Assembly (NCBI GenBank): GCA_020161395.1
Contig: JAIUOE010000005.1
Span: forward strand, 1 to 64,000
Reading direction: 5' to 3'
Origin: Bacteroidota bacterium
GTDB taxonomy: Bacteria; Bacteroidota; Ignavibacteria; Ignavibacteriales; Ignavibacteriaceae
Length of the DNA: 64,000 nucleotides
The notes under the pieces are model-generated. The model searched no databases. It was not told the origin of the DNA and saw only the letters and a list, made by a program, of their open reading frames with translations. Below are positions 1 to 64,000 of the stretch, one piece after another. Both the position numbers and the translations under genes were made by a program. Within the stretch, counting starts at the first letter, position 1, and the number at the start of each line of letters is the position of its first letter.

Positions 1-90
1 TGAATTAAAGTTGATTGATTCAATATAAGTGAAAATGATTTACTTTTCACTATAAATAAACTATCTGATTTTCTATAAAATGAGAAATGA

Positions 91-141
91 TTTTGACCAC
101 ATAAGCTGACTTCTTCACGAAGACAATTTATGTGGTCAAAA
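91..141. repeat. Long perfect inverted repeat (stem-loop)
   Basis: A 14-bp perfect stem (91-104 with 128-141, arm TTTTGACCACATAA) encloses a 23-nt loop that itself contains a small TCTT/AAGA hairpin. It lies about 100 bp upstream of the ABC exporter. It could terminate an upstream gene outside the window or act in the leader of the exporter. No T-run follows it on the plus strand. Confidence 0.6.
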
Positions 142-238
142 CAATACCACTTCCAAAAGTCATAATTTGAATAATTTCATGAATTCGGATGACTTTAGCA
201 CTTATGTATGATTAAGATAATGAGGTGTTCAATATATC

Positions 239-1996
239 GTGAAAAAAATAGCATTGATATTATATAGAGTTATTAGTCTTACTTATGTAACTTCACCGAA
301 ATATTTTATATTAGTATTTATATTTTCAATGTTAAGAGGTATCTCGCCTGTTGCCAGCCTATGGGCCATGCGTGAACTTATTAATACAATAGCAGATTCA
401 ACTATATTGCAACAAGCGATGATAACAAAGACCCTTATAATTTTTTTTAGTATAAATTTCATAGTGAGAGTAAACAACTCTCTGGTGAATTATTTTACTC
501 AAAAGCAGCGTTTATTAGTCGAATTTGATACAAGCATCAGTGTTTTAGAGAAATGTGAAAAATTAAATGTAAGCGACTTTGAAAATGGAGAGAAGTATAA
601 TGTTATTGCAAAGGGAGAGAACGAAGGCAGGGTTAGAATATATTCAACTTATCAAAATTTACTAGGTTTTGTGACACAAATAGTTTCTTTAACATCAGTA
701 ATTTTTGCAATATTAAGCTGGAAATCGTATGTATTCTTACTGGTTTTAATTGTTCCGTTTTTAACAACTGTTCTAAACACTTACATAAACTATAAATATT
801 ATGAAATCAGAATGAAAAGAATGCAATTAGCAAGAAAGACTTCTTACATCCGGTATTTATTGACCAATGACTTAGCATGTAAAGAAATTAAAGCATATCA
901 AACGGGAGGATATCTAATTGGTTTATACCATTCTATTAATACAAGAATTTTAAAGCAAGATAACGGAATAAACAAACAAAAAAGCTATGTAGAAATGTTG
1001 ACTAGTTTTATAGATGAGAGTATTAGCATCTTAGTGCTTTTACAAATTATTAAGATGTCTGTTTTAGGGGTGTTTAAAATTGGAGATACTGTTGCATATT
1101 TTGATAGTCTTGGCATTGTACAAGTGAGTGTTACCAATTTATTAAATCTGATTTCGAGTCTTTCAACCGATACATTATATGTCTCTCATTTCTTTGAACT
1201 AATTGATATGCAAGTTGAAAATGATACAATGGAAGGGATAAAGATAAACGAAATTGACTCAATTGAGTTTAAGAACGTATCATTCAGCTATCAAGCGAGA
1301 AACGAGTTTGTTATACGAAATGTGAGTTTTCAAATAAGACGAGGAGAGTCTATTGTAATAGTTGGAGATAACGGATCAGGTAAGAGCACCCTGGTTAAGT
1401 TGATTTGCGGGTTTTATTCAACCTATTATGGTGAGATCTTAATTAATGATATAGAGCTTTCCCTTATTGATAAAAAGTGTTTGAGAAGTCTAATGGGAAT
1501 TGTGTTTCAAGACTTTAATAAATATGAGTTAACCTTGCGAGAAAATATTGGTTTTGGCTCAGTGGATCAAATTAATGAAGACGATTTAATCTGGGGTACT
1601 TTAAAAAAGGTTGAATTAGACCAAAAAGTATTAAAATTTGGTAGTGGACTAGATGCTCAAATGGGGCACTGGTTTAACGGAGAACAACTATCAAAAGGGC
1701 AGTGGCAAAGGATAGCATTAGCTCGAGCTTTTATCCAAAACCGTTCGGCTTATATTTTCGATGAACCAACATCATCGCTAGATCCAAATATTGAAAGAGA
1801 GATTTACAAGTTGATGAAAAGTCATGGTGAGGGAAAAATTTGTATTTTTGTAACTCATCGATTTGTTAACATTGATGAGTTTAATCCAAGAGTAATGTTG
1901 ATTTCAAATGGTATTGTTGAAAACGACGCACGTCATAGCGATTTGATTAAAATATCAATTAAATATAATGATTTACTTGGTAATTACTATAATTAG
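239..1996 (+). CDS. ABC transporter, fused permease and ATPase (peptide/lipid exporter type)
   Basis: A type IV (exporter-fold) half-transporter of 585 aa. Residues 1-310 form the membrane domain with several hydrophobic helices. The rest is the ATPase: Walker A GDNGSGKST at about 376-384, signature LSKGQWQR at about 483-490, Walker B AYIFDEPTSSLD at about 504-515, and the H-loop VTHR near 538. There is no N-terminal C39 peptidase domain. The GTG start is chosen because GAGGTG lies 11 nt upstream. The gene is clearly more AT-rich than the rest of the window and has no recognisable cargo or partner gene here, so it looks horizontally acquired. Its architecture resembles exporters of peptide natural products, but substrate and direction are inference. 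Confidence 0.85.
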   Translation: MKKIALILYRVISLTYVTSPKYFILVFIFSMLRGISPVASLWAMRELINTIADSTILQQAMITKTLIIFFSINFIVRVNNSLVNYFTQKQRLLVEFDTSISVLEKCEKLNVSDFENGEKYNVIAKGENEGRVRIYSTYQNLLGFVTQIVSLTSVIFAILSWKSYVFLLVLIVPFLTTVLNTYINYKYYEIRMKRMQLARKTSYIRYLLTNDLACKEIKAYQTGGYLIGLYHSINTRILKQDNGINKQKSYVEMLTSFIDESISILVLLQIIKMSVLGVFKIGDTVAYFDSLGIVQVSVTNLLNLISSLSTDTLYVSHFFELIDMQVENDTMEGIKINEIDSIEFKNVSFSYQARNEFVIRNVSFQIRRGESIVIVGDNGSGKSTLVKLICGFYSTYYGEILINDIELSLIDKKCLRSLMGIVFQDFNKYELTLRENIGFGSVDQINEDDLIWGTLKKVELDQKVLKFGSGLDAQMGHWFNGEQLSKGQWQRIALARAFIQNRSAYIFDEPTSSLDPNIEREIYKLMKSHGEGKICIFVTHRFVNIDEFNPRVMLISNGIVENDARHSDLIKISIKYNDLLGNYYN

Positions 1997-2060
1997 ATTG
2001 GTTTAAACATAAATACTTATAAGCGATAATTAACGGACAAGAGTTGATTGTTGTAGATTT

Positions 2061-2345
2061 CTACCCATATGCCGCCCAAAGGGCTCTTTCGAAGGTGGTC
2101 GCCCGATTGCTACCCATATGCCGCCCAAAGGGCTCAAAATCCCCATCCGCGGAACCATCTCTACCCAGACATGACCCCATCCGGGGCCAAATCCCCATCT
2201 GCGGAAATCTGTTTGATCTGCGTGATTCCGCGTATCCTACCCATCCGTGAAATCTGCGCTGAATCCGCGAAATCCGTGGAACTATTAAAACCCCCATCCG
2301 TGTAAATCTGTCAAATTCGTCTCATCCGTGTGCTATTTCATATCC
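2061..2345. repeat. Intergenic repeat island 1: CTAC-CATATG-hairpin units plus ATCCGTG-type words
   Basis: This gene-free stretch has two identical 25-bp units at 2061-2085 and 2110-2134, each made of CTACC, the palindrome CATATG and the hairpin GCCC-AAA-GGGC. A degenerate third unit lies at 2161-2186 (CTACCC followed by CCCC-ATCC-GGGG). The remainder is built of diverged words such as AAATCTGCG, AATCCGCG and CATCCGTG. A 17-bp word at 2269-2285 (GAAATCCGTGGAACTAT) recurs exactly at 32464-32480 in island 2. Short ORFs across it only translate the repeats and are not genes. Confidence 0.85.
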
Positions 2346-2359
2346 ATCGCTAAAAAGTC

Positions 2360-2394
2360 AGCTAATAGTTCATAGATCATAGCTAATAGTTTTC
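2360..2394 (-). repeat. Degenerate heptamer tract at the 3' end of the ABC-F gene
   Basis: Consecutive 7-bp units (plus strand AGCTAAT, AGTTCAT, AGATCAT, AGCTAAT) include the last six codons and TGA stop of the minus-strand ABC-F gene. Similar tracts lie at 17378, 32570, 34614 and 55459. Confidence 0.75.
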
Positions 2395-4340
2395 AAAGTT
2401 TCTTCCAGTTCAATCTGCAGCTCTTCCCATAAGGCGGTTTTCTTTTCGATATCTTCCTTGAGTTGCTGGTACTGACTGGTTTTCTGCATGGCTTCGCGGG
2501 CATTGTCGAAAAATCCGGGTTTTTCCATCTCGATCTCACACTCCTGTACCTTCTTCTCAAGTGAAGCAATCTCTGATTCAATTTTTTCTATTTTATCATT
2601 GATATGTTTCGTTGCTTTGTAACGCTTGTTTCGAAGTTCGGCTTCGAGTCGTTTCTGATCTTTACGGTTTACAGAGGCGGAATCTTCTGTTTTGATAGTT
2701 CCTGTTCGTCCTGAGATGTTATCCCTCTCCATCATCTCTTCACCTCTTTTACGGAGGTAATATTCGATCGTACCGGGGAAGATTTTGAAAGAGCCCCTTC
2801 TGATTTCAACAACCTTGTTCACAATTGGCTGAAGGAAATCCACATCGTGGGAAACAATTATCAGCGAGCCCGAAAATTTAACGAGTGCATTCTGCAAAAC
2901 CTGCTTGCTGGTATAATCGAGATGGTTTGTGGGCTCATCCAAAATCAAAAGGTTGGCTTTCTTCAATAGGAGAAGTGCCAGAGCAACTCTGCTTTTTTCA
3001 CCTCCAGAAAGAACCCCGACTTTCTTGAAAACATCATCACCTGTGAAGAGGAATGAACCTGCAAGAGCCCTGATTTGGGGAAGTGTCATGTCACCTGATT
3101 CAGATGCAATTGTTTCGAGTACATCGAGCTCGGGATCCAAAACCTCGCTCTGTTCCTGTGAAAACCATGCTATTGAAGTGTTGTAACCCAATATTTTTTC
3201 ACCTGAAGTTGGTTTCAGAACAGACGCAATAATTTTTGAGAGAGTTGATTTTCCGGCACCGTTTGGACCAACAAAAGCGATTTTATCACCCTTTTCGACC
3301 CGTAAATCTATTTTATCAAGTACAAGATTATCTCCAAACCGCATAGTGATATTTTTTAATTCAAATACAATCTGGGCGGTTTTTGGAGGCTCGGGGAACC
3401 TGAATGCGATCCCTTTTTCAAAGTCGGGGAGGTCGATCTTATCAAATTTCTCCAGCATCTTCACCCGGCTTTGTACCTGCTTCGCTTTGGATGATTTGTA
3501 CCTGAACCGGTCAACAAAACTTTGAATTTCCTTCATTCTTTTCTGTTGCTGCTCATACTCATGTTCAAGCCGTTCATCCCGTTCAGCTTTTGCCTTCAAA
3601 TAGTGATCGAAATTGCCGTTGAAAACCGAGAAATCGTTCATGAAAATCTCAAGAGTTTTGGTAGTGACTGCATTCACAAAACGGCGGTCGTGAGAGACCA
3701 GCAAAAGTGCCCCTTTGAAAGTTTTAAGGAAACCTGTCAGCCATTCAAGAGAATCGATATCGAGGTGATTAGTCGGCTCATCCATCATCAACAGATCATT
3801 TTCAGCAATCAGCATCTTGGCAAGAGCAATTCTCATCTGCCAGCCTCCCGAGAAGTGGTCTGTCAGCTTTTCAAAATCACTCATCTGGAATCCAAGTCCG
3901 AGCAACACTTTCTCCACCCTTGCCTCTGCAGAGTATGAATCGATCTCCTCGAGCCTAAGATGAATCTCACCGAGCTGTTCCACGAGTCCGTCCCTTTCAG
4001 CAGGATCAGAATCGGGATCATTCAGCAGAGAGGTTATTTCAGCTTCTTTTTCCTGCAGTTCCTTCAGATTGGGGACACCGGCGAGGACTTCTTCGAGGAG
4101 GGTTCTCCCCTTGTGGGTTACATTTTCCTGAGGAAGATAGCCAATGGCAATATTCTTTCTTTTGAATATATCCCCCTTTTCCGGCTCGATGTATCCATTT
4201 AACATCTTGAGAAGAGAAGATTTTCCTGTGCCGTTTGAACCGACGAGAGATATCTTGTCACCGGCATTAATTTTAAAATTAACATCCTTGTAAAGGTATT
4301 TCCCACCGAACTGCAGTGAGAGATTTACTATATCTATCAT
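2370..4340 (-). CDS. ABC-F family ATP-binding protein
   Basis: A soluble twin-cassette ATPase of 656 aa with no membrane segments. The first cassette has Walker A GSNGTGKS at 34-41, an FSGGWQMR signature and LMMDEPTNHLD. A charged helical linker follows, then the second cassette with GPNGAGKST near 357-365, LSGGEKSR near 443 and LILDEPTNHLD near 470. The C-terminal 110 residues are a Lys/Glu coiled coil. This is the ABC-F pattern (Uup/EttA/YheS), whose members act on ribosomes; the subfamily cannot be fixed by eye. It is the last gene of a minus-strand operon, 30 nt after the sugar isomerase. Its final codons fall inside a heptamer repeat tract, so the C-terminal six residues are repeat-derived. 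Confidence 0.93.
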   Translation of the reverse strand: MIDIVNLSLQFGGKYLYKDVNFKINAGDKISLVGSNGTGKSSLLKMLNGYIEPEKGDIFKRKNIAIGYLPQENVTHKGRTLLEEVLAGVPNLKELQEKEAEITSLLNDPDSDPAERDGLVEQLGEIHLRLEEIDSYSAEARVEKVLLGLGFQMSDFEKLTDHFSGGWQMRIALAKMLIAENDLLMMDEPTNHLDIDSLEWLTGFLKTFKGALLLVSHDRRFVNAVTTKTLEIFMNDFSVFNGNFDHYLKAKAERDERLEHEYEQQQKRMKEIQSFVDRFRYKSSKAKQVQSRVKMLEKFDKIDLPDFEKGIAFRFPEPPKTAQIVFELKNITMRFGDNLVLDKIDLRVEKGDKIAFVGPNGAGKSTLSKIIASVLKPTSGEKILGYNTSIAWFSQEQSEVLDPELDVLETIASESGDMTLPQIRALAGSFLFTGDDVFKKVGVLSGGEKSRVALALLLLKKANLLILDEPTNHLDYTSKQVLQNALVKFSGSLIIVSHDVDFLQPIVNKVVEIRRGSFKIFPGTIEYYLRKRGEEMMERDNISGRTGTIKTEDSASVNRKDQKRLEAELRNKRYKATKHINDKIEKIESEIASLEKKVQECEIEMEKPGFFDNAREAMQKTSQYQQLKEDIEKKTALWEELQIELEETLKTISYDL

Positions 4341-4370
4341 ATTTTTACTTAGTTACAGTTGCAAAAACTG

Positions 4371-5399
4371 TCACTGTTTAAGTCTTTCTTTTAATAAATG
4401 TATGTAATCAATTTCAACCGGGTCTTTTCCCCACACGATCGCCCGGTAGTAGGTTATCCAGTCACCGTAATAAATCATGTCGAACAGTCTCTCCTGATAA
4501 GTAGGAAGATTGCTCTGAATCATTACAACCGGTACCTTCAGTTTTCCGAGAATCTCATTGAATACATCAAATCGTTTTCTGATTTGAGGATGAATTGTAT
4601 CATCGAGTACTTCAAAAACAAAATACGACTCATTTATTGCGCCGTAGGTTTCCCATCCAATAATCTCGTTATGGTTCATCTCAGGGAAAATATTGTGAAA
4701 TGCATGCGACTTGCCGTTCTCGTTAAACTGACCTTTTAATCTTGTACCAACCGAATCAGTTACACCTGCAGCGGAATAGATCAAAGGAAGTTTTCCGTTA
4801 ACCTCGGTAGCAATCGAGTAAGCGGAATTTCCGGGCTTCGAGAACTCTTCGCCTTTCATTTTCAATCTGTCCACGATTCTTGCAATGAGGTCATCATCCT
4901 TTTTAACAAGACCGAGTTTTGAAAAGAGATTCAGTATATTAAAAAATGAGGTATAGAGAGCGAACCTCGGTTGGAAGCCTGGCATGAGGGGAATGGCAGT
5001 CACTCCATCTCTGTCAGCCCATTCTCTGAGAGTCCCGCCTGTTGTCAGACATACTCTTTTTGCTCCCTTTTCACCCGCAGCCACATACGCCGAAAGGGTC
5101 TCTTCGGTTGAACCTGAGTAAGAGGAACAAATCACAAGTGTATCGGATGAAGTAAAGTTTGGCACCCCGTAATTTCTGTTGACAAACAGGGGCACTTTCA
5201 GCTCATCCTTTGCCCACAGAGAGAACACATCACCGGCAATGGCTGAACCACCAAGACCTGAGATAACAATATTTTTAATTCCTGTTACATCAAGATTTAT
5301 ATCAAACCTGTTTTCAATGGCGTTTTCAATTTGTTTATATGAGTTTAACAGGACTTCGAACTGGTTAGTCGGGTCTAATTTTTTAATTAATTCTAACAT
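4371..5399 (-). CDS. SIS-domain sugar isomerase, bifunctional phosphoglucose/phosphomannose isomerase type
   Basis: A 342-aa cytosolic protein with two SIS folds. The phosphosugar-binding loops GLGGSAIAGD (about 49-58) and CSSYSGSTEETL (about 90-101) are visible. Near the C-terminal half is EMNHNEIIGWE, the Glu/His region typical of the archaeal-type bifunctional PGI/PMI family, and the C-terminus has HLLKERL. Known members interconvert glucose-6-P, mannose-6-P and fructose-6-P, feeding glycolysis and GDP-mannose synthesis. It sits 11 nt after the DUF2723 gene and 30 nt before ABC-F in the same operon. Length matches the family. Confidence 0.88.
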   Translation of the reverse strand: MLELIKKLDPTNQFEVLLNSYKQIENAIENRFDINLDVTGIKNIVISGLGGSAIAGDVFSLWAKDELKVPLFVNRNYGVPNFTSSDTLVICSSYSGSTEETLSAYVAAGEKGAKRVCLTTGGTLREWADRDGVTAIPLMPGFQPRFALYTSFFNILNLFSKLGLVKKDDDLIARIVDRLKMKGEEFSKPGNSAYSIATEVNGKLPLIYSAAGVTDSVGTRLKGQFNENGKSHAFHNIFPEMNHNEIIGWETYGAINESYFVFEVLDDTIHPQIRKRFDVFNEILGKLKVPVVMIQSNLPTYQERLFDMIYYGDWITYYRAIVWGKDPVEIDYIHLLKERLKQ

Positions 5400-5410
5400 T
5401 TTGCTTCTTT

Positions 5411-7387
5411 CTACTTTAATTTTTCCATGAATTCGGGGGGAACCTGTGTCCCGGGGAAGTCTTTAATCACCTTGTCAATATAGACTTTTGCCCTCTCCTT
5501 TTTGTTGTAAGAGAGTTCATACTGCGCTCTTCTGAGCAGCATGGCACCCGTCAGTAAACGAATCTGTTCCACATATATGTTATCAACACCACCTGTCTGA
5601 TATGTAAAATCTGGATCAGGAGCCGGGATGTATTCGTCTTCGTCCGTCAGACGGAAGAAGAAAAGGTCGGGCACCAGTTTAATATTTGGCGGCAATTCAA
5701 ATTCCTTGTTGGCAAGCTCTTTATCAACAAGTTCCGGTGCGAGAAATACAGGCCTGTCTTTCATATTTTTCAGAAGTATCGCCAGAATTACATTTCGATA
5801 AGCTCTCTCGATAATCTGTGCTTCATAAGGCTTCTCTTTCTCAAACGGTACCACTTCCCTCAAGAAAACATCAGCTTCAGTTTTGTAAGAGGAAGTCAAC
5901 CACGGGTAACACACATTCAACTGGTTATAGTACCACGAACGCCTCAGAAGTTCCTTGTCGATCACCGCCACATCCTTCCGAAGCCCTTCAACATGCTGAA
6001 AATAGTATGATGCAGAAAGGAAATAGTCCCACTGATAACTAAAAATAAGAGAATTCTTTGGCGATTTCTCAAGAATAGCCTTTGTGTACTGTTCGAAAAT
6101 CAAATTATTACTTTGATTTACAGAACCATAAGTGAATCCAACCTGAACAAGAACGATAAAAATGCCGGTTGCTACGGTCTTTTTCATATCCCTGACTTTT
6201 TCGTGCAGCCAAATAATCCCGAATACAGCAAGAAGTGATATCCCGACATATGCGAGAAGAAAATATGATTCGAGATCGACGATATCGTAGTTTATTGCAT
6301 ATAATACCGTACCAAAAATCAGCAGAAGTGTTGTGATCAGGAGTTTGGTGGAGTTTTTTATCTGGTAAATTATTCCAATCAGCGAAGCGAGCAGTGACAG
6401 ATAAAACTCTGCCGGGAGACCTGAAAAAAACTTTGCGAAATTTTTTGCCGCAGCAGCCGATGAGCTGAAAAGCCAAACCTGATACTGCTTACCGGAAACA
6501 TGTCTAAGAATTCGTTCCAGATCGACAGGATTTCCCCAGTTTATTTCAGGATTTGCCGAGGCCCTTATCGGAAGCCAGGCATACAACAAAATTAACAGAG
6601 GGAAAAAGAGAGCAAGCATTTTCCCGAGTGTGAAGAACCCTTCTTTCCGTAACCTGAATCTTAAAAAGAAAAGATAAGCAGTCGCCGGAATTATCAAAAG
6701 AGTAGTCATATGGTTCGAGAATGACAGTGCCAATGCTCCCGCAAACACAAGCCAGGGTATCTCTTTTCGTAAAATGAACCCGGTATCCTCTCCGCCTGTC
6801 CGATCTTTTGAACTCAAAGCAAAAGCTCTTAAAAGTGTGTAAAAAGCTCCCGAGATTAGTGCCAGATGAAGCGAATACACTTCAACTGATGTGCTCTGAA
6901 ACCAGACGGTTTTCCCAAAAGCAAGGATTAATCCACCAAGAACTGAGAAAAGAAGTACCTCATCTGATTTGAATCCTGATTTGGCCGGCTCATCACTCTG
7001 CAAGTCCACTTGTTTCGGTTTCTCATTCTTGCGGGAAGACTTGTTTTTACCTGATTTTCGAGCTTTTGCAAAATTTTCAAAAGCGGAGAAATTCACAAGG
7101 ATGTATTCCACACTCTTTATAAAGAAATAAACACCGATGGAGGTGGTAATCGCTGCGAAAAGATTAAGTTGATAAATCACAGAAAAAGGCAAAGGTATTG
7201 ATGCAAACAGCCACCCGAGCATGGTAAACAAAGGGTACCCCGTCGGGTGTGCAATCCCCGCCAATGCCTGTGCTGCGGCAAGTTCTCCCGTGTCTATCTG
7301 AAGAACGGATGGAGCCATTGTTGAATAATAGACAAGGAATACAACTACCGTTGTAATTGAGGCGTAGAATCTTTTAATTGTTTCCAT
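5411..7387 (-). CDS. DUF2723 multi-spanning membrane protein (TMEM260/PMT-like putative glycosyltransferase)
   Basis: A 658-aa integral membrane protein. The N-terminus has the DUF2723 hallmark D-T-G-E-L followed by HPTGYPLF (residues about 32-54), the loop expected to hold the catalytic acidic residue in GT-C enzymes. About ten hydrophobic helices run to residue 420, then a soluble C-terminal region of about 230 residues. Residues about 105-140 are an unusually Lys/Ser-rich cytosolic loop. The family includes eukaryotic TMEM260, a protein O-mannosyltransferase; the bacterial substrate is not established. The first base overlaps the glnE stop (coupled translation). A role in glycosylating exported proteins is plausible here but is inference. 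Confidence 0.8.
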   Translation of the reverse strand: METIKRFYASITTVVVFLVYYSTMAPSVLQIDTGELAAAQALAGIAHPTGYPLFTMLGWLFASIPLPFSVIYQLNLFAAITTSIGVYFFIKSVEYILVNFSAFENFAKARKSGKNKSSRKNEKPKQVDLQSDEPAKSGFKSDEVLLFSVLGGLILAFGKTVWFQSTSVEVYSLHLALISGAFYTLLRAFALSSKDRTGGEDTGFILRKEIPWLVFAGALALSFSNHMTTLLIIPATAYLFFLRFRLRKEGFFTLGKMLALFFPLLILLYAWLPIRASANPEINWGNPVDLERILRHVSGKQYQVWLFSSSAAAAKNFAKFFSGLPAEFYLSLLASLIGIIYQIKNSTKLLITTLLLIFGTVLYAINYDIVDLESYFLLAYVGISLLAVFGIIWLHEKVRDMKKTVATGIFIVLVQVGFTYGSVNQSNNLIFEQYTKAILEKSPKNSLIFSYQWDYFLSASYYFQHVEGLRKDVAVIDKELLRRSWYYNQLNVCYPWLTSSYKTEADVFLREVVPFEKEKPYEAQIIERAYRNVILAILLKNMKDRPVFLAPELVDKELANKEFELPPNIKLVPDLFFFRLTDEDEYIPAPDPDFTYQTGGVDNIYVEQIRLLTGAMLLRRAQYELSYNKKERAKVYIDKVIKDFPGTQVPPEFMEKLK

Positions 7388-10233
7388 TAACCTTTAAGCA
7401 ATTTTTGAAAGATTTCATTGTTCTTTTTAAGTGTTGTTTGAACCGTATAATACAATTCTTCATATGATTCGAATCCCAGGAATCTAAACAGCTTATCCCC
7501 TTTCGCCTTTGCAGGAAGGAGATTGTTACTTGTCCGGTACATTACTTCGACAGCAAGTCTTGTCTTTCTGAGAAATTCGAATCCTTCCAAAAGATTTTTC
7601 ATCATCTCGATATCCAAAGTTACAGATGATTGTGGTGCTGCGAGTACCTTCCTGTTTCCGTTTCCCATGAATAATTTCAAAAAAATCGAATCCAAAAGTA
7701 AGAGGTATTGAGAAATAAATTCAATGTCAGTAACACCACCTCTCCCTTTTATGAGATCGGGGAGATTGTTTAGTCCGCTAAACGAGGCGGGATACAGTTT
7801 TCTTCTCATCTCGTAAACTTCTTGTCGAAGTGTCTCTTTATCGAGGGAAGCAACCTTTTCAAGTATCAGATTAATAAACTGAGAATAAACTTCATTATCC
7901 CCGTAAAGAAAGGAAACCTTGGTTAGCGACTGTAACTCCCATATCTGAACCCTCTTTCTGAAATAGTGCTCGTACGCTTTAATATCCCATATGAGCTGTC
8001 CAGATTTCCCCTCGGGTCTCAACCTGCAATCTGCAGTCAGTGGAGACAGCTCTTCCCTGATATCTGCGAGCACCTTAATGAACCATTCCTCCATTTCGGG
8101 ATGCGAGGTCATGTCATCACAAACCACTATTAAATCGACATCGGAAAAAAGGTGCATCTCACCCAGGGAAAAACTGCCCGCAATGGAAACAAAAAATCCG
8201 CTTTTTCCCCGTGAAGATTCTTTTATAAGCTTTTCAACCTTAAACCGAATTGTATCGGAAATGTGTTGCGATGCTTCCGCCTCATCTATGAACCCGAGAA
8301 AAAACTGGGATGCAGCGAGGAAAAGTATCGCTTTGGTATCTAAGCCATAGTCTGATTCAGGATCAATCTTTTCAAAAATCTTTCCGGAGAAGATCAGTTC
8401 CTTCAGCGAATGATCCTCTGTCAATAAATTTATGGCATAATCCGAATATTCACACAGGTTGAGGACACAATCCATCAGGAATTCGTCCTTCATTGCCTCA
8501 TACCAGTACGAAGGAAGGGCACTTCGCTGAATAACCTTGGCAAGATTTGAAAGAGCAATGTCGGGAAATTTTCGACCTGAGAGAAGGAAGAGGAGTTTTT
8601 GTTCAATCTCGAGATAGAGAGCCGTCGTTCGGGAGTCAAATTCCTTTATTTCGATCAAACCCTTGCCTTCCTTCAGAAAGAGAAGATTTTTTTTTGCTTT
8701 TGCTTCATCCTTGAAAAAAGAAAGATCGATAGCCGGTTTGGAGTCTGATTCGTCAAGCCCGATAATCGATTCATAGATGCTCCTGACCTCCTTGCGGTAT
8801 GTTGTGAGCTTCGCATTGAAGGCATCGACATGATAGAATCCGAGATATCGCGTGAGACTTTGCAGCAAATCACCTTCGTCGGGAATAATATGTGTCTGCC
8901 TGTCATTCATCAATTGCAGGTAGTGTTCGATCTTCCTGTAAAATATGTATGCATCCGTCAGAAGCTTTGCCTCCTTTTCAGTCAGGATTTTGGACAACTG
9001 CAATTCGGAGATCGCTTTTAGACTGTTTCCGGTCCGCAACTGTTTGTTTTTACCTCCGTTCAGGAGTTGGAGAGCCTGAACTCCAAATTCTATGTCCCTG
9101 ATTCCTCCTTTGAACAACTTAATATTTTTATCGTCACCAATCGTTCTTAGCATCGTGTTTCTTAGCCGTGCTACCTGCTCCTTTGGCGAAGAATAGAATG
9201 ATGCCGGATAGATAAAAGGTGTCACGGAATCAATAAAACGCTTATAAAGCTCCTGACTTCCACAAAAATATCCCGCCTTAATCAGCATCTGTCTTTCCCA
9301 GTTCTCACCCCGGGTCTCGTAGTAAAGGATAGTATCCCGCAATGTCCTAGCAAGAGGAGCAGCATGCCCGTCGGGTCGCAATCTGAAATCCACCCTGAAA
9401 AGATAACCTGAATCTGTAACTGTGACTGCCGATTCAGTAAACAGAATTATTGTCTCATTCAGCAGTTCGAAATATTCCCTTCCGTTCGGCAGACGAAAAT
9501 TATCGTTGAAGATTACAATCAAATCGATATCTGAACTGTAGTTAAGCTCACCCCCGCCAAGTTTTCCCAGACTGACAACCGCATAGCCGGTCAACCCGGA
9601 AAACAACTCTTCATCTTTTTTATCAACTTCCCTGATCCCTGCCAGTTCCGGAAAACCGATGTTATCAATTTCATACTTCTTTAATACCTTTTCAAAGCAA
9701 CAAAGAAACAGTGCCTCACCCAATACGGCAGACATGTTTGAAAGTTCCTCCGTAGCCCGCTTTAGATCGATATACCCGATCAGATCTTTTACACCTGTAG
9801 AAAGGATTTCCTGTCGTTTGAGTGATTTTATTCTGCGTACTTTGTGGTCAAATGATTTTTGCATCAGAACTGAAGCAAAAACCGTTTCCCTGAAAAAGTT
9901 TCTTTCAAGGCGGGATTCCAGATGTGTAGGATCAAATATCCGGTACAGAAATTCAGGATTTCTGACAAGCACATCAGAGAGATAGTTACTATTGGCTGCC
10001 ACTGAAACAAGGACCTCAAGTTGCTGTGGGAATTTTATCAAATCCCTGACAAGCGCTGCCTTGTTAAAACTGCTCTCTAAAATTTTTAAGAAATTATTCT
10101 CACACCCCCTGTGGAAGTGGTGTTTTACAACCTCTGTTTGTATCAGCTCAGACAACTTCCCGATTTCCACGGAAGGGAGATATCCTGAGACAAGTTCGAA
10201 CAATCGTAAATTAAACTCTTCCGAGAGTGCCAA
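7387..10233 (-). CDS. glnE: Glutamine synthetase adenylyltransferase/deadenylylase-like protein
   Basis: A 948-aa protein with two nucleotidyltransferase halves. The first has GKLGGGELNYSSDIDL near 223-238, the second AGSFSLGEMHLFSDVDL near 680-696; both keep the DxD metal ligands. The helical regions carry RDIEFGVQALQLLNGG and GRGGVTDIEFISQYLLLL, the conserved signatures after each catalytic domain. Known GlnE adds AMP to, or phosphorolytically removes it from, a tyrosine of glutamine synthetase under PII control. PII is encoded at 22464, but glutamine synthetase is not in the window. It is first in the operon and uses a TTG start with no clear Shine-Dalgarno. Confidence 0.93.
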   Translation of the reverse strand: MALSEEFNLRLFELVSGYLPSVEIGKLSELIQTEVVKHHFHRGCENNFLKILESSFNKAALVRDLIKFPQQLEVLVSVAANSNYLSDVLVRNPEFLYRIFDPTHLESRLERNFFRETVFASVLMQKSFDHKVRRIKSLKRQEILSTGVKDLIGYIDLKRATEELSNMSAVLGEALFLCCFEKVLKKYEIDNIGFPELAGIREVDKKDEELFSGLTGYAVVSLGKLGGGELNYSSDIDLIVIFNDNFRLPNGREYFELLNETIILFTESAVTVTDSGYLFRVDFRLRPDGHAAPLARTLRDTILYYETRGENWERQMLIKAGYFCGSQELYKRFIDSVTPFIYPASFYSSPKEQVARLRNTMLRTIGDDKNIKLFKGGIRDIEFGVQALQLLNGGKNKQLRTGNSLKAISELQLSKILTEKEAKLLTDAYIFYRKIEHYLQLMNDRQTHIIPDEGDLLQSLTRYLGFYHVDAFNAKLTTYRKEVRSIYESIIGLDESDSKPAIDLSFFKDEAKAKKNLLFLKEGKGLIEIKEFDSRTTALYLEIEQKLLFLLSGRKFPDIALSNLAKVIQRSALPSYWYEAMKDEFLMDCVLNLCEYSDYAINLLTEDHSLKELIFSGKIFEKIDPESDYGLDTKAILFLAASQFFLGFIDEAEASQHISDTIRFKVEKLIKESSRGKSGFFVSIAGSFSLGEMHLFSDVDLIVVCDDMTSHPEMEEWFIKVLADIREELSPLTADCRLRPEGKSGQLIWDIKAYEHYFRKRVQIWELQSLTKVSFLYGDNEVYSQFINLILEKVASLDKETLRQEVYEMRRKLYPASFSGLNNLPDLIKGRGGVTDIEFISQYLLLLDSIFLKLFMGNGNRKVLAAPQSSVTLDIEMMKNLLEGFEFLRKTRLAVEVMYRTSNNLLPAKAKGDKLFRFLGFESYEELYYTVQTTLKKNNEIFQKLLKG

Positions 10234-10294
10234 ATCAAAACTTTAAAAGTTGAAAAAAATTAAAACTAAATGTACGGTTTATTTAAATTATTGT

Positions 10295-10302
10295 TATATT
10301 TG
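10295..10302 (+). promoter_or_regulatory. Possible Bacteroidota-type -7 element (TAnnTTTG)
   Basis: TATATTTG lies about 120 nt upstream of the first T9SS propeller gene, in the 175-bp gap divergent from glnE. It matches the TAnnTTTG -7 box of primary-sigma promoters in Bacteroidota. A convincing -33 TTG at normal spacing is not seen. Confidence 0.35.
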
Positions 10303-10420
10303 AAACAGTTACTTTTTTAATATTACAGAAACAGCACCCTTTCCCCAAAGTTTTTAAATAGTTCAATAATACCCTTGCGGAATTATTCGTAGCCACTTTT
10401 AATCAATCATGGAGTCTCAA

Positions 10421-13003
10421 GTGAAAAAAAATGTTTTTTCATTCATTTCTGTCTTTATAATCCTGGTCTTTACCATATTAGCCTTTAAATCTGCGGATCA
10501 GGCAAATGGGTATTACACCAAAGAAGCCTTTCTTCAATTTAAAATTGAGAAGAAAAAGAAACCATCCAAAATGAGTTACGACAAGCCGGATGAGGCAATT
10601 AAATGGCTGGTCGAGCAAAGAATGTCTGCCACCGGTTCAATTCCGGCTGACTGGCGACAGAATGCCCTGAAGCATATCGCAAAATACAATCTAAACCCTC
10701 TTGCAACCGAAGCATTCAGTTGGACAGCCCACGGTCCCGGTAACATTGGTGGAAGAATCAGGGCAATGGTGATCCATCCAACAGATACGAATACCATCTA
10801 CATTGGCGCCGCCAGTGGCGGTGTTTGGAAAACCACAGATGGTGCCGAAAGCTGGACACCTTTGAAAGACCTGATGGAGAATCTAGCCGTAAATGCTCTC
10901 TGTATGGACCCCGCAAACCCCGACATTTTGTATGCGGGTACAGGTGAAGGATTTTTCAATGTAGACGCTCTTCAAGGTGAAGGAATTTTCAAGACCACAG
11001 ATGGCGGCGCATCGTGGACACAACTGAATTCCACCATGAACGACAACTTCTATTTTGTAAACAAAGTGGCAATCGACCCTTCAAACGGGAAACTTTGGGC
11101 AGCTACAAGAGCGGGTCTATTCTACTCGACCGATGGTGGAGGCAGTTTTCAGCAAAGGTCACTTGGCGACAATTCGAATGTAACCGATCTCGCCATCAAA
11201 GGATCAAACATCTTTGTAGCTCAAGGATTAAGCCAGCAAGGCAGAGTTTTGGTTTCGACCAATAATGGAGAATCATTCTCTCCTTCATTTACACGCTCGG
11301 GCATTGGAAGACTCGTAGTTGCAATAGCTCCCTCAAATCCAATGATTGCCTACGCCTCGGGTCAGAACATGACCAGCAATCAGTGCGGTGCACTCGTGAA
11401 AACAACCGATGCAGGGGCTTCCTGGAATGATATCACAATTCCCGGTCCGACTGCTTCAGGTGATCCGACCTACACGGGTCAACAAGCCTGGTACAACAAC
11501 ATTCTTGCAGTCCACCCGACCAATCCGGATATTATTTATGCTGCAGGGCTCGACATGTTCGGTACCACGAATGGTGGAACAAGCTGGGAGCAGATTACTC
11601 AATGGGATGCTGAAAGAACCAACCCGATTTTCGCACATGCCGACCACCATATCATTGCGTTTAACCCTCTGAATCCAAATACCGTTTATGTAGGAAATGA
11701 TGGTGGTGTCTACAGAAGTATTAATGGCGGTTCCGGTTGGGAAATGAAAAACAATAATCTTGCAATTACACAGTTTTATTACGGTGCTGTTCATCCTACA
11801 CAGGAGAAGTACTATGGGGGTGCTCAGGATAATGGTACTCTTGTTTCTGAAACAGGTACAAACTGGAAAGAAATTATCGGCGGCGATGGCGGTGCTACAG
11901 AAGTTGACTATAACAATCCCGAATTTGTTTATGGTGAGTACACCAACTTCTGTTTCTACAAATCAACTGACGGCGGTACCAATTTTGTTAAATCGATGAG
12001 TGGTATTCCTGTTGGACCCGGAACTTTTGACGGTACAACCGACAGAACGCTCTTTATTACACCCTTCATTATGGACCCGAACAACCCGCACATTTTGCTG
12101 GGTGGTACCTACAGAGTCTGGAGAACTACAAATCAGGCAACCAGTTGGACAGCTATATCAGGTGATCTCACGGGTGACGGCACAGGTACAGAGGGAGGAT
12201 CCATCTCCACACTCGCAGTTGCAAAAGGAAATTCGAATGTCATCTATATCGGTTGTACCAACGGCAGAGTTCAGGTGACGACCGATGGAGGCGGCTCCTG
12301 GAATATACGAGACAACGGTCTCCCAACTGCCTACGCAACGAGAATAGTTGTTGATCCTGCAAATGAAGCAACAGCATACATCTCATACTCTGGTTTTGCT
12401 GCCGGAAACAAGGTTTACAAGACCACCGATTATGGTTCAACATGGACAAACATTTCAGGAAATCTGCCCAATATCCCCGTGAATTCACTTTTGGTTGTTC
12501 CAACCCGCACCGAGGCAGTTTTTGCAGGTACTGACCTTGGAGTTTTCACAACCACAGATGGTGGAAACACCTGGTACAGAGACGGTTTAAGTCTCCCCAA
12601 TGTCGCGATCTTCGATATGGACTACAGAGCGTCAGACGATAAGATATTTGTTCACACCCACGGAAGAGGAACCTGGTCTACCCCAGCTGCAGCCACTTCC
12701 ATAAAGGAACTGGCAAACAATCCGGCTGATTTCAATCTGTTACAGAATTATCCGAATCCTTTTAACCCGTCCACAAAAATCAGATTCTCGGTACCTGTTT
12801 CCGGAATGGTGACTGTAAAAGTTTATGATCTGCAAGGGAAGGAAATCGCTACACTCCACAACTCCTCGATGAATGCAGGTTCATATGAAGTTGACTGGAA
12901 AGGATCGGATTCATTTGGGAAACCTGTAAGTTCAGGAATTTATTTCTGCAGGCTTGTATCAGGAAACAACCAGAAAACAATTAAAATGATATTAAGCAAA
13001 TAA
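10421..13003 (+). CDS. T9SS-secreted Asp-box beta-propeller protein (paralogue 1)
   Basis: A secreted protein of about 860 aa. GTG at 10421 is preferred over ATG at 10409 because GGAG (10411-10414) sits 6 nt before it. The N-terminus is a signal segment (basic VKKN, then a hydrophobic stretch). The body is many repeats of the Asp-box/BNR type (S/T-T-D-G-G-x-x-W and DPxNPxxxYxG), as in sortilin/Vps10-like propellers. The last 90 residues are a T9SS type A sorting domain (FNLLQNYPNPFNPSTKI followed by a beta sandwich ending IKMILSK). It should be exported by Sec, then T9SS. The ligand or enzymatic activity is unknown. It is a close paralogue of the gene at 14319. Confidence 0.9.
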   Translation: MKKNVFSFISVFIILVFTILAFKSADQANGYYTKEAFLQFKIEKKKKPSKMSYDKPDEAIKWLVEQRMSATGSIPADWRQNALKHIAKYNLNPLATEAFSWTAHGPGNIGGRIRAMVIHPTDTNTIYIGAASGGVWKTTDGAESWTPLKDLMENLAVNALCMDPANPDILYAGTGEGFFNVDALQGEGIFKTTDGGASWTQLNSTMNDNFYFVNKVAIDPSNGKLWAATRAGLFYSTDGGGSFQQRSLGDNSNVTDLAIKGSNIFVAQGLSQQGRVLVSTNNGESFSPSFTRSGIGRLVVAIAPSNPMIAYASGQNMTSNQCGALVKTTDAGASWNDITIPGPTASGDPTYTGQQAWYNNILAVHPTNPDIIYAAGLDMFGTTNGGTSWEQITQWDAERTNPIFAHADHHIIAFNPLNPNTVYVGNDGGVYRSINGGSGWEMKNNNLAITQFYYGAVHPTQEKYYGGAQDNGTLVSETGTNWKEIIGGDGGATEVDYNNPEFVYGEYTNFCFYKSTDGGTNFVKSMSGIPVGPGTFDGTTDRTLFITPFIMDPNNPHILLGGTYRVWRTTNQATSWTAISGDLTGDGTGTEGGSISTLAVAKGNSNVIYIGCTNGRVQVTTDGGGSWNIRDNGLPTAYATRIVVDPANEATAYISYSGFAAGNKVYKTTDYGSTWTNISGNLPNIPVNSLLVVPTRTEAVFAGTDLGVFTTTDGGNTWYRDGLSLPNVAIFDMDYRASDDKIFVHTHGRGTWSTPAAATSIKELANNPADFNLLQNYPNPFNPSTKIRFSVPVSGMVTVKVYDLQGKEIATLHNSSMNAGSYEVDWKGSDSFGKPVSSGIYFCRLVSGNNQKTIKMILSK

Positions 13004-13033
13004 ACAGAATTTGCTTTAATTACGATTATGAAG

Positions 13034-13060
13034 AGGCTGTCTCAAAAGGGCAGCCTTTTT
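13034..13060 (+). terminator. Rho-independent terminator
   Basis: The stem AGGCTG (13034-13039) pairs with CAGCCT (13051-13056) and is followed by five T residues, 30 nt after the stop of the secreted propeller gene. Confidence 0.8.
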
Positions 13061-13111
13061 CATGATTTGCTAATCCGGAGGGAAGATAAGATAATCAGTC
13101 ACAATGATTAT

Positions 13112-13366
13112 TTATCTGTAAATGTCTTTTCTGTGTGCTGCAGTAAAAATAACGACAAGTTTTGAATCATCAACTATTTGATAAACCACCCTGTAATCTC
13201 CAATACGGATACGATAATCCGATTCCGTACCGGCTAATTTTCGGGAGTTTTTTGGTCTTGGATCATCTTTCAGTTTTTGGATCTCTTTCCAAATTTTCAC
13301 CTGTTGTGTTTTTGGAATTTTTCTAAAATCCTTTTCAACTGAGCTTTTGAATTCCAGTGTATACAT
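13112..13366 (-). CDS. RelE/ParE-superfamily toxin
   Basis: An 84-aa basic protein with the RelE/ParE fold pattern: an N-terminal strand YTLEFKSSVEKDFRK, two helices, then the conserved strands RIRIGDYRVVYQI and LVVIFTAAHRKDIY. The R-I-G-D-Y-R-V-x-Y core is diagnostic of the mRNase (RelE/YoeB-like) group. Members cleave mRNA at the ribosome (RelE) or poison gyrase (ParE); which applies is not certain, though RIGDYRVVY with the C-terminal H-R-x-x-x-Y favours RelE. Its ATG overlaps the antitoxin stop codon in TAATG, so the two are translationally coupled. Confidence 0.88.
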   Translation of the reverse strand: MYTLEFKSSVEKDFRKIPKTQQVKIWKEIQKLKDDPRPKNSRKLAGTESDYRIRIGDYRVVYQIVDDSKLVVIFTAAHRKDIYR

Positions 13367-13611
13367 TAATCCAATCCAAATTTGCCGGAAAAATCTTTCT
13401 CGTCAATATTTGGTTCTTTATCTCTTTCTTGAATGATTTTGACACACTTTGAATCTTCAATTAATTCAAGCATCTCAGTATATACCTTGTAATCAAGCAA
13501 GACCGTTTCGGGTTTGCCATTTTTACCGTAAAAAATTTTCTCGTTTGTTCTGAGCGTTGACAATTTTGTACCTATATTCATTATTGTTTGTGACGAACTT
13601 AAACTCGACAT
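13366..13611 (-). CDS. Antitoxin of RelE/ParE-type module (Phd/YefM-like)
   Basis: An 81-aa protein directly upstream of the toxin and overlapping it by one base. The N-terminal half (MNIGTKLSTLRTNEKIFYGKNGKPETVLLDYKVY, in two parts) resembles Phd/YefM antitoxins, where the toxin gene follows and a strand carrying the K-P-x-x-V-L-L-D-Y pattern follows the DNA-binding turn. The C-terminal 25 residues are acidic and likely wrap the toxin. The start could be residue 1 or Met11 (13581); no clear Shine-Dalgarno decides. A palindrome just upstream may be its operator. Confidence 0.8.
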   Translation of the reverse strand: MSSLSSSQTIMNIGTKLSTLRTNEKIFYGKNGKPETVLLDYKVYTEMLELIEDSKCVKIIQERDKEPNIDEKDFSGKFGLD

Positions 13612-13616
13612 TTGAC

Positions 13617-13631
13617 TAATCTGTTAGATTA
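13617..13631. promoter_or_regulatory. Palindrome upstream of the antitoxin (putative autoregulatory operator)
   Basis: TAATCT-GTT-AGATTA is a perfect dyad starting 5 nt upstream of the first antitoxin start codon. Type II antitoxins usually bind such dyads to repress their operon. Assignment is by position and symmetry only. Confidence 0.45.
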
Positions 13632-13870
13632 AACAGTATGACTTTTATCAAAATGTATTTGAAATATATAACTTGAATCTATTAAATACAAGTTAATTTT
13701 TATTTCTTTCATCGACTTGCCTGTTCGCAACATGTCAGAGGTTAATTAATCAGGTCTATAATATTTGTATTACCTGCTTATAAGTATGATTTAAATCATC
13801 TGCCATAATTTTCATGCACAAATTGACGAAAAATAATCTTATATTTCCAAAATTAATCGAGGAATATCTT

Positions 13871-14302
13871 ATGAAAATAATCAAATCACTTCCAATCCTT
13901 TTTATCATATTCTTTTTCTATGGATGTTGCAATTGTTCGAACAAGGACGCCGTTGACACATCCAACAAAAACAATCCACCTTCCCAGCCGGCAAGCATTC
14001 AGACAAACAAAACTATCGCTGAAGTGCAGGTTTTGAGTATGGATGTCAAAAGTGAAACTGACTATACAGCGAAAATTGCTGTCACAAAAATATTTGAAGA
14101 TGATGCCTATCCAAGCATCGCAGTAATTAATGGACAATATGAAATTTTACCCAACTTCAGACTTGGTGAAAACAAGGAACTCTTAAATAATGACGAAAAT
14201 CAGGCTTTAAAGGAATTCTCAAAGAAGAAAGCCGGGGATAAGGTCAAAATTGAGTTCTTCCTCAGCGATACAAAGTGGATACTCCACAAAGTTTTAAAAT
14301 AA
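13871..14302 (+). CDS. Small predicted lipoprotein of unknown function
   Basis: Start chosen at 13871 because GAGG (13859-13862) lies 8 nt upstream; the reading frame opens earlier at 13814 but without such a site. The 143-aa product begins with a short signal peptide (KIIK, then a Phe/Ile-rich core) ending in YGC, so Cys19 is the likely lipidation site, although the lipobox is imperfect. A Ser/Asn/Pro-rich tether follows, then about 95 residues of soluble domain with alternating strands and a Lys-rich C-terminus. No family was recognised. It lies between two paralogous secreted propeller genes and ends 16 nt before the second. Confidence 0.7.
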   Translation: MKIIKSLPILFIIFFFYGCCNCSNKDAVDTSNKNNPPSQPASIQTNKTIAEVQVLSMDVKSETDYTAKIAVTKIFEDDAYPSIAVINGQYEILPNFRLGENKELLNNDENQALKEFSKKKAGDKVKIEFFLSDTKWILHKVLK

Positions 14303-14318
14303 AAACCGGACAAAAAAA

Positions 14319-17300
14319 ATGAAAAATCAATTCAAATTTGTAATCCCGTCTATCACCATCACCATCCTTCTCGTCTTTGCATTTTCATTTGCGTACGAGC
14401 ATACCGGTGTAATGACGATGGAGGACTATTTACAGTATAAAATTGAGAAAAAGAAGCATGCCAAATTGAACTACGGTTCACCCGACGAGGCGATGAAATG
14501 GTTCATAGATCAAAGAAAATCGGCTACAGGTTCAATCCCCAATAACTGGCGTGAAGAAGCTCTTCAACACATTGACAGATACAACACAAGACCTGATAAT
14601 TTGGATAATTCCACCGCTCTTTCCTGGTCTGAAGTCGGACCGGGCAATATAGGCGGCAGAGTAAGAGCTGTCGTAATAAATCCTAATAATGCATCAATTA
14701 TTTATATCGGTGCAGTGGGTGGTGGTGTCTGGAAAACCACAAATGGAGGTACTTCATGGACCCCTCTAAAGGACCAGATGGAGAATATTGCTGTTTGTGC
14801 ACTGGTTATGGACCCTTCGAATTCCAATATTCTTTACGCAGGAACCGGTGAAGGTTTCTTTAACGCAGATGCGATAAGAGGCGAAGGAATTTTCAAAACA
14901 ACAGATGCCGGTGCCTCCTGGACCAGACTGAGTGCTACCACGGGATCGGATTTCTACTTTGTTAATAAACTGGAATTCGACGGAACCACCAACACGCTTT
15001 GGGCAGCCACACGAGGCGGACTGCTGAAATCCACAAACGGCGGTACATCGTTTACAAAAATAGTTAATGCCTCCAATTGTATGGATCTTGAAATTGCGGG
15101 AACATCTCCCACAACTCTATACGCCTCCTTTGGACATTTTTCTCAGGCAACTGTGCGAAGATCGACTGATGCAGGAGCAACATGGTCACAGATATTTACA
15201 CAGTCGGGCATCGGCAGATATGAAATAGCTGTTTCGAAATCCTCACCCTCCACTGTTTATATATCCGGACACGATTTGAGCACGAATCAGTGCGGTGTTT
15301 TGTCCAAGTCCACAAACAGCGGTTCGAACTGGTCAAGCGTAACCATTCCTGGACCTGCCTTCTCTGGTGCAACCACCTACACATCAGGACAGGCATGGTA
15401 CAATAACATAATTGCTGTTGATCCAGCAAATGCAAATATCGTATATGTAGCCGGCCTCGATGCCTGGAAAACGACAAATGGCGGTACTTCATGGACACAA
15501 ATTTCCAACTGGTACACACAGGCGGGCGCACCACCTTTCATGCATGCTGACATACATGCAATCGCATTCAGCCCTTCTTCATCCTCAACCCTTATTGTGG
15601 GGAATGATGGTGGTGTCTACAAAACCACAAACAGCGGCAGTACATGGACATCCCTTAACAATGGACTGAACATCACACAATTCTACTACGGTACTATCCA
15701 TCCAACTCTTGCCAAATATTATGGCGGCACACAGGATAACGGTACCCTGGGTCTCTCATCGGGAACTTCCTGGAGCGAACTTATCGGTGGAGACGGTGGA
15801 GCAACGGAAATCGACTATAACAACCCGAGTCTGATGTATGGAGAGTATGTTAATTTCTGCTTCCTTAAGTCGACAAACGGTGGAGCATCATTCAACAAAT
15901 CAATGAGCGGTATTCCCGTTGGTTCAGGATTCTGGGATGGGACAACTGACAGAACTCTCTTTATCTCACCTTTCACCATGGACCCGAACAACCCGCAGAT
16001 ATTGGCAGGTGGAACATATCGAGTCTGGAGAACAACCAATTCTGCATCTTCATGGACAGCAATTTCAGGTGATCTGACAGGTGACGGAACCGGTGGAAAT
16101 GGTGCTACAATCTCCGCACTTGCCATCGCAAAAGGAAATTCGAGCGTGATTTATGCAGGTACTTCTAACGGGCGTGTTCAGGTAACCACTAATGCCGGAT
16201 CGAGCTGGAACCTGAGAAATTCAGGACTTCCTGCCTCCTACATTACAAAAGTAGTGATCGATCCCGCAAACAGTAATGTTGCCTATGCAACTTTCTCTGG
16301 ATTCAGTTCGGGACAGAAAATCTACAAAACCACAAACGCGGGTGTATCCTGGACAAACATCTCATCAAACCTGCCAAACATTCCTGTTAATTCATTTGCA
16401 ATTAATCCGGCTTCCACTTCGAATCTGTTTGCAGGCACAGACCTTGGTGTTTTTTCAACCACTGATGGTGGTACCTCATGGGTAAGAGATGGAAGTTCAC
16501 TTCCAAATGTGGTCGTTTCCGATCTGAGAATCAGAGCTTCTGACAACAAAATTGTTGCCTTCACTCACGGAAGAAGTGTATGGACTTCTACCATTGGCGG
16601 AGGTTCGGGAGGTCAGATTACCGAGCTTGTCTATGACAATGGCTCAGTCCTGAGTGGATATAACTGGCCCAACAATGGTCAGGGATCTGCCAACAGAATG
16701 ACCTCACCGGTTGCCAATGCGAAACTGACAGCAATCAGTTTCTATATCACCGGAACCACTGCCGGCACAGCCACATTTAAACCAATTGTCAGAACAAAAG
16801 CCGGAAACGGAGCACCGGGTGCAGACCTCGTGAATTACAACCCTGTTACGGCATCGACCGTACCGGGATGGAACACATGGAATACATCTGCCCAAAACAT
16901 TACCGTAACGAATGATTTCTTTATCGGAATGATATATGACGGTGTAAACAGACCCAATTTTGGCTACAACCAGACCAATAACAGCAGAGCCTGGGATTTT
17001 GACGGAACAACCTGGTCCGCATGGAACGAGACATATTTCATGAGAGCAACTGTTCAGTCACCAACAGCAATCATCGACTTTGACAATTCTGTTCCGACAG
17101 CTTTCGAACTCTCACAGAACTACCCGAATCCGTTTAATCCAACAACGAAGATAAGGTTTGCTCTGCCTGAATCAGGAAATGTTACGATGATAATCTACGA
17201 TATAAACGGCAAGAAAATCGCCGAAATCGCAAATGGTTATCACCAGTCAGGAAGATACACTTACGAATGGAACGGCAAAAACGATTTTGGCAGTGCAGTT

Positions 17301-17375
17301 GCATCCGGTGTTTACCTCTGCACAATCAAAGCGGGTGGTAAAATTCAGACCGTAAAGATGATACTGCAGAAGTAG
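14319..17375 (+). CDS. T9SS-secreted Asp-box beta-propeller protein (paralogue 2, with an extra domain)
   Basis: A 1018-aa secreted protein, closely similar to the 10421 product from its signal peptide on (shared PGNIGGR, GEGFFN, DGTTDRTLF and TNQCG stretches). Asp-box/BNR propeller repeats occupy about residues 80-765. Residues about 768-915 are a separate beta-rich domain absent from paralogue 1 and entered through a GGGSGG linker. The C-terminus is a T9SS type A sorting domain (FELSQNYPNPFNPTTKI, ending VKMILQK). Export by Sec plus T9SS is expected. The molecular activity is unknown; sortilin-like propellers mostly bind proteins or glycans. Confidence 0.9.
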   Translation: MKNQFKFVIPSITITILLVFAFSFAYEHTGVMTMEDYLQYKIEKKKHAKLNYGSPDEAMKWFIDQRKSATGSIPNNWREEALQHIDRYNTRPDNLDNSTALSWSEVGPGNIGGRVRAVVINPNNASIIYIGAVGGGVWKTTNGGTSWTPLKDQMENIAVCALVMDPSNSNILYAGTGEGFFNADAIRGEGIFKTTDAGASWTRLSATTGSDFYFVNKLEFDGTTNTLWAATRGGLLKSTNGGTSFTKIVNASNCMDLEIAGTSPTTLYASFGHFSQATVRRSTDAGATWSQIFTQSGIGRYEIAVSKSSPSTVYISGHDLSTNQCGVLSKSTNSGSNWSSVTIPGPAFSGATTYTSGQAWYNNIIAVDPANANIVYVAGLDAWKTTNGGTSWTQISNWYTQAGAPPFMHADIHAIAFSPSSSSTLIVGNDGGVYKTTNSGSTWTSLNNGLNITQFYYGTIHPTLAKYYGGTQDNGTLGLSSGTSWSELIGGDGGATEIDYNNPSLMYGEYVNFCFLKSTNGGASFNKSMSGIPVGSGFWDGTTDRTLFISPFTMDPNNPQILAGGTYRVWRTTNSASSWTAISGDLTGDGTGGNGATISALAIAKGNSSVIYAGTSNGRVQVTTNAGSSWNLRNSGLPASYITKVVIDPANSNVAYATFSGFSSGQKIYKTTNAGVSWTNISSNLPNIPVNSFAINPASTSNLFAGTDLGVFSTTDGGTSWVRDGSSLPNVVVSDLRIRASDNKIVAFTHGRSVWTSTIGGGSGGQITELVYDNGSVLSGYNWPNNGQGSANRMTSPVANAKLTAISFYITGTTAGTATFKPIVRTKAGNGAPGADLVNYNPVTASTVPGWNTWNTSAQNITVTNDFFIGMIYDGVNRPNFGYNQTNNSRAWDFDGTTWSAWNETYFMRATVQSPTAIIDFDNSVPTAFELSQNYPNPFNPTTKIRFALPESGNVTMIIYDINGKKIAEIANGYHQSGRYTYEWNGKNDFGSAVASGVYLCTIKAGGKIQTVKMILQK

Positions 17376-17377
17376 AG

Positions 17378-17419
17378 TTGTTAGTTATGACTTATGATTT
17401 ATGAGTTATGAATTTGACC
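17378..17419 (+). repeat. Degenerate heptamer tract after the propeller gene
   Basis: Six 7-bp units follow the stop codon by 2 nt; the middle four are TTATGAC, TTATGAT, TTATGAG and TTATGAA. They lie in the same orientation relative to the upstream gene as the tracts at 2360, 32570, 34614 and 55459. Confidence 0.75.
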
Positions 17420-17467
17420 GGTCAATGTGTGGTGGTTGAAACATAACGAGTAATGAATCAAAAATTG

Positions 17468-17510
17468 AAAGAGGCTGCTTGATTGTGATATCAGGCAGCC
17501 TCTTTTTTTG
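17468..17510 (+). terminator. Rho-independent terminator
   Basis: An 11-bp stem AAAGAGGCTGC / GCAGCCTCTTT around a loop containing a partial TGAT/ATCA inner stem, ending in a run of seven T, between convergent genes. Confidence 0.85.
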
Positions 17511-17525
17511 AAAGGTCATAATTAA

Positions 17526-18746
17526 CTATTTGAAAAAGATCGGAATCAATGTGATGTAGAGACCTGCAATAATTGCTGAGGTTATCACTCCGCTGATGTT
17601 TGTACCAATGGCTTCGGGTAAAATTATCGATTGCGGATTTGCCTCATGGACAGATTTTTGCGCAACTTTTGCTGTCGTTGGTACACAACTCACACCTGCA
17701 ATTCCAATCACAGGATTGAATTTTCCTCCCGTGATAAAATACATTATGTACCCGCCCATCAGTCCACCAACTGCTGAAAGAATCAGTGCAACTATGCCCA
17801 AAACCAGAAGGGTCAGAATCTGGGGGTCAAGAATCAATGATGCATCACAAAGAACTCCAAGCAAAAGTCCCAGAAGAAAGGTTGATCCGTAAAGCAGGGG
17901 TCCGGCAATGAAATCAACAATATGCTTCAGCCCTGCTTCCCTGACAGCGACACCCACGAACAACGAAAGGAACAATGGAGCTGCGACAGGGAAAAGGAGA
18001 CACAAAATTGTACAGGCAATTACAGCAAAGTAAAGTTTTTCCGAAGCTGAAATCTGCCTGATCTTTTTCTTGGGCGGCATCTTTATCGCCCTGAGCTTTT
18101 TCGGTACCAGTAACTTGATCAGGTAGGGATAACCTCCATAAGTCAAACCCAGGTAGAGATATGCCACAACTGTGATTGCGACAAAAAGTTTTGGTGATAA
18201 TTTGAGCGCCGTAAAGAGCACCATGGGACCATCCGCACCACCAATCATTGCAACAGAGGCAGCATCCTTCACATCAAGTCCCATCGCCATAGCAACAGGT
18301 ACTGTGAGGAATGTGCCCAGTTCCGCACAAACTGCGAGAAACATACTCAGGAAAGGTCTTGCGAGAAGAAATCCAACATCGAGCAGAACACCTATTCCCA
18401 TAAAAACAAAACAGGCGATAAGACCGTTGCTAAAAGTCAAAGTATAAATCGGCTGCAAAAAGTCAATCTGAAGGATATCAATCAACTGTTTCGGGTCTGA
18501 GACCATCGGATCAAGGAAAAGATTGCCTGTTTTTCCGGGTCCCATTATCAGCACACCTGCGTTTACCGCTGCCATGCCTATGCCCATTGGTATCATAAGA
18601 AGTGGTTCAAGTACCCCCTTTTTACCGAGATAGACAAGCAACAAACCGAGTAACATTAAGCAAATTCTTCCGATCGAAATTGTCAGGTCGGAAGTAAACA
18701 ATGTAGATATTCCGGGGAATATCTCCTGTAAGATTTGAAAGTCCAC
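17526..18746 (-). CDS. oadB: Sodium-translocating decarboxylase beta subunit
   Basis: A 406-aa multi-spanning protein of the OadB/GcdB/MmdB family, which couples decarboxylation of carboxybiotin to sodium export. The conserved GGADGPMVLFTALKLSP segment (with the key Asp) and the later SCVPTTAKVAQK and GTNISGVITSAI segments are visible. The start is GTG, with GGGAGGT 6 nt upstream lying over the end of oadG. It follows oadG by 3 nt. The carboxyltransferase (alpha) and biotin-carrier subunits are not in this window, so oxaloacetate, methylmalonyl-CoA or glutaconyl-CoA cannot be told apart. Confidence 0.93.
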   Translation of the reverse strand: MDFQILQEIFPGISTLFTSDLTISIGRICLMLLGLLLVYLGKKGVLEPLLMIPMGIGMAAVNAGVLIMGPGKTGNLFLDPMVSDPKQLIDILQIDFLQPIYTLTFSNGLIACFVFMGIGVLLDVGFLLARPFLSMFLAVCAELGTFLTVPVAMAMGLDVKDAASVAMIGGADGPMVLFTALKLSPKLFVAITVVAYLYLGLTYGGYPYLIKLLVPKKLRAIKMPPKKKIRQISASEKLYFAVIACTILCLLFPVAAPLFLSLFVGVAVREAGLKHIVDFIAGPLLYGSTFLLGLLLGVLCDASLILDPQILTLLVLGIVALILSAVGGLMGGYIMYFITGGKFNPVIGIAGVSCVPTTAKVAQKSVHEANPQSIILPEAIGTNISGVITSAIIAGLYITLIPIFFK

Positions 18747-18749
18747 TTT

Positions 18750-19094
18750 TTACCTCCCTTTCGGATTTTGTCTTAAGCCATAAATTTTCGAACTCCAGGG
18801 AGAGTACGGTTTCACTACTTTTTGAATGGTCATGACCGTTCTTTCGTAATCATGCATTTCTTCAAGATACTGATGTATCGCCAACCCGATAGCTGCAACT
18901 ATTTCGAGATCACTCTCCTGACCTGAGGCTTCAGACTGGACCACAGCAAGATCCTCATGGACATCCTGTGATTTTTCTTTTTGAATTCGTGTGAAGTTTA
19001 TTGCCAGGGAAATGAGCCTTATTAGACCTGCTACAAGGAAGGATATAACGAAGGTGGAAAGGAATATTATTCCAATCGCTGTAAATATATTCAT
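18750..19094 (-). CDS. OadG-like gamma subunit of a sodium-pumping decarboxylase
   Basis: A 114-aa protein with one N-terminal membrane helix (about residues 4-32) and a cytosolic tail rich in Glu. Near the end, VKPYSPWSSKIYGLRQN resembles the P-W-x-x-x-x-R region near the end of OadG proteins and of small carboxylase-associated subunits. Known OadG anchors the alpha and beta subunits and promotes assembly. It is immediately upstream of oadB with a 3-nt gap, which supports the call. There is no alternative family I would prefer. Confidence 0.75.
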   Translation of the reverse strand: MNIFTAIGIIFLSTFVISFLVAGLIRLISLAINFTRIQKEKSQDVHEDLAVVQSEASGQESDLEIVAAIGLAIHQYLEEMHDYERTVMTIQKVVKPYSPWSSKIYGLRQNPKGR

Positions 19095-19211
19095 ATGTCA
19101 TCTATTTTTCTTTAAACTCAACTTTTTTCAGTATAAATAATAAAAAAAGTTATCTTACAAATATAAATACCCTTTCCAATATAATCATCAACTTTTCATT
19201 TTTTTCCATCT

Positions 19212-19267
19212 CAAACTTCAAACTTCAAACTTCAAACTTCTGACCTCAGCCCTCAGCCTTCTGCCCT
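19212..19267. repeat. Heptamer tandem repeat between oadG and secA
   Basis: Eight consecutive 7-bp units: four exact CAAACTT, then CTGACCT, CAGCCCT, CAGCCTT and CTGCCCT. The reverse complement of CAGCCTT is AAGGCTG, the unit found at 32130. This is the only one of seven tracts lying upstream of genes rather than at a stop codon. The rest of this 274-bp gap is AT-rich, with no clear -35/-10 element. Confidence 0.85.
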
Positions 19268-19368
19268 CACCATCCACCGTTGATCCTTAATACAAAAATA
19301 TACATTGTTATTGTGTGACAATATAGCTAAATTTACAGGTTATAATAATTTTTTGGAGCAGACTCTAA

Positions 19369-22802
<3,434 letters not shown>

Positions 22803-22876
22803 TTTTTATTTGCATTGAATAAATTCCAACTGTTCTCTAAATTCCTTCTGACTCAAATTAATTTTCGGAACCGGCT

Positions 22877-25834
22877 TTGAAGCTCAAAGTAATCAAATCC
22901 CTGATCCTGCTCACATCTGCCTTTTTGATATCAGGATGTGGTGTCTGGCAGGATTTCACAACATACTTCAATCTTTATCACAACGCAAAAACTCTTTACT
23001 ATGATGCTGAAGAACAAATCATCAAAGAGAGGAAAGATATTTTTGCCATTTCAGAGGCAGCAATCCCTGCCGGAGCCAATCAGAACCTGCCGAAGGTAAT
23101 CGAAAAATTTTCCAAACTTCTACAGTTCCACAACAAGAGTTCTTATGTTGATGATGCCCTCTTCCTTATAGGGAAAGCCTTTTTCTATCAGAGAAGTTAC
23201 ATCAAGGCTTCACGAAAATTTCAGGAATTGATAGCAACCCAGCCAAACAGCAGTCTTGTTATCGATGCCACTCTTTGGCTCGCAAAGTCCGAGATTCAGA
23301 TGAAAAAATTTGATTCAGGGCTAAAATATCTCGATGAAGCAAAGCAGCTTGCCCTCAAAGAAGAGGACAGGGAAGTGTTGTCAGAAGTATATATCGAAGA
23401 GATAAGGTATCTGAAATTCATTGAAAAATACCTCGAAGCCGTTCAGAAATTAAGAGATCTCGTTGCTGTTGATATTTCAAACGACATCTCAGCTAAAGCA
23501 CAATATGAAATCGGCGAGCTCTTCTTCAAAAAATTGAGTGATCCTCAAAAAGCTGCAGTAGCCTACAAAGCAGCTCTTGAATTTGGTCCCCCGTTTGAGA
23601 TCGAATACAATTCCAACCTGAATTACAGCATCTGCCTCAGGGCAATGAACAAAATTGATGAGTCGCAGGCAAATCTTCAAAAAATGTCGAAAGAGTTTAA
23701 ATATCAGGACAAAATTGATGAGATCATGCTCCAAAAGGGGTTGAGTCTAAAAAAACTCGGACAATATGATGAGGCTTATAAACAGCTTTATGCTCTTGAT
23801 ACACTCACACTGAATTCGGTATCATCGGGAATAGCCCGGTTCGAATTGGGTGACATGTTTGAGAACAACCTGAAAAATTTTGATTCTGCTTACATTTATT
23901 ATGTAAAGGCTGAAAAAAGCGCCTCTACTGCCGACTATGTGAAGAGGATCAGAGAAAAATCGAATCTCTTCAAGCGATATGAAGGGCTTCAAACCAATCT
24001 TTATGTTTACTCCCGACAGCTCGCCTACCTGAATGATCCCATGGAATTCAAAAGAGATTCGTTAAATTTCTATGCCGATTCAGCAGACGCCAAGCTCGCA
24101 GATCTCTTCAAAGCTCCCGTTGAACTTTCCGATTCCGCTAAAAAAATGAGGGATTCGCTGCTCGCTGTCAAGGATTCGCTGAAAAACAAACCTGCACCTG
24201 AAAAACCCTCCGAACCATTGGACGAAGAAATGATTGTGGGGAGACCGAAACAGGGTGATAATCCCGAACAGCAGGGTCAAAACAATCCAAATGCCACCGT
24301 GGCTGTATTAAAAAAGGGGTGGGCACCTGTAATGCCTCAGATCACCTCGGATTCTCTAAAAAACCTCCTCTCAAAGGTCTATTTCGACCTTGGAAATGTG
24401 TTTTTTGGTGAAATCGTAATTCCCGACTCTGCCTATAATTATTATACAAAGCTTCTCGGTGAATTTCCAAACTCACGGTATAAAGGTCAGGCACTTTTTT
24501 CACTCGGTTCTTATTACCTCGACAAAAATGAAAAATCGACTGCGGATTCCATCTTCCAGATTGTCTATGATAATTTTAAAAACGAATCAGTTGTGAATCT
24601 TGCGGCTGATAAACTCGGCAAACCAAAAGTAATTCTGAATGCCTCGCCTGCCGATCTTCTTTTTGAAGAAGCAGAAGGCATTTATGTGAAAAAAGATTAC
24701 CATCAGGCGGTTCAAAAGTATTATTCAGTTTATCTCAAGTTCCCCGAAACATTTACCGCTCCCAAGTCACTTCTGGCTGCCGGTTTCACTCTTGAAAATG
24801 ATTTGAAATTGCTCGATTCCGCTTTTGCTGTCTACGATACTCTTGTTGCTAAGTATCCTCAAACACGCTTTACAAACAAGATCCTTCCAAAAGTTAACTT
24901 TTACAAGGAGGAAAAAGCCCGTATCAAAAAGAAAATTGAAGACTCTCTTAAAGTAATCAGGGACAGTCTGAAAGCCGATTCTATTGCGCGGAATACTCCT
25001 AAAATCGATTCCACTGCAACTCAAATCAAGGACTCAACAGGAAAGAGTATTCCAAAAATCGATTCGACTGCGATTCCTAAAAAGGATTCTGCAGCCAAAC
25101 CCCAGGCTGTGCCACCAGCAAAGACGATCGAAGAGCCTAAAAAAGAGGAAATCAAAGAGGAGGTACCACCATTGAGCAATTTCATCAAACGAAGAGACCT
25201 GCTCGATCTTATTGAGGAGGGTGAAAGCACCACTACGGAATTCAAACTGAAGTTTACAGAGCCCGAGAAGATTGCCAAAGTGATGATCTCATTCGCCAAC
25301 ACAAAAGGCGGGTACCTGATTTTTGGAGTGAATGACAACAAAAAAGTGGTGGGACTTGAAAGCGAAAAGACTGAATTTGAGTTCATAAACGAAACCACAA
25401 ATTTCTATATAACCCCAAAAATCGACTACCTTCTGCAATTCATTAATATTGACCAAAAGGAACTCGTGGTGGTTTTTGTTCCTGAATCAGACAATAAACC
25501 TCATCGAATTCAGGATTACAAAGAAGATCTTGATATAAATACCGCTCAGGTTTATATCAGAGTGAACGACAAGAGTATTCCGGCATCGAAACAAATGATC
25601 AGAATTCTCAAGGCGAGAAGTTCTTCAAATCCGCTCGTTAAATTTTCGGTCGGTGATCTCGAAAAAAAAGTTTTTACCTGGCTCGAGAAGCATGAAAAAA
25701 TCAATGTGAAGGATCTTGCAAATGCTGCGAATATCTCCGAAAGAAGGGCATCGAGAACTTTAGTCACGATGGTAAGGGCAGGTTCATTAAGTATCCATAC
25801 AAAGGACAACGGCGAAGAGTTTTTTACAGTCTAA
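22877..25834 (+). CDS. TPR-repeat lipoprotein ORF fused in frame to an AlbA_2 (Schlafen-like) domain
   Basis: A 985-codon ORF with a TTG start. Residues 1-21 are a lipoprotein signal ending LISGC (Cys21). YFNLYHNAKTLYYDA and tetratricopeptide-like helices up to about 680 resemble the TPR lipoproteins of the T9SS PorW/SprE type; that resemblance is tentative. Residues 690-765 are a Lys/Asp/Pro-rich spacer. Residues 766-985 are AlbA_2: EEGESTTTEFKLKF, then SFANTKGGYLIFGVNDN, ending in a winged-helix-like segment. AlbA_2 is a cytosolic nucleic-acid-associated domain, so one protein in the periplasm makes little sense. A strong internal Shine-Dalgarno and TTG at the junction suggest two products. 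The ORF overlaps the convergent methylase gene by 4 bp. Confidence 0.75.
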   Translation: MKLKVIKSLILLTSAFLISGCGVWQDFTTYFNLYHNAKTLYYDAEEQIIKERKDIFAISEAAIPAGANQNLPKVIEKFSKLLQFHNKSSYVDDALFLIGKAFFYQRSYIKASRKFQELIATQPNSSLVIDATLWLAKSEIQMKKFDSGLKYLDEAKQLALKEEDREVLSEVYIEEIRYLKFIEKYLEAVQKLRDLVAVDISNDISAKAQYEIGELFFKKLSDPQKAAVAYKAALEFGPPFEIEYNSNLNYSICLRAMNKIDESQANLQKMSKEFKYQDKIDEIMLQKGLSLKKLGQYDEAYKQLYALDTLTLNSVSSGIARFELGDMFENNLKNFDSAYIYYVKAEKSASTADYVKRIREKSNLFKRYEGLQTNLYVYSRQLAYLNDPMEFKRDSLNFYADSADAKLADLFKAPVELSDSAKKMRDSLLAVKDSLKNKPAPEKPSEPLDEEMIVGRPKQGDNPEQQGQNNPNATVAVLKKGWAPVMPQITSDSLKNLLSKVYFDLGNVFFGEIVIPDSAYNYYTKLLGEFPNSRYKGQALFSLGSYYLDKNEKSTADSIFQIVYDNFKNESVVNLAADKLGKPKVILNASPADLLFEEAEGIYVKKDYHQAVQKYYSVYLKFPETFTAPKSLLAAGFTLENDLKLLDSAFAVYDTLVAKYPQTRFTNKILPKVNFYKEEKARIKKKIEDSLKVIRDSLKADSIARNTPKIDSTATQIKDSTGKSIPKIDSTAIPKKDSAAKPQAVPPAKTIEEPKKEEIKEEVPPLSNFIKRRDLLDLIEEGESTTTEFKLKFTEPEKIAKVMISFANTKGGYLIFGVNDNKKVVGLESEKTEFEFINETTNFYITPKIDYLLQFINIDQKELVVVFVPESDNKPHRIQDYKEDLDINTAQVYIRVNDKSIPASKQMIRILKARSSSNPLVKFSVGDLEKKVFTWLEKHEKINVKDLANAANISERRASRTLVTMVRAGSLSIHTKDNGEEFFTV
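25156..25174 (+). promoter_or_regulatory. Internal ribosome-binding site and TTG start at the AlbA_2 junction
   Basis: AGAGGAGG (25156-25163) followed by T gives a near-perfect anti-16S match, 8 nt before TTG at 25172-25174. The TTG is in frame with the long ORF, at residue 766. Translation from it would give a 220-aa soluble AlbA_2/winged-helix protein starting LSNFIKRRDLL. The purine run is also explained by Lys-Glu-Glu-Val codons, so function is inference. Confidence 0.55.
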
Positions 25835-26379
25835 TCAGTTTTCCCATCGAAAACCACTCTCAGTCTGTAGACAGCAATTCCATAAGCCACAGCAACATTC
25901 AACGACTGTTTTATCCCGTATTGTGGCAGTTCTATTGTAAAATCACATAAATCCAGCAAATTTTGATTCACTCCTGTAATCTCATTTCCCAAAATGAAGA
26001 GGAGTGGGTACACTTCATCACCAATATCACAGTAGTCTATTGAAGTATCGGTCAATTCTAGAGCCGAGATTTTGTAACCCGACTCTTTATATTTTCGCAC
26101 CACTTCCACTGCATCTTTCACAAATTCCCACTCCACGCTTTCAGTGGAACCAAGAGAAGTTTTCATGATATCCTTAACCGGTGGTGCCGGAGTATAACCG
26201 CAAAGGTAGAGCTTTTCAATCATTGCCCCGTCTGATGTGCGGAAGATGGAACCAACATTGTAGCTGCTGCGGATGGAATCGAGCAAAACAACAACCGGCA
26301 TTTTTTTTACTTCATGCAGATTATCAAGTTTGGCTCTGTTTACGGAAATTTCTGCGTGACTGAGTTTTCTGTTACTCAT
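25831..26379 (-). CDS. TrmH/SpoU-family RNA 2'-O-methyltransferase
   Basis: A 182-aa SPOUT methylase. Motif 1 is LLDSIRSSYNVGSIFRTSDG (Asn and Arg of the SpoU family), motif 2 LFILGNEITGVN, and motif 3 IELPQYGIKQSLNVAVAYGIAVYRL, the knotted SAM site. It is a short, single-domain form without the N-terminal substrate-binding domain of RlmB. The target (tRNA or rRNA ribose) cannot be read from sequence. It overlaps rlmN by 8 bp as the last gene of an RNA-modification operon. Confidence 0.92.
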   Translation of the reverse strand: MSNRKLSHAEISVNRAKLDNLHEVKKMPVVVLLDSIRSSYNVGSIFRTSDGAMIEKLYLCGYTPAPPVKDIMKTSLGSTESVEWEFVKDAVEVVRKYKESGYKISALELTDTSIDYCDIGDEVYPLLFILGNEITGVNQNLLDLCDFTIELPQYGIKQSLNVAVAYGIAVYRLRVVFDGKTD

Positions 26380-27442
26380 GGCTTCTTATCGTAACTCCTG
26401 CAAGTTGACCACAAGCGGCGGCTATTTCATCTCCCTGGGTATCCCTGACCATCACTGTAACATATTCGTCCCGCAAACGGTCGGCAAATTCTTCGATTCT
26501 CTCCCGGGAAGTGGAGCGAAGTTCACCCGAGAATCCCTCGGGGTTCATGTGCTCAAGCGAATTGAATGGTATAATATTTACTTTGGATGGCATCCTGCGG
26601 CAGAGTTTACCGAGTGCTTTTATATCCTTGTCCCGGTCATTAATTCCCTCAAGCATTGTGTATTCGTAGGTGATTCTTGTGTTCGTCTTTTTAATGTAAT
26701 ACTCAATTGCATCGATATTTTCCTTCAGAGAATATTTTGCATTAATCGGCATTATTTTAGTGCGAATATCCTCAAAACAGGAATGAAGTGACAGAGCAAG
26801 TTTTGGGCGTAATCCCGTGTCTGCAAGGTCTCTGATTCTTGGGGCGATACCTGCCGTGGAAACTGTGATCTTTTTCAGACTGATACCTTTGGTAAGTTCC
26901 TGCTGAAATATTTCGAGCGATTTTACAGTGGAATCAAAATTCAGAAGTGGCTCCCCCATTCCCATGTAAACAATATTTGTTATATCCCTCTCATAAATCG
27001 ACTGTGCAATTGCGTACTGATCAAATATCTCTCCGGCAGTCAGATTCCTTTTATATCCGAGCAAACCTGTTGCACAAAACTTGCAGTCCAGGGGACATCC
27101 AACCTGAGTGGAGACACACAGCGTACACCTCTTCTCCTCAGGGATGATTACACATTCAATAAGGTGATCAAGTGCAGTTTTAAGAAGAAGTTTTACAGTC
27201 CCCTCACTACCCGAAACGGATTTATCAGTCAGCTCGAGGGTGTTGATAATCGTCTCATTTTTTATCAATTCCCTCAGCGACTTTGAGAGATTAAGCATCT
27301 GATCTGCATCATCAACCAGATAATTGTACATCCAGTTGAAAACCTGCTCACCACGGAATGATTTTTCACCCTTTTTTATAAACCATTCCTTTAACTCAGG
27401 GAGTGTCATCCCCTTTAATTGTACTTTTTTTGTTTCAATCAT
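26372..27442 (-). CDS. rlmN: 23S rRNA (A2503)/tRNA (A37) C2-methyltransferase
   Basis: A 356-aa radical SAM enzyme. The cluster motif CxxxCxxC is Cys116/120/123 (VGCPLDCKFCATG). Cys109 and Cys344 (ACGQLAG) correspond to the two other catalytic cysteines of RlmN, which form the methyl-carrier thiol pair. YMGMGEPLLNF, SLHS and NIIPFNS are further family signatures. RlmN methylates A2503 in the peptidyl-transferase centre and A37 of some tRNAs. It overlaps queG by 8 bp. All catalytic residues look intact. Confidence 0.96.
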   Translation of the reverse strand: MIETKKVQLKGMTLPELKEWFIKKGEKSFRGEQVFNWMYNYLVDDADQMLNLSKSLRELIKNETIINTLELTDKSVSGSEGTVKLLLKTALDHLIECVIIPEEKRCTLCVSTQVGCPLDCKFCATGLLGYKRNLTAGEIFDQYAIAQSIYERDITNIVYMGMGEPLLNFDSTVKSLEIFQQELTKGISLKKITVSTAGIAPRIRDLADTGLRPKLALSLHSCFEDIRTKIMPINAKYSLKENIDAIEYYIKKTNTRITYEYTMLEGINDRDKDIKALGKLCRRMPSKVNIIPFNSLEHMNPEGFSGELRSTSRERIEEFADRLRDEYVTVMVRDTQGDEIAAACGQLAGVTIRSHE

Positions 27443-28385
27443 TATTCTTGTTTCTTCTTAAAAAACCGCTGTTCCGTCTCATTCCCTTCAATTTGCTTCT
27501 TAGAATTGGACTTTCGGCGAATCTTGTTTTAAATTCCTTGTTATCAATCTGATCAAAAAAACCGGGATCAAACTCTTTGTTCAATCCGGATGTTTCATTG
27601 AATCCTGTAAAATTCTTATTGTTTGTTTCTGCACTGAACTTCCTGTTCCACGGGCACACATCCTGACAAATGTCACAACCAAAAATCCAGTCATCCATTT
27701 TTCCTTCAAATTCCGGACTGATCTCTCCCTTGTTCTCAATAGTCAGATATGAAATGCATTTGCTTCCATCAACTATATATTCACCGACGATGGCGTTTGT
27801 CGGGCAGGCGTCGATGCAGGCAGTACAGCTTCCGCAAAAATCTTCGAGGGGTGAACTGTAGTCAAACTTGATATTCGAAAAGACATTCGCAATGAAAAAC
27901 CAGCTCCCCATCTCCCTGTTGATGATATTTGAATGCTTCCCCTGCCAGCCAATTCCCGCTTTGGCTGCCCAAACCTTGTCCATTACGGGACCTGTATCCA
28001 CATAGCTTTTTGTCTCACACCCGGGAAAAAGGTCTCGAAGTGAGGCTTCAAATTTTTCAAGCATTTCCCACATCACGAAGTGGTAGTCCCTCCCCCAGGC
28101 ATATCTTGACACTTTTTCTTTCCCAGGAGTGTAATCTCCTGACTGCCGGTAATTCAGCCCGAGCGATATCACGGAGATTGCTGAAGGCAGGATATTTTTA
28201 GGATCATTTCTTTTTTCGATATTTTTTTCGAGATACGACATTCCCCCAGAAAATCCTCTCCCGATCCATTGCCGCAAAAATTCTGTTTCCCACTCGAGCG
28301 GTTCAATCTCTGCAAAACCTGCAAGATCGAATCCAATTTCCCTGGCTAATTTTGTCACGGTCTGATTATTTCCTACCACTTCCAA
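27435..28385 (-). CDS. queG: Epoxyqueuosine reductase
   Basis: A 316-aa cobalamin- and iron-sulfur-dependent reductase that performs the last step of queuosine synthesis on tRNA. Two ferredoxin-like cluster motifs, CGSCTACIDACPTNAI and CDICQDVCPWNRKF, bind two 4Fe-4S centres. The N-terminal half contains SLGLNY, YAWGRDYH and the VDTGPVMDK signature. Length fits the shorter QueG forms. It is embedded between the Rieske gene (13-bp overlap) and rlmN (8-bp overlap), so translation is probably coupled. Confidence 0.95.
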   Translation of the reverse strand: MEVVGNNQTVTKLAREIGFDLAGFAEIEPLEWETEFLRQWIGRGFSGGMSYLEKNIEKRNDPKNILPSAISVISLGLNYRQSGDYTPGKEKVSRYAWGRDYHFVMWEMLEKFEASLRDLFPGCETKSYVDTGPVMDKVWAAKAGIGWQGKHSNIINREMGSWFFIANVFSNIKFDYSSPLEDFCGSCTACIDACPTNAIVGEYIVDGSKCISYLTIENKGEISPEFEGKMDDWIFGCDICQDVCPWNRKFSAETNNKNFTGFNETSGLNKEFDPGFFDQIDNKEFKTRFAESPILRSKLKGMRRNSGFLRRNKNND

Positions 28386-28708
28386 TGAGGAGTCTCATCT
28401 TCTACCGTGACATATATATAACCGTTTTTCACCTCGTAAGGAAAAACTTTCAGTCCCCTGTGTCCGTTTTCCTTGTTGCCGGTTTCAAGATCAAATCTCC
28501 ATCCATGGATTGGACAGACCACGAATCCATCTTCAATAAATCCGGTATAGATTGCAGCCGGATGCATGTGAGGACAAATATTACTTAGCGCATGTATCTT
28601 GCCGTCAACTTTGAACAGGGCAATTTCCTCCCCGTTCACCACGAATCTTTTACCTTCACCTTCATGGAGTTCGCTTACTTTGCACAGTTTTTTTACAGCT
28701 TCATCCAT
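28373..28708 (-). CDS. Rieske-type 2Fe-2S ferredoxin
   Basis: Met at 28708 is chosen because GGAG lies 6 nt upstream; the frame opens at 28735. The 111-aa protein has the Rieske ligands CPHMH and CPIHGW (Cys-x-His, then Cys-x2-His) around residues 44 and 64. It has no signal peptide or oxygenase domain, like NirD or biphenyl-dioxygenase-type ferredoxins. It overlaps queG by 13 bp, so it may pass electrons to an enzyme of this cluster; that is inference. A nitrite-reductase role is unsupported, as no NirB is nearby. Confidence 0.9.
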   Translation of the reverse strand: MDEAVKKLCKVSELHEGEGKRFVVNGEEIALFKVDGKIHALSNICPHMHPAAIYTGFIEDGFVVCPIHGWRFDLETGNKENGHRGLKVFPYEVKNGYIYVTVEDETPHWKW

Positions 28709-28747
28709 ACAATTCTCCTTTTGTGGCAATTTCACTCGCCAAAATAA

Positions 28748-29596
28748 TCAGATTTGGGACAATTTTTCTTTGATTTTAAAGCCCCTGTCGGTTTTCTCCA
28801 CTTTCACTGCCGGAATTAACGGATCGTGTTGCAGGATGAGTGTCCAGTCCTCCTCCACTGCTTTAGCGAGAACTTCCTTTTTTTCCTGAAGAGTAACCAG
28901 CGGTTGAAGATCGTAACCCATAATGTAGGGTAGTGGTATATGTCCGTGGGTTGGAATCAGATCAGCACAGAAAAAAAGCGTGGACGAACCGTCTGATATC
29001 TTCACTGCCTGCTGCCCAAAAGTGTGACCGTTAAGAGTGTGGAGGGTTATTCCATCCATAAATTCCGGATCCTTTTCCTCAACAAGTTCCAGCACCCCCT
29101 CTTCTATCAGAGGAAGGAAGTTGTTTTTTATATAGCTCCCCCGGTCGCGATCTGAAGGATTGACACCCCATTCAAAGTTTCTTTTTTGAACAAAATAACG
29201 GGCATTTGGAAATGCAGGTTGCAATTTGCCATCTTTTTCTACCACCGAGCCGCCCGTATGGTCGAAGTGAAGATGTGTCAATAACACTTTTGTAATCTCC
29301 AATGGTGAAATTCCTTGTGCCTTCAAACTCTTTTCGAGTGTGGTCTCAGGGTCGTGGGCATAAATATCTCTCGATTTGGCATCCCACTTCTCACCCATTC
29401 CGGTGTCAATCAACATTTTCTCGTTATCCCATTCGAGAAGAATTACACGGGTGGACATGGCTATACGGTTTACTTCGTCTGCCGGGTTGGTTTTCTCCCA
29501 AAGAGGTTTGGGAATTATTCCAAACATGGCACCACCATCAAGTTTAAAGTAATCTGATTCAAAAACTTTTACAGAGTATTTGCCTGTTCTCATCAC
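28748..29596 (-). CDS. Metallo-beta-lactamase-fold hydrolase
   Basis: A 282-aa cytosolic MBL-fold protein. The zinc motif HLHFDHTGG is at about residues 107-115, DTGMGEKWD precedes it, and LNGHTFGQQ and FCADLIPTHGH supply later ligands. It resembles the AHL-lactonase/ribonuclease-Z-like hydrolases with large variable loops; quorum quenching is only one possibility. It is the first gene of the overlapping minus-strand cluster leading to Rieske, queG, rlmN and the SpoU methylase. A 36-bp gap separates it from a divergent oxidoreductase. Confidence 0.88.
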   Translation of the reverse strand: MMRTGKYSVKVFESDYFKLDGGAMFGIIPKPLWEKTNPADEVNRIAMSTRVILLEWDNEKMLIDTGMGEKWDAKSRDIYAHDPETTLEKSLKAQGISPLEITKVLLTHLHFDHTGGSVVEKDGKLQPAFPNARYFVQKRNFEWGVNPSDRDRGSYIKNNFLPLIEEGVLELVEEKDPEFMDGITLHTLNGHTFGQQAVKISDGSSTLFFCADLIPTHGHIPLPYIMGYDLQPLVTLQEKKEVLAKAVEEDWTLILQHDPLIPAVKVEKTDRGFKIKEKLSQI

Positions 29597-29632
29597 TTTT
29601 CTTTATTTTAATAATGTACAAAAATAATAAAA

Positions 29633-31225
29633 TTGAAAATCCTTTCACCTGTTTTTGATCCAATGCAATTGAATAAATCGTTAAAGTTCGATGTTATCAT
29701 TACCGGCGCCGGAATTTCTTCGTTTGCGTCTGCGATTATACTGCAAAAATTTTTCAAAAAGAAGACCGCCCTGGTTACAGGCATAGCCCAGTCCCTCGAT
29801 AACCCTGAAAAGAATTTCTATCTCGATGCATTTTATTCGGGTCAAATGGAAAGCGACAGTTTTGTCAGAAAGATATTTGATTACCTTTCAGATGATAAAC
29901 TCCTTTGGGAGAGACTGCCATCGATTTATGAGCGACTCTTCTATCCAAAAGCAAAATTAAACATTTCTGACAATCTTGCACAATATATGGATGGTCTGAA
30001 AAGTCTTTTCCCAAAAGAAAAAGGAAATGTGGACAGTTTTTTCAAGGATATTCAGCATGCTGCAAACTACACAAGCTTCTACCTGCTGAGATTTATCCTC
30101 CCGCCAACTTTGCACAGACTTACAGAAAGATTTTTTGTCTCCGGAAAAAAATTCGCTGCATTGAATTCGGAAGATTATCTGAATTCTTTGTCATCTGACA
30201 CTAAATTCAAGACTGTTATATCAGGGCAGTTGCAGAACCTCGCATCCTGCCGCGAAGGCACTTCCTCAATCTTTCAGGCAATCAATATGATGGGACTCCT
30301 CAACGGAGGTTTCGCTCCGGCAGGGGGAATCGATGCCATCTACAATTCCCTTAGAGAGAGTTATCTCTCATCCGGTGGAAAACTGTTTGAAAACGGGATG
30401 ATTGACGATATCGTCATTTCCGGGAGAAAAGTCACTGAAATTAAAATTAAAAGCCCTGATGAAAAAATCTCTTTGAGAGCAGCCAAACTCTTTTGGGGTT
30501 CCGGCATTAAGACTCTTCCGGAGTATGTGTCCGACTCGGAAACACGGGAACGGTTGAAAGGATATTTCCCGGTTCAGGAGTTCGTTCCCTTCCCTGTGGC
30601 TTTCAAATTAAAATTTAACGAAAAGAGTGAAAAGCTCAATCTAAAGGGGGAAATATTACGATTTTTCCCGGCAAATTCAGCCGATCAGGATGAAATCCCA
30701 CAGGCCTGTAATCTGTTTCCCTGGTTCCCGGAAAACTCTACATCAACTCTGCCAGCCGGATACTTCGCTGTTATCTTCATCAATGGAGACGATCCTCAAT
30801 CATTTCTCACACAGCCTGACAACATTGAGGACTTAAAAAAATACCTTGATCAGTTGATGCGTTTGTATGTCCCGGAATTACCCGATTGTATCGAATCAGT
30901 TGAATTCATACCCCCTTCTTCAACAGGTGCAGGGGGATTATACAATCCTTTTGGTACAGTCATGCCGACCACGCAAAAGGTCATGCGTGAACCCGTGAAC
31001 AACCCGTACAAACTAAAGAACCTTTTTATCAACGGTGCGGATTTGTTCATCCCGGGAATCACTCCCTCGATTATGGCGGGTATTACAACTGTCGGAATGG
31101 CATTCGGAGCATTTAGATTTTTCAAATTTTTCCGCTATCTAAAAAGAGTGTCAAACAAAAAAGTGAAAATAAAAATCAAGCCTTTAAAATATAAAAACGG
31201 AAAAATCGAGGGAGAGTTGGGGTGA
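29633..31225 (+). CDS. FAD-dependent oxidoreductase of the phytoene desaturase (CrtI) superfamily
   Basis: A 530-aa flavoprotein. The Rossmann signature VIITGAGISSFASAIIL is at about residues 25-41, the mid-part AGGIDAIYNSLRESYLSSGGKL matches the CrtI/COG1233 pattern, and the C-terminal GADLFIPGITPSIMAG is the second FAD-binding segment. Known relatives desaturate or saturate polyprenoid chains or act on fatty acids. No carotenoid gene is nearby, so the substrate is unknown. The start is uncertain: TTG at 29633 or ATG at 29663, neither with a clear Shine-Dalgarno. The C-terminus is Lys-rich. Confidence 0.82.
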   Translation: MKILSPVFDPMQLNKSLKFDVIITGAGISSFASAIILQKFFKKKTALVTGIAQSLDNPEKNFYLDAFYSGQMESDSFVRKIFDYLSDDKLLWERLPSIYERLFYPKAKLNISDNLAQYMDGLKSLFPKEKGNVDSFFKDIQHAANYTSFYLLRFILPPTLHRLTERFFVSGKKFAALNSEDYLNSLSSDTKFKTVISGQLQNLASCREGTSSIFQAINMMGLLNGGFAPAGGIDAIYNSLRESYLSSGGKLFENGMIDDIVISGRKVTEIKIKSPDEKISLRAAKLFWGSGIKTLPEYVSDSETRERLKGYFPVQEFVPFPVAFKLKFNEKSEKLNLKGEILRFFPANSADQDEIPQACNLFPWFPENSTSTLPAGYFAVIFINGDDPQSFLTQPDNIEDLKKYLDQLMRLYVPELPDCIESVEFIPPSSTGAGGLYNPFGTVMPTTQKVMREPVNNPYKLKNLFINGADLFIPGITPSIMAGITTVGMAFGAFRFFKFFRYLKRVSNKKVKIKIKPLKYKNGKIEGELG

Positions 31226-31264
31226 GAAGATGCGACCGGGAATTCCAAACAAAAATAATTGGAA

Positions 31265-31290
31265 GAAAGCAGGAATTAATTCCCGCTTTC
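31265..31290. terminator. Bidirectional terminator-like hairpin
   Basis: GAAAGC-A-GGAATT pairs with AATTCC-C-GCTTTC (one A/C mismatch) between the convergent oxidoreductase and ferredoxin genes. There is no clear T-run. Confidence 0.5.
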
Positions 31291-31316
31291 TCCACTAAAA
31301 TAGAAGCGTTGAGAGA

Positions 31317-31649
31317 CTATCTTCCGAGTTCGTCCAGATAATCTTTTTTCTTCAGAAGTTCTTCTTCCGTTTCAACATGCGCAGGATCAGGAACACAGCA
31401 GTCAACGGGACATACTGCCGCACACTGCGGTTCATCATGAAATCCTTTACACTCGGTACACTTGTCAGGAACGATATAGTAAAAATCGCCCGAGAAGAAT
31501 CCTTCAGCACCGGATGGGGCTGCATTTCCATCACCGAAGGTTTTTCCGGCAAGTTCCCATTCTCTGCCGCCTTCGTAGATTGCAGTATTAGGGCACTCTG
31601 GTTCACATGCTCCGCAATTGATGCAATCGGTTGTTATCATTATTGCCAT
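31317..31649 (-). CDS. Dicluster 4Fe-4S ferredoxin
   Basis: A 110-aa ferredoxin. Cluster I ligands are CINCGACEPECP; cluster II ligands are CTECKGFHDEPQCAAVCP, with the eight-residue spacing between the second and third cysteines seen in Chlorobi-type and YfhL-like ferredoxins. An insertion of about 25 residues, rich in Gly and aromatic residues, separates the two halves. It serves as a low-potential electron carrier; the partner is unknown. It is monocistronic and divergent from a small unknown gene at 31839 across a palindrome-bearing gap. Confidence 0.93.
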   Translation of the reverse strand: MAIMITTDCINCGACEPECPNTAIYEGGREWELAGKTFGDGNAAPSGAEGFFSGDFYYIVPDKCTECKGFHDEPQCAAVCPVDCCVPDPAHVETEEELLKKKDYLDELGR

Positions 31650-31764
31650 AATTTTTCTCCATTTATTACAAAATTTTTTAACTGTTCTGCCACCATCGCC
31701 GGCAAAGTCTCTCGGAACCGAATATCTAAAAATTTATTTTTACGACTCCAACATTAAGCATTTT

Positions 31765-31818
31765 TTGTCTTTTAGTCAATAGACAAGAAGGGTATTACCC
31801 TTGTTTTGCTTATTTTTG
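31765..31818. promoter_or_regulatory. Palindromic control region between the ferredoxin gene and an unknown gene
   Basis: The gap holds a hairpin TTGTCT (31765-31770) / AGACAA (31781-31786), a perfect 15-bp dyad AAGGGTATTACCCTT (31788-31802), and TATTTTTG (31811-31818), matching the TAnnTTTG -7 box for the plus-strand gene. The dyad lies where a regulator would affect that promoter. Confidence 0.45.
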
Positions 31819-31838
31819 AATAAAAAACCAAGAAAATT

Positions 31839-32141
31839 ATGAAAAACATCCTCGTCACCCTCGAAGTAGATAAAAAAAATCTCGACTATACAACAAAACT
31901 TGTAAACGATTTTGCCCAAAATATTAAAGATCTACACCCCGGTCTCAACTTCTTTAAGGCGATGACGAGTGCAGCAAAACCCGCCAATTTTTATATTTTC
32001 CTCTCTTTCGATTCCGACCATGATTACGATTCATACAAAATGCACGAACGAACCAAAAAATTCACTGTCCGACTCCATGCCATGTCAAAAGGCCTCCCCG
32101 TCTTCACAGAGCTGAATGAAGTAAAAGAGAAGGCTGAATAA
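31839..32141 (+). CDS. Small protein of unknown function, possible ABM-like fold
   Basis: A 100-aa soluble protein with no signal peptide or cysteines. A strand ILVTLEVDK, a helix, a second strand FYIFLSF, and the helix YDSYKMHERTKKFTVRLHAM are suggested. The helix with His-Glu and the overall length recall dimeric alpha/beta-barrel (antibiotic biosynthesis monooxygenase-like) proteins; this is a weak resemblance only. The last codons and stop lie in a heptamer repeat tract. No operon partner is seen. Confidence 0.6.
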   Translation: MKNILVTLEVDKKNLDYTTKLVNDFAQNIKDLHPGLNFFKAMTSAAKPANFYIFLSFDSDHDYDSYKMHERTKKFTVRLHAMSKGLPVFTELNEVKEKAE

Positions 32142-32157
32142 AGAAGGCTGAAGGCTG
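32130..32157 (+). repeat. Degenerate heptamer tract at the stop codon of the 31839 gene
   Basis: Units AAGGCTG, AATAAAG, AAGGCTG, AAGGCTG. The TAA stop lies inside the second unit. It directly borders repeat island 2. Confidence 0.75.
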
Positions 32158-32160
32158 AAA

Positions 32161-32530
32161 AGCCCGTTAGGGCGACATATGGGTAGGGGACGCAGATACA
32201 CGCAGATTAAACGGATTTTCGCAGAGGGGATAGTTTCACAGATTCCACGGATTTCGCACGGATTCCACGAATGAGGATTTTGAGCCCGTTAGGGCGGAAT
32301 ATGGGTAGAATCTCGGTGTACAAAAATTACAAAAGCCCGTTAGGGCGACATATGGGTAGAAACATTCCAAATCTTCCCCATTTTAACCGTAGGCTTTGAA
32401 AATCTTTTCCTCTCAGAGGTGCTACACATATGCTGCCCTAACGGGCTTAAAACCTTCATCCGTGAAATCCGTGGAACTATCCCCGCTGCGAAAATCTGCG
32501 TCCCCTACACATATGCCGCCCTATCGGGCT
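32161..32530. repeat. Intergenic repeat island 2: direct and inverted CATATG-hairpin units
   Basis: Five 26-bp units. Three are in one orientation at 32161-32186, 32283-32308 and 32334-32359 (AGCCCGTTAGGGC, then ATATG and GGTAG). Two are inverted at 32422-32447 and 32505-32530 (CTAC, CATATG, GCCC-N4-GGGC). The spacers are also mirror related: words such as GATTTTCGCAG and GGGGATAGTT lie between the first two units, with complements between the last two. No gene lies in this 457-bp gap. The layout resembles REP/BIME clusters, but no RAYT transposase is in the window. Confidence 0.88.
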
Positions 32531-32569
32531 CACACATCTTCATCTTGATTATCGTGTTCAAAAACGAAA

Positions 32570-32604
32570 ACTAATAACTAATAACTCAAAACTAATAACT
32601 AATT
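32570..32604 (-). repeat. Degenerate heptamer tract at the anti-sigma stop codon
   Basis: Plus-strand units ACTAATA, ACTAATA, ACTCAAA, ACTAATA, ACTAATT. The TAG stop of the minus-strand anti-sigma gene (32599-32601) is inside the last unit pair. It borders repeat island 2 on its other side. Confidence 0.75.
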
Positions 32605-33111
32605 CTTTCCTTCTTTGAGTTTCTCGATGATGAAGTAGGAAGCCACTGAAATTGCGAGAATCAAAAGCATTCCTCCAAAATCAGGAGTAAAGATAGATGT
32701 GAATGAGCCGAGAGGTTTTGACAAATCTTTCATGAATAAAAAATCAATTTTTGAAAAGTCGAACAATGGTTTTTGTTCTGCGGCAGAGGTTCCAGAACTT
32801 GTGTTCAGCGCATAGCCAAAGAGCAGCAACAACAAAGAGGTAAGAGTTACGAGCATTCCAATAAAAAACTTTTTACTTGCTTCAGACGGTCGAACCACCT
32901 TGGCAATTCTTCTCATCACTAACGAATTAATCGAAAGAGGAGCCTCTTCCAGTTCCATTTGAGAGAAACCATTGTGAGCTTTGAGTAAAAGGTTGTATTC
33001 ATTTGCGCAAGCTTCACATGTTTTGATATGCGAAAGGAATTCCTGACGGGAAGAAGGATCAACTTCGCCGTCAATAAAATGATTAAAAAAATCGTCGTTA
33101 TAGTGTTTCAT
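32599..33111 (-). CDS. Anti-sigma factor with zinc-binding (ZAS/zf-HC2) domain
   Basis: A 170-aa inner-membrane protein. The N-terminal cytosolic domain has the His28-x3-Cys32-x2-Cys35 ZAS motif (HIKTCEAC), which binds and inhibits ECF sigma factors and is often redox sensitive. A strong membrane helix lies at about 82-104 and a second hydrophobic helix at about 145-164, so both ends may be cytosolic. It overlaps the sigma gene by 4 bp (ATGA), the usual sigma/anti-sigma layout. Confidence 0.9.
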   Translation of the reverse strand: MKHYNDDFFNHFIDGEVDPSSRQEFLSHIKTCEACANEYNLLLKAHNGFSQMELEEAPLSINSLVMRRIAKVVRPSEASKKFFIGMLVTLTSLLLLLFGYALNTSSGTSAAEQKPLFDFSKIDFLFMKDLSKPLGSFTSIFTPDFGGMLLILAISVASYFIIEKLKEGKN

Positions 33112-33674
33112 CTCAGTTCATCCTCGAGATTATTTTCTTTTATCAATTTTTTAAGTTCCGTCCGGGAACGGTGGAGCAATACTTTCACATTTGGAGTATT
33201 TGTTCCCATCACTTCGGCAATTTCCTCACAACTCATCTCTTCCATGTAAAAAAGATTAACCACCATGGAATAGTTTGGGGGCAGTTTAGCCACAAGTGTG
33301 TTCACCAGTTCTTTAATTGCGTTTTTCCTCCCGGAAGTATCAGCCTCCAGATCCTCAATGTCGAGTTCGTCCCCTATCGAGAGCATCGACTGCTCAATCT
33401 GTCTCTTTTTCATCCCCAGTTTTGAGAGTGTAGTGTTATATACAATTCTATAGAACCAGGTTGAAAATTGAGCATCTCCTTTGAATGATTTCAGGTTATT
33501 GTATGCCTTGACAAAGCAATCCTGCAGCACTTCCTCTGCATCCATTCTGTTTTTCAACATTCGGAATATCATTGAGAAAGCCTTTTGCTTGTAACGGTCT
33601 ATTATGAGAGAATAATCGGAAGTGTTGCCTCTTTTAACCGATTCAATTATCTCGTGATCATCAAGTTTCTTCAT
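33108..33674 (-). CDS. ECF RNA polymerase sigma factor (RpoE-like)
   Basis: A 188-aa ECF sigma factor. Region 2 includes DAEEVLQDCFVKAYNNLKSFKGDAQFSTWFYRIVYN (split here across two helices; -10 recognition) and region 4 includes LPPNYSMVVNLFYMEEMSCEEIAEVMGTNTPNVKVLLHRSR (-35 recognition helix). The anti-sigma gene follows by overlap. Upstream is TGTAACC-N17-GTCTAA, matched by the same element facing the divergent operon, so autoregulation is likely. The predicted -10 lies so close to the ATG that the mRNA would be nearly leaderless, and no Shine-Dalgarno is visible. Confidence 0.95.
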   Translation of the reverse strand: MKKLDDHEIIESVKRGNTSDYSLIIDRYKQKAFSMIFRMLKNRMDAEEVLQDCFVKAYNNLKSFKGDAQFSTWFYRIVYNTTLSKLGMKKRQIEQSMLSIGDELDIEDLEADTSGRKNAIKELVNTLVAKLPPNYSMVVNLFYMEEMSCEEIAEVMGTNTPNVKVLLHRSRTELKKLIKENNLEDELR

Positions 33675-33682
33675 ACAACCGT

Positions 33683-33714
33683 TTAGACCTGAGAGTCCTT
33701 TAAATGGTTACACC
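33683..33714 (-). promoter_or_regulatory. Putative ECF-dependent promoter for the sigma/anti-sigma operon
   Basis: On the minus strand: GGTGTAACC (33714-33706), a 17-nt spacer after TGTAACC, then GTCTAA (33688-33683). Spacing and both elements match the divergent promoter at 33774-33803. Conserved AAC and GTC cores are typical of ECF promoters. Confidence 0.65.
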
Positions 33715-33773
33715 GTCATTAAATTAAAATTCCAACTGTAATAATACAAAATGAAAAAAATATTTTACCATGG

Positions 33774-33803
33774 TGTAACCTTTTATTTAAGCCGCTTGTC
33801 TGA
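33774..33803 (+). promoter_or_regulatory. Putative ECF-dependent promoter for the paired membrane-protein operon
   Basis: TGTAACC (33774-33780), a 17-nt spacer, then GTCTGA (33798-33803), preceded by GG as in the opposite promoter. The start codon at 33839 leaves a leader of about 28 nt. Confidence 0.65.
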
Positions 33804-33838
33804 AGTAGTAGAAACAAATAACAATTATGGAGAATAAA

Positions 33839-34186
33839 ATGCCATTCGAATTCATGATACCGATAATCTTTTTCATAGTTACCGGTGCAGTCATAATTAC
33901 CACCCTCTACTTCAGATCGAGGGAGAGAGAAATGATCCTTTCGAAGGATTATACTGCCGAAGAACTTAAGCTTCTCCTTAATCCCGGAGACAAGAAAAAG
34001 GGAGTGCTGGTCGTCCTTGGAATCATCACAGCAACATTCGGACTTGGAATGTTGACCGGGACAGTAGTCAAAAATCTGACCGGCGAAAATGATTATATCC
34101 CCTTTATCATGTTCATTTTTGTGGGTGCCGGGTTAATAATATCCTTTTATGTGAGAGAAAAACTCAACAAACAGAAGGAGGGCTAA
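33839..34186 (+). CDS. Small membrane protein, first of a paralogous pair (DUF6249-like)
   Basis: ATG at 33839 is chosen because GGAG (33829-33832) lies 6 nt upstream; the frame also has ATG at 33827. The 115-aa product has three hydrophobic helices: about 3-22, then a charged loop (RSREREMILSKDYTAEELKLLL), then about 52-72 and 83-103. Topology and size resemble DUF6249 proteins; the name is tentative. It is about one-third identical by eye to the next gene, sharing the IPI-F--I-GA-II start and the D-x-x-A-x-x-L motif. The ECF promoter upstream makes both likely members of an envelope-stress regulon. Confidence 0.75.
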   Translation: MPFEFMIPIIFFIVTGAVIITTLYFRSREREMILSKDYTAEELKLLLNPGDKKKGVLVVLGIITATFGLGMLTGTVVKNLTGENDYIPFIMFIFVGAGLIISFYVREKLNKQKEG

Positions 34187-34187
34187 A

Positions 34188-34547
34188 ATGGAAGATGTTT
34201 TGATACCCATAGTTCTTTTTATGGTAATCGGAGCTACCATTATTGCATCTGTCAGTTTCCGTTTCCTCGAGAAGAAAAAACTTCTTGAAAAAGACCTGCC
34301 GGCAGATGATCTCTACAATCTGATGGGAGTTGACAGGGAGGTAAGAAAATCATACTGGCTCGCTGTCTCAGGTACAATAATGATTTTCTTCAGTGTGGGA
34401 CTTGGAGCAGGCTTCTGGCTCGACAAACTGACAAATGAAAATCCACTTGTAGCCGTCTCTATCTGTCTGTTCACAGGGATCGGACTTATTACAGCTCACT
34501 ACTACCGCAGCCATCTGGTCAACAAAGAACTGCAAACAAAGAAATAA
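34188..34547 (+). CDS. Small membrane protein, second of the paralogous pair (DUF6249-like)
   Basis: A 119-aa product starting 1 nt after the previous stop, with AGGAGGG inside the end of that gene, so translation is coupled. Three hydrophobic helices are placed as in its neighbour, with the loop LEKDLPADDLYNLMGVD matching the YTAEELKLLLNPGD loop. The C-terminus is basic. The two may form a hetero-oligomer; the function is unknown. Confidence 0.75.
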   Translation: MEDVLIPIVLFMVIGATIIASVSFRFLEKKKLLEKDLPADDLYNLMGVDREVRKSYWLAVSGTIMIFFSVGLGAGFWLDKLTNENPLVAVSICLFTGIGLITAHYYRSHLVNKELQTKK

Positions 34548-34561
34548 CCCAACCTTAAAAT

Positions 34562-34599
34562 AAAAAACGCAAAGAGAACCAGTCAGGTCCTCTTTGCGT
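34562..34599 (-). terminator. Terminator hairpin downstream of trxB
   Basis: The 10-bp stem ACGCAAAGAG (34567-34576) pairs with CTCTTTGCGT (34590-34599). On the minus strand it is followed by six T, so it terminates trxB. It may also stop the convergent membrane-protein operon. Confidence 0.8.
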
Positions 34600-34613
34600 C
34601 TGTCCAATTTAAT

Positions 34614-34648
34614 AAATCATAAATCAAAACTAATAACTCATAACTCCT
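34614..34648 (-). repeat. Degenerate heptamer tract at the trxB stop codon
   Basis: Plus-strand units AAATCAT, AAATCAA, AACTAAT, AACTCAT, AACTCCT. The last three codons and TGA stop of trxB are within the final two units. Confidence 0.75.
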
Positions 34649-35594
34649 GCGTTTCCAGCCATCTCTCGACATCAATCGCAGCCATACAACCGGAACCTGC
34701 CGCAGTTACAGCCTGACGGTAGGTTTTGTCGGAAACATCACCCGCAGCAAAAACACCCTCGATATTTGTGTAAGTTGAACCCGGTTTCACGATCAGGTAC
34801 CCGCTCTCATCTGTATCGAGTACTCCCTTAAAGAGGCCTGTGTTTGGCTGATGACCTATCGCGATGAAAACACCTTCACACTCGTGCAAGACTTTCTCCC
34901 CGGTTTTTACATTTTTCAGTATGACACCGGTAACGGTTTTCTTGTTTCCATCTTCGGTACCAACGACCTCATCTACAACAGAATTGAGAGCGAACTTGAT
35001 TTTCGGATTCTTCTTTGCCCGGTCAACCATGATTTTCGAACCTCTGAATTCATCTCTTCTGTGTACAATCACTACTTCAGAAGCAAATCTGGTAAGATAT
35101 GTAGCCTCTTCGAGAGCAGTATCACCTCCACCAACAACCATGACGCGCTGATTTCTGTAGAAGAATCCGTCGCAGGTGGCACAGGCTGAAACGCCATAAC
35201 CCATAAATTTACTCTCTGAAGGAAGATCAAGAAGCTTTGCTGAGGCACCGGTTGAAATTATTACCGCGTCAGCAGTGTATGTATCATCATAACTTTTTAT
35301 AGTAAAAGGTCTTTTTGAAAAATCAACTTCTGTAACTTCCTGGTAGATCGACTCGGCACCAAATCTGTGTGCCTGTTTTCTCATTATATCCATAAGTTCG
35401 GGACCCTGAATCCCATGCTCAAACCCGGGATAATTTTCCACTTCAGTGGTAATGGTAAGCTGCCCGCCCGGTTGCATTCCTTCAAAGATTAACGGATTCA
35501 AATTGGCTCTGCCTGTGTAAACTGCTGCAGTAAATCCTGCAGGACCTGAACCGATTATTATCACTTTTCTGTGATTATTTTTATTCTCTGACAT
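34638..35594 (-). CDS. trxB: Thioredoxin reductase
   Basis: A 318-aa low-molecular-weight TrxR. FAD motif GSGPAG at 15-20, redox pair Cys138-A-T-Cys141 (CATCDG), NADPH motif GGGDTALEEA near 165, and the C-terminal GVFAAGDVSDKTYRQAVTAAGSG. It uses NADPH to reduce thioredoxin in the cytosol. All key residues are intact. Its C-terminus (ETQEL) is encoded in a heptamer repeat. It is followed by a strong terminator. Confidence 0.97.
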   Translation of the reverse strand: MSENKNNHRKVIIIGSGPAGFTAAVYTGRANLNPLIFEGMQPGGQLTITTEVENYPGFEHGIQGPELMDIMRKQAHRFGAESIYQEVTEVDFSKRPFTIKSYDDTYTADAVIISTGASAKLLDLPSESKFMGYGVSACATCDGFFYRNQRVMVVGGGDTALEEATYLTRFASEVVIVHRRDEFRGSKIMVDRAKKNPKIKFALNSVVDEVVGTEDGNKKTVTGVILKNVKTGEKVLHECEGVFIAIGHQPNTGLFKGVLDTDESGYLIVKPGSTYTNIEGVFAAGDVSDKTYRQAVTAAGSGCMAAIDVERWLETQEL

Positions 35595-35676
35595 TAATTC
35601 TCCAAATTTTTATTTCAATAACAGTATGATGCAAAAAATATATTCAATGATTCAAAATTACCACTTTTTACCCTCA

Positions 35677-36843
35677 TCACAGCAGTCTTTCCACAATCTC
35701 GTCGCACACAAGAAACCCGTTCCGGGTTAATTTCAGGTTGTTTCCCTCCAAACAGACCTTCCCGGCAGAAATCAGTCCATCGATAATAAGTCGCCTCCCT
35801 GCATACCAGTCCTGCATTTCCGGAGAATCCAAACACAATCCCCTGCTTCTTAAACCAAGCATTATGGATTCTTCATAAAGATCGTTTTCAGATAGCTTTT
35901 CACTGCCTGCTACCGCTTCATTTCTCTTCTGAACAGCGGCATTGTAAATACTGAGAGCGGAATAGTTCCACCACCGTTCTCCATCCATATACGAATGAGC
36001 GGAGGTGCCAAAAGAGAGGTAATTTTTACAGTCCCAGTAAATCTGGTTGTGCCTGCACTCGAATCCCGGTTTGCAGTAATTTGAGACTTCGTAGTGTTCA
36101 AACCCTTTTTCGGCAAGAAAATCCATGGTGATTTCGTAAAGTTCTGAATCAATCTCCTCATCCTGCATTTCGACCTCACCCTTCAGCACCATTTTGTTCA
36201 GGATGGTACCCCGTTCGAGAATCAGGCTGTACGCGGAGATATGAGTGATCGGAAGTGTGGCAGCAATTTCAAGATTTCTCAACCACTTTTCTTTACTCTG
36301 ACCGGGGAGATTGAAAATGAGATCAAGTGAAATATCTGTAAACCCCGCGTTTTGTGCATCTTTAACTGTCTGTATCGCCGACTCTGCTGAATGTATCCTC
36401 GTAAGAAATTTCAGGTCATCCTCATCAAATGACTGAATTCCGATGCTGATTCTGTTTATTCCAATACGCCGAAACTGCCTCAACTTTTCAAGATCAACGG
36501 TGCCGGGATTTGTTTCCATTGTAATTTCGGCATCAGATGAGACAAAAAAGTTTTGTTTAAGATGGTTGATTATCGAACCAAGGTATTCGGGTTCAACTAA
36601 TGAAGGGGTTCCGCCACCAAAATATATGGTATCGAACTTGTGTGTTTTCGAGAAAATTTCAGAAAAATGCTCTATTTCATTTTTTAAACAAGTCAGGTAA
36701 AGGGATTTATTATCTTCTTTGATGATGGAATAAAAATCGCAGTAGATACATTTATGGTCACAGAATGGAATGTGGACATAAAGTCCGGCGTTTTTTAGCA
36801 AACTAACCAAAAAGTCCTTCGCCTTCGATAAGCTCTTTCGCAC
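35677..36843 (-). CDS. hemW: HemW-like radical SAM protein (coproporphyrinogen-dehydrogenase family)
   Basis: A 388-aa reading. The radical SAM motif is Cys28-x3-Cys32-x2-Cys35 (HIPFCDHKCIYCDFYS); FGGGTPSLV, NPGT and SIGIQSFDEDDL follow. The first cluster Cys is present, but such short HemN-like proteins act as heme chaperones (HemW) rather than as oxidases. The frame overlaps recN by 41 bp. A TTG at 36810, with GAAGGA just upstream, would give a start nearer the usual length and is at least as likely as the first ATG. Confidence 0.88.
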   Translation of the reverse strand: MRKSLSKAKDFLVSLLKNAGLYVHIPFCDHKCIYCDFYSIIKEDNKSLYLTCLKNEIEHFSEIFSKTHKFDTIYFGGGTPSLVEPEYLGSIINHLKQNFFVSSDAEITMETNPGTVDLEKLRQFRRIGINRISIGIQSFDEDDLKFLTRIHSAESAIQTVKDAQNAGFTDISLDLIFNLPGQSKEKWLRNLEIAATLPITHISAYSLILERGTILNKMVLKGEVEMQDEEIDSELYEITMDFLAEKGFEHYEVSNYCKPGFECRHNQIYWDCKNYLSFGTSAHSYMDGERWWNYSALSIYNAAVQKRNEAVAGSEKLSENDLYEESIMLGLRSRGLCLDSPEMQDWYAGRRLIIDGLISAGKVCLEGNNLKLTRNGFLVCDEIVERLL

Positions 36844-38527
36844 TTTTTATGGATGCACTTGTCACCTCGGACCCGCTGATCAGTTTGGCGATCTCATTAA
36901 TTTTATCTTCAGGTGATAGTTTGTTAATCTGCGTGGAAGTGGAGCCATTCTGTTCGAATTTCTGAACCGAGAAATGGATGTCAGAGTATGCGGCGATCTG
37001 TGGCAGGTGTGTGATGGCAATAATTTGATGAAACTGCGAAAGCGATTTAAGTGCAATACCAACTTTTTGGGCAATGCGTCCACTGATTCCCGTATCAATT
37101 TCATCGAAAACGAGCACGGGTATCCGATCCATTCCGGCAAGAACCGATTTAAGGGAAAGCATGACCCTGGAAACTTCACCCCCCGAAGCAACTTTTACCA
37201 GCGGCTTCGGGTGTTCCCCTGCGTTTGTGGAGATATAAAATTCCACTTTGTCAATTCCGTTTTCATCGAATTTTACTGCCTTACCGTCGTTCACAATAAA
37301 ACTTCCATCTTTTGGACCCGGCTCTTCATGTGCTATATTTACAACGAAATTGCCACTCTTTATTCCGAGTTCTGAAAGTTTGGCAACTATCCCTTCAGAA
37401 AGTGCCCCTGTTGCCAAAGCTCTTTTCTCCGAAAGTTCTTTTGCAATATTTCCACAGACCTCTCTCTGTTCAGCGATCAGTCTGTTAACACCGGCAAGAT
37501 GATCTGAAAAATTGTCAGCAAGATCAATCTCCTGGAGTAGCTTTTCACGGGTTTCGATGACTTCTTCCAGACTGCCGCCAAATTTTTTCTTCAGCCGGTT
37601 TATGGCAACGAGTCTCTCCCGGCATGCCTCAAGTCTGGAGGGATCGAGATCGATGTTTTTCATATAATCCCGAATCATTTCGGCACTCCCCTGAATGGCA
37701 GCAAGTGCCTGCTCGAGATCAGGAACAAGTTCCGCGAAAGAAGCATCAATCCTGCCCAATGACTCCACCTCCTTCCTGGCGGAAAAAACCAGATCATAGG
37801 AAGACGGTTCACCTTCATACAATTTAGCAAAAGCTGAGGATGTGAGGGTTAAAATCTTCTCGGCGTTCTCTAAAATATTGAGCTCTTTTTCGAGATCGAC
37901 ATCTTCGCCCGGTTGAGGTGAAACAGAATCAATTTCCCGAAGACGAAATGCATAAAACTCCCTTTTCTCTTTCAACTCTTCTTTTTTGGTTTCTATTTCC
38001 CTCTGTTCGGAAAGAAGTTTTTGGAGTTTGAGGGCTTCGGCAGAAAATGTATCCCGAAGTGAAGAAGTCTTTGCAAAGCTGTCGAGATATCCGATGTGAT
38101 TGTCGGGGTGAAGTATCGCCTGATGTTCGTGCTGACCGTGAAGATCCACAAGGCAATCGCCAATCTCTTTCAGAGTGTTGATGCTTACTGGAGTATCATT
38201 GACAAAAGCGCGACTGCTTCCTTTCAGCGAGACTTCCCGTCTGATAATTATTTCGGTCGAGGGTTCAATTTCATTTTCAGTCAGGATCTGTTCAATACGG
38301 TCTGCAGAATTTTTGCCGGGTCTGAAAACCCCTTCAACGAAAGCTTTTTGCGATCCCGTCCTCACTGATTCGACATACGCTCTGCCTCCAAGAACCAGGC
38401 CGAGTGCATCAAGCATAATCGATTTACCGGCACCTGTCTCACCCGTAATGATATTGAGACCGGGACCGAATTCTATCGTGACTTCTTTTATGAGAGCGTA
38501 ATCTTTGATGTAGAGTGAGGTGAGCAT
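36803..38527 (-). CDS. recN: DNA repair protein RecN
   Basis: A 574-aa SMC-like ATPase. Walker A GETGAGKS at 29-36, long coiled-coil arms in the middle (about 150-370), signature region KVASGGEVSRVMLSLK near 440-455, and Walker B VLVFDEIDTGISGR followed by ITHLPQIAA. RecN holds broken DNA ends together during double-strand break repair. Length and motifs are standard. The hemW-like gene follows with overlap. Confidence 0.97.
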   Translation of the reverse strand: MLTSLYIKDYALIKEVTIEFGPGLNIITGETGAGKSIMLDALGLVLGGRAYVESVRTGSQKAFVEGVFRPGKNSADRIEQILTENEIEPSTEIIIRREVSLKGSSRAFVNDTPVSINTLKEIGDCLVDLHGQHEHQAILHPDNHIGYLDSFAKTSSLRDTFSAEALKLQKLLSEQREIETKKEELKEKREFYAFRLREIDSVSPQPGEDVDLEKELNILENAEKILTLTSSAFAKLYEGEPSSYDLVFSARKEVESLGRIDASFAELVPDLEQALAAIQGSAEMIRDYMKNIDLDPSRLEACRERLVAINRLKKKFGGSLEEVIETREKLLQEIDLADNFSDHLAGVNRLIAEQREVCGNIAKELSEKRALATGALSEGIVAKLSELGIKSGNFVVNIAHEEPGPKDGSFIVNDGKAVKFDENGIDKVEFYISTNAGEHPKPLVKVASGGEVSRVMLSLKSVLAGMDRIPVLVFDEIDTGISGRIAQKVGIALKSLSQFHQIIAITHLPQIAAYSDIHFSVQKFEQNGSTSTQINKLSPEDKINEIAKLISGSEVTSASIKSAKELIEGEGLFG

Positions 38528-38573
38528 TTTTTACTTTTTAACCGCTAAACCAAGAATTTAACAGATCAACAAA

Positions 38574-38624
38574 AAGCATATAAGAATAAATTAAGGAGGA
38601 ATCCTTGATCATTCTTATATGCTT
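38574..38624 (-). terminator. Nested stem-loop between the DUF1232 gene and recN
   Basis: A 14-bp perfect stem, AAGCATATAAGAAT / ATTCTTATATGCTT, with a 23-nt loop that contains an inner AAGGA-GGAA-TCCTT hairpin. On the minus strand it is followed by TTTTTG, fitting termination of the DUF1232 gene. The dimensions equal those of the inverted repeat at 91-141. Confidence 0.6.
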
Positions 38625-38667
38625 CTGTTTCTTCACACTTTTTCCGGGTCCTTTTGGGAAAAACGAA

Positions 38668-39102
38668 TTAACTGTCGTAGTAGGATGACAGTTCATGTCC
38701 CAAATATTTGAGGATAGATCCGATTACCCCAAGATCATCCATGTATCCGAAAAGGGGAACCAGATCGGGAATGGCATCAATTGGAGTAATAAAATAGATC
38801 AGCCCTACCACAACGATAGCTTTCCTGTACCATGAGACACGGGAATCAAGCATGTAGTTGTAGAGAGCAATAATATCACGAACAAAGGATATTTTGGTTC
38901 CGGATTCTTCAAGCTTCTGCCAGATATTGGCATCGACATACTGAGCCTGCTTCTCGTATTCCTCTTCGCTCTCGATATAATCGAAATCAAAATCTCCCTC
39001 ACCGTTCCCGTTATCCTTCAGCCCCCCGTCCATGGGGACATCATGAAAGTCGAGGTGCTCTTCGCCCAAGTGATCCACGGTTTTGTCTTTTGTTTCTTCC
39101 AT
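38668..39102 (-). CDS. DUF1232 (YkvA-like) protein
   Basis: A 144-aa protein. The C-terminal half holds the DUF1232 signature WYRKAIVVVGLIYFITPIDAIPD followed by LVPLFGYMDDLGVIG, a re-entrant or membrane-associated hairpin. The N-terminal 65 residues are very acidic (many Asp, Glu and Gly) and likely disordered. The function of DUF1232 is not established. It lies 10 nt downstream of the S9 peptidase and is probably cotranscribed with it. Confidence 0.88.
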   Translation of the reverse strand: MEETKDKTVDHLGEEHLDFHDVPMDGGLKDNGNGEGDFDFDYIESEEEYEKQAQYVDANIWQKLEESGTKISFVRDIIALYNYMLDSRVSWYRKAIVVVGLIYFITPIDAIPDLVPLFGYMDDLGVIGSILKYLGHELSSYYDS

Positions 39103-39112
39103 GACAACCTCT

Positions 39113-41155
39113 CTATTTTTTCTTTTCCGGTGTGTAATGTTTTTCGAACCAGTCGTAAACAGTCAGCCACCAGAGTCTTGAGTTTTGTGGTTTTGCAACA
39201 AAATGAGTTTCGTCGGGGTAATATAAAAATTTACTTTCAATTCCCAAGCGTTGAAGTGAAGTAAATAACTGAAAAGCCTGTTCTTCGGGCACTCTGAAGT
39301 CTTTTGCACCGTGTACTACGAGCACGGGAGTCTTGCAGTTGTGTATGAAACGATGGGGTGACCATTTTTCATACTCTTTTCTCTTCTCCCACGGTGTGCC
39401 ACCGAACTCCCATTCAGGGAACCATAACTGCTCGGTCGTTCCGAACATGCTCTCGAGATTGAAAACTCCGGCATGCGAAACAAGTGCTTTAAATCTGTCG
39501 GTATGGCCCGCAATCCAGTTTATCATATAACCACCGTAAGATGCTCCGGCAGCAAAAGTATTGTTCTTGTCGAGGTACTTAAAATTTTTAATTGCGTAAT
39601 CATAGACATTCATCAGGTCGGTGTAGACTTTCCCTCCCCAGTCCTTCGAAATCTCATCAGTGAATTTTTGTCCGTAGCCGATACTTCCTCTCGGGTTGGG
39701 GGCAATGACAACATATCCGCCTGCTGCAAACATCTGAAGGTTCCAGCGATAGTGGAAATCATCATTCCAGTGCCCCTGTGGACCACCGTGGATCAGGAAT
39801 ACGAGAGGGTATTTCTTTGAAGGATCAAAACCCGCAGGTTTCACCAGGATCGACTGAACCGAAGTACCACCCGCACCTTTTGTCGTGAAAGTTTCGATAT
39901 CATTCATGTCGAGTTGATTCAAAACCTGCTGATTCACATACGAAATTCTCATCATTCCGCTTCCATCCACATTGGCGGAATAGATTTCATGTGGCATCGT
40001 GGAAGCCTGTTTTCTGAAAAAGAATTTCGTGCCGTTTGCCGCCAGATTAACGTCGGTTATGTTACTTCCCTTAATGATTGTTGTTAGCTTTTGTGTTGCA
40101 ACATCTACACTGTAAATCTGATTGTAAACTTCGAAAGGAGCGATGAAATAGATTGTTTTACTGTCGGGTGACCAGATCAGATTTTCTGCTGTCAGATCAA
40201 ATTTGGCAGAGATATCTGTCAAACTCCCTTTTGCTCTGTCGAAAATTATGATTCGTTTTTTATCAGCTTCAAATCCTTTTCTCTCCATCGATGTAAAGGC
40301 AATGTATTTTCCATCGGGCGAGTAAACAGGCTCACAATCATTTCCTTCGCTTTTGGAAATCTTCACATGCTTTGGAGTTCCACCCTTCAACACTTCTGTG
40401 AGATTGACTGTCCAAATGTCATTGTTGGTGCTTGTCGCAAGGAATTTATCCTTGTTGGCAGTGAAAACAGCTTCTTTGCCGTCAGGTGAGAAATTAAAAT
40501 CATTCTCCGAGCCGAGAGCAACCGGTGGCACATCATAACCGGCATCGGGTGTAAGATCATACGCTTTTTTCGAGGCGATATCAAACAAATAAAGAAGACT
40601 TCTCTTGTCACCTCTCCACCTGTTGAAGTCACGATAATACAGTTCGGTAAACACAGAAGCTTTTACTTTGCTCTCTTCTTCTTTTTTGTCCCGGGTCTCA
40701 TTGCACTCGTTTCCCAGTCCGCATGAAGGATAAACCGAGGAAGTGAAGAGTATATATTTTCCGTCATCAGAAAACTTAAAGGAATTCACTCCAGTGTAAT
40801 AGCTTGTCAGAGCCTCTTCCCCCGTTCCGTCTGTATTGCAGAGATAAATCTGATCATCGAACAAGTAGGCGAGTTTATTCAAAGCAGGTACAAAAACTGG
40901 CGAACCTTCATTTTTTTCGCTTGTTTTAATCCCTTTTCTACCGGAACCGTCTGAATTAATAGTGCTGATGTTGCTGTTTCCCTTGTTTAGTTCCATGCTG
41001 TAAACAGATGAGGCATAGAATATTTTGCTTCCATCGGGTGAAACAGTTATTTTGTTTATTCTCTCCATCGACCAAAGATCATCGATGGTAATTAACCTTT
41101 TCTGCTGTGGCATCAGTAATGTACTCATGAATAATATGAAAATAAATAACCTCAA
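39113..41155 (-). CDS. Exported S9-family prolyl oligopeptidase-like peptidase
   Basis: A 680-aa peptidase with a signal peptide (MRLFIFILFMSTLLMPQ). Residues about 25-400 form a WD40/TolB-like beta-propeller with repeated F-S-x-D-G-K motifs. The C-terminal alpha/beta-hydrolase domain carries the triad Ser539 (GASYGGY), Asp619 (GAKDFRVP) and His651 (DETHF). Such enzymes (DPP IV / acylaminoacyl peptidase type) cleave short peptides, probably in the periplasm here. It leads a short operon with the DUF1232 gene. Confidence 0.93.
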   Translation of the reverse strand: MRLFIFILFMSTLLMPQQKRLITIDDLWSMERINKITVSPDGSKIFYASSVYSMELNKGNSNISTINSDGSGRKGIKTSEKNEGSPVFVPALNKLAYLFDDQIYLCNTDGTGEEALTSYYTGVNSFKFSDDGKYILFTSSVYPSCGLGNECNETRDKKEEESKVKASVFTELYYRDFNRWRGDKRSLLYLFDIASKKAYDLTPDAGYDVPPVALGSENDFNFSPDGKEAVFTANKDKFLATSTNNDIWTVNLTEVLKGGTPKHVKISKSEGNDCEPVYSPDGKYIAFTSMERKGFEADKKRIIIFDRAKGSLTDISAKFDLTAENLIWSPDSKTIYFIAPFEVYNQIYSVDVATQKLTTIIKGSNITDVNLAANGTKFFFRKQASTMPHEIYSANVDGSGMMRISYVNQQVLNQLDMNDIETFTTKGAGGTSVQSILVKPAGFDPSKKYPLVFLIHGGPQGHWNDDFHYRWNLQMFAAGGYVVIAPNPRGSIGYGQKFTDEISKDWGGKVYTDLMNVYDYAIKNFKYLDKNNTFAAGASYGGYMINWIAGHTDRFKALVSHAGVFNLESMFGTTEQLWFPEWEFGGTPWEKRKEYEKWSPHRFIHNCKTPVLVVHGAKDFRVPEEQAFQLFTSLQRLGIESKFLYYPDETHFVAKPQNSRLWWLTVYDWFEKHYTPEKKK

Positions 41156-41532
41156 GACGGCACCTCGCTAACTTGATAAAAAAGTTGTAATAATGAGTGA
41201 AAATTTACGAAATTTTAAGGGATTGGCAGAAGGGAAAATGATGGCAAATCAGATTACCCGATTTAATCCCGACAAATCTCTAATGGTTTCCAGCCGCCAT
41301 AAGACTGACAATAAAAATGAATATTGAACAAAATAATTCTTTTTTAACTATTTTTCTCATTTTACGGATTTGTTTCCCAAAAAATTGCCGTCCGTTCCAC
41401 AAAAAAATTGTAAAAAATTGTCTGCATCGTGTGTATTTAAAAAATTTTCCTTATTTATTTACGATTCAAATTTTTTAATTTATAGTATAGTTTTTCAAAA
41501 AAAGTGAACAGGAATAAGAAGGAGTATCTTTT
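41156..41532. other. AT-rich divergent intergenic region (377 bp)
   Basis: Between the divergent S9 peptidase and acidic-protein genes. It contains A/T runs and a short direct repeat AAAAAATTGT, but no clear hairpin, riboswitch or small ORF. TTTATAGTATAG about 50 nt before the acidic gene may be a -10 region. AAGGAG (41519-41524) is its ribosome-binding site. Confidence 0.4.
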
Positions 41533-41913
41533 ATGCCAATTATTGATGATTCAGAGAGTTTAGGAATGGAATTTTCTGAAGTTGAGCAGCCGGTCTGGCA
41601 TCTGGCACAGGAATTTTTTGCATCACCCAAAAAAAGGAATCTGGATGATGAAATGGGTGATGACGATTTCGATGATGAAGATTTCGATGATGAGGATCTG
41701 GACGATGAAGACCTTGCCGAGGAAGACGAAGACCTTGACGACGATTTTGACGAAGAAGACATAGAACAGTTTCTGGAAGATTTTGACGACGGTGAACTTT
41801 TCGACGATGACGACTACGATGTAGATGATGAGGATCTTGATGATGACGATTTTGATGATGATTTCGACAGCAACCCGAAAAAAAACATAGATGATGATGA
41901 CGACGACTTTTAA
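41533..41913 (+). CDS. Extremely Asp/Glu-rich acidic protein
   Basis: A 126-aa protein with a good Shine-Dalgarno (GAAGGAG). The first 35 residues are ordinary and may be a folded or targeting segment (SESLGMEFSEVEQPVWHLAQ and a short basic SPKKR). From residue 38 on it is almost only Asp, Glu, Leu, Phe and Tyr in repeats of the D-D-x-D-F/L-D-D kind. It has no signal peptide. It could act as a DNA mimic, a histone-chaperone-like or RNA-polymerase-delta-like tail, or a metal buffer; none is shown. It has its own terminator and stands alone. Confidence 0.8.
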   Translation: MPIIDDSESLGMEFSEVEQPVWHLAQEFFASPKKRNLDDEMGDDDFDDEDFDDEDLDDEDLAEEDEDLDDDFDEEDIEQFLEDFDDGELFDDDDYDVDDEDLDDDDFDDDFDSNPKKNIDDDDDDF

Positions 41914-41951
41914 GTCGCTTCCCCGCTCACCTGAATTGTAAGATTATGAAT

Positions 41952-41978
41952 ACGGGCTGCCTTAAACAGCCCGTTTTC
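41952..41978 (+). terminator. Rho-independent terminator of the acidic-protein gene
   Basis: The 8-bp stem ACGGGCTG / CAGCCCGT with a 7-nt loop, followed by TTTC, between convergent genes. Confidence 0.8.
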
Positions 41979-41995
41979 ATATAATACCGCTCTGA

Positions 41996-42970
41996 CTACT
42001 CTCCCAGAAATTTACCCGGCAACAGATAGTTTTTCACATAATCTGCAACACCTTCTTCAAGAGAATACAGTGGTGCCGTGTAACCCGACTTCCTGATTTT
42101 GGAGATATCAGCTTCTGTAAAATACTGGTATTTTGGAGCAAGATAATCCGGCATGTCAATATATACAATGTTTGGTTCCAAACCCATTGCGCTAAAAATT
42201 GCTCCTACAAGATCATTCCATGTTCTCGCCTTTCCCTGCCCCAAATTAAACAATCCGTTTTGGTCGGGGTTCCTGACAAGATGGAGTGTCATGTTTACGG
42301 CATCCTTCACATAAACAAAGTCGCGCATCTGTTCCCCGTCCTTATAAGCCGGATGGAGGGATTTGAAAAGGGTGACCAATCCGGTATCTCTTATCTGTCC
42401 GTAAGCCTTGTGAACAACACTTCGCATATCACCTTTGTGCGATTCATTCGGTCCGTAAACATTGAAGTATTTCACCCCGGCAATTTTTTTCAAATTTCCG
42501 GTCAGATAAGCCCACTGATCGAACATGTTTTTTGAATAACCGTACATGTTCAGAGGTTTTATTTTAAGGCAGTTTTCGTCGGTGTCATCGAAACCGAGTT
42601 CACCGTCGCCATAAGTGGCTGCCGATGAGGCATAAACGAATCTGATATCTCTCGCCAGACAGTATTCTGCGAGCACTTTGGTGTAACGATAGTTATTTTC
42701 CACAAGATGGTCGGCATTTCTTTCTGTGGTGGAAGAATTCGCACCCATGTGAATTATCGCCTCAACATTGCCGAAATGTACACGGTCTTCTATTTTTTTT
42801 ATGAACTCTGTTTTATCGATAAAGTCACGATATTGCAGGTTTACAAGGTTTTTCCACTTCTCATCGCTGCCGAGAGTATCGACTATGAGGATGTCAGTTA
42901 TACCTTCACGGTTCAACTGCCAGACTATTGCGCTGCCTATAAATCCGGCAGCACCAGTAACTATATACAT
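41996..42970 (-). CDS. hldD: ADP-L-glycero-D-manno-heptose 6-epimerase
   Basis: A 324-aa short-chain dehydrogenase-type epimerase. NADP-binding GAAGFIG at 6-12, YASSAATYG near 113-121, and the catalytic Tyr143-x3-Lys147 (YGYSK). KYFNVYGPNE and the C-terminal region match HldD/RfaD. It converts ADP-D-glycero- to ADP-L-glycero-manno-heptose for the LPS core, which implies a Gram-negative envelope. It stands alone, convergent with the acidic-protein gene and divergent from metH. Confidence 0.93.
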   Translation of the reverse strand: MYIVTGAAGFIGSAIVWQLNREGITDILIVDTLGSDEKWKNLVNLQYRDFIDKTEFIKKIEDRVHFGNVEAIIHMGANSSTTERNADHLVENNYRYTKVLAEYCLARDIRFVYASSAATYGDGELGFDDTDENCLKIKPLNMYGYSKNMFDQWAYLTGNLKKIAGVKYFNVYGPNESHKGDMRSVVHKAYGQIRDTGLVTLFKSLHPAYKDGEQMRDFVYVKDAVNMTLHLVRNPDQNGLFNLGQGKARTWNDLVGAIFSAMGLEPNIVYIDMPDYLAPKYQYFTEADISKIRKSGYTAPLYSLEEGVADYVKNYLLPGKFLGE

Positions 42971-43086
42971 CTAATTCCTGATTTCTTTGTTAATTGCGGG
43001 GATAAATTTTAAATTTGTAATCACATTTTAACGAATTGATCAAAAAAAATCAAATACTTTACACAATCTCACGAATATATTTTCAT

Positions 43087-46000
43087 ATGAACGACACAAA
43101 AGCAATTTTAGAAGCCCTTTTAAGAGAACGAATACTGATACTTGACGGCGCGATGGGCACGATGATACAGAGATACAGACTGACTGAGGAAGATTTCAGA
43201 GGTGCAGAGTATAAGAACCACCCATCCGATCTGAAGGGAAATAACGATCTTCTCTCGATAACGAAACCTGAAGTGATTAAGGAGATTCACAGAAAGTATC
43301 TTGAAGCAGGTGCTGATATCATCGAGACCAATACATTCAGCGGCACATCGTTCGCCCAGGCTGATTACGGACTCGAAAGCGAGGTTTACAAACTGAACTT
43401 CCATTCGGCAAAAATTGCAAAAGAAGTGACTGCAGAGTTTAACATCCCCGGTAACACAAAGCCCAGATTTGTGGCAGGAGCACTCGGACCTATGAACAAG
43501 TCGCTCTCACTCTCCCCCGATGTTAATGATCCGGGATATCGTGCAGTCAAATTCCAGGAAGTGGCAGAGGCTTATGCGGCGCAATTAAGAGGTCTGATTG
43601 ACGGTGGAGTCGATATTATTCTGATTGAAACGATATTTGATACCATGAATTCAAAAGCTGCGATTTATGCAGTAGAAGAAGTTTTCACAGAGAAAAAAGT
43701 TTCCCTGCCTGTTATGATCTCGGGAACCATAGTTGACCTTAGCGGGAGAAACCTTTCGGGACAGACAGCCGAAGCGTTCCTGATCTCGATCAGCCATGCA
43801 AAAAATCTTGTAAGTGTTGGTCTGAACTGTGCACTTGGTGCCTCTCAGATGAGACCGTTTTTAAAAGAGATTGCTGACAAGTGTCCCTGGTTCGTGAGCG
43901 TCTATCCAAACGCCGGACTGCCGAACGAGTTTGGAGGATACGACGAAACACCTGACATGATGGCTGACATCCTGAAGGAATTTGCTTCAGAGAATATGTT
44001 CAATATCGTAGGCGGCTGTTGTGGCACAACACCAGATCATATCAAATTGATCGCTGAAACGGTGGCATCTCTTCCACCAAGGGTTCCACCGACTCCACCG
44101 AGATACCTGAGATTGAGTGGTTTCGAACCTCTCGTTGTGCGTCCTGAAACCAATTTTGTAAATATCGGTGAACGAACAAATGTGGCAGGCTCCAAAAAGT
44201 TTGCAAAACTTATCATGTCGGGCAATTACGAGGAAGCCCTCTCGATAGCGAGACACCAGGTCGAGGGCGGTGCCCAGGTTCTCGATGTAAACATGGATGA
44301 GGGGATGCTCGATTCAGAAGCAGCGATGACAAAATTCCTCAATCTGATGGGTTCTGAACCCGATATTGCCAAACTTCCTGTTATGATCGATTCGTCAAAG
44401 TGGACAGTGCTTGAAGCAGGTCTCCGTTGCCTTCAGGGAAAATCGATTGTAAACTCAATCAGCCTCAAAGAGGGTGAGGATGTCTTCAGGGAGCATGCTA
44501 GGAAAGTATTGCAGTATGGTGCAGCCGTAATCGTAATGGCATTTGATGAACAGGGCCAGGCAGACACTCTTGCAAGAAGAATTGAAATTTGTTCGAGAGC
44601 CTATAAAATCCTCACAGAAGAAGTTGGTTTTCCTCCCGAAGATATTATTTTCGATCCCAACATTCTTACTGTGGCTACCGGAATGGAAGAGCACAATAAT
44701 TACAGTGTTGATTATCTCGAAGCCACCCGGTGGATCAAAGAAAACCTCCCTTACGCAAAGGTAAGCGGTGGTGTTTCCAATGTTTCCTTCTCATTCCGCG
44801 GAAATGATGTTGTCCGTGAAGCCATGCACTCCGCCTTCCTCTACCATGCCATAAAAGCAGGTATGGACATGGGAATCGTGAATGCCGGCCAGCTCGCTGT
44901 TTACGAAGACATTGACAAGGAACTCCTCGTTCTCGTGGAAGATGTGTTGCTCAACAGAAGAAGTGACGCCACGGAAAGACTTATCAACTTTGCCGAACAT
45001 GTAAAAAGTAAAGACAAAGCGGAAGTAAAAACAGAAAGCTGGCGCGAAACTTCTGTCGAAGAAAGACTGAAGTATGCCCTTCTTAAAGGAATTGTCGATT
45101 ATATCGAAGAGGATACCGAAGAAGCCCGGCTTAAGTACCCCGCTCCGCTCAATGTAATTGAAGGTCCGTTGATGGATGGCATGAACCTCGTGGGTGACCT
45201 TTTTGGTGCTGGGAAAATGTTCCTGCCACAGGTTGTAAAATCTGCGAGGGTAATGAAAAAATCGGTTGCTGTCCTCATTCCCTATATCGAAGAGGAGAAA
45301 AAAAAATCACCCGGTTCCAGTCAGAGTGCCGGTAAAATTCTTCTCGCCACGGTAAAGGGTGATGTTCACGATATCGGGAAAAATATAGTCGGAGTAGTAC
45401 TCGGTTGCAACAATTTCGATGTCATCGATCTCGGCGTGATGGTACCTGCTGAAAAAATACTTGATACCGCTGTCAAGGAAAATGTCGATATCATCGGATT
45501 AAGTGGTCTAATAACACCCTCGCTCGATGAAATGGTAAGCGTTGCGAAGGAGATGGAACGCAGGAAGATGAATATCCCGCTTTTGATTGGTGGAGCCACC
45601 ACTTCAAGAGTTCATACGGCAGTTAAAATTGCCCAGAACTATTCGGCACCCGTTGTTCATGTTCTCGATGCATCGAGAAGCGTGCCGGTGGCTGCAAAAC
45701 TTATTAACCCTGAAACAGCGGGAGAGTTTGCAGAATCAATTCGAAACGAATATGACAAGGTAAGGGAAGATCACCGGAAGAAACGGGATACCAAAGAGTT
45801 TGTGACCATTCAGGAAGCAAGAAGAAACCGTTTCAAACCCGACTGGGAAAAGTACACCCCCCCTGTCCCGAAAAAGACGGGAGTTATTGAGTACAAAAAC
45901 ATCCCTCTCGAGACTCTGAAAGAATATATCGACTGGACTCCTTTCTTCCAGGCATGGGAAATGAAGGGTAAATACCCTGAGATTTTCGATACAGCAAAAT

Positions 46001-46788
46001 ATGGAAGTGAAGCTAAAAAACTGTTCGCTGACGCAAATGTTATTCTGGACAAGATAATCAGCGAGAAACTGCTCACTGCGAATGGTGTCACGGGAATTTA
46101 CCCTGCAAATTCCGTTCATCATGACGATGTTGAGGTTTATACTGATGATGAAAGACACGGAGTTCTGACAGAATTTCATTTTATCAGACAACAGGCAATA
46201 AAAGCAAGCGGTCTTCCGAACCACTGCCTCGCTGACTACATCGCTCCGAAGGAGACAGGAAAGAAAGATTACATCGGCTTCTTTGCAGTTACCGCTGGAA
46301 TTGGCGTTGATGAGCTTGTGAAGAAGTATGAATCTGAAAATGATGATTACTCGGCTATCATGGTGAAGGCTCTTGCAGACAGGCTTGCGGAAGCGTTCGC
46401 TGAATATCTCCACAAAGAGGTTAGAACCCGACTGTGGGGATATATGGCTGAGGAAAATCTGACCAACGAAGATCTTATTGGCGAGAAATACACCGGTATA
46501 CGACCGGCACCCGGTTACCCCGCATGCCCCGATCATTCAGAAAAAATCACTCTCTTTGACTTGATGAATGTTACTGAGAGAACAGGTATAACCCTTACTG
46601 AAAATCTGGCAATGTATCCCACAGCGGCAGTATGCGGAATTTACTTCTCACATCCCGAATCGAAATACTTCACAACGGGCAAACTGAACAAAGATCAGGT
46701 GATCGACTACCACCGCAGAAAAGGGATGAGCCTCGACGAAATCGAGAGGTGGTTGCGTCCCGTTTTGAATTATGACGAAGGTGACTAA
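43087..46788 (+). CDS. metH: Cobalamin-dependent methionine synthase
   Basis: Start at ATG 43087 is preferred because family similarity begins right after it ([11 protein letters not shown]); the frame opens at 43036. The 1233-aa protein matches E. coli MetH in length. Domains in order: homocysteine binding with zinc cysteines (LNCALG and GGCCGTT), the pterin-binding domain ([16 protein letters not shown], about 360-620), the cobalamin domain with the DVHDIGKN lower-ligand His (about 760), and the SAM-activation domain ([12 protein letters not shown], about 1140). It remethylates homocysteine. No B12 or SAM riboswitch is visible in the short upstream gap. Confidence 0.97.
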
Positions 46789-46800
46789 TTAATTGTATCA

Positions 46801-46834
46801 GGTAAACTGGTTCGAATACTCGAATCAGTTTACC
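46801..46834. terminator. Bidirectional terminator hairpin between metH and the response regulator gene
   Basis: The 15-bp stem GGTAAACTGGTTCGA / TCGAATCAGTTTACC (one G-T pair) with the loop ATAC. It extends over the stop codon of the convergent response-regulator gene. Confidence 0.7.
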
Positions 46835-48012
46835 GTTATTTTCATAAGGGAGATGTCATCCGCATCGGGATTGTTATCGTAATATTTCTTCATCTTCTCA
46901 CTAAGTGTGGAATTTAGATCCTCTTTCCCGAGATGTTTGTGTGCCTCAAGCCAGTCCGCCATAATACCCGTTACTTTTCCGTCCCCGATATCAAAACATT
47001 CCGAAAATCCGTCAGAATAGATATAGACCACATCACCCTTGGATAATTTTACAGACGCCTTTTCGTAGTCGGAATTGTCAAACATCCCTATCGGTATGCT
47101 GTTCAATTCGATTACTGTGGGTGTCTTATCTTTGTGAACTATGATCACAGGAGGATGTCCCCCCAGACTTATCTCAAGCTCTTTCGTTGATCTGTTGTAT
47201 TTTCCGTAAACCATTGTAAAATATTGCATTACCTCCAGACCCATTTCAAAGAGTTTGTTGAGCTCGGTAAGCACCACTTCGGGTGGTGTATTCGTAAAGC
47301 TCATGGTTTCGGTTGAGTATGTTTTCAACAGTCCTCTCGTGTCCCCCTGATCCACACTTAAGAATTTGCTCAGAGTGAAAGAGAGCATCGCCGAGGAGAC
47401 TCCGTGCCCCGAAACATCGAGGAGGTAGAATCCGACATTCTCTTCATCGAGTTCAAAGTAGTTAAAGATATCGCCAGCCACAAAAAGTGACGGGAGAAAA
47501 ATTGAATCAAATGAAAGATCATGAATTTCGAGATGGTGCATCGGCAGGAGGCTTTTCTGCAGGTCAGCAGCAGCTTTAAGGTCTTTCTCCAACCTCTCAT
47601 TGTACTTTTGCAACTTGAAATTCTTCTCTTCAAGGTCTTCCTGCAACCTGATAATTCTTTCGCCTGCTCTTATCCTTACATTCAGTTCCTGATTATTGAA
47701 TGGTTTGGTAATAAAATCGTCGGCACCGGCTTCCATCCCCTCAACCAGTTCATTTTTTTCATTTTTTGCTGTAAGCAGGATCAGATAAACATATCTGCCC
47801 ATGTCGGTTTCCCTGATTTTCTTGCAGAGTTCTATACCTGTGAGATTGGGCATCTCCCAGTCACTTATCACCATCGCAATATTTGAGTTTTGAAGTGCTT
47901 CCCAGGCTTCCTCTCCATCTTCGGTAGTGGTAACATTGTGACCAAGTTTTTTTAGTATTGATTTCAGAAGCAATCTTGTTTCAAGAAGATCATCAGCAAC
48001 CAAAATATCCAT
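46825..48012 (-). CDS. Response regulator with PP2C (SpoIIE/RsbU-type) phosphatase output
   Basis: A 395-aa protein. The receiver domain (1-120) has phospho-acceptor Asp51 (VISDWEMPN), acidic DD at 7-8, and Lys in ITKPFNN. A coiled-coil linker (about 125-160) leads to the SpoIIE phosphatase domain with GDIFNYFEL, LLDVSGHGVSSAML and SDGFSECFD metal-binding segments. Such proteins dephosphorylate an anti-anti-sigma or similar STAS partner; none is in the window. It lies 34 nt downstream of a hybrid histidine kinase gene, a likely partner. Confidence 0.92.
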   Translation of the reverse strand: MDILVADDLLETRLLLKSILKKLGHNVTTTEDGEEAWEALQNSNIAMVISDWEMPNLTGIELCKKIRETDMGRYVYLILLTAKNEKNELVEGMEAGADDFITKPFNNQELNVRIRAGERIIRLQEDLEEKNFKLQKYNERLEKDLKAAADLQKSLLPMHHLEIHDLSFDSIFLPSLFVAGDIFNYFELDEENVGFYLLDVSGHGVSSAMLSFTLSKFLSVDQGDTRGLLKTYSTETMSFTNTPPEVVLTELNKLFEMGLEVMQYFTMVYGKYNRSTKELEISLGGHPPVIIVHKDKTPTVIELNSIPIGMFDNSDYEKASVKLSKGDVVYIYSDGFSECFDIGDGKVTGIMADWLEAHKHLGKEDLNSTLSEKMKKYYDNNPDADDISLMKITVN

Positions 48013-48046
48013 AATTTCTTTTCCTGTTTCTTTAAATTTTTGTGAG

Positions 48047-51000
48047 TTATTTTTCCGCCTGATTTTCCTTGATTTCTCTCAAGGCTTCATTCGAATAGTA
48101 GTCCAGCATGTCGAGAAGTCCCGGAATTTTCCCTTCAGGATCGTTGTCAAGGGCGAGTTTTTCGATCTGTGGAACGACACCTTCAAGCTCCTTGATACCC
48201 ATATAAGAGAGTGTTGGTTTGAACTTGTGTGCAACTTTTTTTATCTCCTCCCACTCTTTCTCTTCATAGAGTGATCTCAGTTTCGACAATACCTCGGGAG
48301 TATTTTCAGCGAATAAATTCATCATTTCTCCGATAATATCATCGTCACCCCCCGTCAGCTCATTCAGATAGTCAAGACGGATATATTTGAATCTGGAATC
48401 CACAGGCATAATTACCTCACTTTTTTCATCTTCTTCATTAATTTTTTCCGCCGGGATCCGGTCTCGTCCCGTGAGGGTAAAAATCTTTTTCTGAAGTTCC
48501 ACCGGTTTTACGGGTTTGCTTATATAATCATTCATGCCACTCGAGAAGACCCTGTCCTTCGATTCAATCATCGCCGATGCGGTAAATGCCAGGATGGGGA
48601 TATCTTTTTTCGGGAAAGGGAAATCGAGCCTGATTGCTTCCGAGGTTTCGAATCCGTTCATTACAGGCATCGAGAGATCCATCAGGATGATGTCAAAATC
48701 CTCATTTTTGAAAAGCTCTATTGCCTGTTTGCCGTTTGGTGCCACTTTATATGCACACCCCCACAGTTTGAGAATATTGGTGGCTACAAGCTGGTTCATC
48801 TCATTATCCTCGACCACAAGCACTTTTAATCCGGTTAAATCTTTTCGGGTATGGGTTGTTTCTTCAATCAGATCGCTTCCAAGGATGAGATCATCCCTTT
48901 TTGAGATTTTAAACGGCATTTTTACCGTAAATTCAGATCCAATCCCCTCGGTACTCGTCACATAAATTTCACCTCCCTGCTTTTCAACAAGGGATTTTAC
49001 AATCGCAAGACCGAGACCGGTACCCATTTTTGCTCTTCTGTCCCTGTTTTTAACCTGTTCAAACGAGTCAAAAATTTTGCTCAGATATTGTTTTGGAATT
49101 CCAATGCCTGTGTCGGAAACCCGGAATTTGAGTCTGATTTCTTCCTCGTCTTTGGCAAGGACCTCGACACTCACCTTTACTTCCCCTTTTTCCGTAAATT
49201 TTACAGAATTTGAGACAAGATTCAGCAGGATCTGCCCGAATCTTACCTGATCACCCTTCACCCAGAATGGAACATCATCTTCAACCGAGGCTGCAACTTT
49301 TATCCCTTTTTCTTCCGCAGAATATCTGACAGATTCAATTACATGATTAACTGATTCGAGAATGGAGAAGTCATCGATGAAAAACTCAAGCTTGTTTGCT
49401 TCAATCTTCGAAAAATCGAGAATATCATTAATAATTACAAGCAGATTGTCGGTGGAATATTTAATCGCCTTCAGGAATTGTACCTGTTCTTCCGAAGGAT
49501 TCAGTTCAAGAAGAAGGTGTGTAAATCCGAGAACGGCATTCATAGGAGTTCTGATCTCATGACTGATGTGAGCCAAAAACTGTTCTTTCGCTTTGGTTGA
49601 TTCGACAGCCAGGTTTCTCGCCGCCTCAAGCTCTTTTAATCTTCTTCTTCTTTCAGTTATGTCACTTAGAGCGACGGTATAATAGACCTCCATGTTGAAT
49701 TCCATCCTCGAGACATGAATTTCAACGGGAAAAGTGGTGCCGTCGCGTCTTACTCCGGTAAGTTCAATGCTCTGTCCCATTATCTCCCTGTACATCGAAT
49801 CGACATCACCGGTCCATATCGAGAGATCAAACATCCCCTCCTTGAAGAGCATCTGGAAATCCTCCCGGATGAGGGCTTCCTTCGAGTAGCCCCAAATCCT
49901 TCTGACCTCTTCATTAATTAGCATTATTCTGCTGTGACTGTCGAGAAGTATAATCCCATCTGCAACAGTCTCAAGCACAGTCTGGAACAGTTTTCTCGAT
50001 CTTTCCAGCGATTCGTTTGCTGCCCGCAGATCAGTGATGTCAAGACCGTAACCGATGAGATAATCTACCTCCCCTTCACTGTTCAAAATTGGATTGATCA
50101 CCCTGAGAATTTTCTTTTTATTATCTTTGTTCCCCACCTCCTCCTCAAAATGGAGAGTCTTCTTTGTTTTAATTACTTCCCGAAGTGTATCCTCCCTTTT
50201 TGCTGCAGATTTTGGATCGTAACCCCGGTAAGCAAAATATTCCGAGTCTGTCTTTCCGATAATATATTTTCTTAACCCCTCATTCTTCAGACTTTCGGGG
50301 TTTATGAAAATGTAGCGAAGATTTTTGTCAAATACCGCAATTTGACCCGGAAGATCATTTAGAATTTTCTCATAAAACTGCTTCAGACGGTCGATTTCTG
50401 CGTTAAGACTTTTCGATTCTGTAATATCCCGTGCAACTGCATGCAGACCTGACAACCTGCCATCCAGTATATTTAGTCTGACATTTTGACCAACCCAAAG
50501 GGTTTTCCCGCTTTTGGTGGTCATCCTGAATTCGAGATAGGTATTTTCCGTCTGACTCACAATTTGATTAATGTAGTGTTCTTTAACCCTTTGTTTATCT
50601 TCAGGATGAACGAGTTCCAGGTAGTTCATCTTCAACAGCTCTTGAAGCGAAAATTCACTCAAAGTCTCACCTTTGGGATTCACAAATGTAAAATCCCCCT
50701 TCACGGTGGCACTGTAAATGATATCGCTTGCATTTTCAATAATCTGACGGTACTTGAATTCATTTTCACGCAACTGTCTGTCAGCTTCCTTTCGGGCAGT
50801 TATATCACGGTATGCCCAAAGATGACCTTTGTATTCGGACTGCACGAATATCGGAACATAGTCTCTTTCGAATGATCTTCCATCTTTTAGCTGCAGTTCT
50901 TCATTTTTTACCAACTCCTTCCTTCCCAGTAAAGTAACAATCCCTGACACAAACTCCTCGGGATCGAGGAAAAGGTTTTTCGATTCCTCTGCTGAATTAC

Positions 51001-51676
51001 TGCAATCCGCCCCGATCAATAGTGCCGGCTCAACAGGAATCGAGAAAAGATCGCAGAACATCTTGTTTAGTGCTATTATTCTTCTATCCTCATTTTCGAC
51101 AAGAACCCCTGCATTCAAATTCATCAGCAGTGCTTCCAGTGTGGAAGAAAATTCCCTGATCTTTCGGGAAGCTTCCTTCTCTTTCACGCTGTGAATTATC
51201 CGATGACAGTTTAGAGACATGATTCTGGTTAGAAATGATGACAGTGATTTGAATTCTTCGTTGTAGAAGTCAGGAAATTCACTCACATAACCAACACATC
51301 CGTAACATTCGTCATCATGAAGAAGTGGAAAATATATTCTGGAATTGACATTAAATGATCTTTTGCTAGAAACTGAAATGTTGTCATTTTCTGAGTCCCC
51401 ATCACCTGTGACAAGATTCTTCCTGTTTCTTATAACCCAGCCGGGGTGTCTTTCCCAGGCTGTTCTCTCGGCTTCCAGTCTCTCGACCTCTGAAAATCCT
51501 TTCGAGTGAAGGAGGCGAAGATCATTTGTGTAGGGGTCTATCAGATAGAGAGCTGTTTTTTCAATATTGCCATATGCTTCTACAAAAACATCGAACGCAT
51601 GTGCAAATTCTTCAATTGATGTGGCGGTTGAAAATAAAACTGTTACTTCTTCGAGGAGTTGTAATTGTTTGTCCAT
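48047..51676 (-). CDS. Hybrid sensor histidine kinase with GAF, PAS, receiver and Hpt domains
   Basis: A 1209-aa multidomain kinase without obvious membrane helices. Order: an N-terminal GAF-like domain (about 1-165), four or so PAS domains (about 180-680, with PAC pieces such as LSGLHAVARDITE and YTVALSDITERR), HisKA with His706 (HISHEIRTPMN), an HATPase domain (NLVSNSVKFTEKG, DTGIGIP, GTGLGLAIVKSL), a receiver with Asp1000 (MDLSMPVMNG), and a C-terminal Hpt with His1150 (AHKFKPTLSYMG). It can run a full phosphorelay, most simply to the response regulator-phosphatase encoded 34 nt downstream. The input signal is unknown but probably cytosolic. Confidence 0.93.
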   Translation of the reverse strand: MDKQLQLLEEVTVLFSTATSIEEFAHAFDVFVEAYGNIEKTALYLIDPYTNDLRLLHSKGFSEVERLEAERTAWERHPGWVIRNRKNLVTGDGDSENDNISVSSKRSFNVNSRIYFPLLHDDECYGCVGYVSEFPDFYNEEFKSLSSFLTRIMSLNCHRIIHSVKEKEASRKIREFSSTLEALLMNLNAGVLVENEDRRIIALNKMFCDLFSIPVEPALLIGADCSNSAEESKNLFLDPEEFVSGIVTLLGRKELVKNEELQLKDGRSFERDYVPIFVQSEYKGHLWAYRDITARKEADRQLRENEFKYRQIIENASDIIYSATVKGDFTFVNPKGETLSEFSLQELLKMNYLELVHPEDKQRVKEHYINQIVSQTENTYLEFRMTTKSGKTLWVGQNVRLNILDGRLSGLHAVARDITESKSLNAEIDRLKQFYEKILNDLPGQIAVFDKNLRYIFINPESLKNEGLRKYIIGKTDSEYFAYRGYDPKSAAKREDTLREVIKTKKTLHFEEEVGNKDNKKKILRVINPILNSEGEVDYLIGYGLDITDLRAANESLERSRKLFQTVLETVADGIILLDSHSRIMLINEEVRRIWGYSKEALIREDFQMLFKEGMFDLSIWTGDVDSMYREIMGQSIELTGVRRDGTTFPVEIHVSRMEFNMEVYYTVALSDITERRRRLKELEAARNLAVESTKAKEQFLAHISHEIRTPMNAVLGFTHLLLELNPSEEQVQFLKAIKYSTDNLLVIINDILDFSKIEANKLEFFIDDFSILESVNHVIESVRYSAEEKGIKVAASVEDDVPFWVKGDQVRFGQILLNLVSNSVKFTEKGEVKVSVEVLAKDEEEIRLKFRVSDTGIGIPKQYLSKIFDSFEQVKNRDRRAKMGTGLGLAIVKSLVEKQGGEIYVTSTEGIGSEFTVKMPFKISKRDDLILGSDLIEETTHTRKDLTGLKVLVVEDNEMNQLVATNILKLWGCAYKVAPNGKQAIELFKNEDFDIILMDLSMPVMNGFETSEAIRLDFPFPKKDIPILAFTASAMIESKDRVFSSGMNDYISKPVKPVELQKKIFTLTGRDRIPAEKINEEDEKSEVIMPVDSRFKYIRLDYLNELTGGDDDIIGEMMNLFAENTPEVLSKLRSLYEEKEWEEIKKVAHKFKPTLSYMGIKELEGVVPQIEKLALDNDPEGKIPGLLDMLDYYSNEALREIKENQAEK

Positions 51677-51821
51677 TTGAAGCCAGAAGTCGTGGTTAAG
51701 ATTTTTAAAGATTCTTCAATTCCATCCCTAAAATATGTAAAATGGCTTAAAAAGTTATCGATCTAATCAATAATTTATTTATTTTTACAAAAATACTTAT
51801 GAAAATTCGACTAAAATCACA

Positions 51822-52787
51822 TTGAAATTCACCTGTCTTATTACATTTATACTGTTACTGTTTATCGCAATCCCGGTACAGGGACAGTTCGCCAAGGCAT
51901 ATTCGGTTGTCGCCGGATCAGGAGGCAGCAGGGATGCCGTGGACAAAATAACGGAAAAAGTGAATTCTGCCGGTTTTGTCGCGTTTACGATCGATTTTTC
52001 AAATGACAAGAAATCCCTTTACAGAACCTGCTCAGGTTATTTCTCAAATCAGAGCGATGCCATTTCCCTTCGTGATGCTATAAAATCGAAAACAGGAATA
52101 AAAGATGCATGGGTTTTCAATATTGCTTCTGAATACGAACCCCTGTTTTCCGAACTTAAAACGGGTAAACCGGTTGAAGAGCCGGAGAAACCCGTGGATA
52201 AAGATAAAGATATTGACACTCAAAATCAGACTCCTGTCCCAAACAGTGATACAGGAAAACCGCCTTACCTGATTGACACCTCCCCGGATAATGCTGGTGA
52301 TCTCGACAAACTGATTTCAATTTACACGGAAATCAACTCGGCTCTGACAAAAAACAAACCTGATTTGATAGAAAAATATATCGATCCCGAAACCGGAATA
52401 ATCGAGATCATCGACCCTGGTGGCATACCTTTTCCTATCCACTCCGTTTCATTCTCTCAGGCTGTAATTCAGGGGCTTTTCCTGTCACTTTCGGGTAAAA
52501 CACCCGTGAAAGACTACCTCCCCGAATTCGATTGTAATGCCGGCATTTGGACCAAAAAGGGTACCTTCATTTCGAAGATTAAAAACTACTCCAAGCTTAC
52601 CTCAATTCTCCCCGGAGCCTCGGAAATAATCTATCTCGACAAATCTCTCCTCTCCTCCATCGAAAAGATGGAGTATCGTATTTCAGTGATTATTCTGGCA
52701 ACTGACGAGTCCCTCCTCGGCTTCTTCAAAAAGGAAGGGAACTGGTACCTCGGCATCATCGATAACAGTTTTGACTGCGTTCAATAA
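51822..52787 (+). CDS. Exported SPOR-like domain protein of unknown function
   Basis: A 321-aa protein with a signal peptide (LKFTCLITFILLLFIAIPVQGQ). Residues about 25-105 resemble a SPOR peptidoglycan-binding repeat: AYSVVAGSGGSRDAV, GFVAFTI, YRTCSGYF, then a helix and KTGIKDAWVF. A Pro/Lys/Asp-rich linker (115-150) follows, then about 165 residues of unknown fold with GGIPFPIHSVSFSQ and a C-terminal strand-rich part. The start is TTG with no Shine-Dalgarno. An 8-codon ORF from ATG 51799 ends in TGA overlapping that TTG, so either translation is coupled or the real N-terminus was shifted by an indel. Confidence 0.75.
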   Translation: MKFTCLITFILLLFIAIPVQGQFAKAYSVVAGSGGSRDAVDKITEKVNSAGFVAFTIDFSNDKKSLYRTCSGYFSNQSDAISLRDAIKSKTGIKDAWVFNIASEYEPLFSELKTGKPVEEPEKPVDKDKDIDTQNQTPVPNSDTGKPPYLIDTSPDNAGDLDKLISIYTEINSALTKNKPDLIEKYIDPETGIIEIIDPGGIPFPIHSVSFSQAVIQGLFLSLSGKTPVKDYLPEFDCNAGIWTKKGTFISKIKNYSKLTSILPGASEIIYLDKSLLSSIEKMEYRISVIILATDESLLGFFKKEGNWYLGIIDNSFDCVQ

Positions 52788-52959
52788 ATTTACAAATTCC
52801 ACTTGTTTTGTATTAACTCAATTGTTTATCTTCGCTTTTTAGATAATAGTATTTTAATATCTCATCGAAATCTTGAATCCGCCCCAAATGCGGCTAAATT
52901 AATCTATACCTGAATTATTTCAATCAATCTATTCACTTACCAACTATAAAGAGGTTTCC

Positions 52960-55452
52960 ATGCGGAAATTATTACTTCTTTTTGTTTTGGCTGTTTCCAT
53001 GTCCAGTCTCGTTTACTCACAAACGGGCACTGACTGGAAGTGGCTTCACCCTTCACCACAGGGCAATACCCTCAGGTCAATCCAGGCTATGAGTGCCACA
53101 ACCTGGTATGCTGTAGGAGCTGCCGGTACTTTCATGAAGACCACGGATGCGGGCGCTACCTGGACTTTCAACCACCTTGCAGGAGCTCCTTTTGGGACAT
53201 CAGGTCAGTCTTCGAACGCATTCGATCTCCACTTTTTTGACCTGAATAACGGGCTCGTATGTGGATCAACGGGTGGAATTTATAAAACCACTGACGGTGG
53301 TAACACCTGGGCACCTGTGGCAACAAATCCCATCGCAAACACTGTCACTCTTAATCAATTTCAGTTTTACGATGCCACTTCCGGTTTTGTTTGTGGATCA
53401 AGTGGAAATTTGGCTAAAACCACTGATGCCGGAAATACATGGACAAGCGTCCCCTCAGGCGTTACAACCGCCTTTGGTGATGTCTGGACAGAAGATGGAA
53501 ACACCATCCTTCTTGCAACCACCGTGGGTAATGTAAGAAGATCGACTGATGGTGGTGCTACATGGGCAAATGTTAATACAGGTGTCTCATACACCGTTCA
53601 AAAAATCGGCGGCAGTGGCTCAACAGTCATGGCTGCTGGTACAGCCGGTAATGTCAGAGTATCAACGGATGCAGGCGCTACCTGGGCAGCAGCAAATACA
53701 GGCTTGCTCGCAACGAATGTTTACTGGGATGTAGATTACCTCAACAATACATTTTATCTCACCGGACCAAGTTTCAACCTCTACAAATCAACCAACCTTG
53801 GTGTTTCATGGGATACTCTTGCACTGTTAAATCCCGGTCAGCCCTGGACCTCAACTTACTACGCATCAGTTTTCTCCCCCACCGGTGATTCTGTAGTGAC
53901 TGTCGGTGCATTCGGACTTATCCAGTCCAGATTCGGCGCTACTGCTACTCCAACCAATCACACAAAACTCATTAAACCGGGTACATGGTATGATGTATGG
54001 TCTTCAGCTCCCGATGGAATTGTCATCGCTGTAGGAGCCCCGAGTCTGCCGGCTCAGGATCAGGTTGCCAGATCGACGAATGGAGGAGGAACATGGACTT
54101 TGGTTCCAATGCCTGCCTACTCCACTGCATCATTCTGGAGTATTGACATGATTGACAATAACAACGGATTTATCTCCGGTACAAACAGTGCAGTTTATAA
54201 AACCACCAACGGTGGTGCCTCATGGGATTCTGTTGCTGCCACGGGACTTCCTGCCGGTGCAACATTCAGAAAAGTTGACTTCGTCGATGCAAATACCGGA
54301 TGGGTGTTTGCGAGCGCTCCAAGTACGCTTACCAATTTCATCTTTAAAACCACTGACGGTGGTGCAACATGGACTGCACAGTCACATGGTATTATTGCTG
54401 CAAGTGCCGGTCAGGTTTATGGTGCCCATATGCGCGATGCAAACAAAGGTGTGCTTCTTACCTGGGAACCTGTTCCGTACAGCACAGTCGATGGTGGTGC
54501 TACCTGGAGAAGAGATACAACAAAAGACGACTTCGGTGGTTTCCTTTACGATGTGAAAATGGTAGATGATTCACTCGGTTACATGGTAGGCAGCAGCGGA
54601 AGAATCTATAAAACGACAAACGGTGGTATCATGTGGGATACACTCTCCAAACCAACCGGAAGCAGTTACTCTTTCAATTCACTCGAAGTATATTCGCCAA
54701 ATACTTTCGCAGTTTTTGGCGGAACCGGAACATTCCTTCTGACGACAGATGCAGGTATTACCTGGAGTGTAAAAAACACCTCGGGTGGCACTCTTAACGG
54801 TTCTCACTTCTCAGCGAACAACAACAACAGTACTTACGCATGGTTTGCAGTTGGAGTCAACGGTTATATGTTCAAAAACTCATTGAGCATTGTTCCCGTC
54901 GAACTGGCAGCACTGTCAGCGACTGTAGCGGGGAACGATGTAAACCTTTTGTGGACAACAGCTTCAGAACTGAACAATAACGGTTTCGAAATCGAGAGAA
55001 AATCGGGTGAAGGTTCATGGTCGAAAGTTGCTTTTGTTAAAGGTAACGGAACAACCACTAAAATCTCTGAGTATGCTTTCACTGATAAAGGCGTAAAAAC
55101 GGGTAAATACCAGTACCGCCTGAAACAGATCGATTTTGACGGATCGTTCAGTTATTCCTATGCAATCGAAGTTGAAGTCGGTACTCCGATGACATTCGAA
55201 CTGTCACAGAACTTCCCGAATCCTTTCAACCCGACAACAACCATATCCTACAGAATCCCTGAGACTTCAGGTGTTACTCTTAAGATATTCGATGTTACGG
55301 GCACAGAAGTTATGACTCTCGTCAACCAGAAACAGGAAGCCGGTTCATATACCATCAATTTCGATGCAACAAATTTTGCTTCCGGAATGTACATCTATAA
55401 AATTGAAGCCGGAAAATACTCATCTGTCAAGAAAATGATGTTGATGAAATAA
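52960..55452 (+). CDS. T9SS-secreted Ycf48/BNR-type propeller protein
   Basis: An 830-aa secreted protein with an AGAGG ribosome-binding site and a signal peptide (MRKLLLLFVLAVSMSSLVYSQ). Residues about 25-640 form repeats of the Ycf48/Asp-box type (KTTDGGxTW, alternating with a GFVCG/GWVF strand). Residues about 645-735 are the T9SS-associated beta domain LSATVAGNDVNLLWTTASE with GFEIER. The last 85 residues are a type A sorting domain (FELSQNFPNPFNPTTTI, ending VKKMMLMK). It is likely surface-attached or released. It is only distantly similar to the 10421 and 14319 proteins. Confidence 0.9.
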   Translation: MRKLLLLFVLAVSMSSLVYSQTGTDWKWLHPSPQGNTLRSIQAMSATTWYAVGAAGTFMKTTDAGATWTFNHLAGAPFGTSGQSSNAFDLHFFDLNNGLVCGSTGGIYKTTDGGNTWAPVATNPIANTVTLNQFQFYDATSGFVCGSSGNLAKTTDAGNTWTSVPSGVTTAFGDVWTEDGNTILLATTVGNVRRSTDGGATWANVNTGVSYTVQKIGGSGSTVMAAGTAGNVRVSTDAGATWAAANTGLLATNVYWDVDYLNNTFYLTGPSFNLYKSTNLGVSWDTLALLNPGQPWTSTYYASVFSPTGDSVVTVGAFGLIQSRFGATATPTNHTKLIKPGTWYDVWSSAPDGIVIAVGAPSLPAQDQVARSTNGGGTWTLVPMPAYSTASFWSIDMIDNNNGFISGTNSAVYKTTNGGASWDSVAATGLPAGATFRKVDFVDANTGWVFASAPSTLTNFIFKTTDGGATWTAQSHGIIAASAGQVYGAHMRDANKGVLLTWEPVPYSTVDGGATWRRDTTKDDFGGFLYDVKMVDDSLGYMVGSSGRIYKTTNGGIMWDTLSKPTGSSYSFNSLEVYSPNTFAVFGGTGTFLLTTDAGITWSVKNTSGGTLNGSHFSANNNNSTYAWFAVGVNGYMFKNSLSIVPVELAALSATVAGNDVNLLWTTASELNNNGFEIERKSGEGSWSKVAFVKGNGTTTKISEYAFTDKGVKTGKYQYRLKQIDFDGSFSYSYAIEVEVGTPMTFELSQNFPNPFNPTTTISYRIPETSGVTLKIFDVTGTEVMTLVNQKQEAGSYTINFDATNFASGMYIYKIEAGKYSSVKKMMLMK

Positions 55453-55458
55453 ATGTTT

Positions 55459-55493
55459 AGCTATGAGGTATGAACTATGAGCTATGAGCTTGT
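55459..55493 (+). repeat. Degenerate heptamer tract after the Ycf48-like gene
   Basis: Units AGCTATG, AGGTATG, AACTATG, AGCTATG, AGCTTGT, starting 6 nt after the stop codon, in the same sense orientation as the other stop-associated tracts. Confidence 0.75.
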
Positions 55494-55520
55494 GGTTTAA
55501 TCCTGGATGCTGAAGTTTTT

Positions 55521-55550
55521 AAGCCCCGTCGGAACCGGCGGGGCTTTTTA
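55521..55550 (+). terminator. Strong rho-independent terminator
   Basis: AAGCCCCGTCGG / CCGGCGGGGCTT with an AA turn and one T-G pair, followed by a T-rich end. Confidence 0.9.
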
Positions 55551-55604
55551 TTAAGGGGGGTTACAAATAAACCTGAAGTTAATATTGGCTAAGCATTTTA
55601 CAGA

Positions 55605-56195
55605 TTAAAATCTGTATCCAACACTGCAGGTAAGAAGACCTTTCATCCCGAATCCGAGTCCCGCATGGACAATAAATCTTTTGCCAAACCGCAAAACCAC
55701 CGGTTCGAACTGTGCAGCCAGAATGGTTTTACTCACAGATTCACTCTTTCCGTCGTAATTGCTCTCAGAACTGATAAAAGCGGCTCCAACTCCCAGACTT
55801 AGACAGGCACCAAACGATTCAGAACTTGCGTACTCATAACGAACCTCAAGCATCGGTGAAGCAATTACGGCTTCTATCCTCCCTGCATTTCGGGCACCGT
55901 ATGCCACATCTTTTACCAGTTTTTCGTAAGTGATTGAACCGCCAAAGGAATAGCGGTCGCTTTGATAGAATTGATAGCCGAGTGAAACTGCCGGCACAGC
56001 AGACCGGGTATCGCTTCCCGAGTATCCTGCCGTGAGTGCGACAAGCCATACATCTACAAACTTGCTCACGATTTCAGGTGCACTAAGAGTTCCGATTCCG
56101 GTGTAGATAAAATGCTGCTTCGGGTTTTCCTGAGGAAACGAATTTGAAGTGAAGAGCAGAATGCATAATGCAACGACTAATGTTGATTTTTTCAT
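55605..56195 (-). CDS. Predicted outer-membrane beta-barrel protein
   Basis: A 196-aa protein with a signal peptide (MKKSTLVVALCILLFTSNSFPQ). The mature part has alternating amphipathic strands (FSGGSITYEKL, MLEVRYEYAS, CLSLGVGAAF) and ends in GYRF, an aromatic C-terminal residue as in barrel proteins. This matches small OmpA/OmpW-like barrels in architecture, not in specific motifs. It is divergent from the second ECF sigma gene across 130 bp and may be in its regulon, but no shared promoter was found. Confidence 0.65.
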   Translation of the reverse strand: MKKSTLVVALCILLFTSNSFPQENPKQHFIYTGIGTLSAPEIVSKFVDVWLVALTAGYSGSDTRSAVPAVSLGYQFYQSDRYSFGGSITYEKLVKDVAYGARNAGRIEAVIASPMLEVRYEYASSESFGACLSLGVGAAFISSESNYDGKSESVSKTILAAQFEPVVLRFGKRFIVHAGLGFGMKGLLTCSVGYRF

Positions 56196-56324
56196 TTTTT
56201 GCCGGATTAAAAATAAAAAACACTCGAAAAATATTATAAATTATACGGAAATTGACATTTTTTTAATGATTGTACCAACTTTTACGGTTTTTCAGCATCT
56301 TCATAGTAAAGAAATTTATTTTTT

Positions 56325-56837
56325 ATGGACAGCACACTCGACTTCACAATCTGTTATAACAGATACAAAAAGAAACTTTTCAATTTTGTTCTCCGCATGA
56401 CCGGCGACCGGATGACATCGGAGGATATTGTCCAGACTGTTTTTCTCCGTTTCTTTCGAAATATGGGAAACATCAGGAACAGTTCGAGTGTTGTTTTTTG
56501 GCTCTACAAATCTGCAAGAAACGAGATATACACCCATTTCAGGACAAAGAAGAGATTTTCAGAAAAACATGTATCCGATGATGTCTCGGAGTTAAATCTG
56601 AAATCGGGTGGAAATGCAGAGACTGAATTCATAAAAAATGAATTGCGGGAAGCTTTGATGACGCAGATAAATTTACTCCCCGACGACCAAAAGGAAGTAT
56701 TCCTGCTAAAAGAGTACAGCGATCTCTCTTATGAGGAAATTGCTTCGATCTGCGAAATTGAAACTTCACTCGTAAAAAGCAGACTTTATTCTGCGAGACA
56801 AAGACTGATAAAAAAAATTCAACCTGACCTAAATTAG
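56325..56837 (+). CDS. ECF RNA polymerase sigma factor (second)
   Basis: A 170-aa ECF sigma. Region 2 has RMTGDRMTSEDIVQTVFLRFF and NIRNSSSVVFWLYKSARNEIYTHFR in successive helices, and region 4 has LPDDQKEVFLLKEYSDLSYEEIASICEIE plus SLVKSRLYSARQRL. It is more diverged than the 33108 protein. It starts a three-gene operon with a membrane protein and a TonB_C protein. The TGTAACC-N17-GTCT element of the other ECF locus was not found upstream. Confidence 0.93.
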   Translation: MDSTLDFTICYNRYKKKLFNFVLRMTGDRMTSEDIVQTVFLRFFRNMGNIRNSSSVVFWLYKSARNEIYTHFRTKKRFSEKHVSDDVSELNLKSGGNAETEFIKNELREALMTQINLLPDDQKEVFLLKEYSDLSYEEIASICEIETSLVKSRLYSARQRLIKKIQPDLN

Positions 56838-56847
56838 TGAGACAATC

Positions 56848-57300
56848 ATGAGCAATAACGATATTTATGAAAAAATTGATTCCTGGTACGATGGTGAACT
56901 GGATCGAAAAGATGAAGCGAATCTCTTTGCCCTTCTCTCGGTTGATGAAAATGCACGGGACTATTTCCAGCAGCTCAGCAAGCTAAAAAACGGACTTGGA
57001 CAGATAGAGGAGGATTTCCCCGATGCACTCGATGAAAGAATTTTGAGATCAACTCAACCGGCTGACAGAAGCATCCCGGTTACTTATAAAAGCAGTTTTC
57101 AACCATACCTGGGATATGCCTTTTCGATAGTATTTGCACTCATTGCTCTCTTTTTCTACATGGAGATTCGCAGTTATCGTACAAATCTCGAGAATATTTC
57201 CGTGAAAGTAAAGGAGCAGGATCAGACTATTAAAATGATGTTCAATGCTTACCCCACTATAGTAGTAAAACCGGGTTTAAACAACCCGTCGGAACAATAA
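56848..57300 (+). CDS. Probable anti-sigma factor lacking zinc ligands
   Basis: A 150-aa protein starting 11 nt after the ECF gene. The N-terminus (EKIDSWYDGELDRKDEANLFALLSVDENARDYF, read as two helices) looks like the zf-HC2/RsiW helical bundle but has no Cys, so it would be a zinc-free anti-sigma domain. One membrane helix spans about 88-108 (YLGYAFSIVFALIALFFYM). The periplasmic tail of about 40 residues ends in the sequence KPGLNNPSEQ. Position and topology support the anti-sigma role; the sequence alone is weak. Confidence 0.7.
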   Translation: MSNNDIYEKIDSWYDGELDRKDEANLFALLSVDENARDYFQQLSKLKNGLGQIEEDFPDALDERILRSTQPADRSIPVTYKSSFQPYLGYAFSIVFALIALFFYMEIRSYRTNLENISVKVKEQDQTIKMMFNAYPTIVVKPGLNNPSEQ

Positions 57301-57335
57301 CCGGACTTTATCATTCAAAAAACAATTTTAACTTA

Positions 57336-57818
57336 ATGGAGAAAAAAATGAAATCACTGATGTTGGCAATGTTCATACTTATTGGAGCAGCTTTAGCCCA
57401 AAGCGGAGAAGCCAAATCGATGGCATCTTTCGACAAAAAAGCCCCGAACAAGCTTGATGTCGAATTGAAAGCAGAGAAAAAAGCACCTGCAAAACTCGAT
57501 ATTGATGCCCCCGCAGATTCGATTTATCTTGAAGTCGATAAAATGCCCGAACCGGTCGGCGGCATGGAAGGAATAATGAAACTTGTCGTGTACCCTCCAG
57601 AGGCAATGGAAAAACAGATTCAGGGAATGGTTGTGGTCTCGGGTGTTATTGACGAGAAAGGAAATGTAATCAGTCCCAAAGTTGAAAAAGGGATCGGGTA
57701 CGGTTGCGATGAAGCTGCATTAAAAGCTCTTACTGCAACAAAATGGGTCCCGGGTGTACACAAAGGGAAAAAAGTAAAGGTAAGAGTGGCACTCCCAGTA
57801 ATGTTCAAACTGCAATAG
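57336..57818 (+). CDS. Exported TonB C-terminal-domain protein
   Basis: A 160-aa protein with an N-terminal signal peptide (KSLMLAMFILIGAALAQ) and Lys/Pro-rich spacer repeats (KAPNKLDVELKAEKKAPAKLDI). The C-terminal 90 residues are a TonB_C domain: YPPEAMEKQIQGMVVVSGVIDEKGNV, then ALKALTATKWVPGVHKGKKVKVRVALPVMF. Full TonB has an N-terminal anchor with a conserved His that works with ExbB/ExbD; here the helix looks like a cleavable signal and lacks it. It may scaffold rather than energise transport. It lies 35 nt after the anti-sigma gene. Confidence 0.88.
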   Translation: MEKKMKSLMLAMFILIGAALAQSGEAKSMASFDKKAPNKLDVELKAEKKAPAKLDIDAPADSIYLEVDKMPEPVGGMEGIMKLVVYPPEAMEKQIQGMVVVSGVIDEKGNVISPKVEKGIGYGCDEAALKALTATKWVPGVHKGKKVKVRVALPVMFKLQ

Positions 57819-57845
57819 GCTTTAAACAAACGGCAGTATATAGCA

Positions 57846-57893
57846 AAACACCGCAAGAATCATCCGGTCTGAACCGGTCGCCTTGCGGTGTTT
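57846..57893. terminator. Nested stem-loop terminator between convergent genes
   Basis: The 12-bp stem AAACACCGCAAG / CTTGCGGTGTTT with a 24-nt loop that contains an inner CCGGT-CTGA-ACCGG hairpin. It is similar in layout to 91-141 and 38574-38624. Confidence 0.8.
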
Positions 57894-57925
57894 CATCATA
57901 AGGGTTACTTTAATTCCGGGGTAAA

Positions 57926-58279
57926 TTAAAAGAAGAACTGTTCCAGAACTATTTTGCCATCCTTTACCTGATAAACACAGACTTCTTCCATGTTCATGCG
58001 GTTGCCGTCCTTCAATGTGCAGTCGACTCCCATCGTCAAACTGAAATGACTGCCTGCAACTATCGGATCACCTACGAATGCACTGTGAATCTCTCCGATC
58101 ATGGCATTCCATTCTTTTCCCTTCTCAAGGATTGCATCGATTCCCTTCACTTCTCTGTTTGGGGAACCTTCCCCTTCGATGCTGACGCAATCGGGTGAAT
58201 AAAGTTCTTCGTAGCAAGTGGCGTATGCACCTTCTTTACAAAGCTCCACGAGGCGGTTTGCAATTTCCTGTACTGTCAT
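57926..58279 (-). CDS. NTF2-like/SnoaL-type small protein
   Basis: Start at Met 58279 (MTVQEIANRLVELCKEG) rather than at the frame's opening at 58423, because the upstream 48 codons look like untranslated AT-rich DNA. The 117-aa product has the cone-fold pattern: helix, YSPDCVSIEGEG, KGIDAILEKGKEW, then three strands ending GKIVLEQFFF. Members include polyketide cyclases, steroid isomerases and many uncharacterised proteins, so no specific reaction is assigned. It is monocistronic. Confidence 0.8.
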   Translation of the reverse strand: MTVQEIANRLVELCKEGAYATCYEELYSPDCVSIEGEGSPNREVKGIDAILEKGKEWNAMIGEIHSAFVGDPIVAGSHFSLTMGVDCTLKDGNRMNMEEVCVYQVKDGKIVLEQFFF

Positions 58280-58411
58280 TTTTCTGACTCTCTGATTGAT
58301 GATTAAAAGATGAATGATGAAGGTGAAAATTAATACTTTTTTAGTATTATTCCCAATACTCAGTGTTGAATGGTTACATAATTTGATAAAAATTTTAAAC
58401 TTAACTTGCCT

Positions 58412-58419
58412 TATATTTG
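58412..58419 (+). promoter_or_regulatory. Possible Bacteroidota-type -7 element (TAnnTTTG)
   Basis: TATATTTG lies 43 nt upstream of the TonB-dependent receptor gene. A TTTG at 58382 is 26 nt away, longer than the usual spacer, so only the -7 box is supported. Confidence 0.35.
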
Positions 58420-58461
58420 TCAAATAAAAGTATTCTTATATAAAGCACTTATGGAAATCCG

Positions 58462-61278
58462 ATGAAGCATCTCTATTTCATGTCTCTTCTTTTAATCGCA
58501 CTCTTTCCTTCCGTTTTTGGGCAGTCGTTTACCGTTAAAGGTATTGTGGTTGATTCGCTTGACGGTTCACCTCTCCCGGGAGCCAGCATTTCCCTGATTC
58601 CCGCGAGAGCTGATCAGCAGCAAATGAATATGCTCTCCGGTTTAAACGGCGAGTTTGAGTTCAAATTGGCGAATCCCGGACGATATCTCATAAGAATTTC
58701 CTTTATGGGTTATTTCGATTTTGCTGACAGTGTGAGAGTCAGAAGAAACGAAACCACAACAGATCTGGGCAAACTCAAACTTAAAAGAACCAGCATTGAG
58801 ATGAAGGAAGTAGACATCACAGGTGTCGCAATCCCCTCCTCTCAGAGTGAGGACACCCTGAGTTTTGCTGCGAAGGGATACAAAACCAATCCGGATGCAA
58901 CCGCCGAAGACCTCGTTACAAAGCTTCCGGGTGTGCAGAAGGAAGAAGGCACTCTGAAAGCCCAGGGTGAAGAAGTGAAGCAGGTACTCATAGACGGACA
59001 ACCGTTTTTCGGTGACGATCCCAATGTGACATTGAAAAATCTTCCTGCAGATCTGATAGAAAAAGTTGAAATATTCGACAAACTTAGCGATCAGGCGAGA
59101 TTTACGGGATTTGATGACGGACAAACATCCAAAACCATCAACATTGTAACCAAAAGAGACCGGAGAAACGGACAATTCGGGAAATTGTACGGTGGTTACG
59201 GTTCAACAGAAAAATTCCAAAGTGGTGGTACCGTAAATTTCTTCACCGAGGGAAGAAGAATAAGTCTGCTTGGACTCGCCAACAATGTAAACCAGCAAAA
59301 CTTCTCGCAGCAGGACCTTCTCGGTCTAAACCAGGGTGGCGGCAGCGGTGGACACCGTGAAGGGTTCCAGGGCAGAGGTGGCGGACATGGCGGTGGAAAC
59401 AGGGGTGGTGGTAATGCAGCAAACAATTTCCTCATCGGTGCACTTGAGGGTAACACAAAAACCTGGTCGACAGGTATCAACTACCAGGAAAACTGGGGTA
59501 GAACTGCTGTGCTGACCGGAAGCTACTTTTTTAATTTTTCCGATAACAGCAACAACCAGACCATCGGCAGGCAGTATTTTACATCCTCCCCCGGCAGTCA
59601 GTTGTATGATGAGATATCTTCCTCCAATTCAAAAAATTATAATCACAGACTGAATTTCAGGCTGGAGTATAATCTTGACACCATGAACACAATCGTCCTC
59701 ACTCCGAGATTCAGTTTCCAGACCAATGAATCGGCAAGTCTCTACTATGGCATCAGTACATTCGGAAATCAGGGAAGGTCAAACTCGACTGACAGCAAAT
59801 CAGGAAGTGACGGATCGGGCTTCACATTCAATAATGAGTTGATCTACAGACTCCGATTCGCAACTCCGGGAAGGAGTCTGTCATTCACCATCAATACCGG
59901 CGTGAATCGCAGAACTCTCGACCGAAACCAGTTTTCTGACAACAGATTTACCACCGGAAACAACACAGTCACTTTTGACACAATTAATCAGAAGGGAAAC
60001 GATCTTGTAAAGGGCTACAATTATTCCGGAAATGTGGTTTACACCGAACCGGCGGGTAAAAACGGCCAGTTACAGGCAAGCATCAGTGCCGGCTTGACAA
60101 ATAATTTTAGCGACAAAAACACTTTCAACTACAATTCTGCCTTAAACCGGTATGACTTGATCGACTCCATCTCCACAAACAAATACGATAACGATTACAT
60201 GACCTGGAGAGGCGGGCTCGCCTATCGTCTGAGAGATGAGGCTATTTCACTGAATGTTGGACTAAATTATCAGATTGCGCAGTTGACGGGAGACCAGTCG
60301 TTCCCGCACAAGATAAAAACTGAAAAGGATTTCTACAATTTCCTCCCCTCCTTGAGGTTTAACTATAAAATTTCGGAGGCACAAAATTTCAGGGTATTCT
60401 ACAATACGAATGTGAACGCACCCTCGATTACCCAGCTTCAGAATTTTTACGATGTTTCCAATCCCCTCTTTATCAAAGCCGGAAATCCTGACCTGAAAGC
60501 GGAATTTTCCCACAGGATGTCTGCCCAATACCTTACCACTGATAAAACAAGCGGAGCCAACTTTTTCACGATGGCATTTTGGCAAATCACAAAGGATTAT
60601 GTCGGAAGCTCCTCCTTCACTGCACAAAAGGATACTCTCGTTGGTAAAAATGTTCTCGTAAAAAGAGGGTCACAATTTTCATTCTCAAGAAATTTTGATC
60701 AGAGTAATATTGGAAGATTTATGTTGAGTGGCGGACTCCCTGTCCCATTCATCAAAAGCAACATTTCGCTGAATGTGGGCATCGGATATCAGACGCTGCC
60801 TTCGGAATATCAGTCTTTGACAACGGAATCAAAAATTTACTCTTTCAACCAGGGTATCACGATTGCGAGCAATATCAGTGAAGACATCGATTTCAAGTTC
60901 ACCTGGTCACCTTCATATTACATCGCGAGAAACGAATTGCTGCCAAACACGAATGATGAGTACTGGGTACATTCGGGTACCGCAAACCTCTTCTTCAATG
61001 TTTTCGACCTGTTTTTCATAAGAACCGATTATTCGCTATACAAGACTTCCGGTATTTCCAACGGCGGAGACATCTCGTATTCACTTTGGAACGCAGGAAT
61101 TGGTGTTAAATTTTTGGAAGGTGACCGTGCAGAGTTGAGACTTGATGTGTTTGATCTGCTCAATGAAAACAAAAGTTTTATCAGAACAGCAACCGATATT
61201 TATATCGAGAACAAAACAACCCAGGTTCTGAAACAATATTTCATGCTGACTTTTACATATAACCTGAGAGCTTTTTAA
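58462..61278 (+). CDS. TonB-dependent receptor-like outer-membrane protein
   Basis: A 938-aa outer-membrane protein with a signal peptide (ending FGQ). Residues 22-110 are a carboxypeptidase-regulatory-like beta sandwich (KGIVVDSLDGSPLPGASISL), followed by a plug domain (about 120-240: EDLVTKLPGVQKEEG, VLIDGQPFFGDDPNVTLKNLPADLIEKVEIFD). The rest is a long barrel of the OMP_b-brl_3 type ending in TYNLRAF. Residues about 290-322 are an unusual Gly/His/Arg-rich loop. No SusD partner follows, so it is not a glycan PUL pair. The substrate is unknown. Confidence 0.9.
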   Translation: MKHLYFMSLLLIALFPSVFGQSFTVKGIVVDSLDGSPLPGASISLIPARADQQQMNMLSGLNGEFEFKLANPGRYLIRISFMGYFDFADSVRVRRNETTTDLGKLKLKRTSIEMKEVDITGVAIPSSQSEDTLSFAAKGYKTNPDATAEDLVTKLPGVQKEEGTLKAQGEEVKQVLIDGQPFFGDDPNVTLKNLPADLIEKVEIFDKLSDQARFTGFDDGQTSKTINIVTKRDRRNGQFGKLYGGYGSTEKFQSGGTVNFFTEGRRISLLGLANNVNQQNFSQQDLLGLNQGGGSGGHREGFQGRGGGHGGGNRGGGNAANNFLIGALEGNTKTWSTGINYQENWGRTAVLTGSYFFNFSDNSNNQTIGRQYFTSSPGSQLYDEISSSNSKNYNHRLNFRLEYNLDTMNTIVLTPRFSFQTNESASLYYGISTFGNQGRSNSTDSKSGSDGSGFTFNNELIYRLRFATPGRSLSFTINTGVNRRTLDRNQFSDNRFTTGNNTVTFDTINQKGNDLVKGYNYSGNVVYTEPAGKNGQLQASISAGLTNNFSDKNTFNYNSALNRYDLIDSISTNKYDNDYMTWRGGLAYRLRDEAISLNVGLNYQIAQLTGDQSFPHKIKTEKDFYNFLPSLRFNYKISEAQNFRVFYNTNVNAPSITQLQNFYDVSNPLFIKAGNPDLKAEFSHRMSAQYLTTDKTSGANFFTMAFWQITKDYVGSSSFTAQKDTLVGKNVLVKRGSQFSFSRNFDQSNIGRFMLSGGLPVPFIKSNISLNVGIGYQTLPSEYQSLTTESKIYSFNQGITIASNISEDIDFKFTWSPSYYIARNELLPNTNDEYWVHSGTANLFFNVFDLFFIRTDYSLYKTSGISNGGDISYSLWNAGIGVKFLEGDRAELRLDVFDLLNENKSFIRTATDIYIENKTTQVLKQYFMLTFTYNLRAF

Positions 61279-61289
61279 TTTAACAGGAT

Positions 61290-61317
61290 GCTGCCTGAAA
61301 TTTCATATTCAGGCAGC
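61290..61317. terminator. Bidirectional terminator hairpin
   Basis: The 10-bp stem GCTGCCTGAA / TTCAGGCAGC with an 8-nt loop, between the convergent receptor and T9SS cargo genes. The T-run is weak. Confidence 0.65.
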
Positions 61318-61326
61318 TTCGAATAT

Positions 61327-62577
61327 TTATTTCAGAAGTGTCATTTTACCGGTTTTTGTTCCTGATGGTGAGACCAGTTTATAGAGATACACTCCTGATG
61401 GCAGGTCTTTAGCGTTGAATGTCACAGAATGATTCCCGGCTTTGGTGTATCCGTCGAGAAGTGTCGCCACTTCTTTCCCGATAACATTGTAAACCTTAAG
61501 TGTGGTTTGTCCATCCGCTTCGAGACTGAAATTAATCTTTGTGGAAGGATTAAACGGATTCGGATAGTTCTGTGATAACGAAAATGCTGAAGGTGTCTCG
61601 ATATCATCTCCAATACCGGTAATGGTATCGGGTTTGTAATAGAGCCCGTCCAGCCGTCCAGCCCAGATTTTTCCTCCGCTGATATTCATCGAATAAGCAA
61701 GAGAACCCGACTGCATATCATTCCTCCACCAGGTAACGCCATTGTCATTCGAGTAGTAGATATAATATCTCGCTGCTTTCGAGAGTACGATCACAATAGT
61801 GTTCCCTTTTACGGAAATTTCGCTGCTTTCAACGAGACCGATTCCAAAGGTGTGTTTTGTCCATGTCAATCCGCTGTCGGTGGAAGTGTAAACTCCCTGA
61901 TGTGCAGATGCTACTATTTTGTTGCCACTCTTCCCGAATGCGAGTATCCCGTTGGCTTCACCATTGAACCAGTCGAAAGAGATTTCAACCCAGTTTGAAG
62001 TATTTTTCCGGTTGACATAGAAAAAACCGTTTACACCTCCACCAGCATAAAGATCGCCGTCGATGTTTTTGATACAATAGACAGTCCAGCCGGTATTCCA
62101 GGGTATTCCGTCAGAAAAAAGAACCCATTCACCCGGATTGGTCAGGGAGTTTCTGTAAATGCCGCCTCCGATGGTGGAGACATATACATAATCATCCCTG
62201 ACCGCAAAATCACTGATCTCCTTCGCTCCCAGTCCGGTCAATCCCGCAGATCTTTCTTCCCACGAATTGCCAAGGTTTGAAGAGAAATAGACTCCTTTCA
62301 ATGAAGTACCAATATATATTCCCCCATTGACCGGTAAAATAGCGTTAATTCCGTACTCAACATCCGGCACCTTGGCTGATTTAGCCCATGTGCTGCCTGA
62401 GTCAAAAGAGTAGAACAGGAGACTGTCACCACCGGCAAAAAGTGTATCACCCGAAGACCATAGTGAATAGACAGATCCCGGTGATACCGGCTCGACCTTC
62501 AGCCACTGTCCGAAGGTTACTCCCAAAGAGGAAAGCATCAGAAAAGTTATAAGCGCATAAATGCGTTTCATAGTCAT
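61327..62577 (-). CDS. T9SS-secreted BNR-repeat protein (short)
   Basis: About 416 aa. The start is likely Met at 62577 or 62571, since the frame's first ATG (62601) leaves a non-signal leader; GGA lies 4 or 10 nt before these. A signal peptide (KRIYALITFLMLSSLGVTFG) is followed by about 300 residues of Asp-box-like repeats (FSSNLGNSWEE, TSTDSGLTWTKH, YSNDNGVTWWR). The C-terminal 85 residues are a type A T9SS sorting domain (FSLSQNYPNPFNPSTKI, ending GKMTLLK). It is a shorter relative of the larger propellers. Confidence 0.88.
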   Translation of the reverse strand: MTMKRIYALITFLMLSSLGVTFGQWLKVEPVSPGSVYSLWSSGDTLFAGGDSLLFYSFDSGSTWAKSAKVPDVEYGINAILPVNGGIYIGTSLKGVYFSSNLGNSWEERSAGLTGLGAKEISDFAVRDDYVYVSTIGGGIYRNSLTNPGEWVLFSDGIPWNTGWTVYCIKNIDGDLYAGGGVNGFFYVNRKNTSNWVEISFDWFNGEANGILAFGKSGNKIVASAHQGVYTSTDSGLTWTKHTFGIGLVESSEISVKGNTIVIVLSKAARYYIYYSNDNGVTWWRNDMQSGSLAYSMNISGGKIWAGRLDGLYYKPDTITGIGDDIETPSAFSLSQNYPNPFNPSTKINFSLEADGQTTLKVYNVIGKEVATLLDGYTKAGNHSVTFNAKDLPSGVYLYKLVSPSGTKTGKMTLLK

Positions 62578-62691
62578 AAATTCCAAAATTGTGTAGCCCA
62601 ATTAAACATCCAAACAGTTGAGATTGAACCGGGAATATGTTTCTGGTGTATTATAATGATAAATGGTTATTATTTTTGAGGATTACTGCTG

Positions 62692-64000
62692 TCAGGAAAG
62701 TGGAAGAGTAAAGTAAAATGTCGTTCCCTTTTCGGCATTTCTGCGTACCTTGATTGTGCCGCCGTTCTGTAATATAAAATCATGGCATAAAATCAACCCG
62801 AGACCTGTCCCCTTTTCACCAAGAGTACCAGTGGTTTTGATTGATTCGTCGATCCTGAAAAGCTTTTTTATGTCTTCTTCTGCAATACCCACACCATCAT
62901 CTGTTACTGAAACAATTGCCATACCGGAAGAGATTTCAGACGAGATGGTTATTTTTCCACCGGGGGCGGTAAACTTGCCCGCATTTGTTATCAGATTTCT
63001 GAGTACAGTCTTTATCATATTGGTATCAGCGAACACTTCTAGTGAATGTGGTACCTCAATTTCGAGACTAAGTTTTTTCAGAGTTGCCTGAGAGCGATAC
63101 GATTCCACTGTCTTCATAATCAGATCGCTCAGGTCGAACTTTACCGGTGCAAATGCAAGGGCACCTGTCTGCTGTCTCGACCATTCGAGCAGGTTCTCGA
63201 GAGTCTTGAATGTTTCTTTTGCAGTTTGATTTATTTCATTCAGCAACTTAAGTTTTTCATCATCCGGAAGCTCGGCATAATCTTCTATTACAATGTCAGA
63301 AAGACCGATGATCCCAAAAAACGGATTTTTCAAATCGTGAGCAATTATCGAAAGGAGTTTGTCTTTTGCGGAATTCAGTTCCTTGAGCTCATTTCTGTTA
63401 CGGGTCAACACTGCTTCACTCATTTTAAGATCGGTAACATCGGAAACACTGATTAATCTGCCTTGGGGGTTTCCTTCCTGATCGGAAATATCAATTGATG
63501 TGGCACTGAAATTCATTCCATTGAAAATGAAATCGATCTTCGATATCTCTTTTTTGTCACAAATCTCAGCAAGTTCGGGAATATTGGAGAAGAGTATCGA
63601 AGGTTTTCCGCCAGTCAGGGCTTTTTTCCCGGTGTATGTAAGAAAGGTCTTGTTTACATCAATTATTCTTCCTTCTCCGTCAAGTACAATAATCCCTTCA
63701 TTCAGATTATCAAACAAAATGTTTCGGGCGACAGGAATAAGATCGAGAAATGAGTACTTGAAGATTGCAGTGGAAATCAAGACCCCCGTAACTGCAAATG
63801 CAACAGGTGTCGGATCGATATAGCCAATGTACTCACCAAAGAAGACATAAACTGCGTTTACTGAGATAGGCAAAATTTGTGCAATCAGCAGGAGCAGGAG
63901 TTGCTTTCTGAAAAGACCCGAGAAAGACCAGATTCCCCTTAGAAGATGTAAAATTGTTGCTCCCACTGCAGAGTATGTAACCACTACAACGATGTAGAAG
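62692..64000 (-). CDS. Sensor histidine kinase, N-terminal 7TM type (truncated at the window end)
   Basis: The frame stays open to the edge of the window, so the N-terminus is missing; the GTG at 63984 is not a credible start. The visible part begins with the last membrane helices (LLLLLIAQILPISVNAVYVF, DPTPVAFAVTG), typical of 7TM-HK sensors. A PAS domain follows (ILFDNLNEGIIVLDGEGRIIDVN), then HisKA with LSIIAHDLKNPFFGI and HATPase motifs (NLITNAGKFTAPGG, DDGVGI, GTGLGLILCHDF). There is no receiver domain and no partner regulator in view. Confidence 0.9.
   Translation of the reverse strand, partial: FYIVVVVTYSAVGATILHLLRGIWSFSGLFRKQLLLLLIAQILPISVNAVYVFFGEYIGYIDPTPVAFAVTGVLISTAIFKYSFLDLIPVARNILFDNLNEGIIVLDGEGRIIDVNKTFLTYTGKKALTGGKPSILFSNIPELAEICDKKEISKIDFIFNGMNFSATSIDISDQEGNPQGRLISVSDVTDLKMSEAVLTRNRNELKELNSAKDKLLSIIAHDLKNPFFGIIGLSDIVIEDYAELPDDEKLKLLNEINQTAKETFKTLENLLEWSRQQTGALAFAPVKFDLSDLIMKTVESYRSQATLKKLSLEIEVPHSLEVFADTNMIKTVLRNLITNAGKFTAPGGKITISSEISSGMAIVSVTDDGVGIAEEDIKKLFRIDESIKTTGTLGEKGTGLGLILCHDFILQNGGTIKVRRNAEKGTTFYFTLPLS

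Follow-up and report, generated by a model that had tools for sequence, protein, structure and literature searches.

A PorW/SprE-like lipoprotein gene and a Schlafen-core gene, recently merged into one reading frame, most likely still give two proteins

The T9SS protein PorW has been described as an outer-membrane lipoprotein that carries two TPR arrays and faces the periplasm, its C-terminus included, and PorW of P. gingivalis was reported to bind PorN and to bridge to the translocon (PMC8754138). In-frame internal initiation is known from E. coli infB (IF2 alpha/beta), cheA (CheA-L/S) and clpB, as well as from CcmM and Salmonella SsaQ (PMC11005335). Both subjects bear on a reading frame in the window, which is the whole 64,000-nt stretch of Ignavibacteriaceae DNA that was analysed. 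The frame was open over 985 codons from 22877 to 25834. The features of this locus are given below, with G000 denoting the window's genome, G003 its sister species, and G001 and G002 two deeper-branching congeners.

22877-25834, + strand: fused ORF of 985 aa (about 110 kDa), a PorW/SprE-like TPR lipoprotein followed by a linker and an AlbA_2 part with a probable winged helix
22877-22942, + strand: lipoprotein signal peptide with the lipobox LISG/C, recognized in the sequence by eye
22946-24880, + strand: two TPR arrays homologous to PorW/SprE, with a low-confidence segment (aa 438-479) between them (NF052312 matches and AlphaFold2 model)
24995-25162, + strand: disordered linker (aa 707-762, pLDDT < 50), Ser/Asp-rich and then Pro/Lys/Glu-rich, with the internal Shine-Dalgarno at its end
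25130-25222, + strand: run of 31 codons without a difference between G000 and G003, longer than any other in the ORF and covering the Shine-Dalgarno and the start (codon comparison)
25158-25164, + strand: internal Shine-Dalgarno AGGAGGT; the AlbA_2 starts of G001, G002 and G003 likewise follow an AGGAG
25172-25174, + strand: internal start codon TTG (residue 766), by comparison of the congeners the inherited AlbA_2 start, which is ATG in G001 and G002
25173-25175, + strand: TGA one frame over (+1), sharing two letters with the TTG (TTGA), at which a ribosome in the old lipoprotein frame would stop
25172-25834, + strand: AlbA_2 gene proper, with a Schlafen-type fold, the acidic triad E18/E23/D55 and a probable C-terminal winged helix; 220 aa, about 25 kDa if made from the TTG
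25223-25585, + strand: SLFN_AlbA_2 domain (PF04326, Pfam)

The N-terminus of the ORF reads ...LLTSAFLISGC, a lipobox signal peptide as judged by eye, and a G-C-[GS]-x-W motif close to it was aligned across relatives. The model NF052312 matched at 22946-23965 with 107.7 bits and at 24347-24880 with 45 bits, covering both halves of the model, and these were its best matches in the genome. The whole protein scored 136.3 bits, which is below the curated cut-off of 250 bits; it is therefore called PorW/SprE-like here and was not assigned to the family. The two hallmarks of PorW/SprE, a lipobox (by eye) and two TPR arrays, were both present. The same genome encoded a full-length SprA (967.6 bits) and at least 150 matches to the Por_Secre_tail sorting domain (150 of 235 candidates scored). 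SprA and this number of sorting domains mark it as a heavily T9SS-dependent genome.

The downstream part matched SLFN_AlbA_2 at aa 783-903 with 84.7 bits against a cut-off of 25.3 (scores 84.7-88.1). In an AlphaFold2 model of the whole ORF, two helical-repeat blocks were predicted, with disorder at residues 438-479 and 707-762 (pLDDT < 50), and the AlbA_2 part was ordered again from about residue 768. Since disorder reached residue 762 and order resumed at about 768, the TTG at residue 766 marks the end of the linker and the domain boundary. Modelled alone from a 59-sequence alignment, AlbA_2 reached a pLDDT of 91, and the models present it as an independent fold after a disordered linker. A TPR lipoprotein and AlbA_2 in one ORF, with an internal start at their junction, had been proposed from the sequence-only reading, and the open frame, the lipobox, the Pfam match and the Shine-Dalgarno (SD)-TTG pair bore this out. 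The placing of the TTG at the domain boundary, behind a Pro/Lys/Glu-rich spacer, also held in the models.

The modelled AlbA_2 fold was Schlafen-type. Residues E18, E23 and D55 were in register with the catalytic E205, E210 and D248 of SLFN13 in an alignment with 5yd0; among 59 orthologues E23 and D55 were invariant and E18 was kept in 90% or more. Judged by these residues, AlbA_2 may be a small RNase. Its conserved cytosolic job would probably be binding of RNA or DNA, and possibly cleavage of RNA. The C-terminal part resembled a winged helix, with TrmB (19.0 bits) and MarR (15.2 bits) both scoring below cut-off and fold comparison pointing weakly to ArsR/CadC and Z-alpha (E about 0.03-0.08), and a winged helix is probable there. 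Defence-system models gave no match to AlbA_2. Positions 14-145 of the orthologue profile (alignment A1) matched PDB entry 9ylu, named CbCash, with an E value of 2.3e-05.

The spacing between AGGAGG (25158-25163) and TTG 25172 was 8 nt. The sequence-only reading had this distance and the in-frame TTG right, and its coordinates for the SD (25156-25163) are corrected here to 25158-25164 for AGGAGGT. Ribosomes of Bacteroidia have been reported to disregard SDs (PMC9976891). In 464 kb of the G000 genome, the extent covered by the SD statistics, a match of at least 4 nt preceded 38% of 73 unambiguous starts vs 15% of interior start codons, a modest yet real signal. A match of at least 7 nt at workable spacing was found at 5 of 3821 interior in-frame start codons, TTG 25172 among the five, and the expectation for such pairs was 0.057 per 985 codons. 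Predicted mRNA folding around the TTG was weak (-4.4 vs a mean of -8.4 kcal/mol), with 14% of codons equally weak or weaker. TTG is a weaker start than ATG; this, the moderate use of SDs by the genome and the report on Bacteroidia count against internal initiation here. Other internal starts were considered and rejected: near the boundary only TTG 25172 had an SD, GTG 25109 had no SD match, and GTG 25280 and ATG 25283 fell within the AlbA_2 domain. A search of the window with Rfam matched no RNA element.

Two further pairs of this kind were seen on the minus strand of the window. A perfect 9-nt SD (AAGGAGGTG) preceded an in-frame TTG at 37759 inside ORF 36803-38527, a gene for a RecF/RecN/SMC-type ATPase; this is perhaps chance or another internal start. 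GGAGGTG preceded an in-frame GTG at 48961 inside ORF 48047-51676, a hybrid histidine kinase gene. This GTG lies near the end of the HATPase_c domain, just ahead of the receiver and Hpt domains, and from its position it could yield a separate receiver-Hpt protein.

Because an SD-start pair by itself is no proof of use, relatives were compared. The lipoprotein-AlbA_2 protein was searched in 79 genomes, that of the window included, and 70 loci were read. Both parts were present in 64 loci, always close together and on the same strand. They were separate neighbouring genes in 63 of the 64 relatives' loci, with G003 the sole fused one. Of the 71 family genomes with AlbA_2, 69 encoded it as an ORF of its own no longer than 280 aa; an AlbA_2-containing frame of 990 occurred in G000 and G003 only. 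Orthologues of AlbA_2 were found in 58 relatives at 50-97% identity, and the lipoprotein was less conserved than AlbA_2. The more distant orthologues began with ATG at an ordinary separate gene start, mostly without an SD. Repeated fusion, considered for G008, G013, G015, G016, G041, G061, G074 and G077, was discarded after direct reading gave two separate ORFs in each, and a conserved NPR[RK] motif at the lipoprotein C-terminus was dropped as it was present in only 10 of 64. Across the family and the order (L033-L100), a small protein with a Schlafen core, a probable winged helix and the full SLFN13-like triad adjoins the PorW-like lipoprotein gene.

The gap between the lipoprotein and AlbA_2 genes exceeded 600 nt in 26 of the 64 loci, and in most of the remaining loci the genes almost touched or overlapped slightly. 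At the one locus checked, the gene in the gap was an mtgA-like PF00912 transglycosylase, and similar sequences were found in three others. Such a peptidoglycan transglycosylase gene often stands between the pair (L044, L055, L079, L085 and others with gaps > 600 nt). Judged by gene order, the ancestral state in the family is two separate genes, with mtgA between them in some genomes. In the four genomes of the window's genus, mtgA was absent from this spot, and its loss may have brought the two genes together. G000 keeps one PF00912 gene elsewhere, within a 752-aa frame (G000:C17).

In G001 and G002, the last 79 nt of the lipoprotein frame lay over AlbA_2 in a different frame, and AlbA_2 started with ATGGGC behind CAGGAGA, inside the lipoprotein ORF. 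As AlbA_2 is out of frame there, its protein can be made in these species only by starting within the lipoprotein ORF. The position of the SD and start codon was thus shared by all four species; the start was in frame in G000 and G003, and the SD was longer in the fused pair than in G001 and G002. The sequence-only reading had held that orthologues lacking both the SD and the start would speak against internal initiation; the closest relatives had AGGAG and ATG at that place. Around the start codon, the window and G003 read GAGGAGGTACCACCATTGAGC and G002 CAGGAGAGCCCATGGGC, a net gain of 4 nt. The net +4-nt change in the G000/G003 lineage is seen in AGGAGAGCCCATGGGC against AGGAGGTACCACCATTGAGC. 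Its effects are that the lipoprotein enters the AlbA_2 frame, the ATG becomes TTG, and the SD spacing, counted from AGGAG, grows from 5 to 9 nt. A tree of the lipoprotein part had the order (G001,(G002,(G000,G003))) with supports of 98/97 and 100/100, and the AlbA_2 tree had the same branching order with weaker support. The simplest reading of this order is that the genus started from the out-of-frame overlap and that the fusion arose from it; the succession is based on four genomes, two fused and two overlapping. From these comparisons, the fusion is real, recent and derived, and among the genomes searched it is confined to two sister species, and the start at 25172 is evidently AlbA_2's own, inherited from the separate gene. 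The loss of a stop codon, suggested from the sequence alone, does not describe this history, since within the genus an overlap of the two genes in different frames came first, and 4 nt gained net at the start codon merged the frames. Internal initiation and fusion had been posed as alternatives; the relatives support both, together.

The fused frame of G003 shared 96% protein identity and 91% DNA identity with that of G000, and synonymous divergence over the ORF was 0.33 (a third of synonymous sites). In shuffles, a run as long as the 31 identical codons had p = 0.0008 at the start codon, and a run of 31 or more anywhere in the ORF had p = 0.03; as the run lies within coding sequence, amino-acid constraint or chance may explain part of it. 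As a positive control, divergence between G000 and G003 dipped similarly over the opening codons of the ORF, which are an ordinary gene start. The dN/dS between the two species was about 0.05 for AlbA_2 and 0.04 for the TPR part, and on these values AlbA_2 is still under strong purifying selection in the fused species. G000 contained one AlbA_2 orthologue at E <= 1e-40, and no more than one per genome passed this threshold. Compensation by another AlbA_2 gene was considered and rejected, since the three other PF04326 genes of this genome were paralogues scoring 53-70 bits only. Since AlbA_2 stands alone in relatives, is still selected and has a conserved start signal ahead of it, it is, most simply, still made from TTG 25172.

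In this recent fusion of conserved neighbours AlbA_2 is nested in frame and keeps its own ribosome-binding site, and we regard it as probable that it yields a separate product. Ribosomes starting at 22877 would make the full-length PorW-like lipoprotein, with AlbA_2 as an inert passenger tail in the periplasm, and the same mRNA, entered by ribosomes at 25172, would yield an AlbA_2 protein of about 25 kDa for its conserved cytosolic job. It is also conceivable that the full-length protein alone is made, with AlbA_2 as a working tail or as useless baggage. One open frame in two species, its survival through considerable synonymous divergence and an internal codon that is TTG and not ATG would all fit this, but the low dN/dS of AlbA_2 opposes baggage, AlbA_2 stands alone elsewhere, and no stretch unchanged between G000 and G003 is longer than the one over the SD and start. 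Moreover, PorW has its C-terminus in the periplasm (PMC8754138), and what a nucleic-acid module would act on there is not obvious. We consider such a complete merger unlikely. Still less probable is a functional full-length product that joins an outer-membrane PorW-like T9SS lipoprotein to a periplasmic Schlafen-type module, or that acts from a non-exported cytosolic pool; if true, it would be a physical link between a secretion machine and nucleic acid in G000 and G003. The link between envelope state and a nucleic-acid-binding module that the sequence-only reading had raised found no support, AlbA_2 being stand-alone in 69 of 71 family genomes.

Equally unlikely as the complete merger is a short mRNA, driven by a promoter inside the lipoprotein gene, on which the SD would serve AlbA_2. 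It is possible in principle and fits the SD and start evidence just as well, but the 300 nt ahead of the start contained no Bacteroidota-type -7 element (TAnnTTTG) in G000, G001, G002 or G003. In another reading, ribosomes would shift frame near the A6 run at 25137-25142, so that the lipoprotein normally ends before AlbA_2 and little fused protein is made. This would draw on CCT AAA AAA GAG inside the conserved block, where a +1 shift would end translation at TGA 25173 and a -1 shift about 24 codons further on. The A6 site is, however, no good slippery heptamer and the congeners require nothing comparable, so that we give frameshifting very little weight. An error of sequencing or assembly that joined the two genes, a caution raised earlier, can be put aside as having a negligible chance: a few changed bases at the junction do distinguish the fused from the unfused state, but G003, with 9% of ORF bases different, agrees with G000 both in the open frame and in the bases of the junction.

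Dual products from one gene thus remain the most likely outcome, as judged from the sequence comparisons. The genus offers a natural series for the birth of an in-frame nested gene, from separate genes through an out-of-frame overlap to an in-frame fusion with the old start kept. It also illustrates how a surprising domain pairing can be an annotation trap, as the 985-aa ORF most likely represents two proteins that reside in different compartments. Gene-calling programs can be expected to give the long ORF only and to lose the small Schlafen-core protein in the fused species.

Like PorW/SprE of the T9SS (PMC8754138), the lipoprotein half has a lipobox, two TPR arrays, the best NF052312 match and a T9SS genome around it, whereas it differs in its sub-cut-off score (136 vs 250 bits) and in the linker and AlbA_2 tail. 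The other half shares the fold and three acidic residues with the Schlafen core of AlbA_2 (PF04326) and the RNase SLFN13 (PMC5862951). Unlike SLFN13, it is a single small bacterial copy that probably ends in a winged helix. Similar to neighbouring genes that fused, including fusions born by deletion (PMC12803068), two neighbours became one frame here; in contrast to such fusions, the genes had previously come to overlap out of frame, a small frame change completed the merger, and the start of the downstream gene survived. Neither internal initiation nor gene fusion is a new kind of event, and the value of the locus is in the evolutionary series and the annotation warning. As in the genes within genes infB, cheA, clpB, CcmM and SsaQ, one ORF contains a second in-frame ribosome-binding site that would give an N-terminally truncated protein. 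The short product of the known systems has a role of its own, and that of the ORF at 22877-25834, predicted here from sequence, would have one too. What sets this case apart from infB and the others is that the short product would stem from a gene that stood alone until a recent fusion, and that it would belong to another compartment than the long product.
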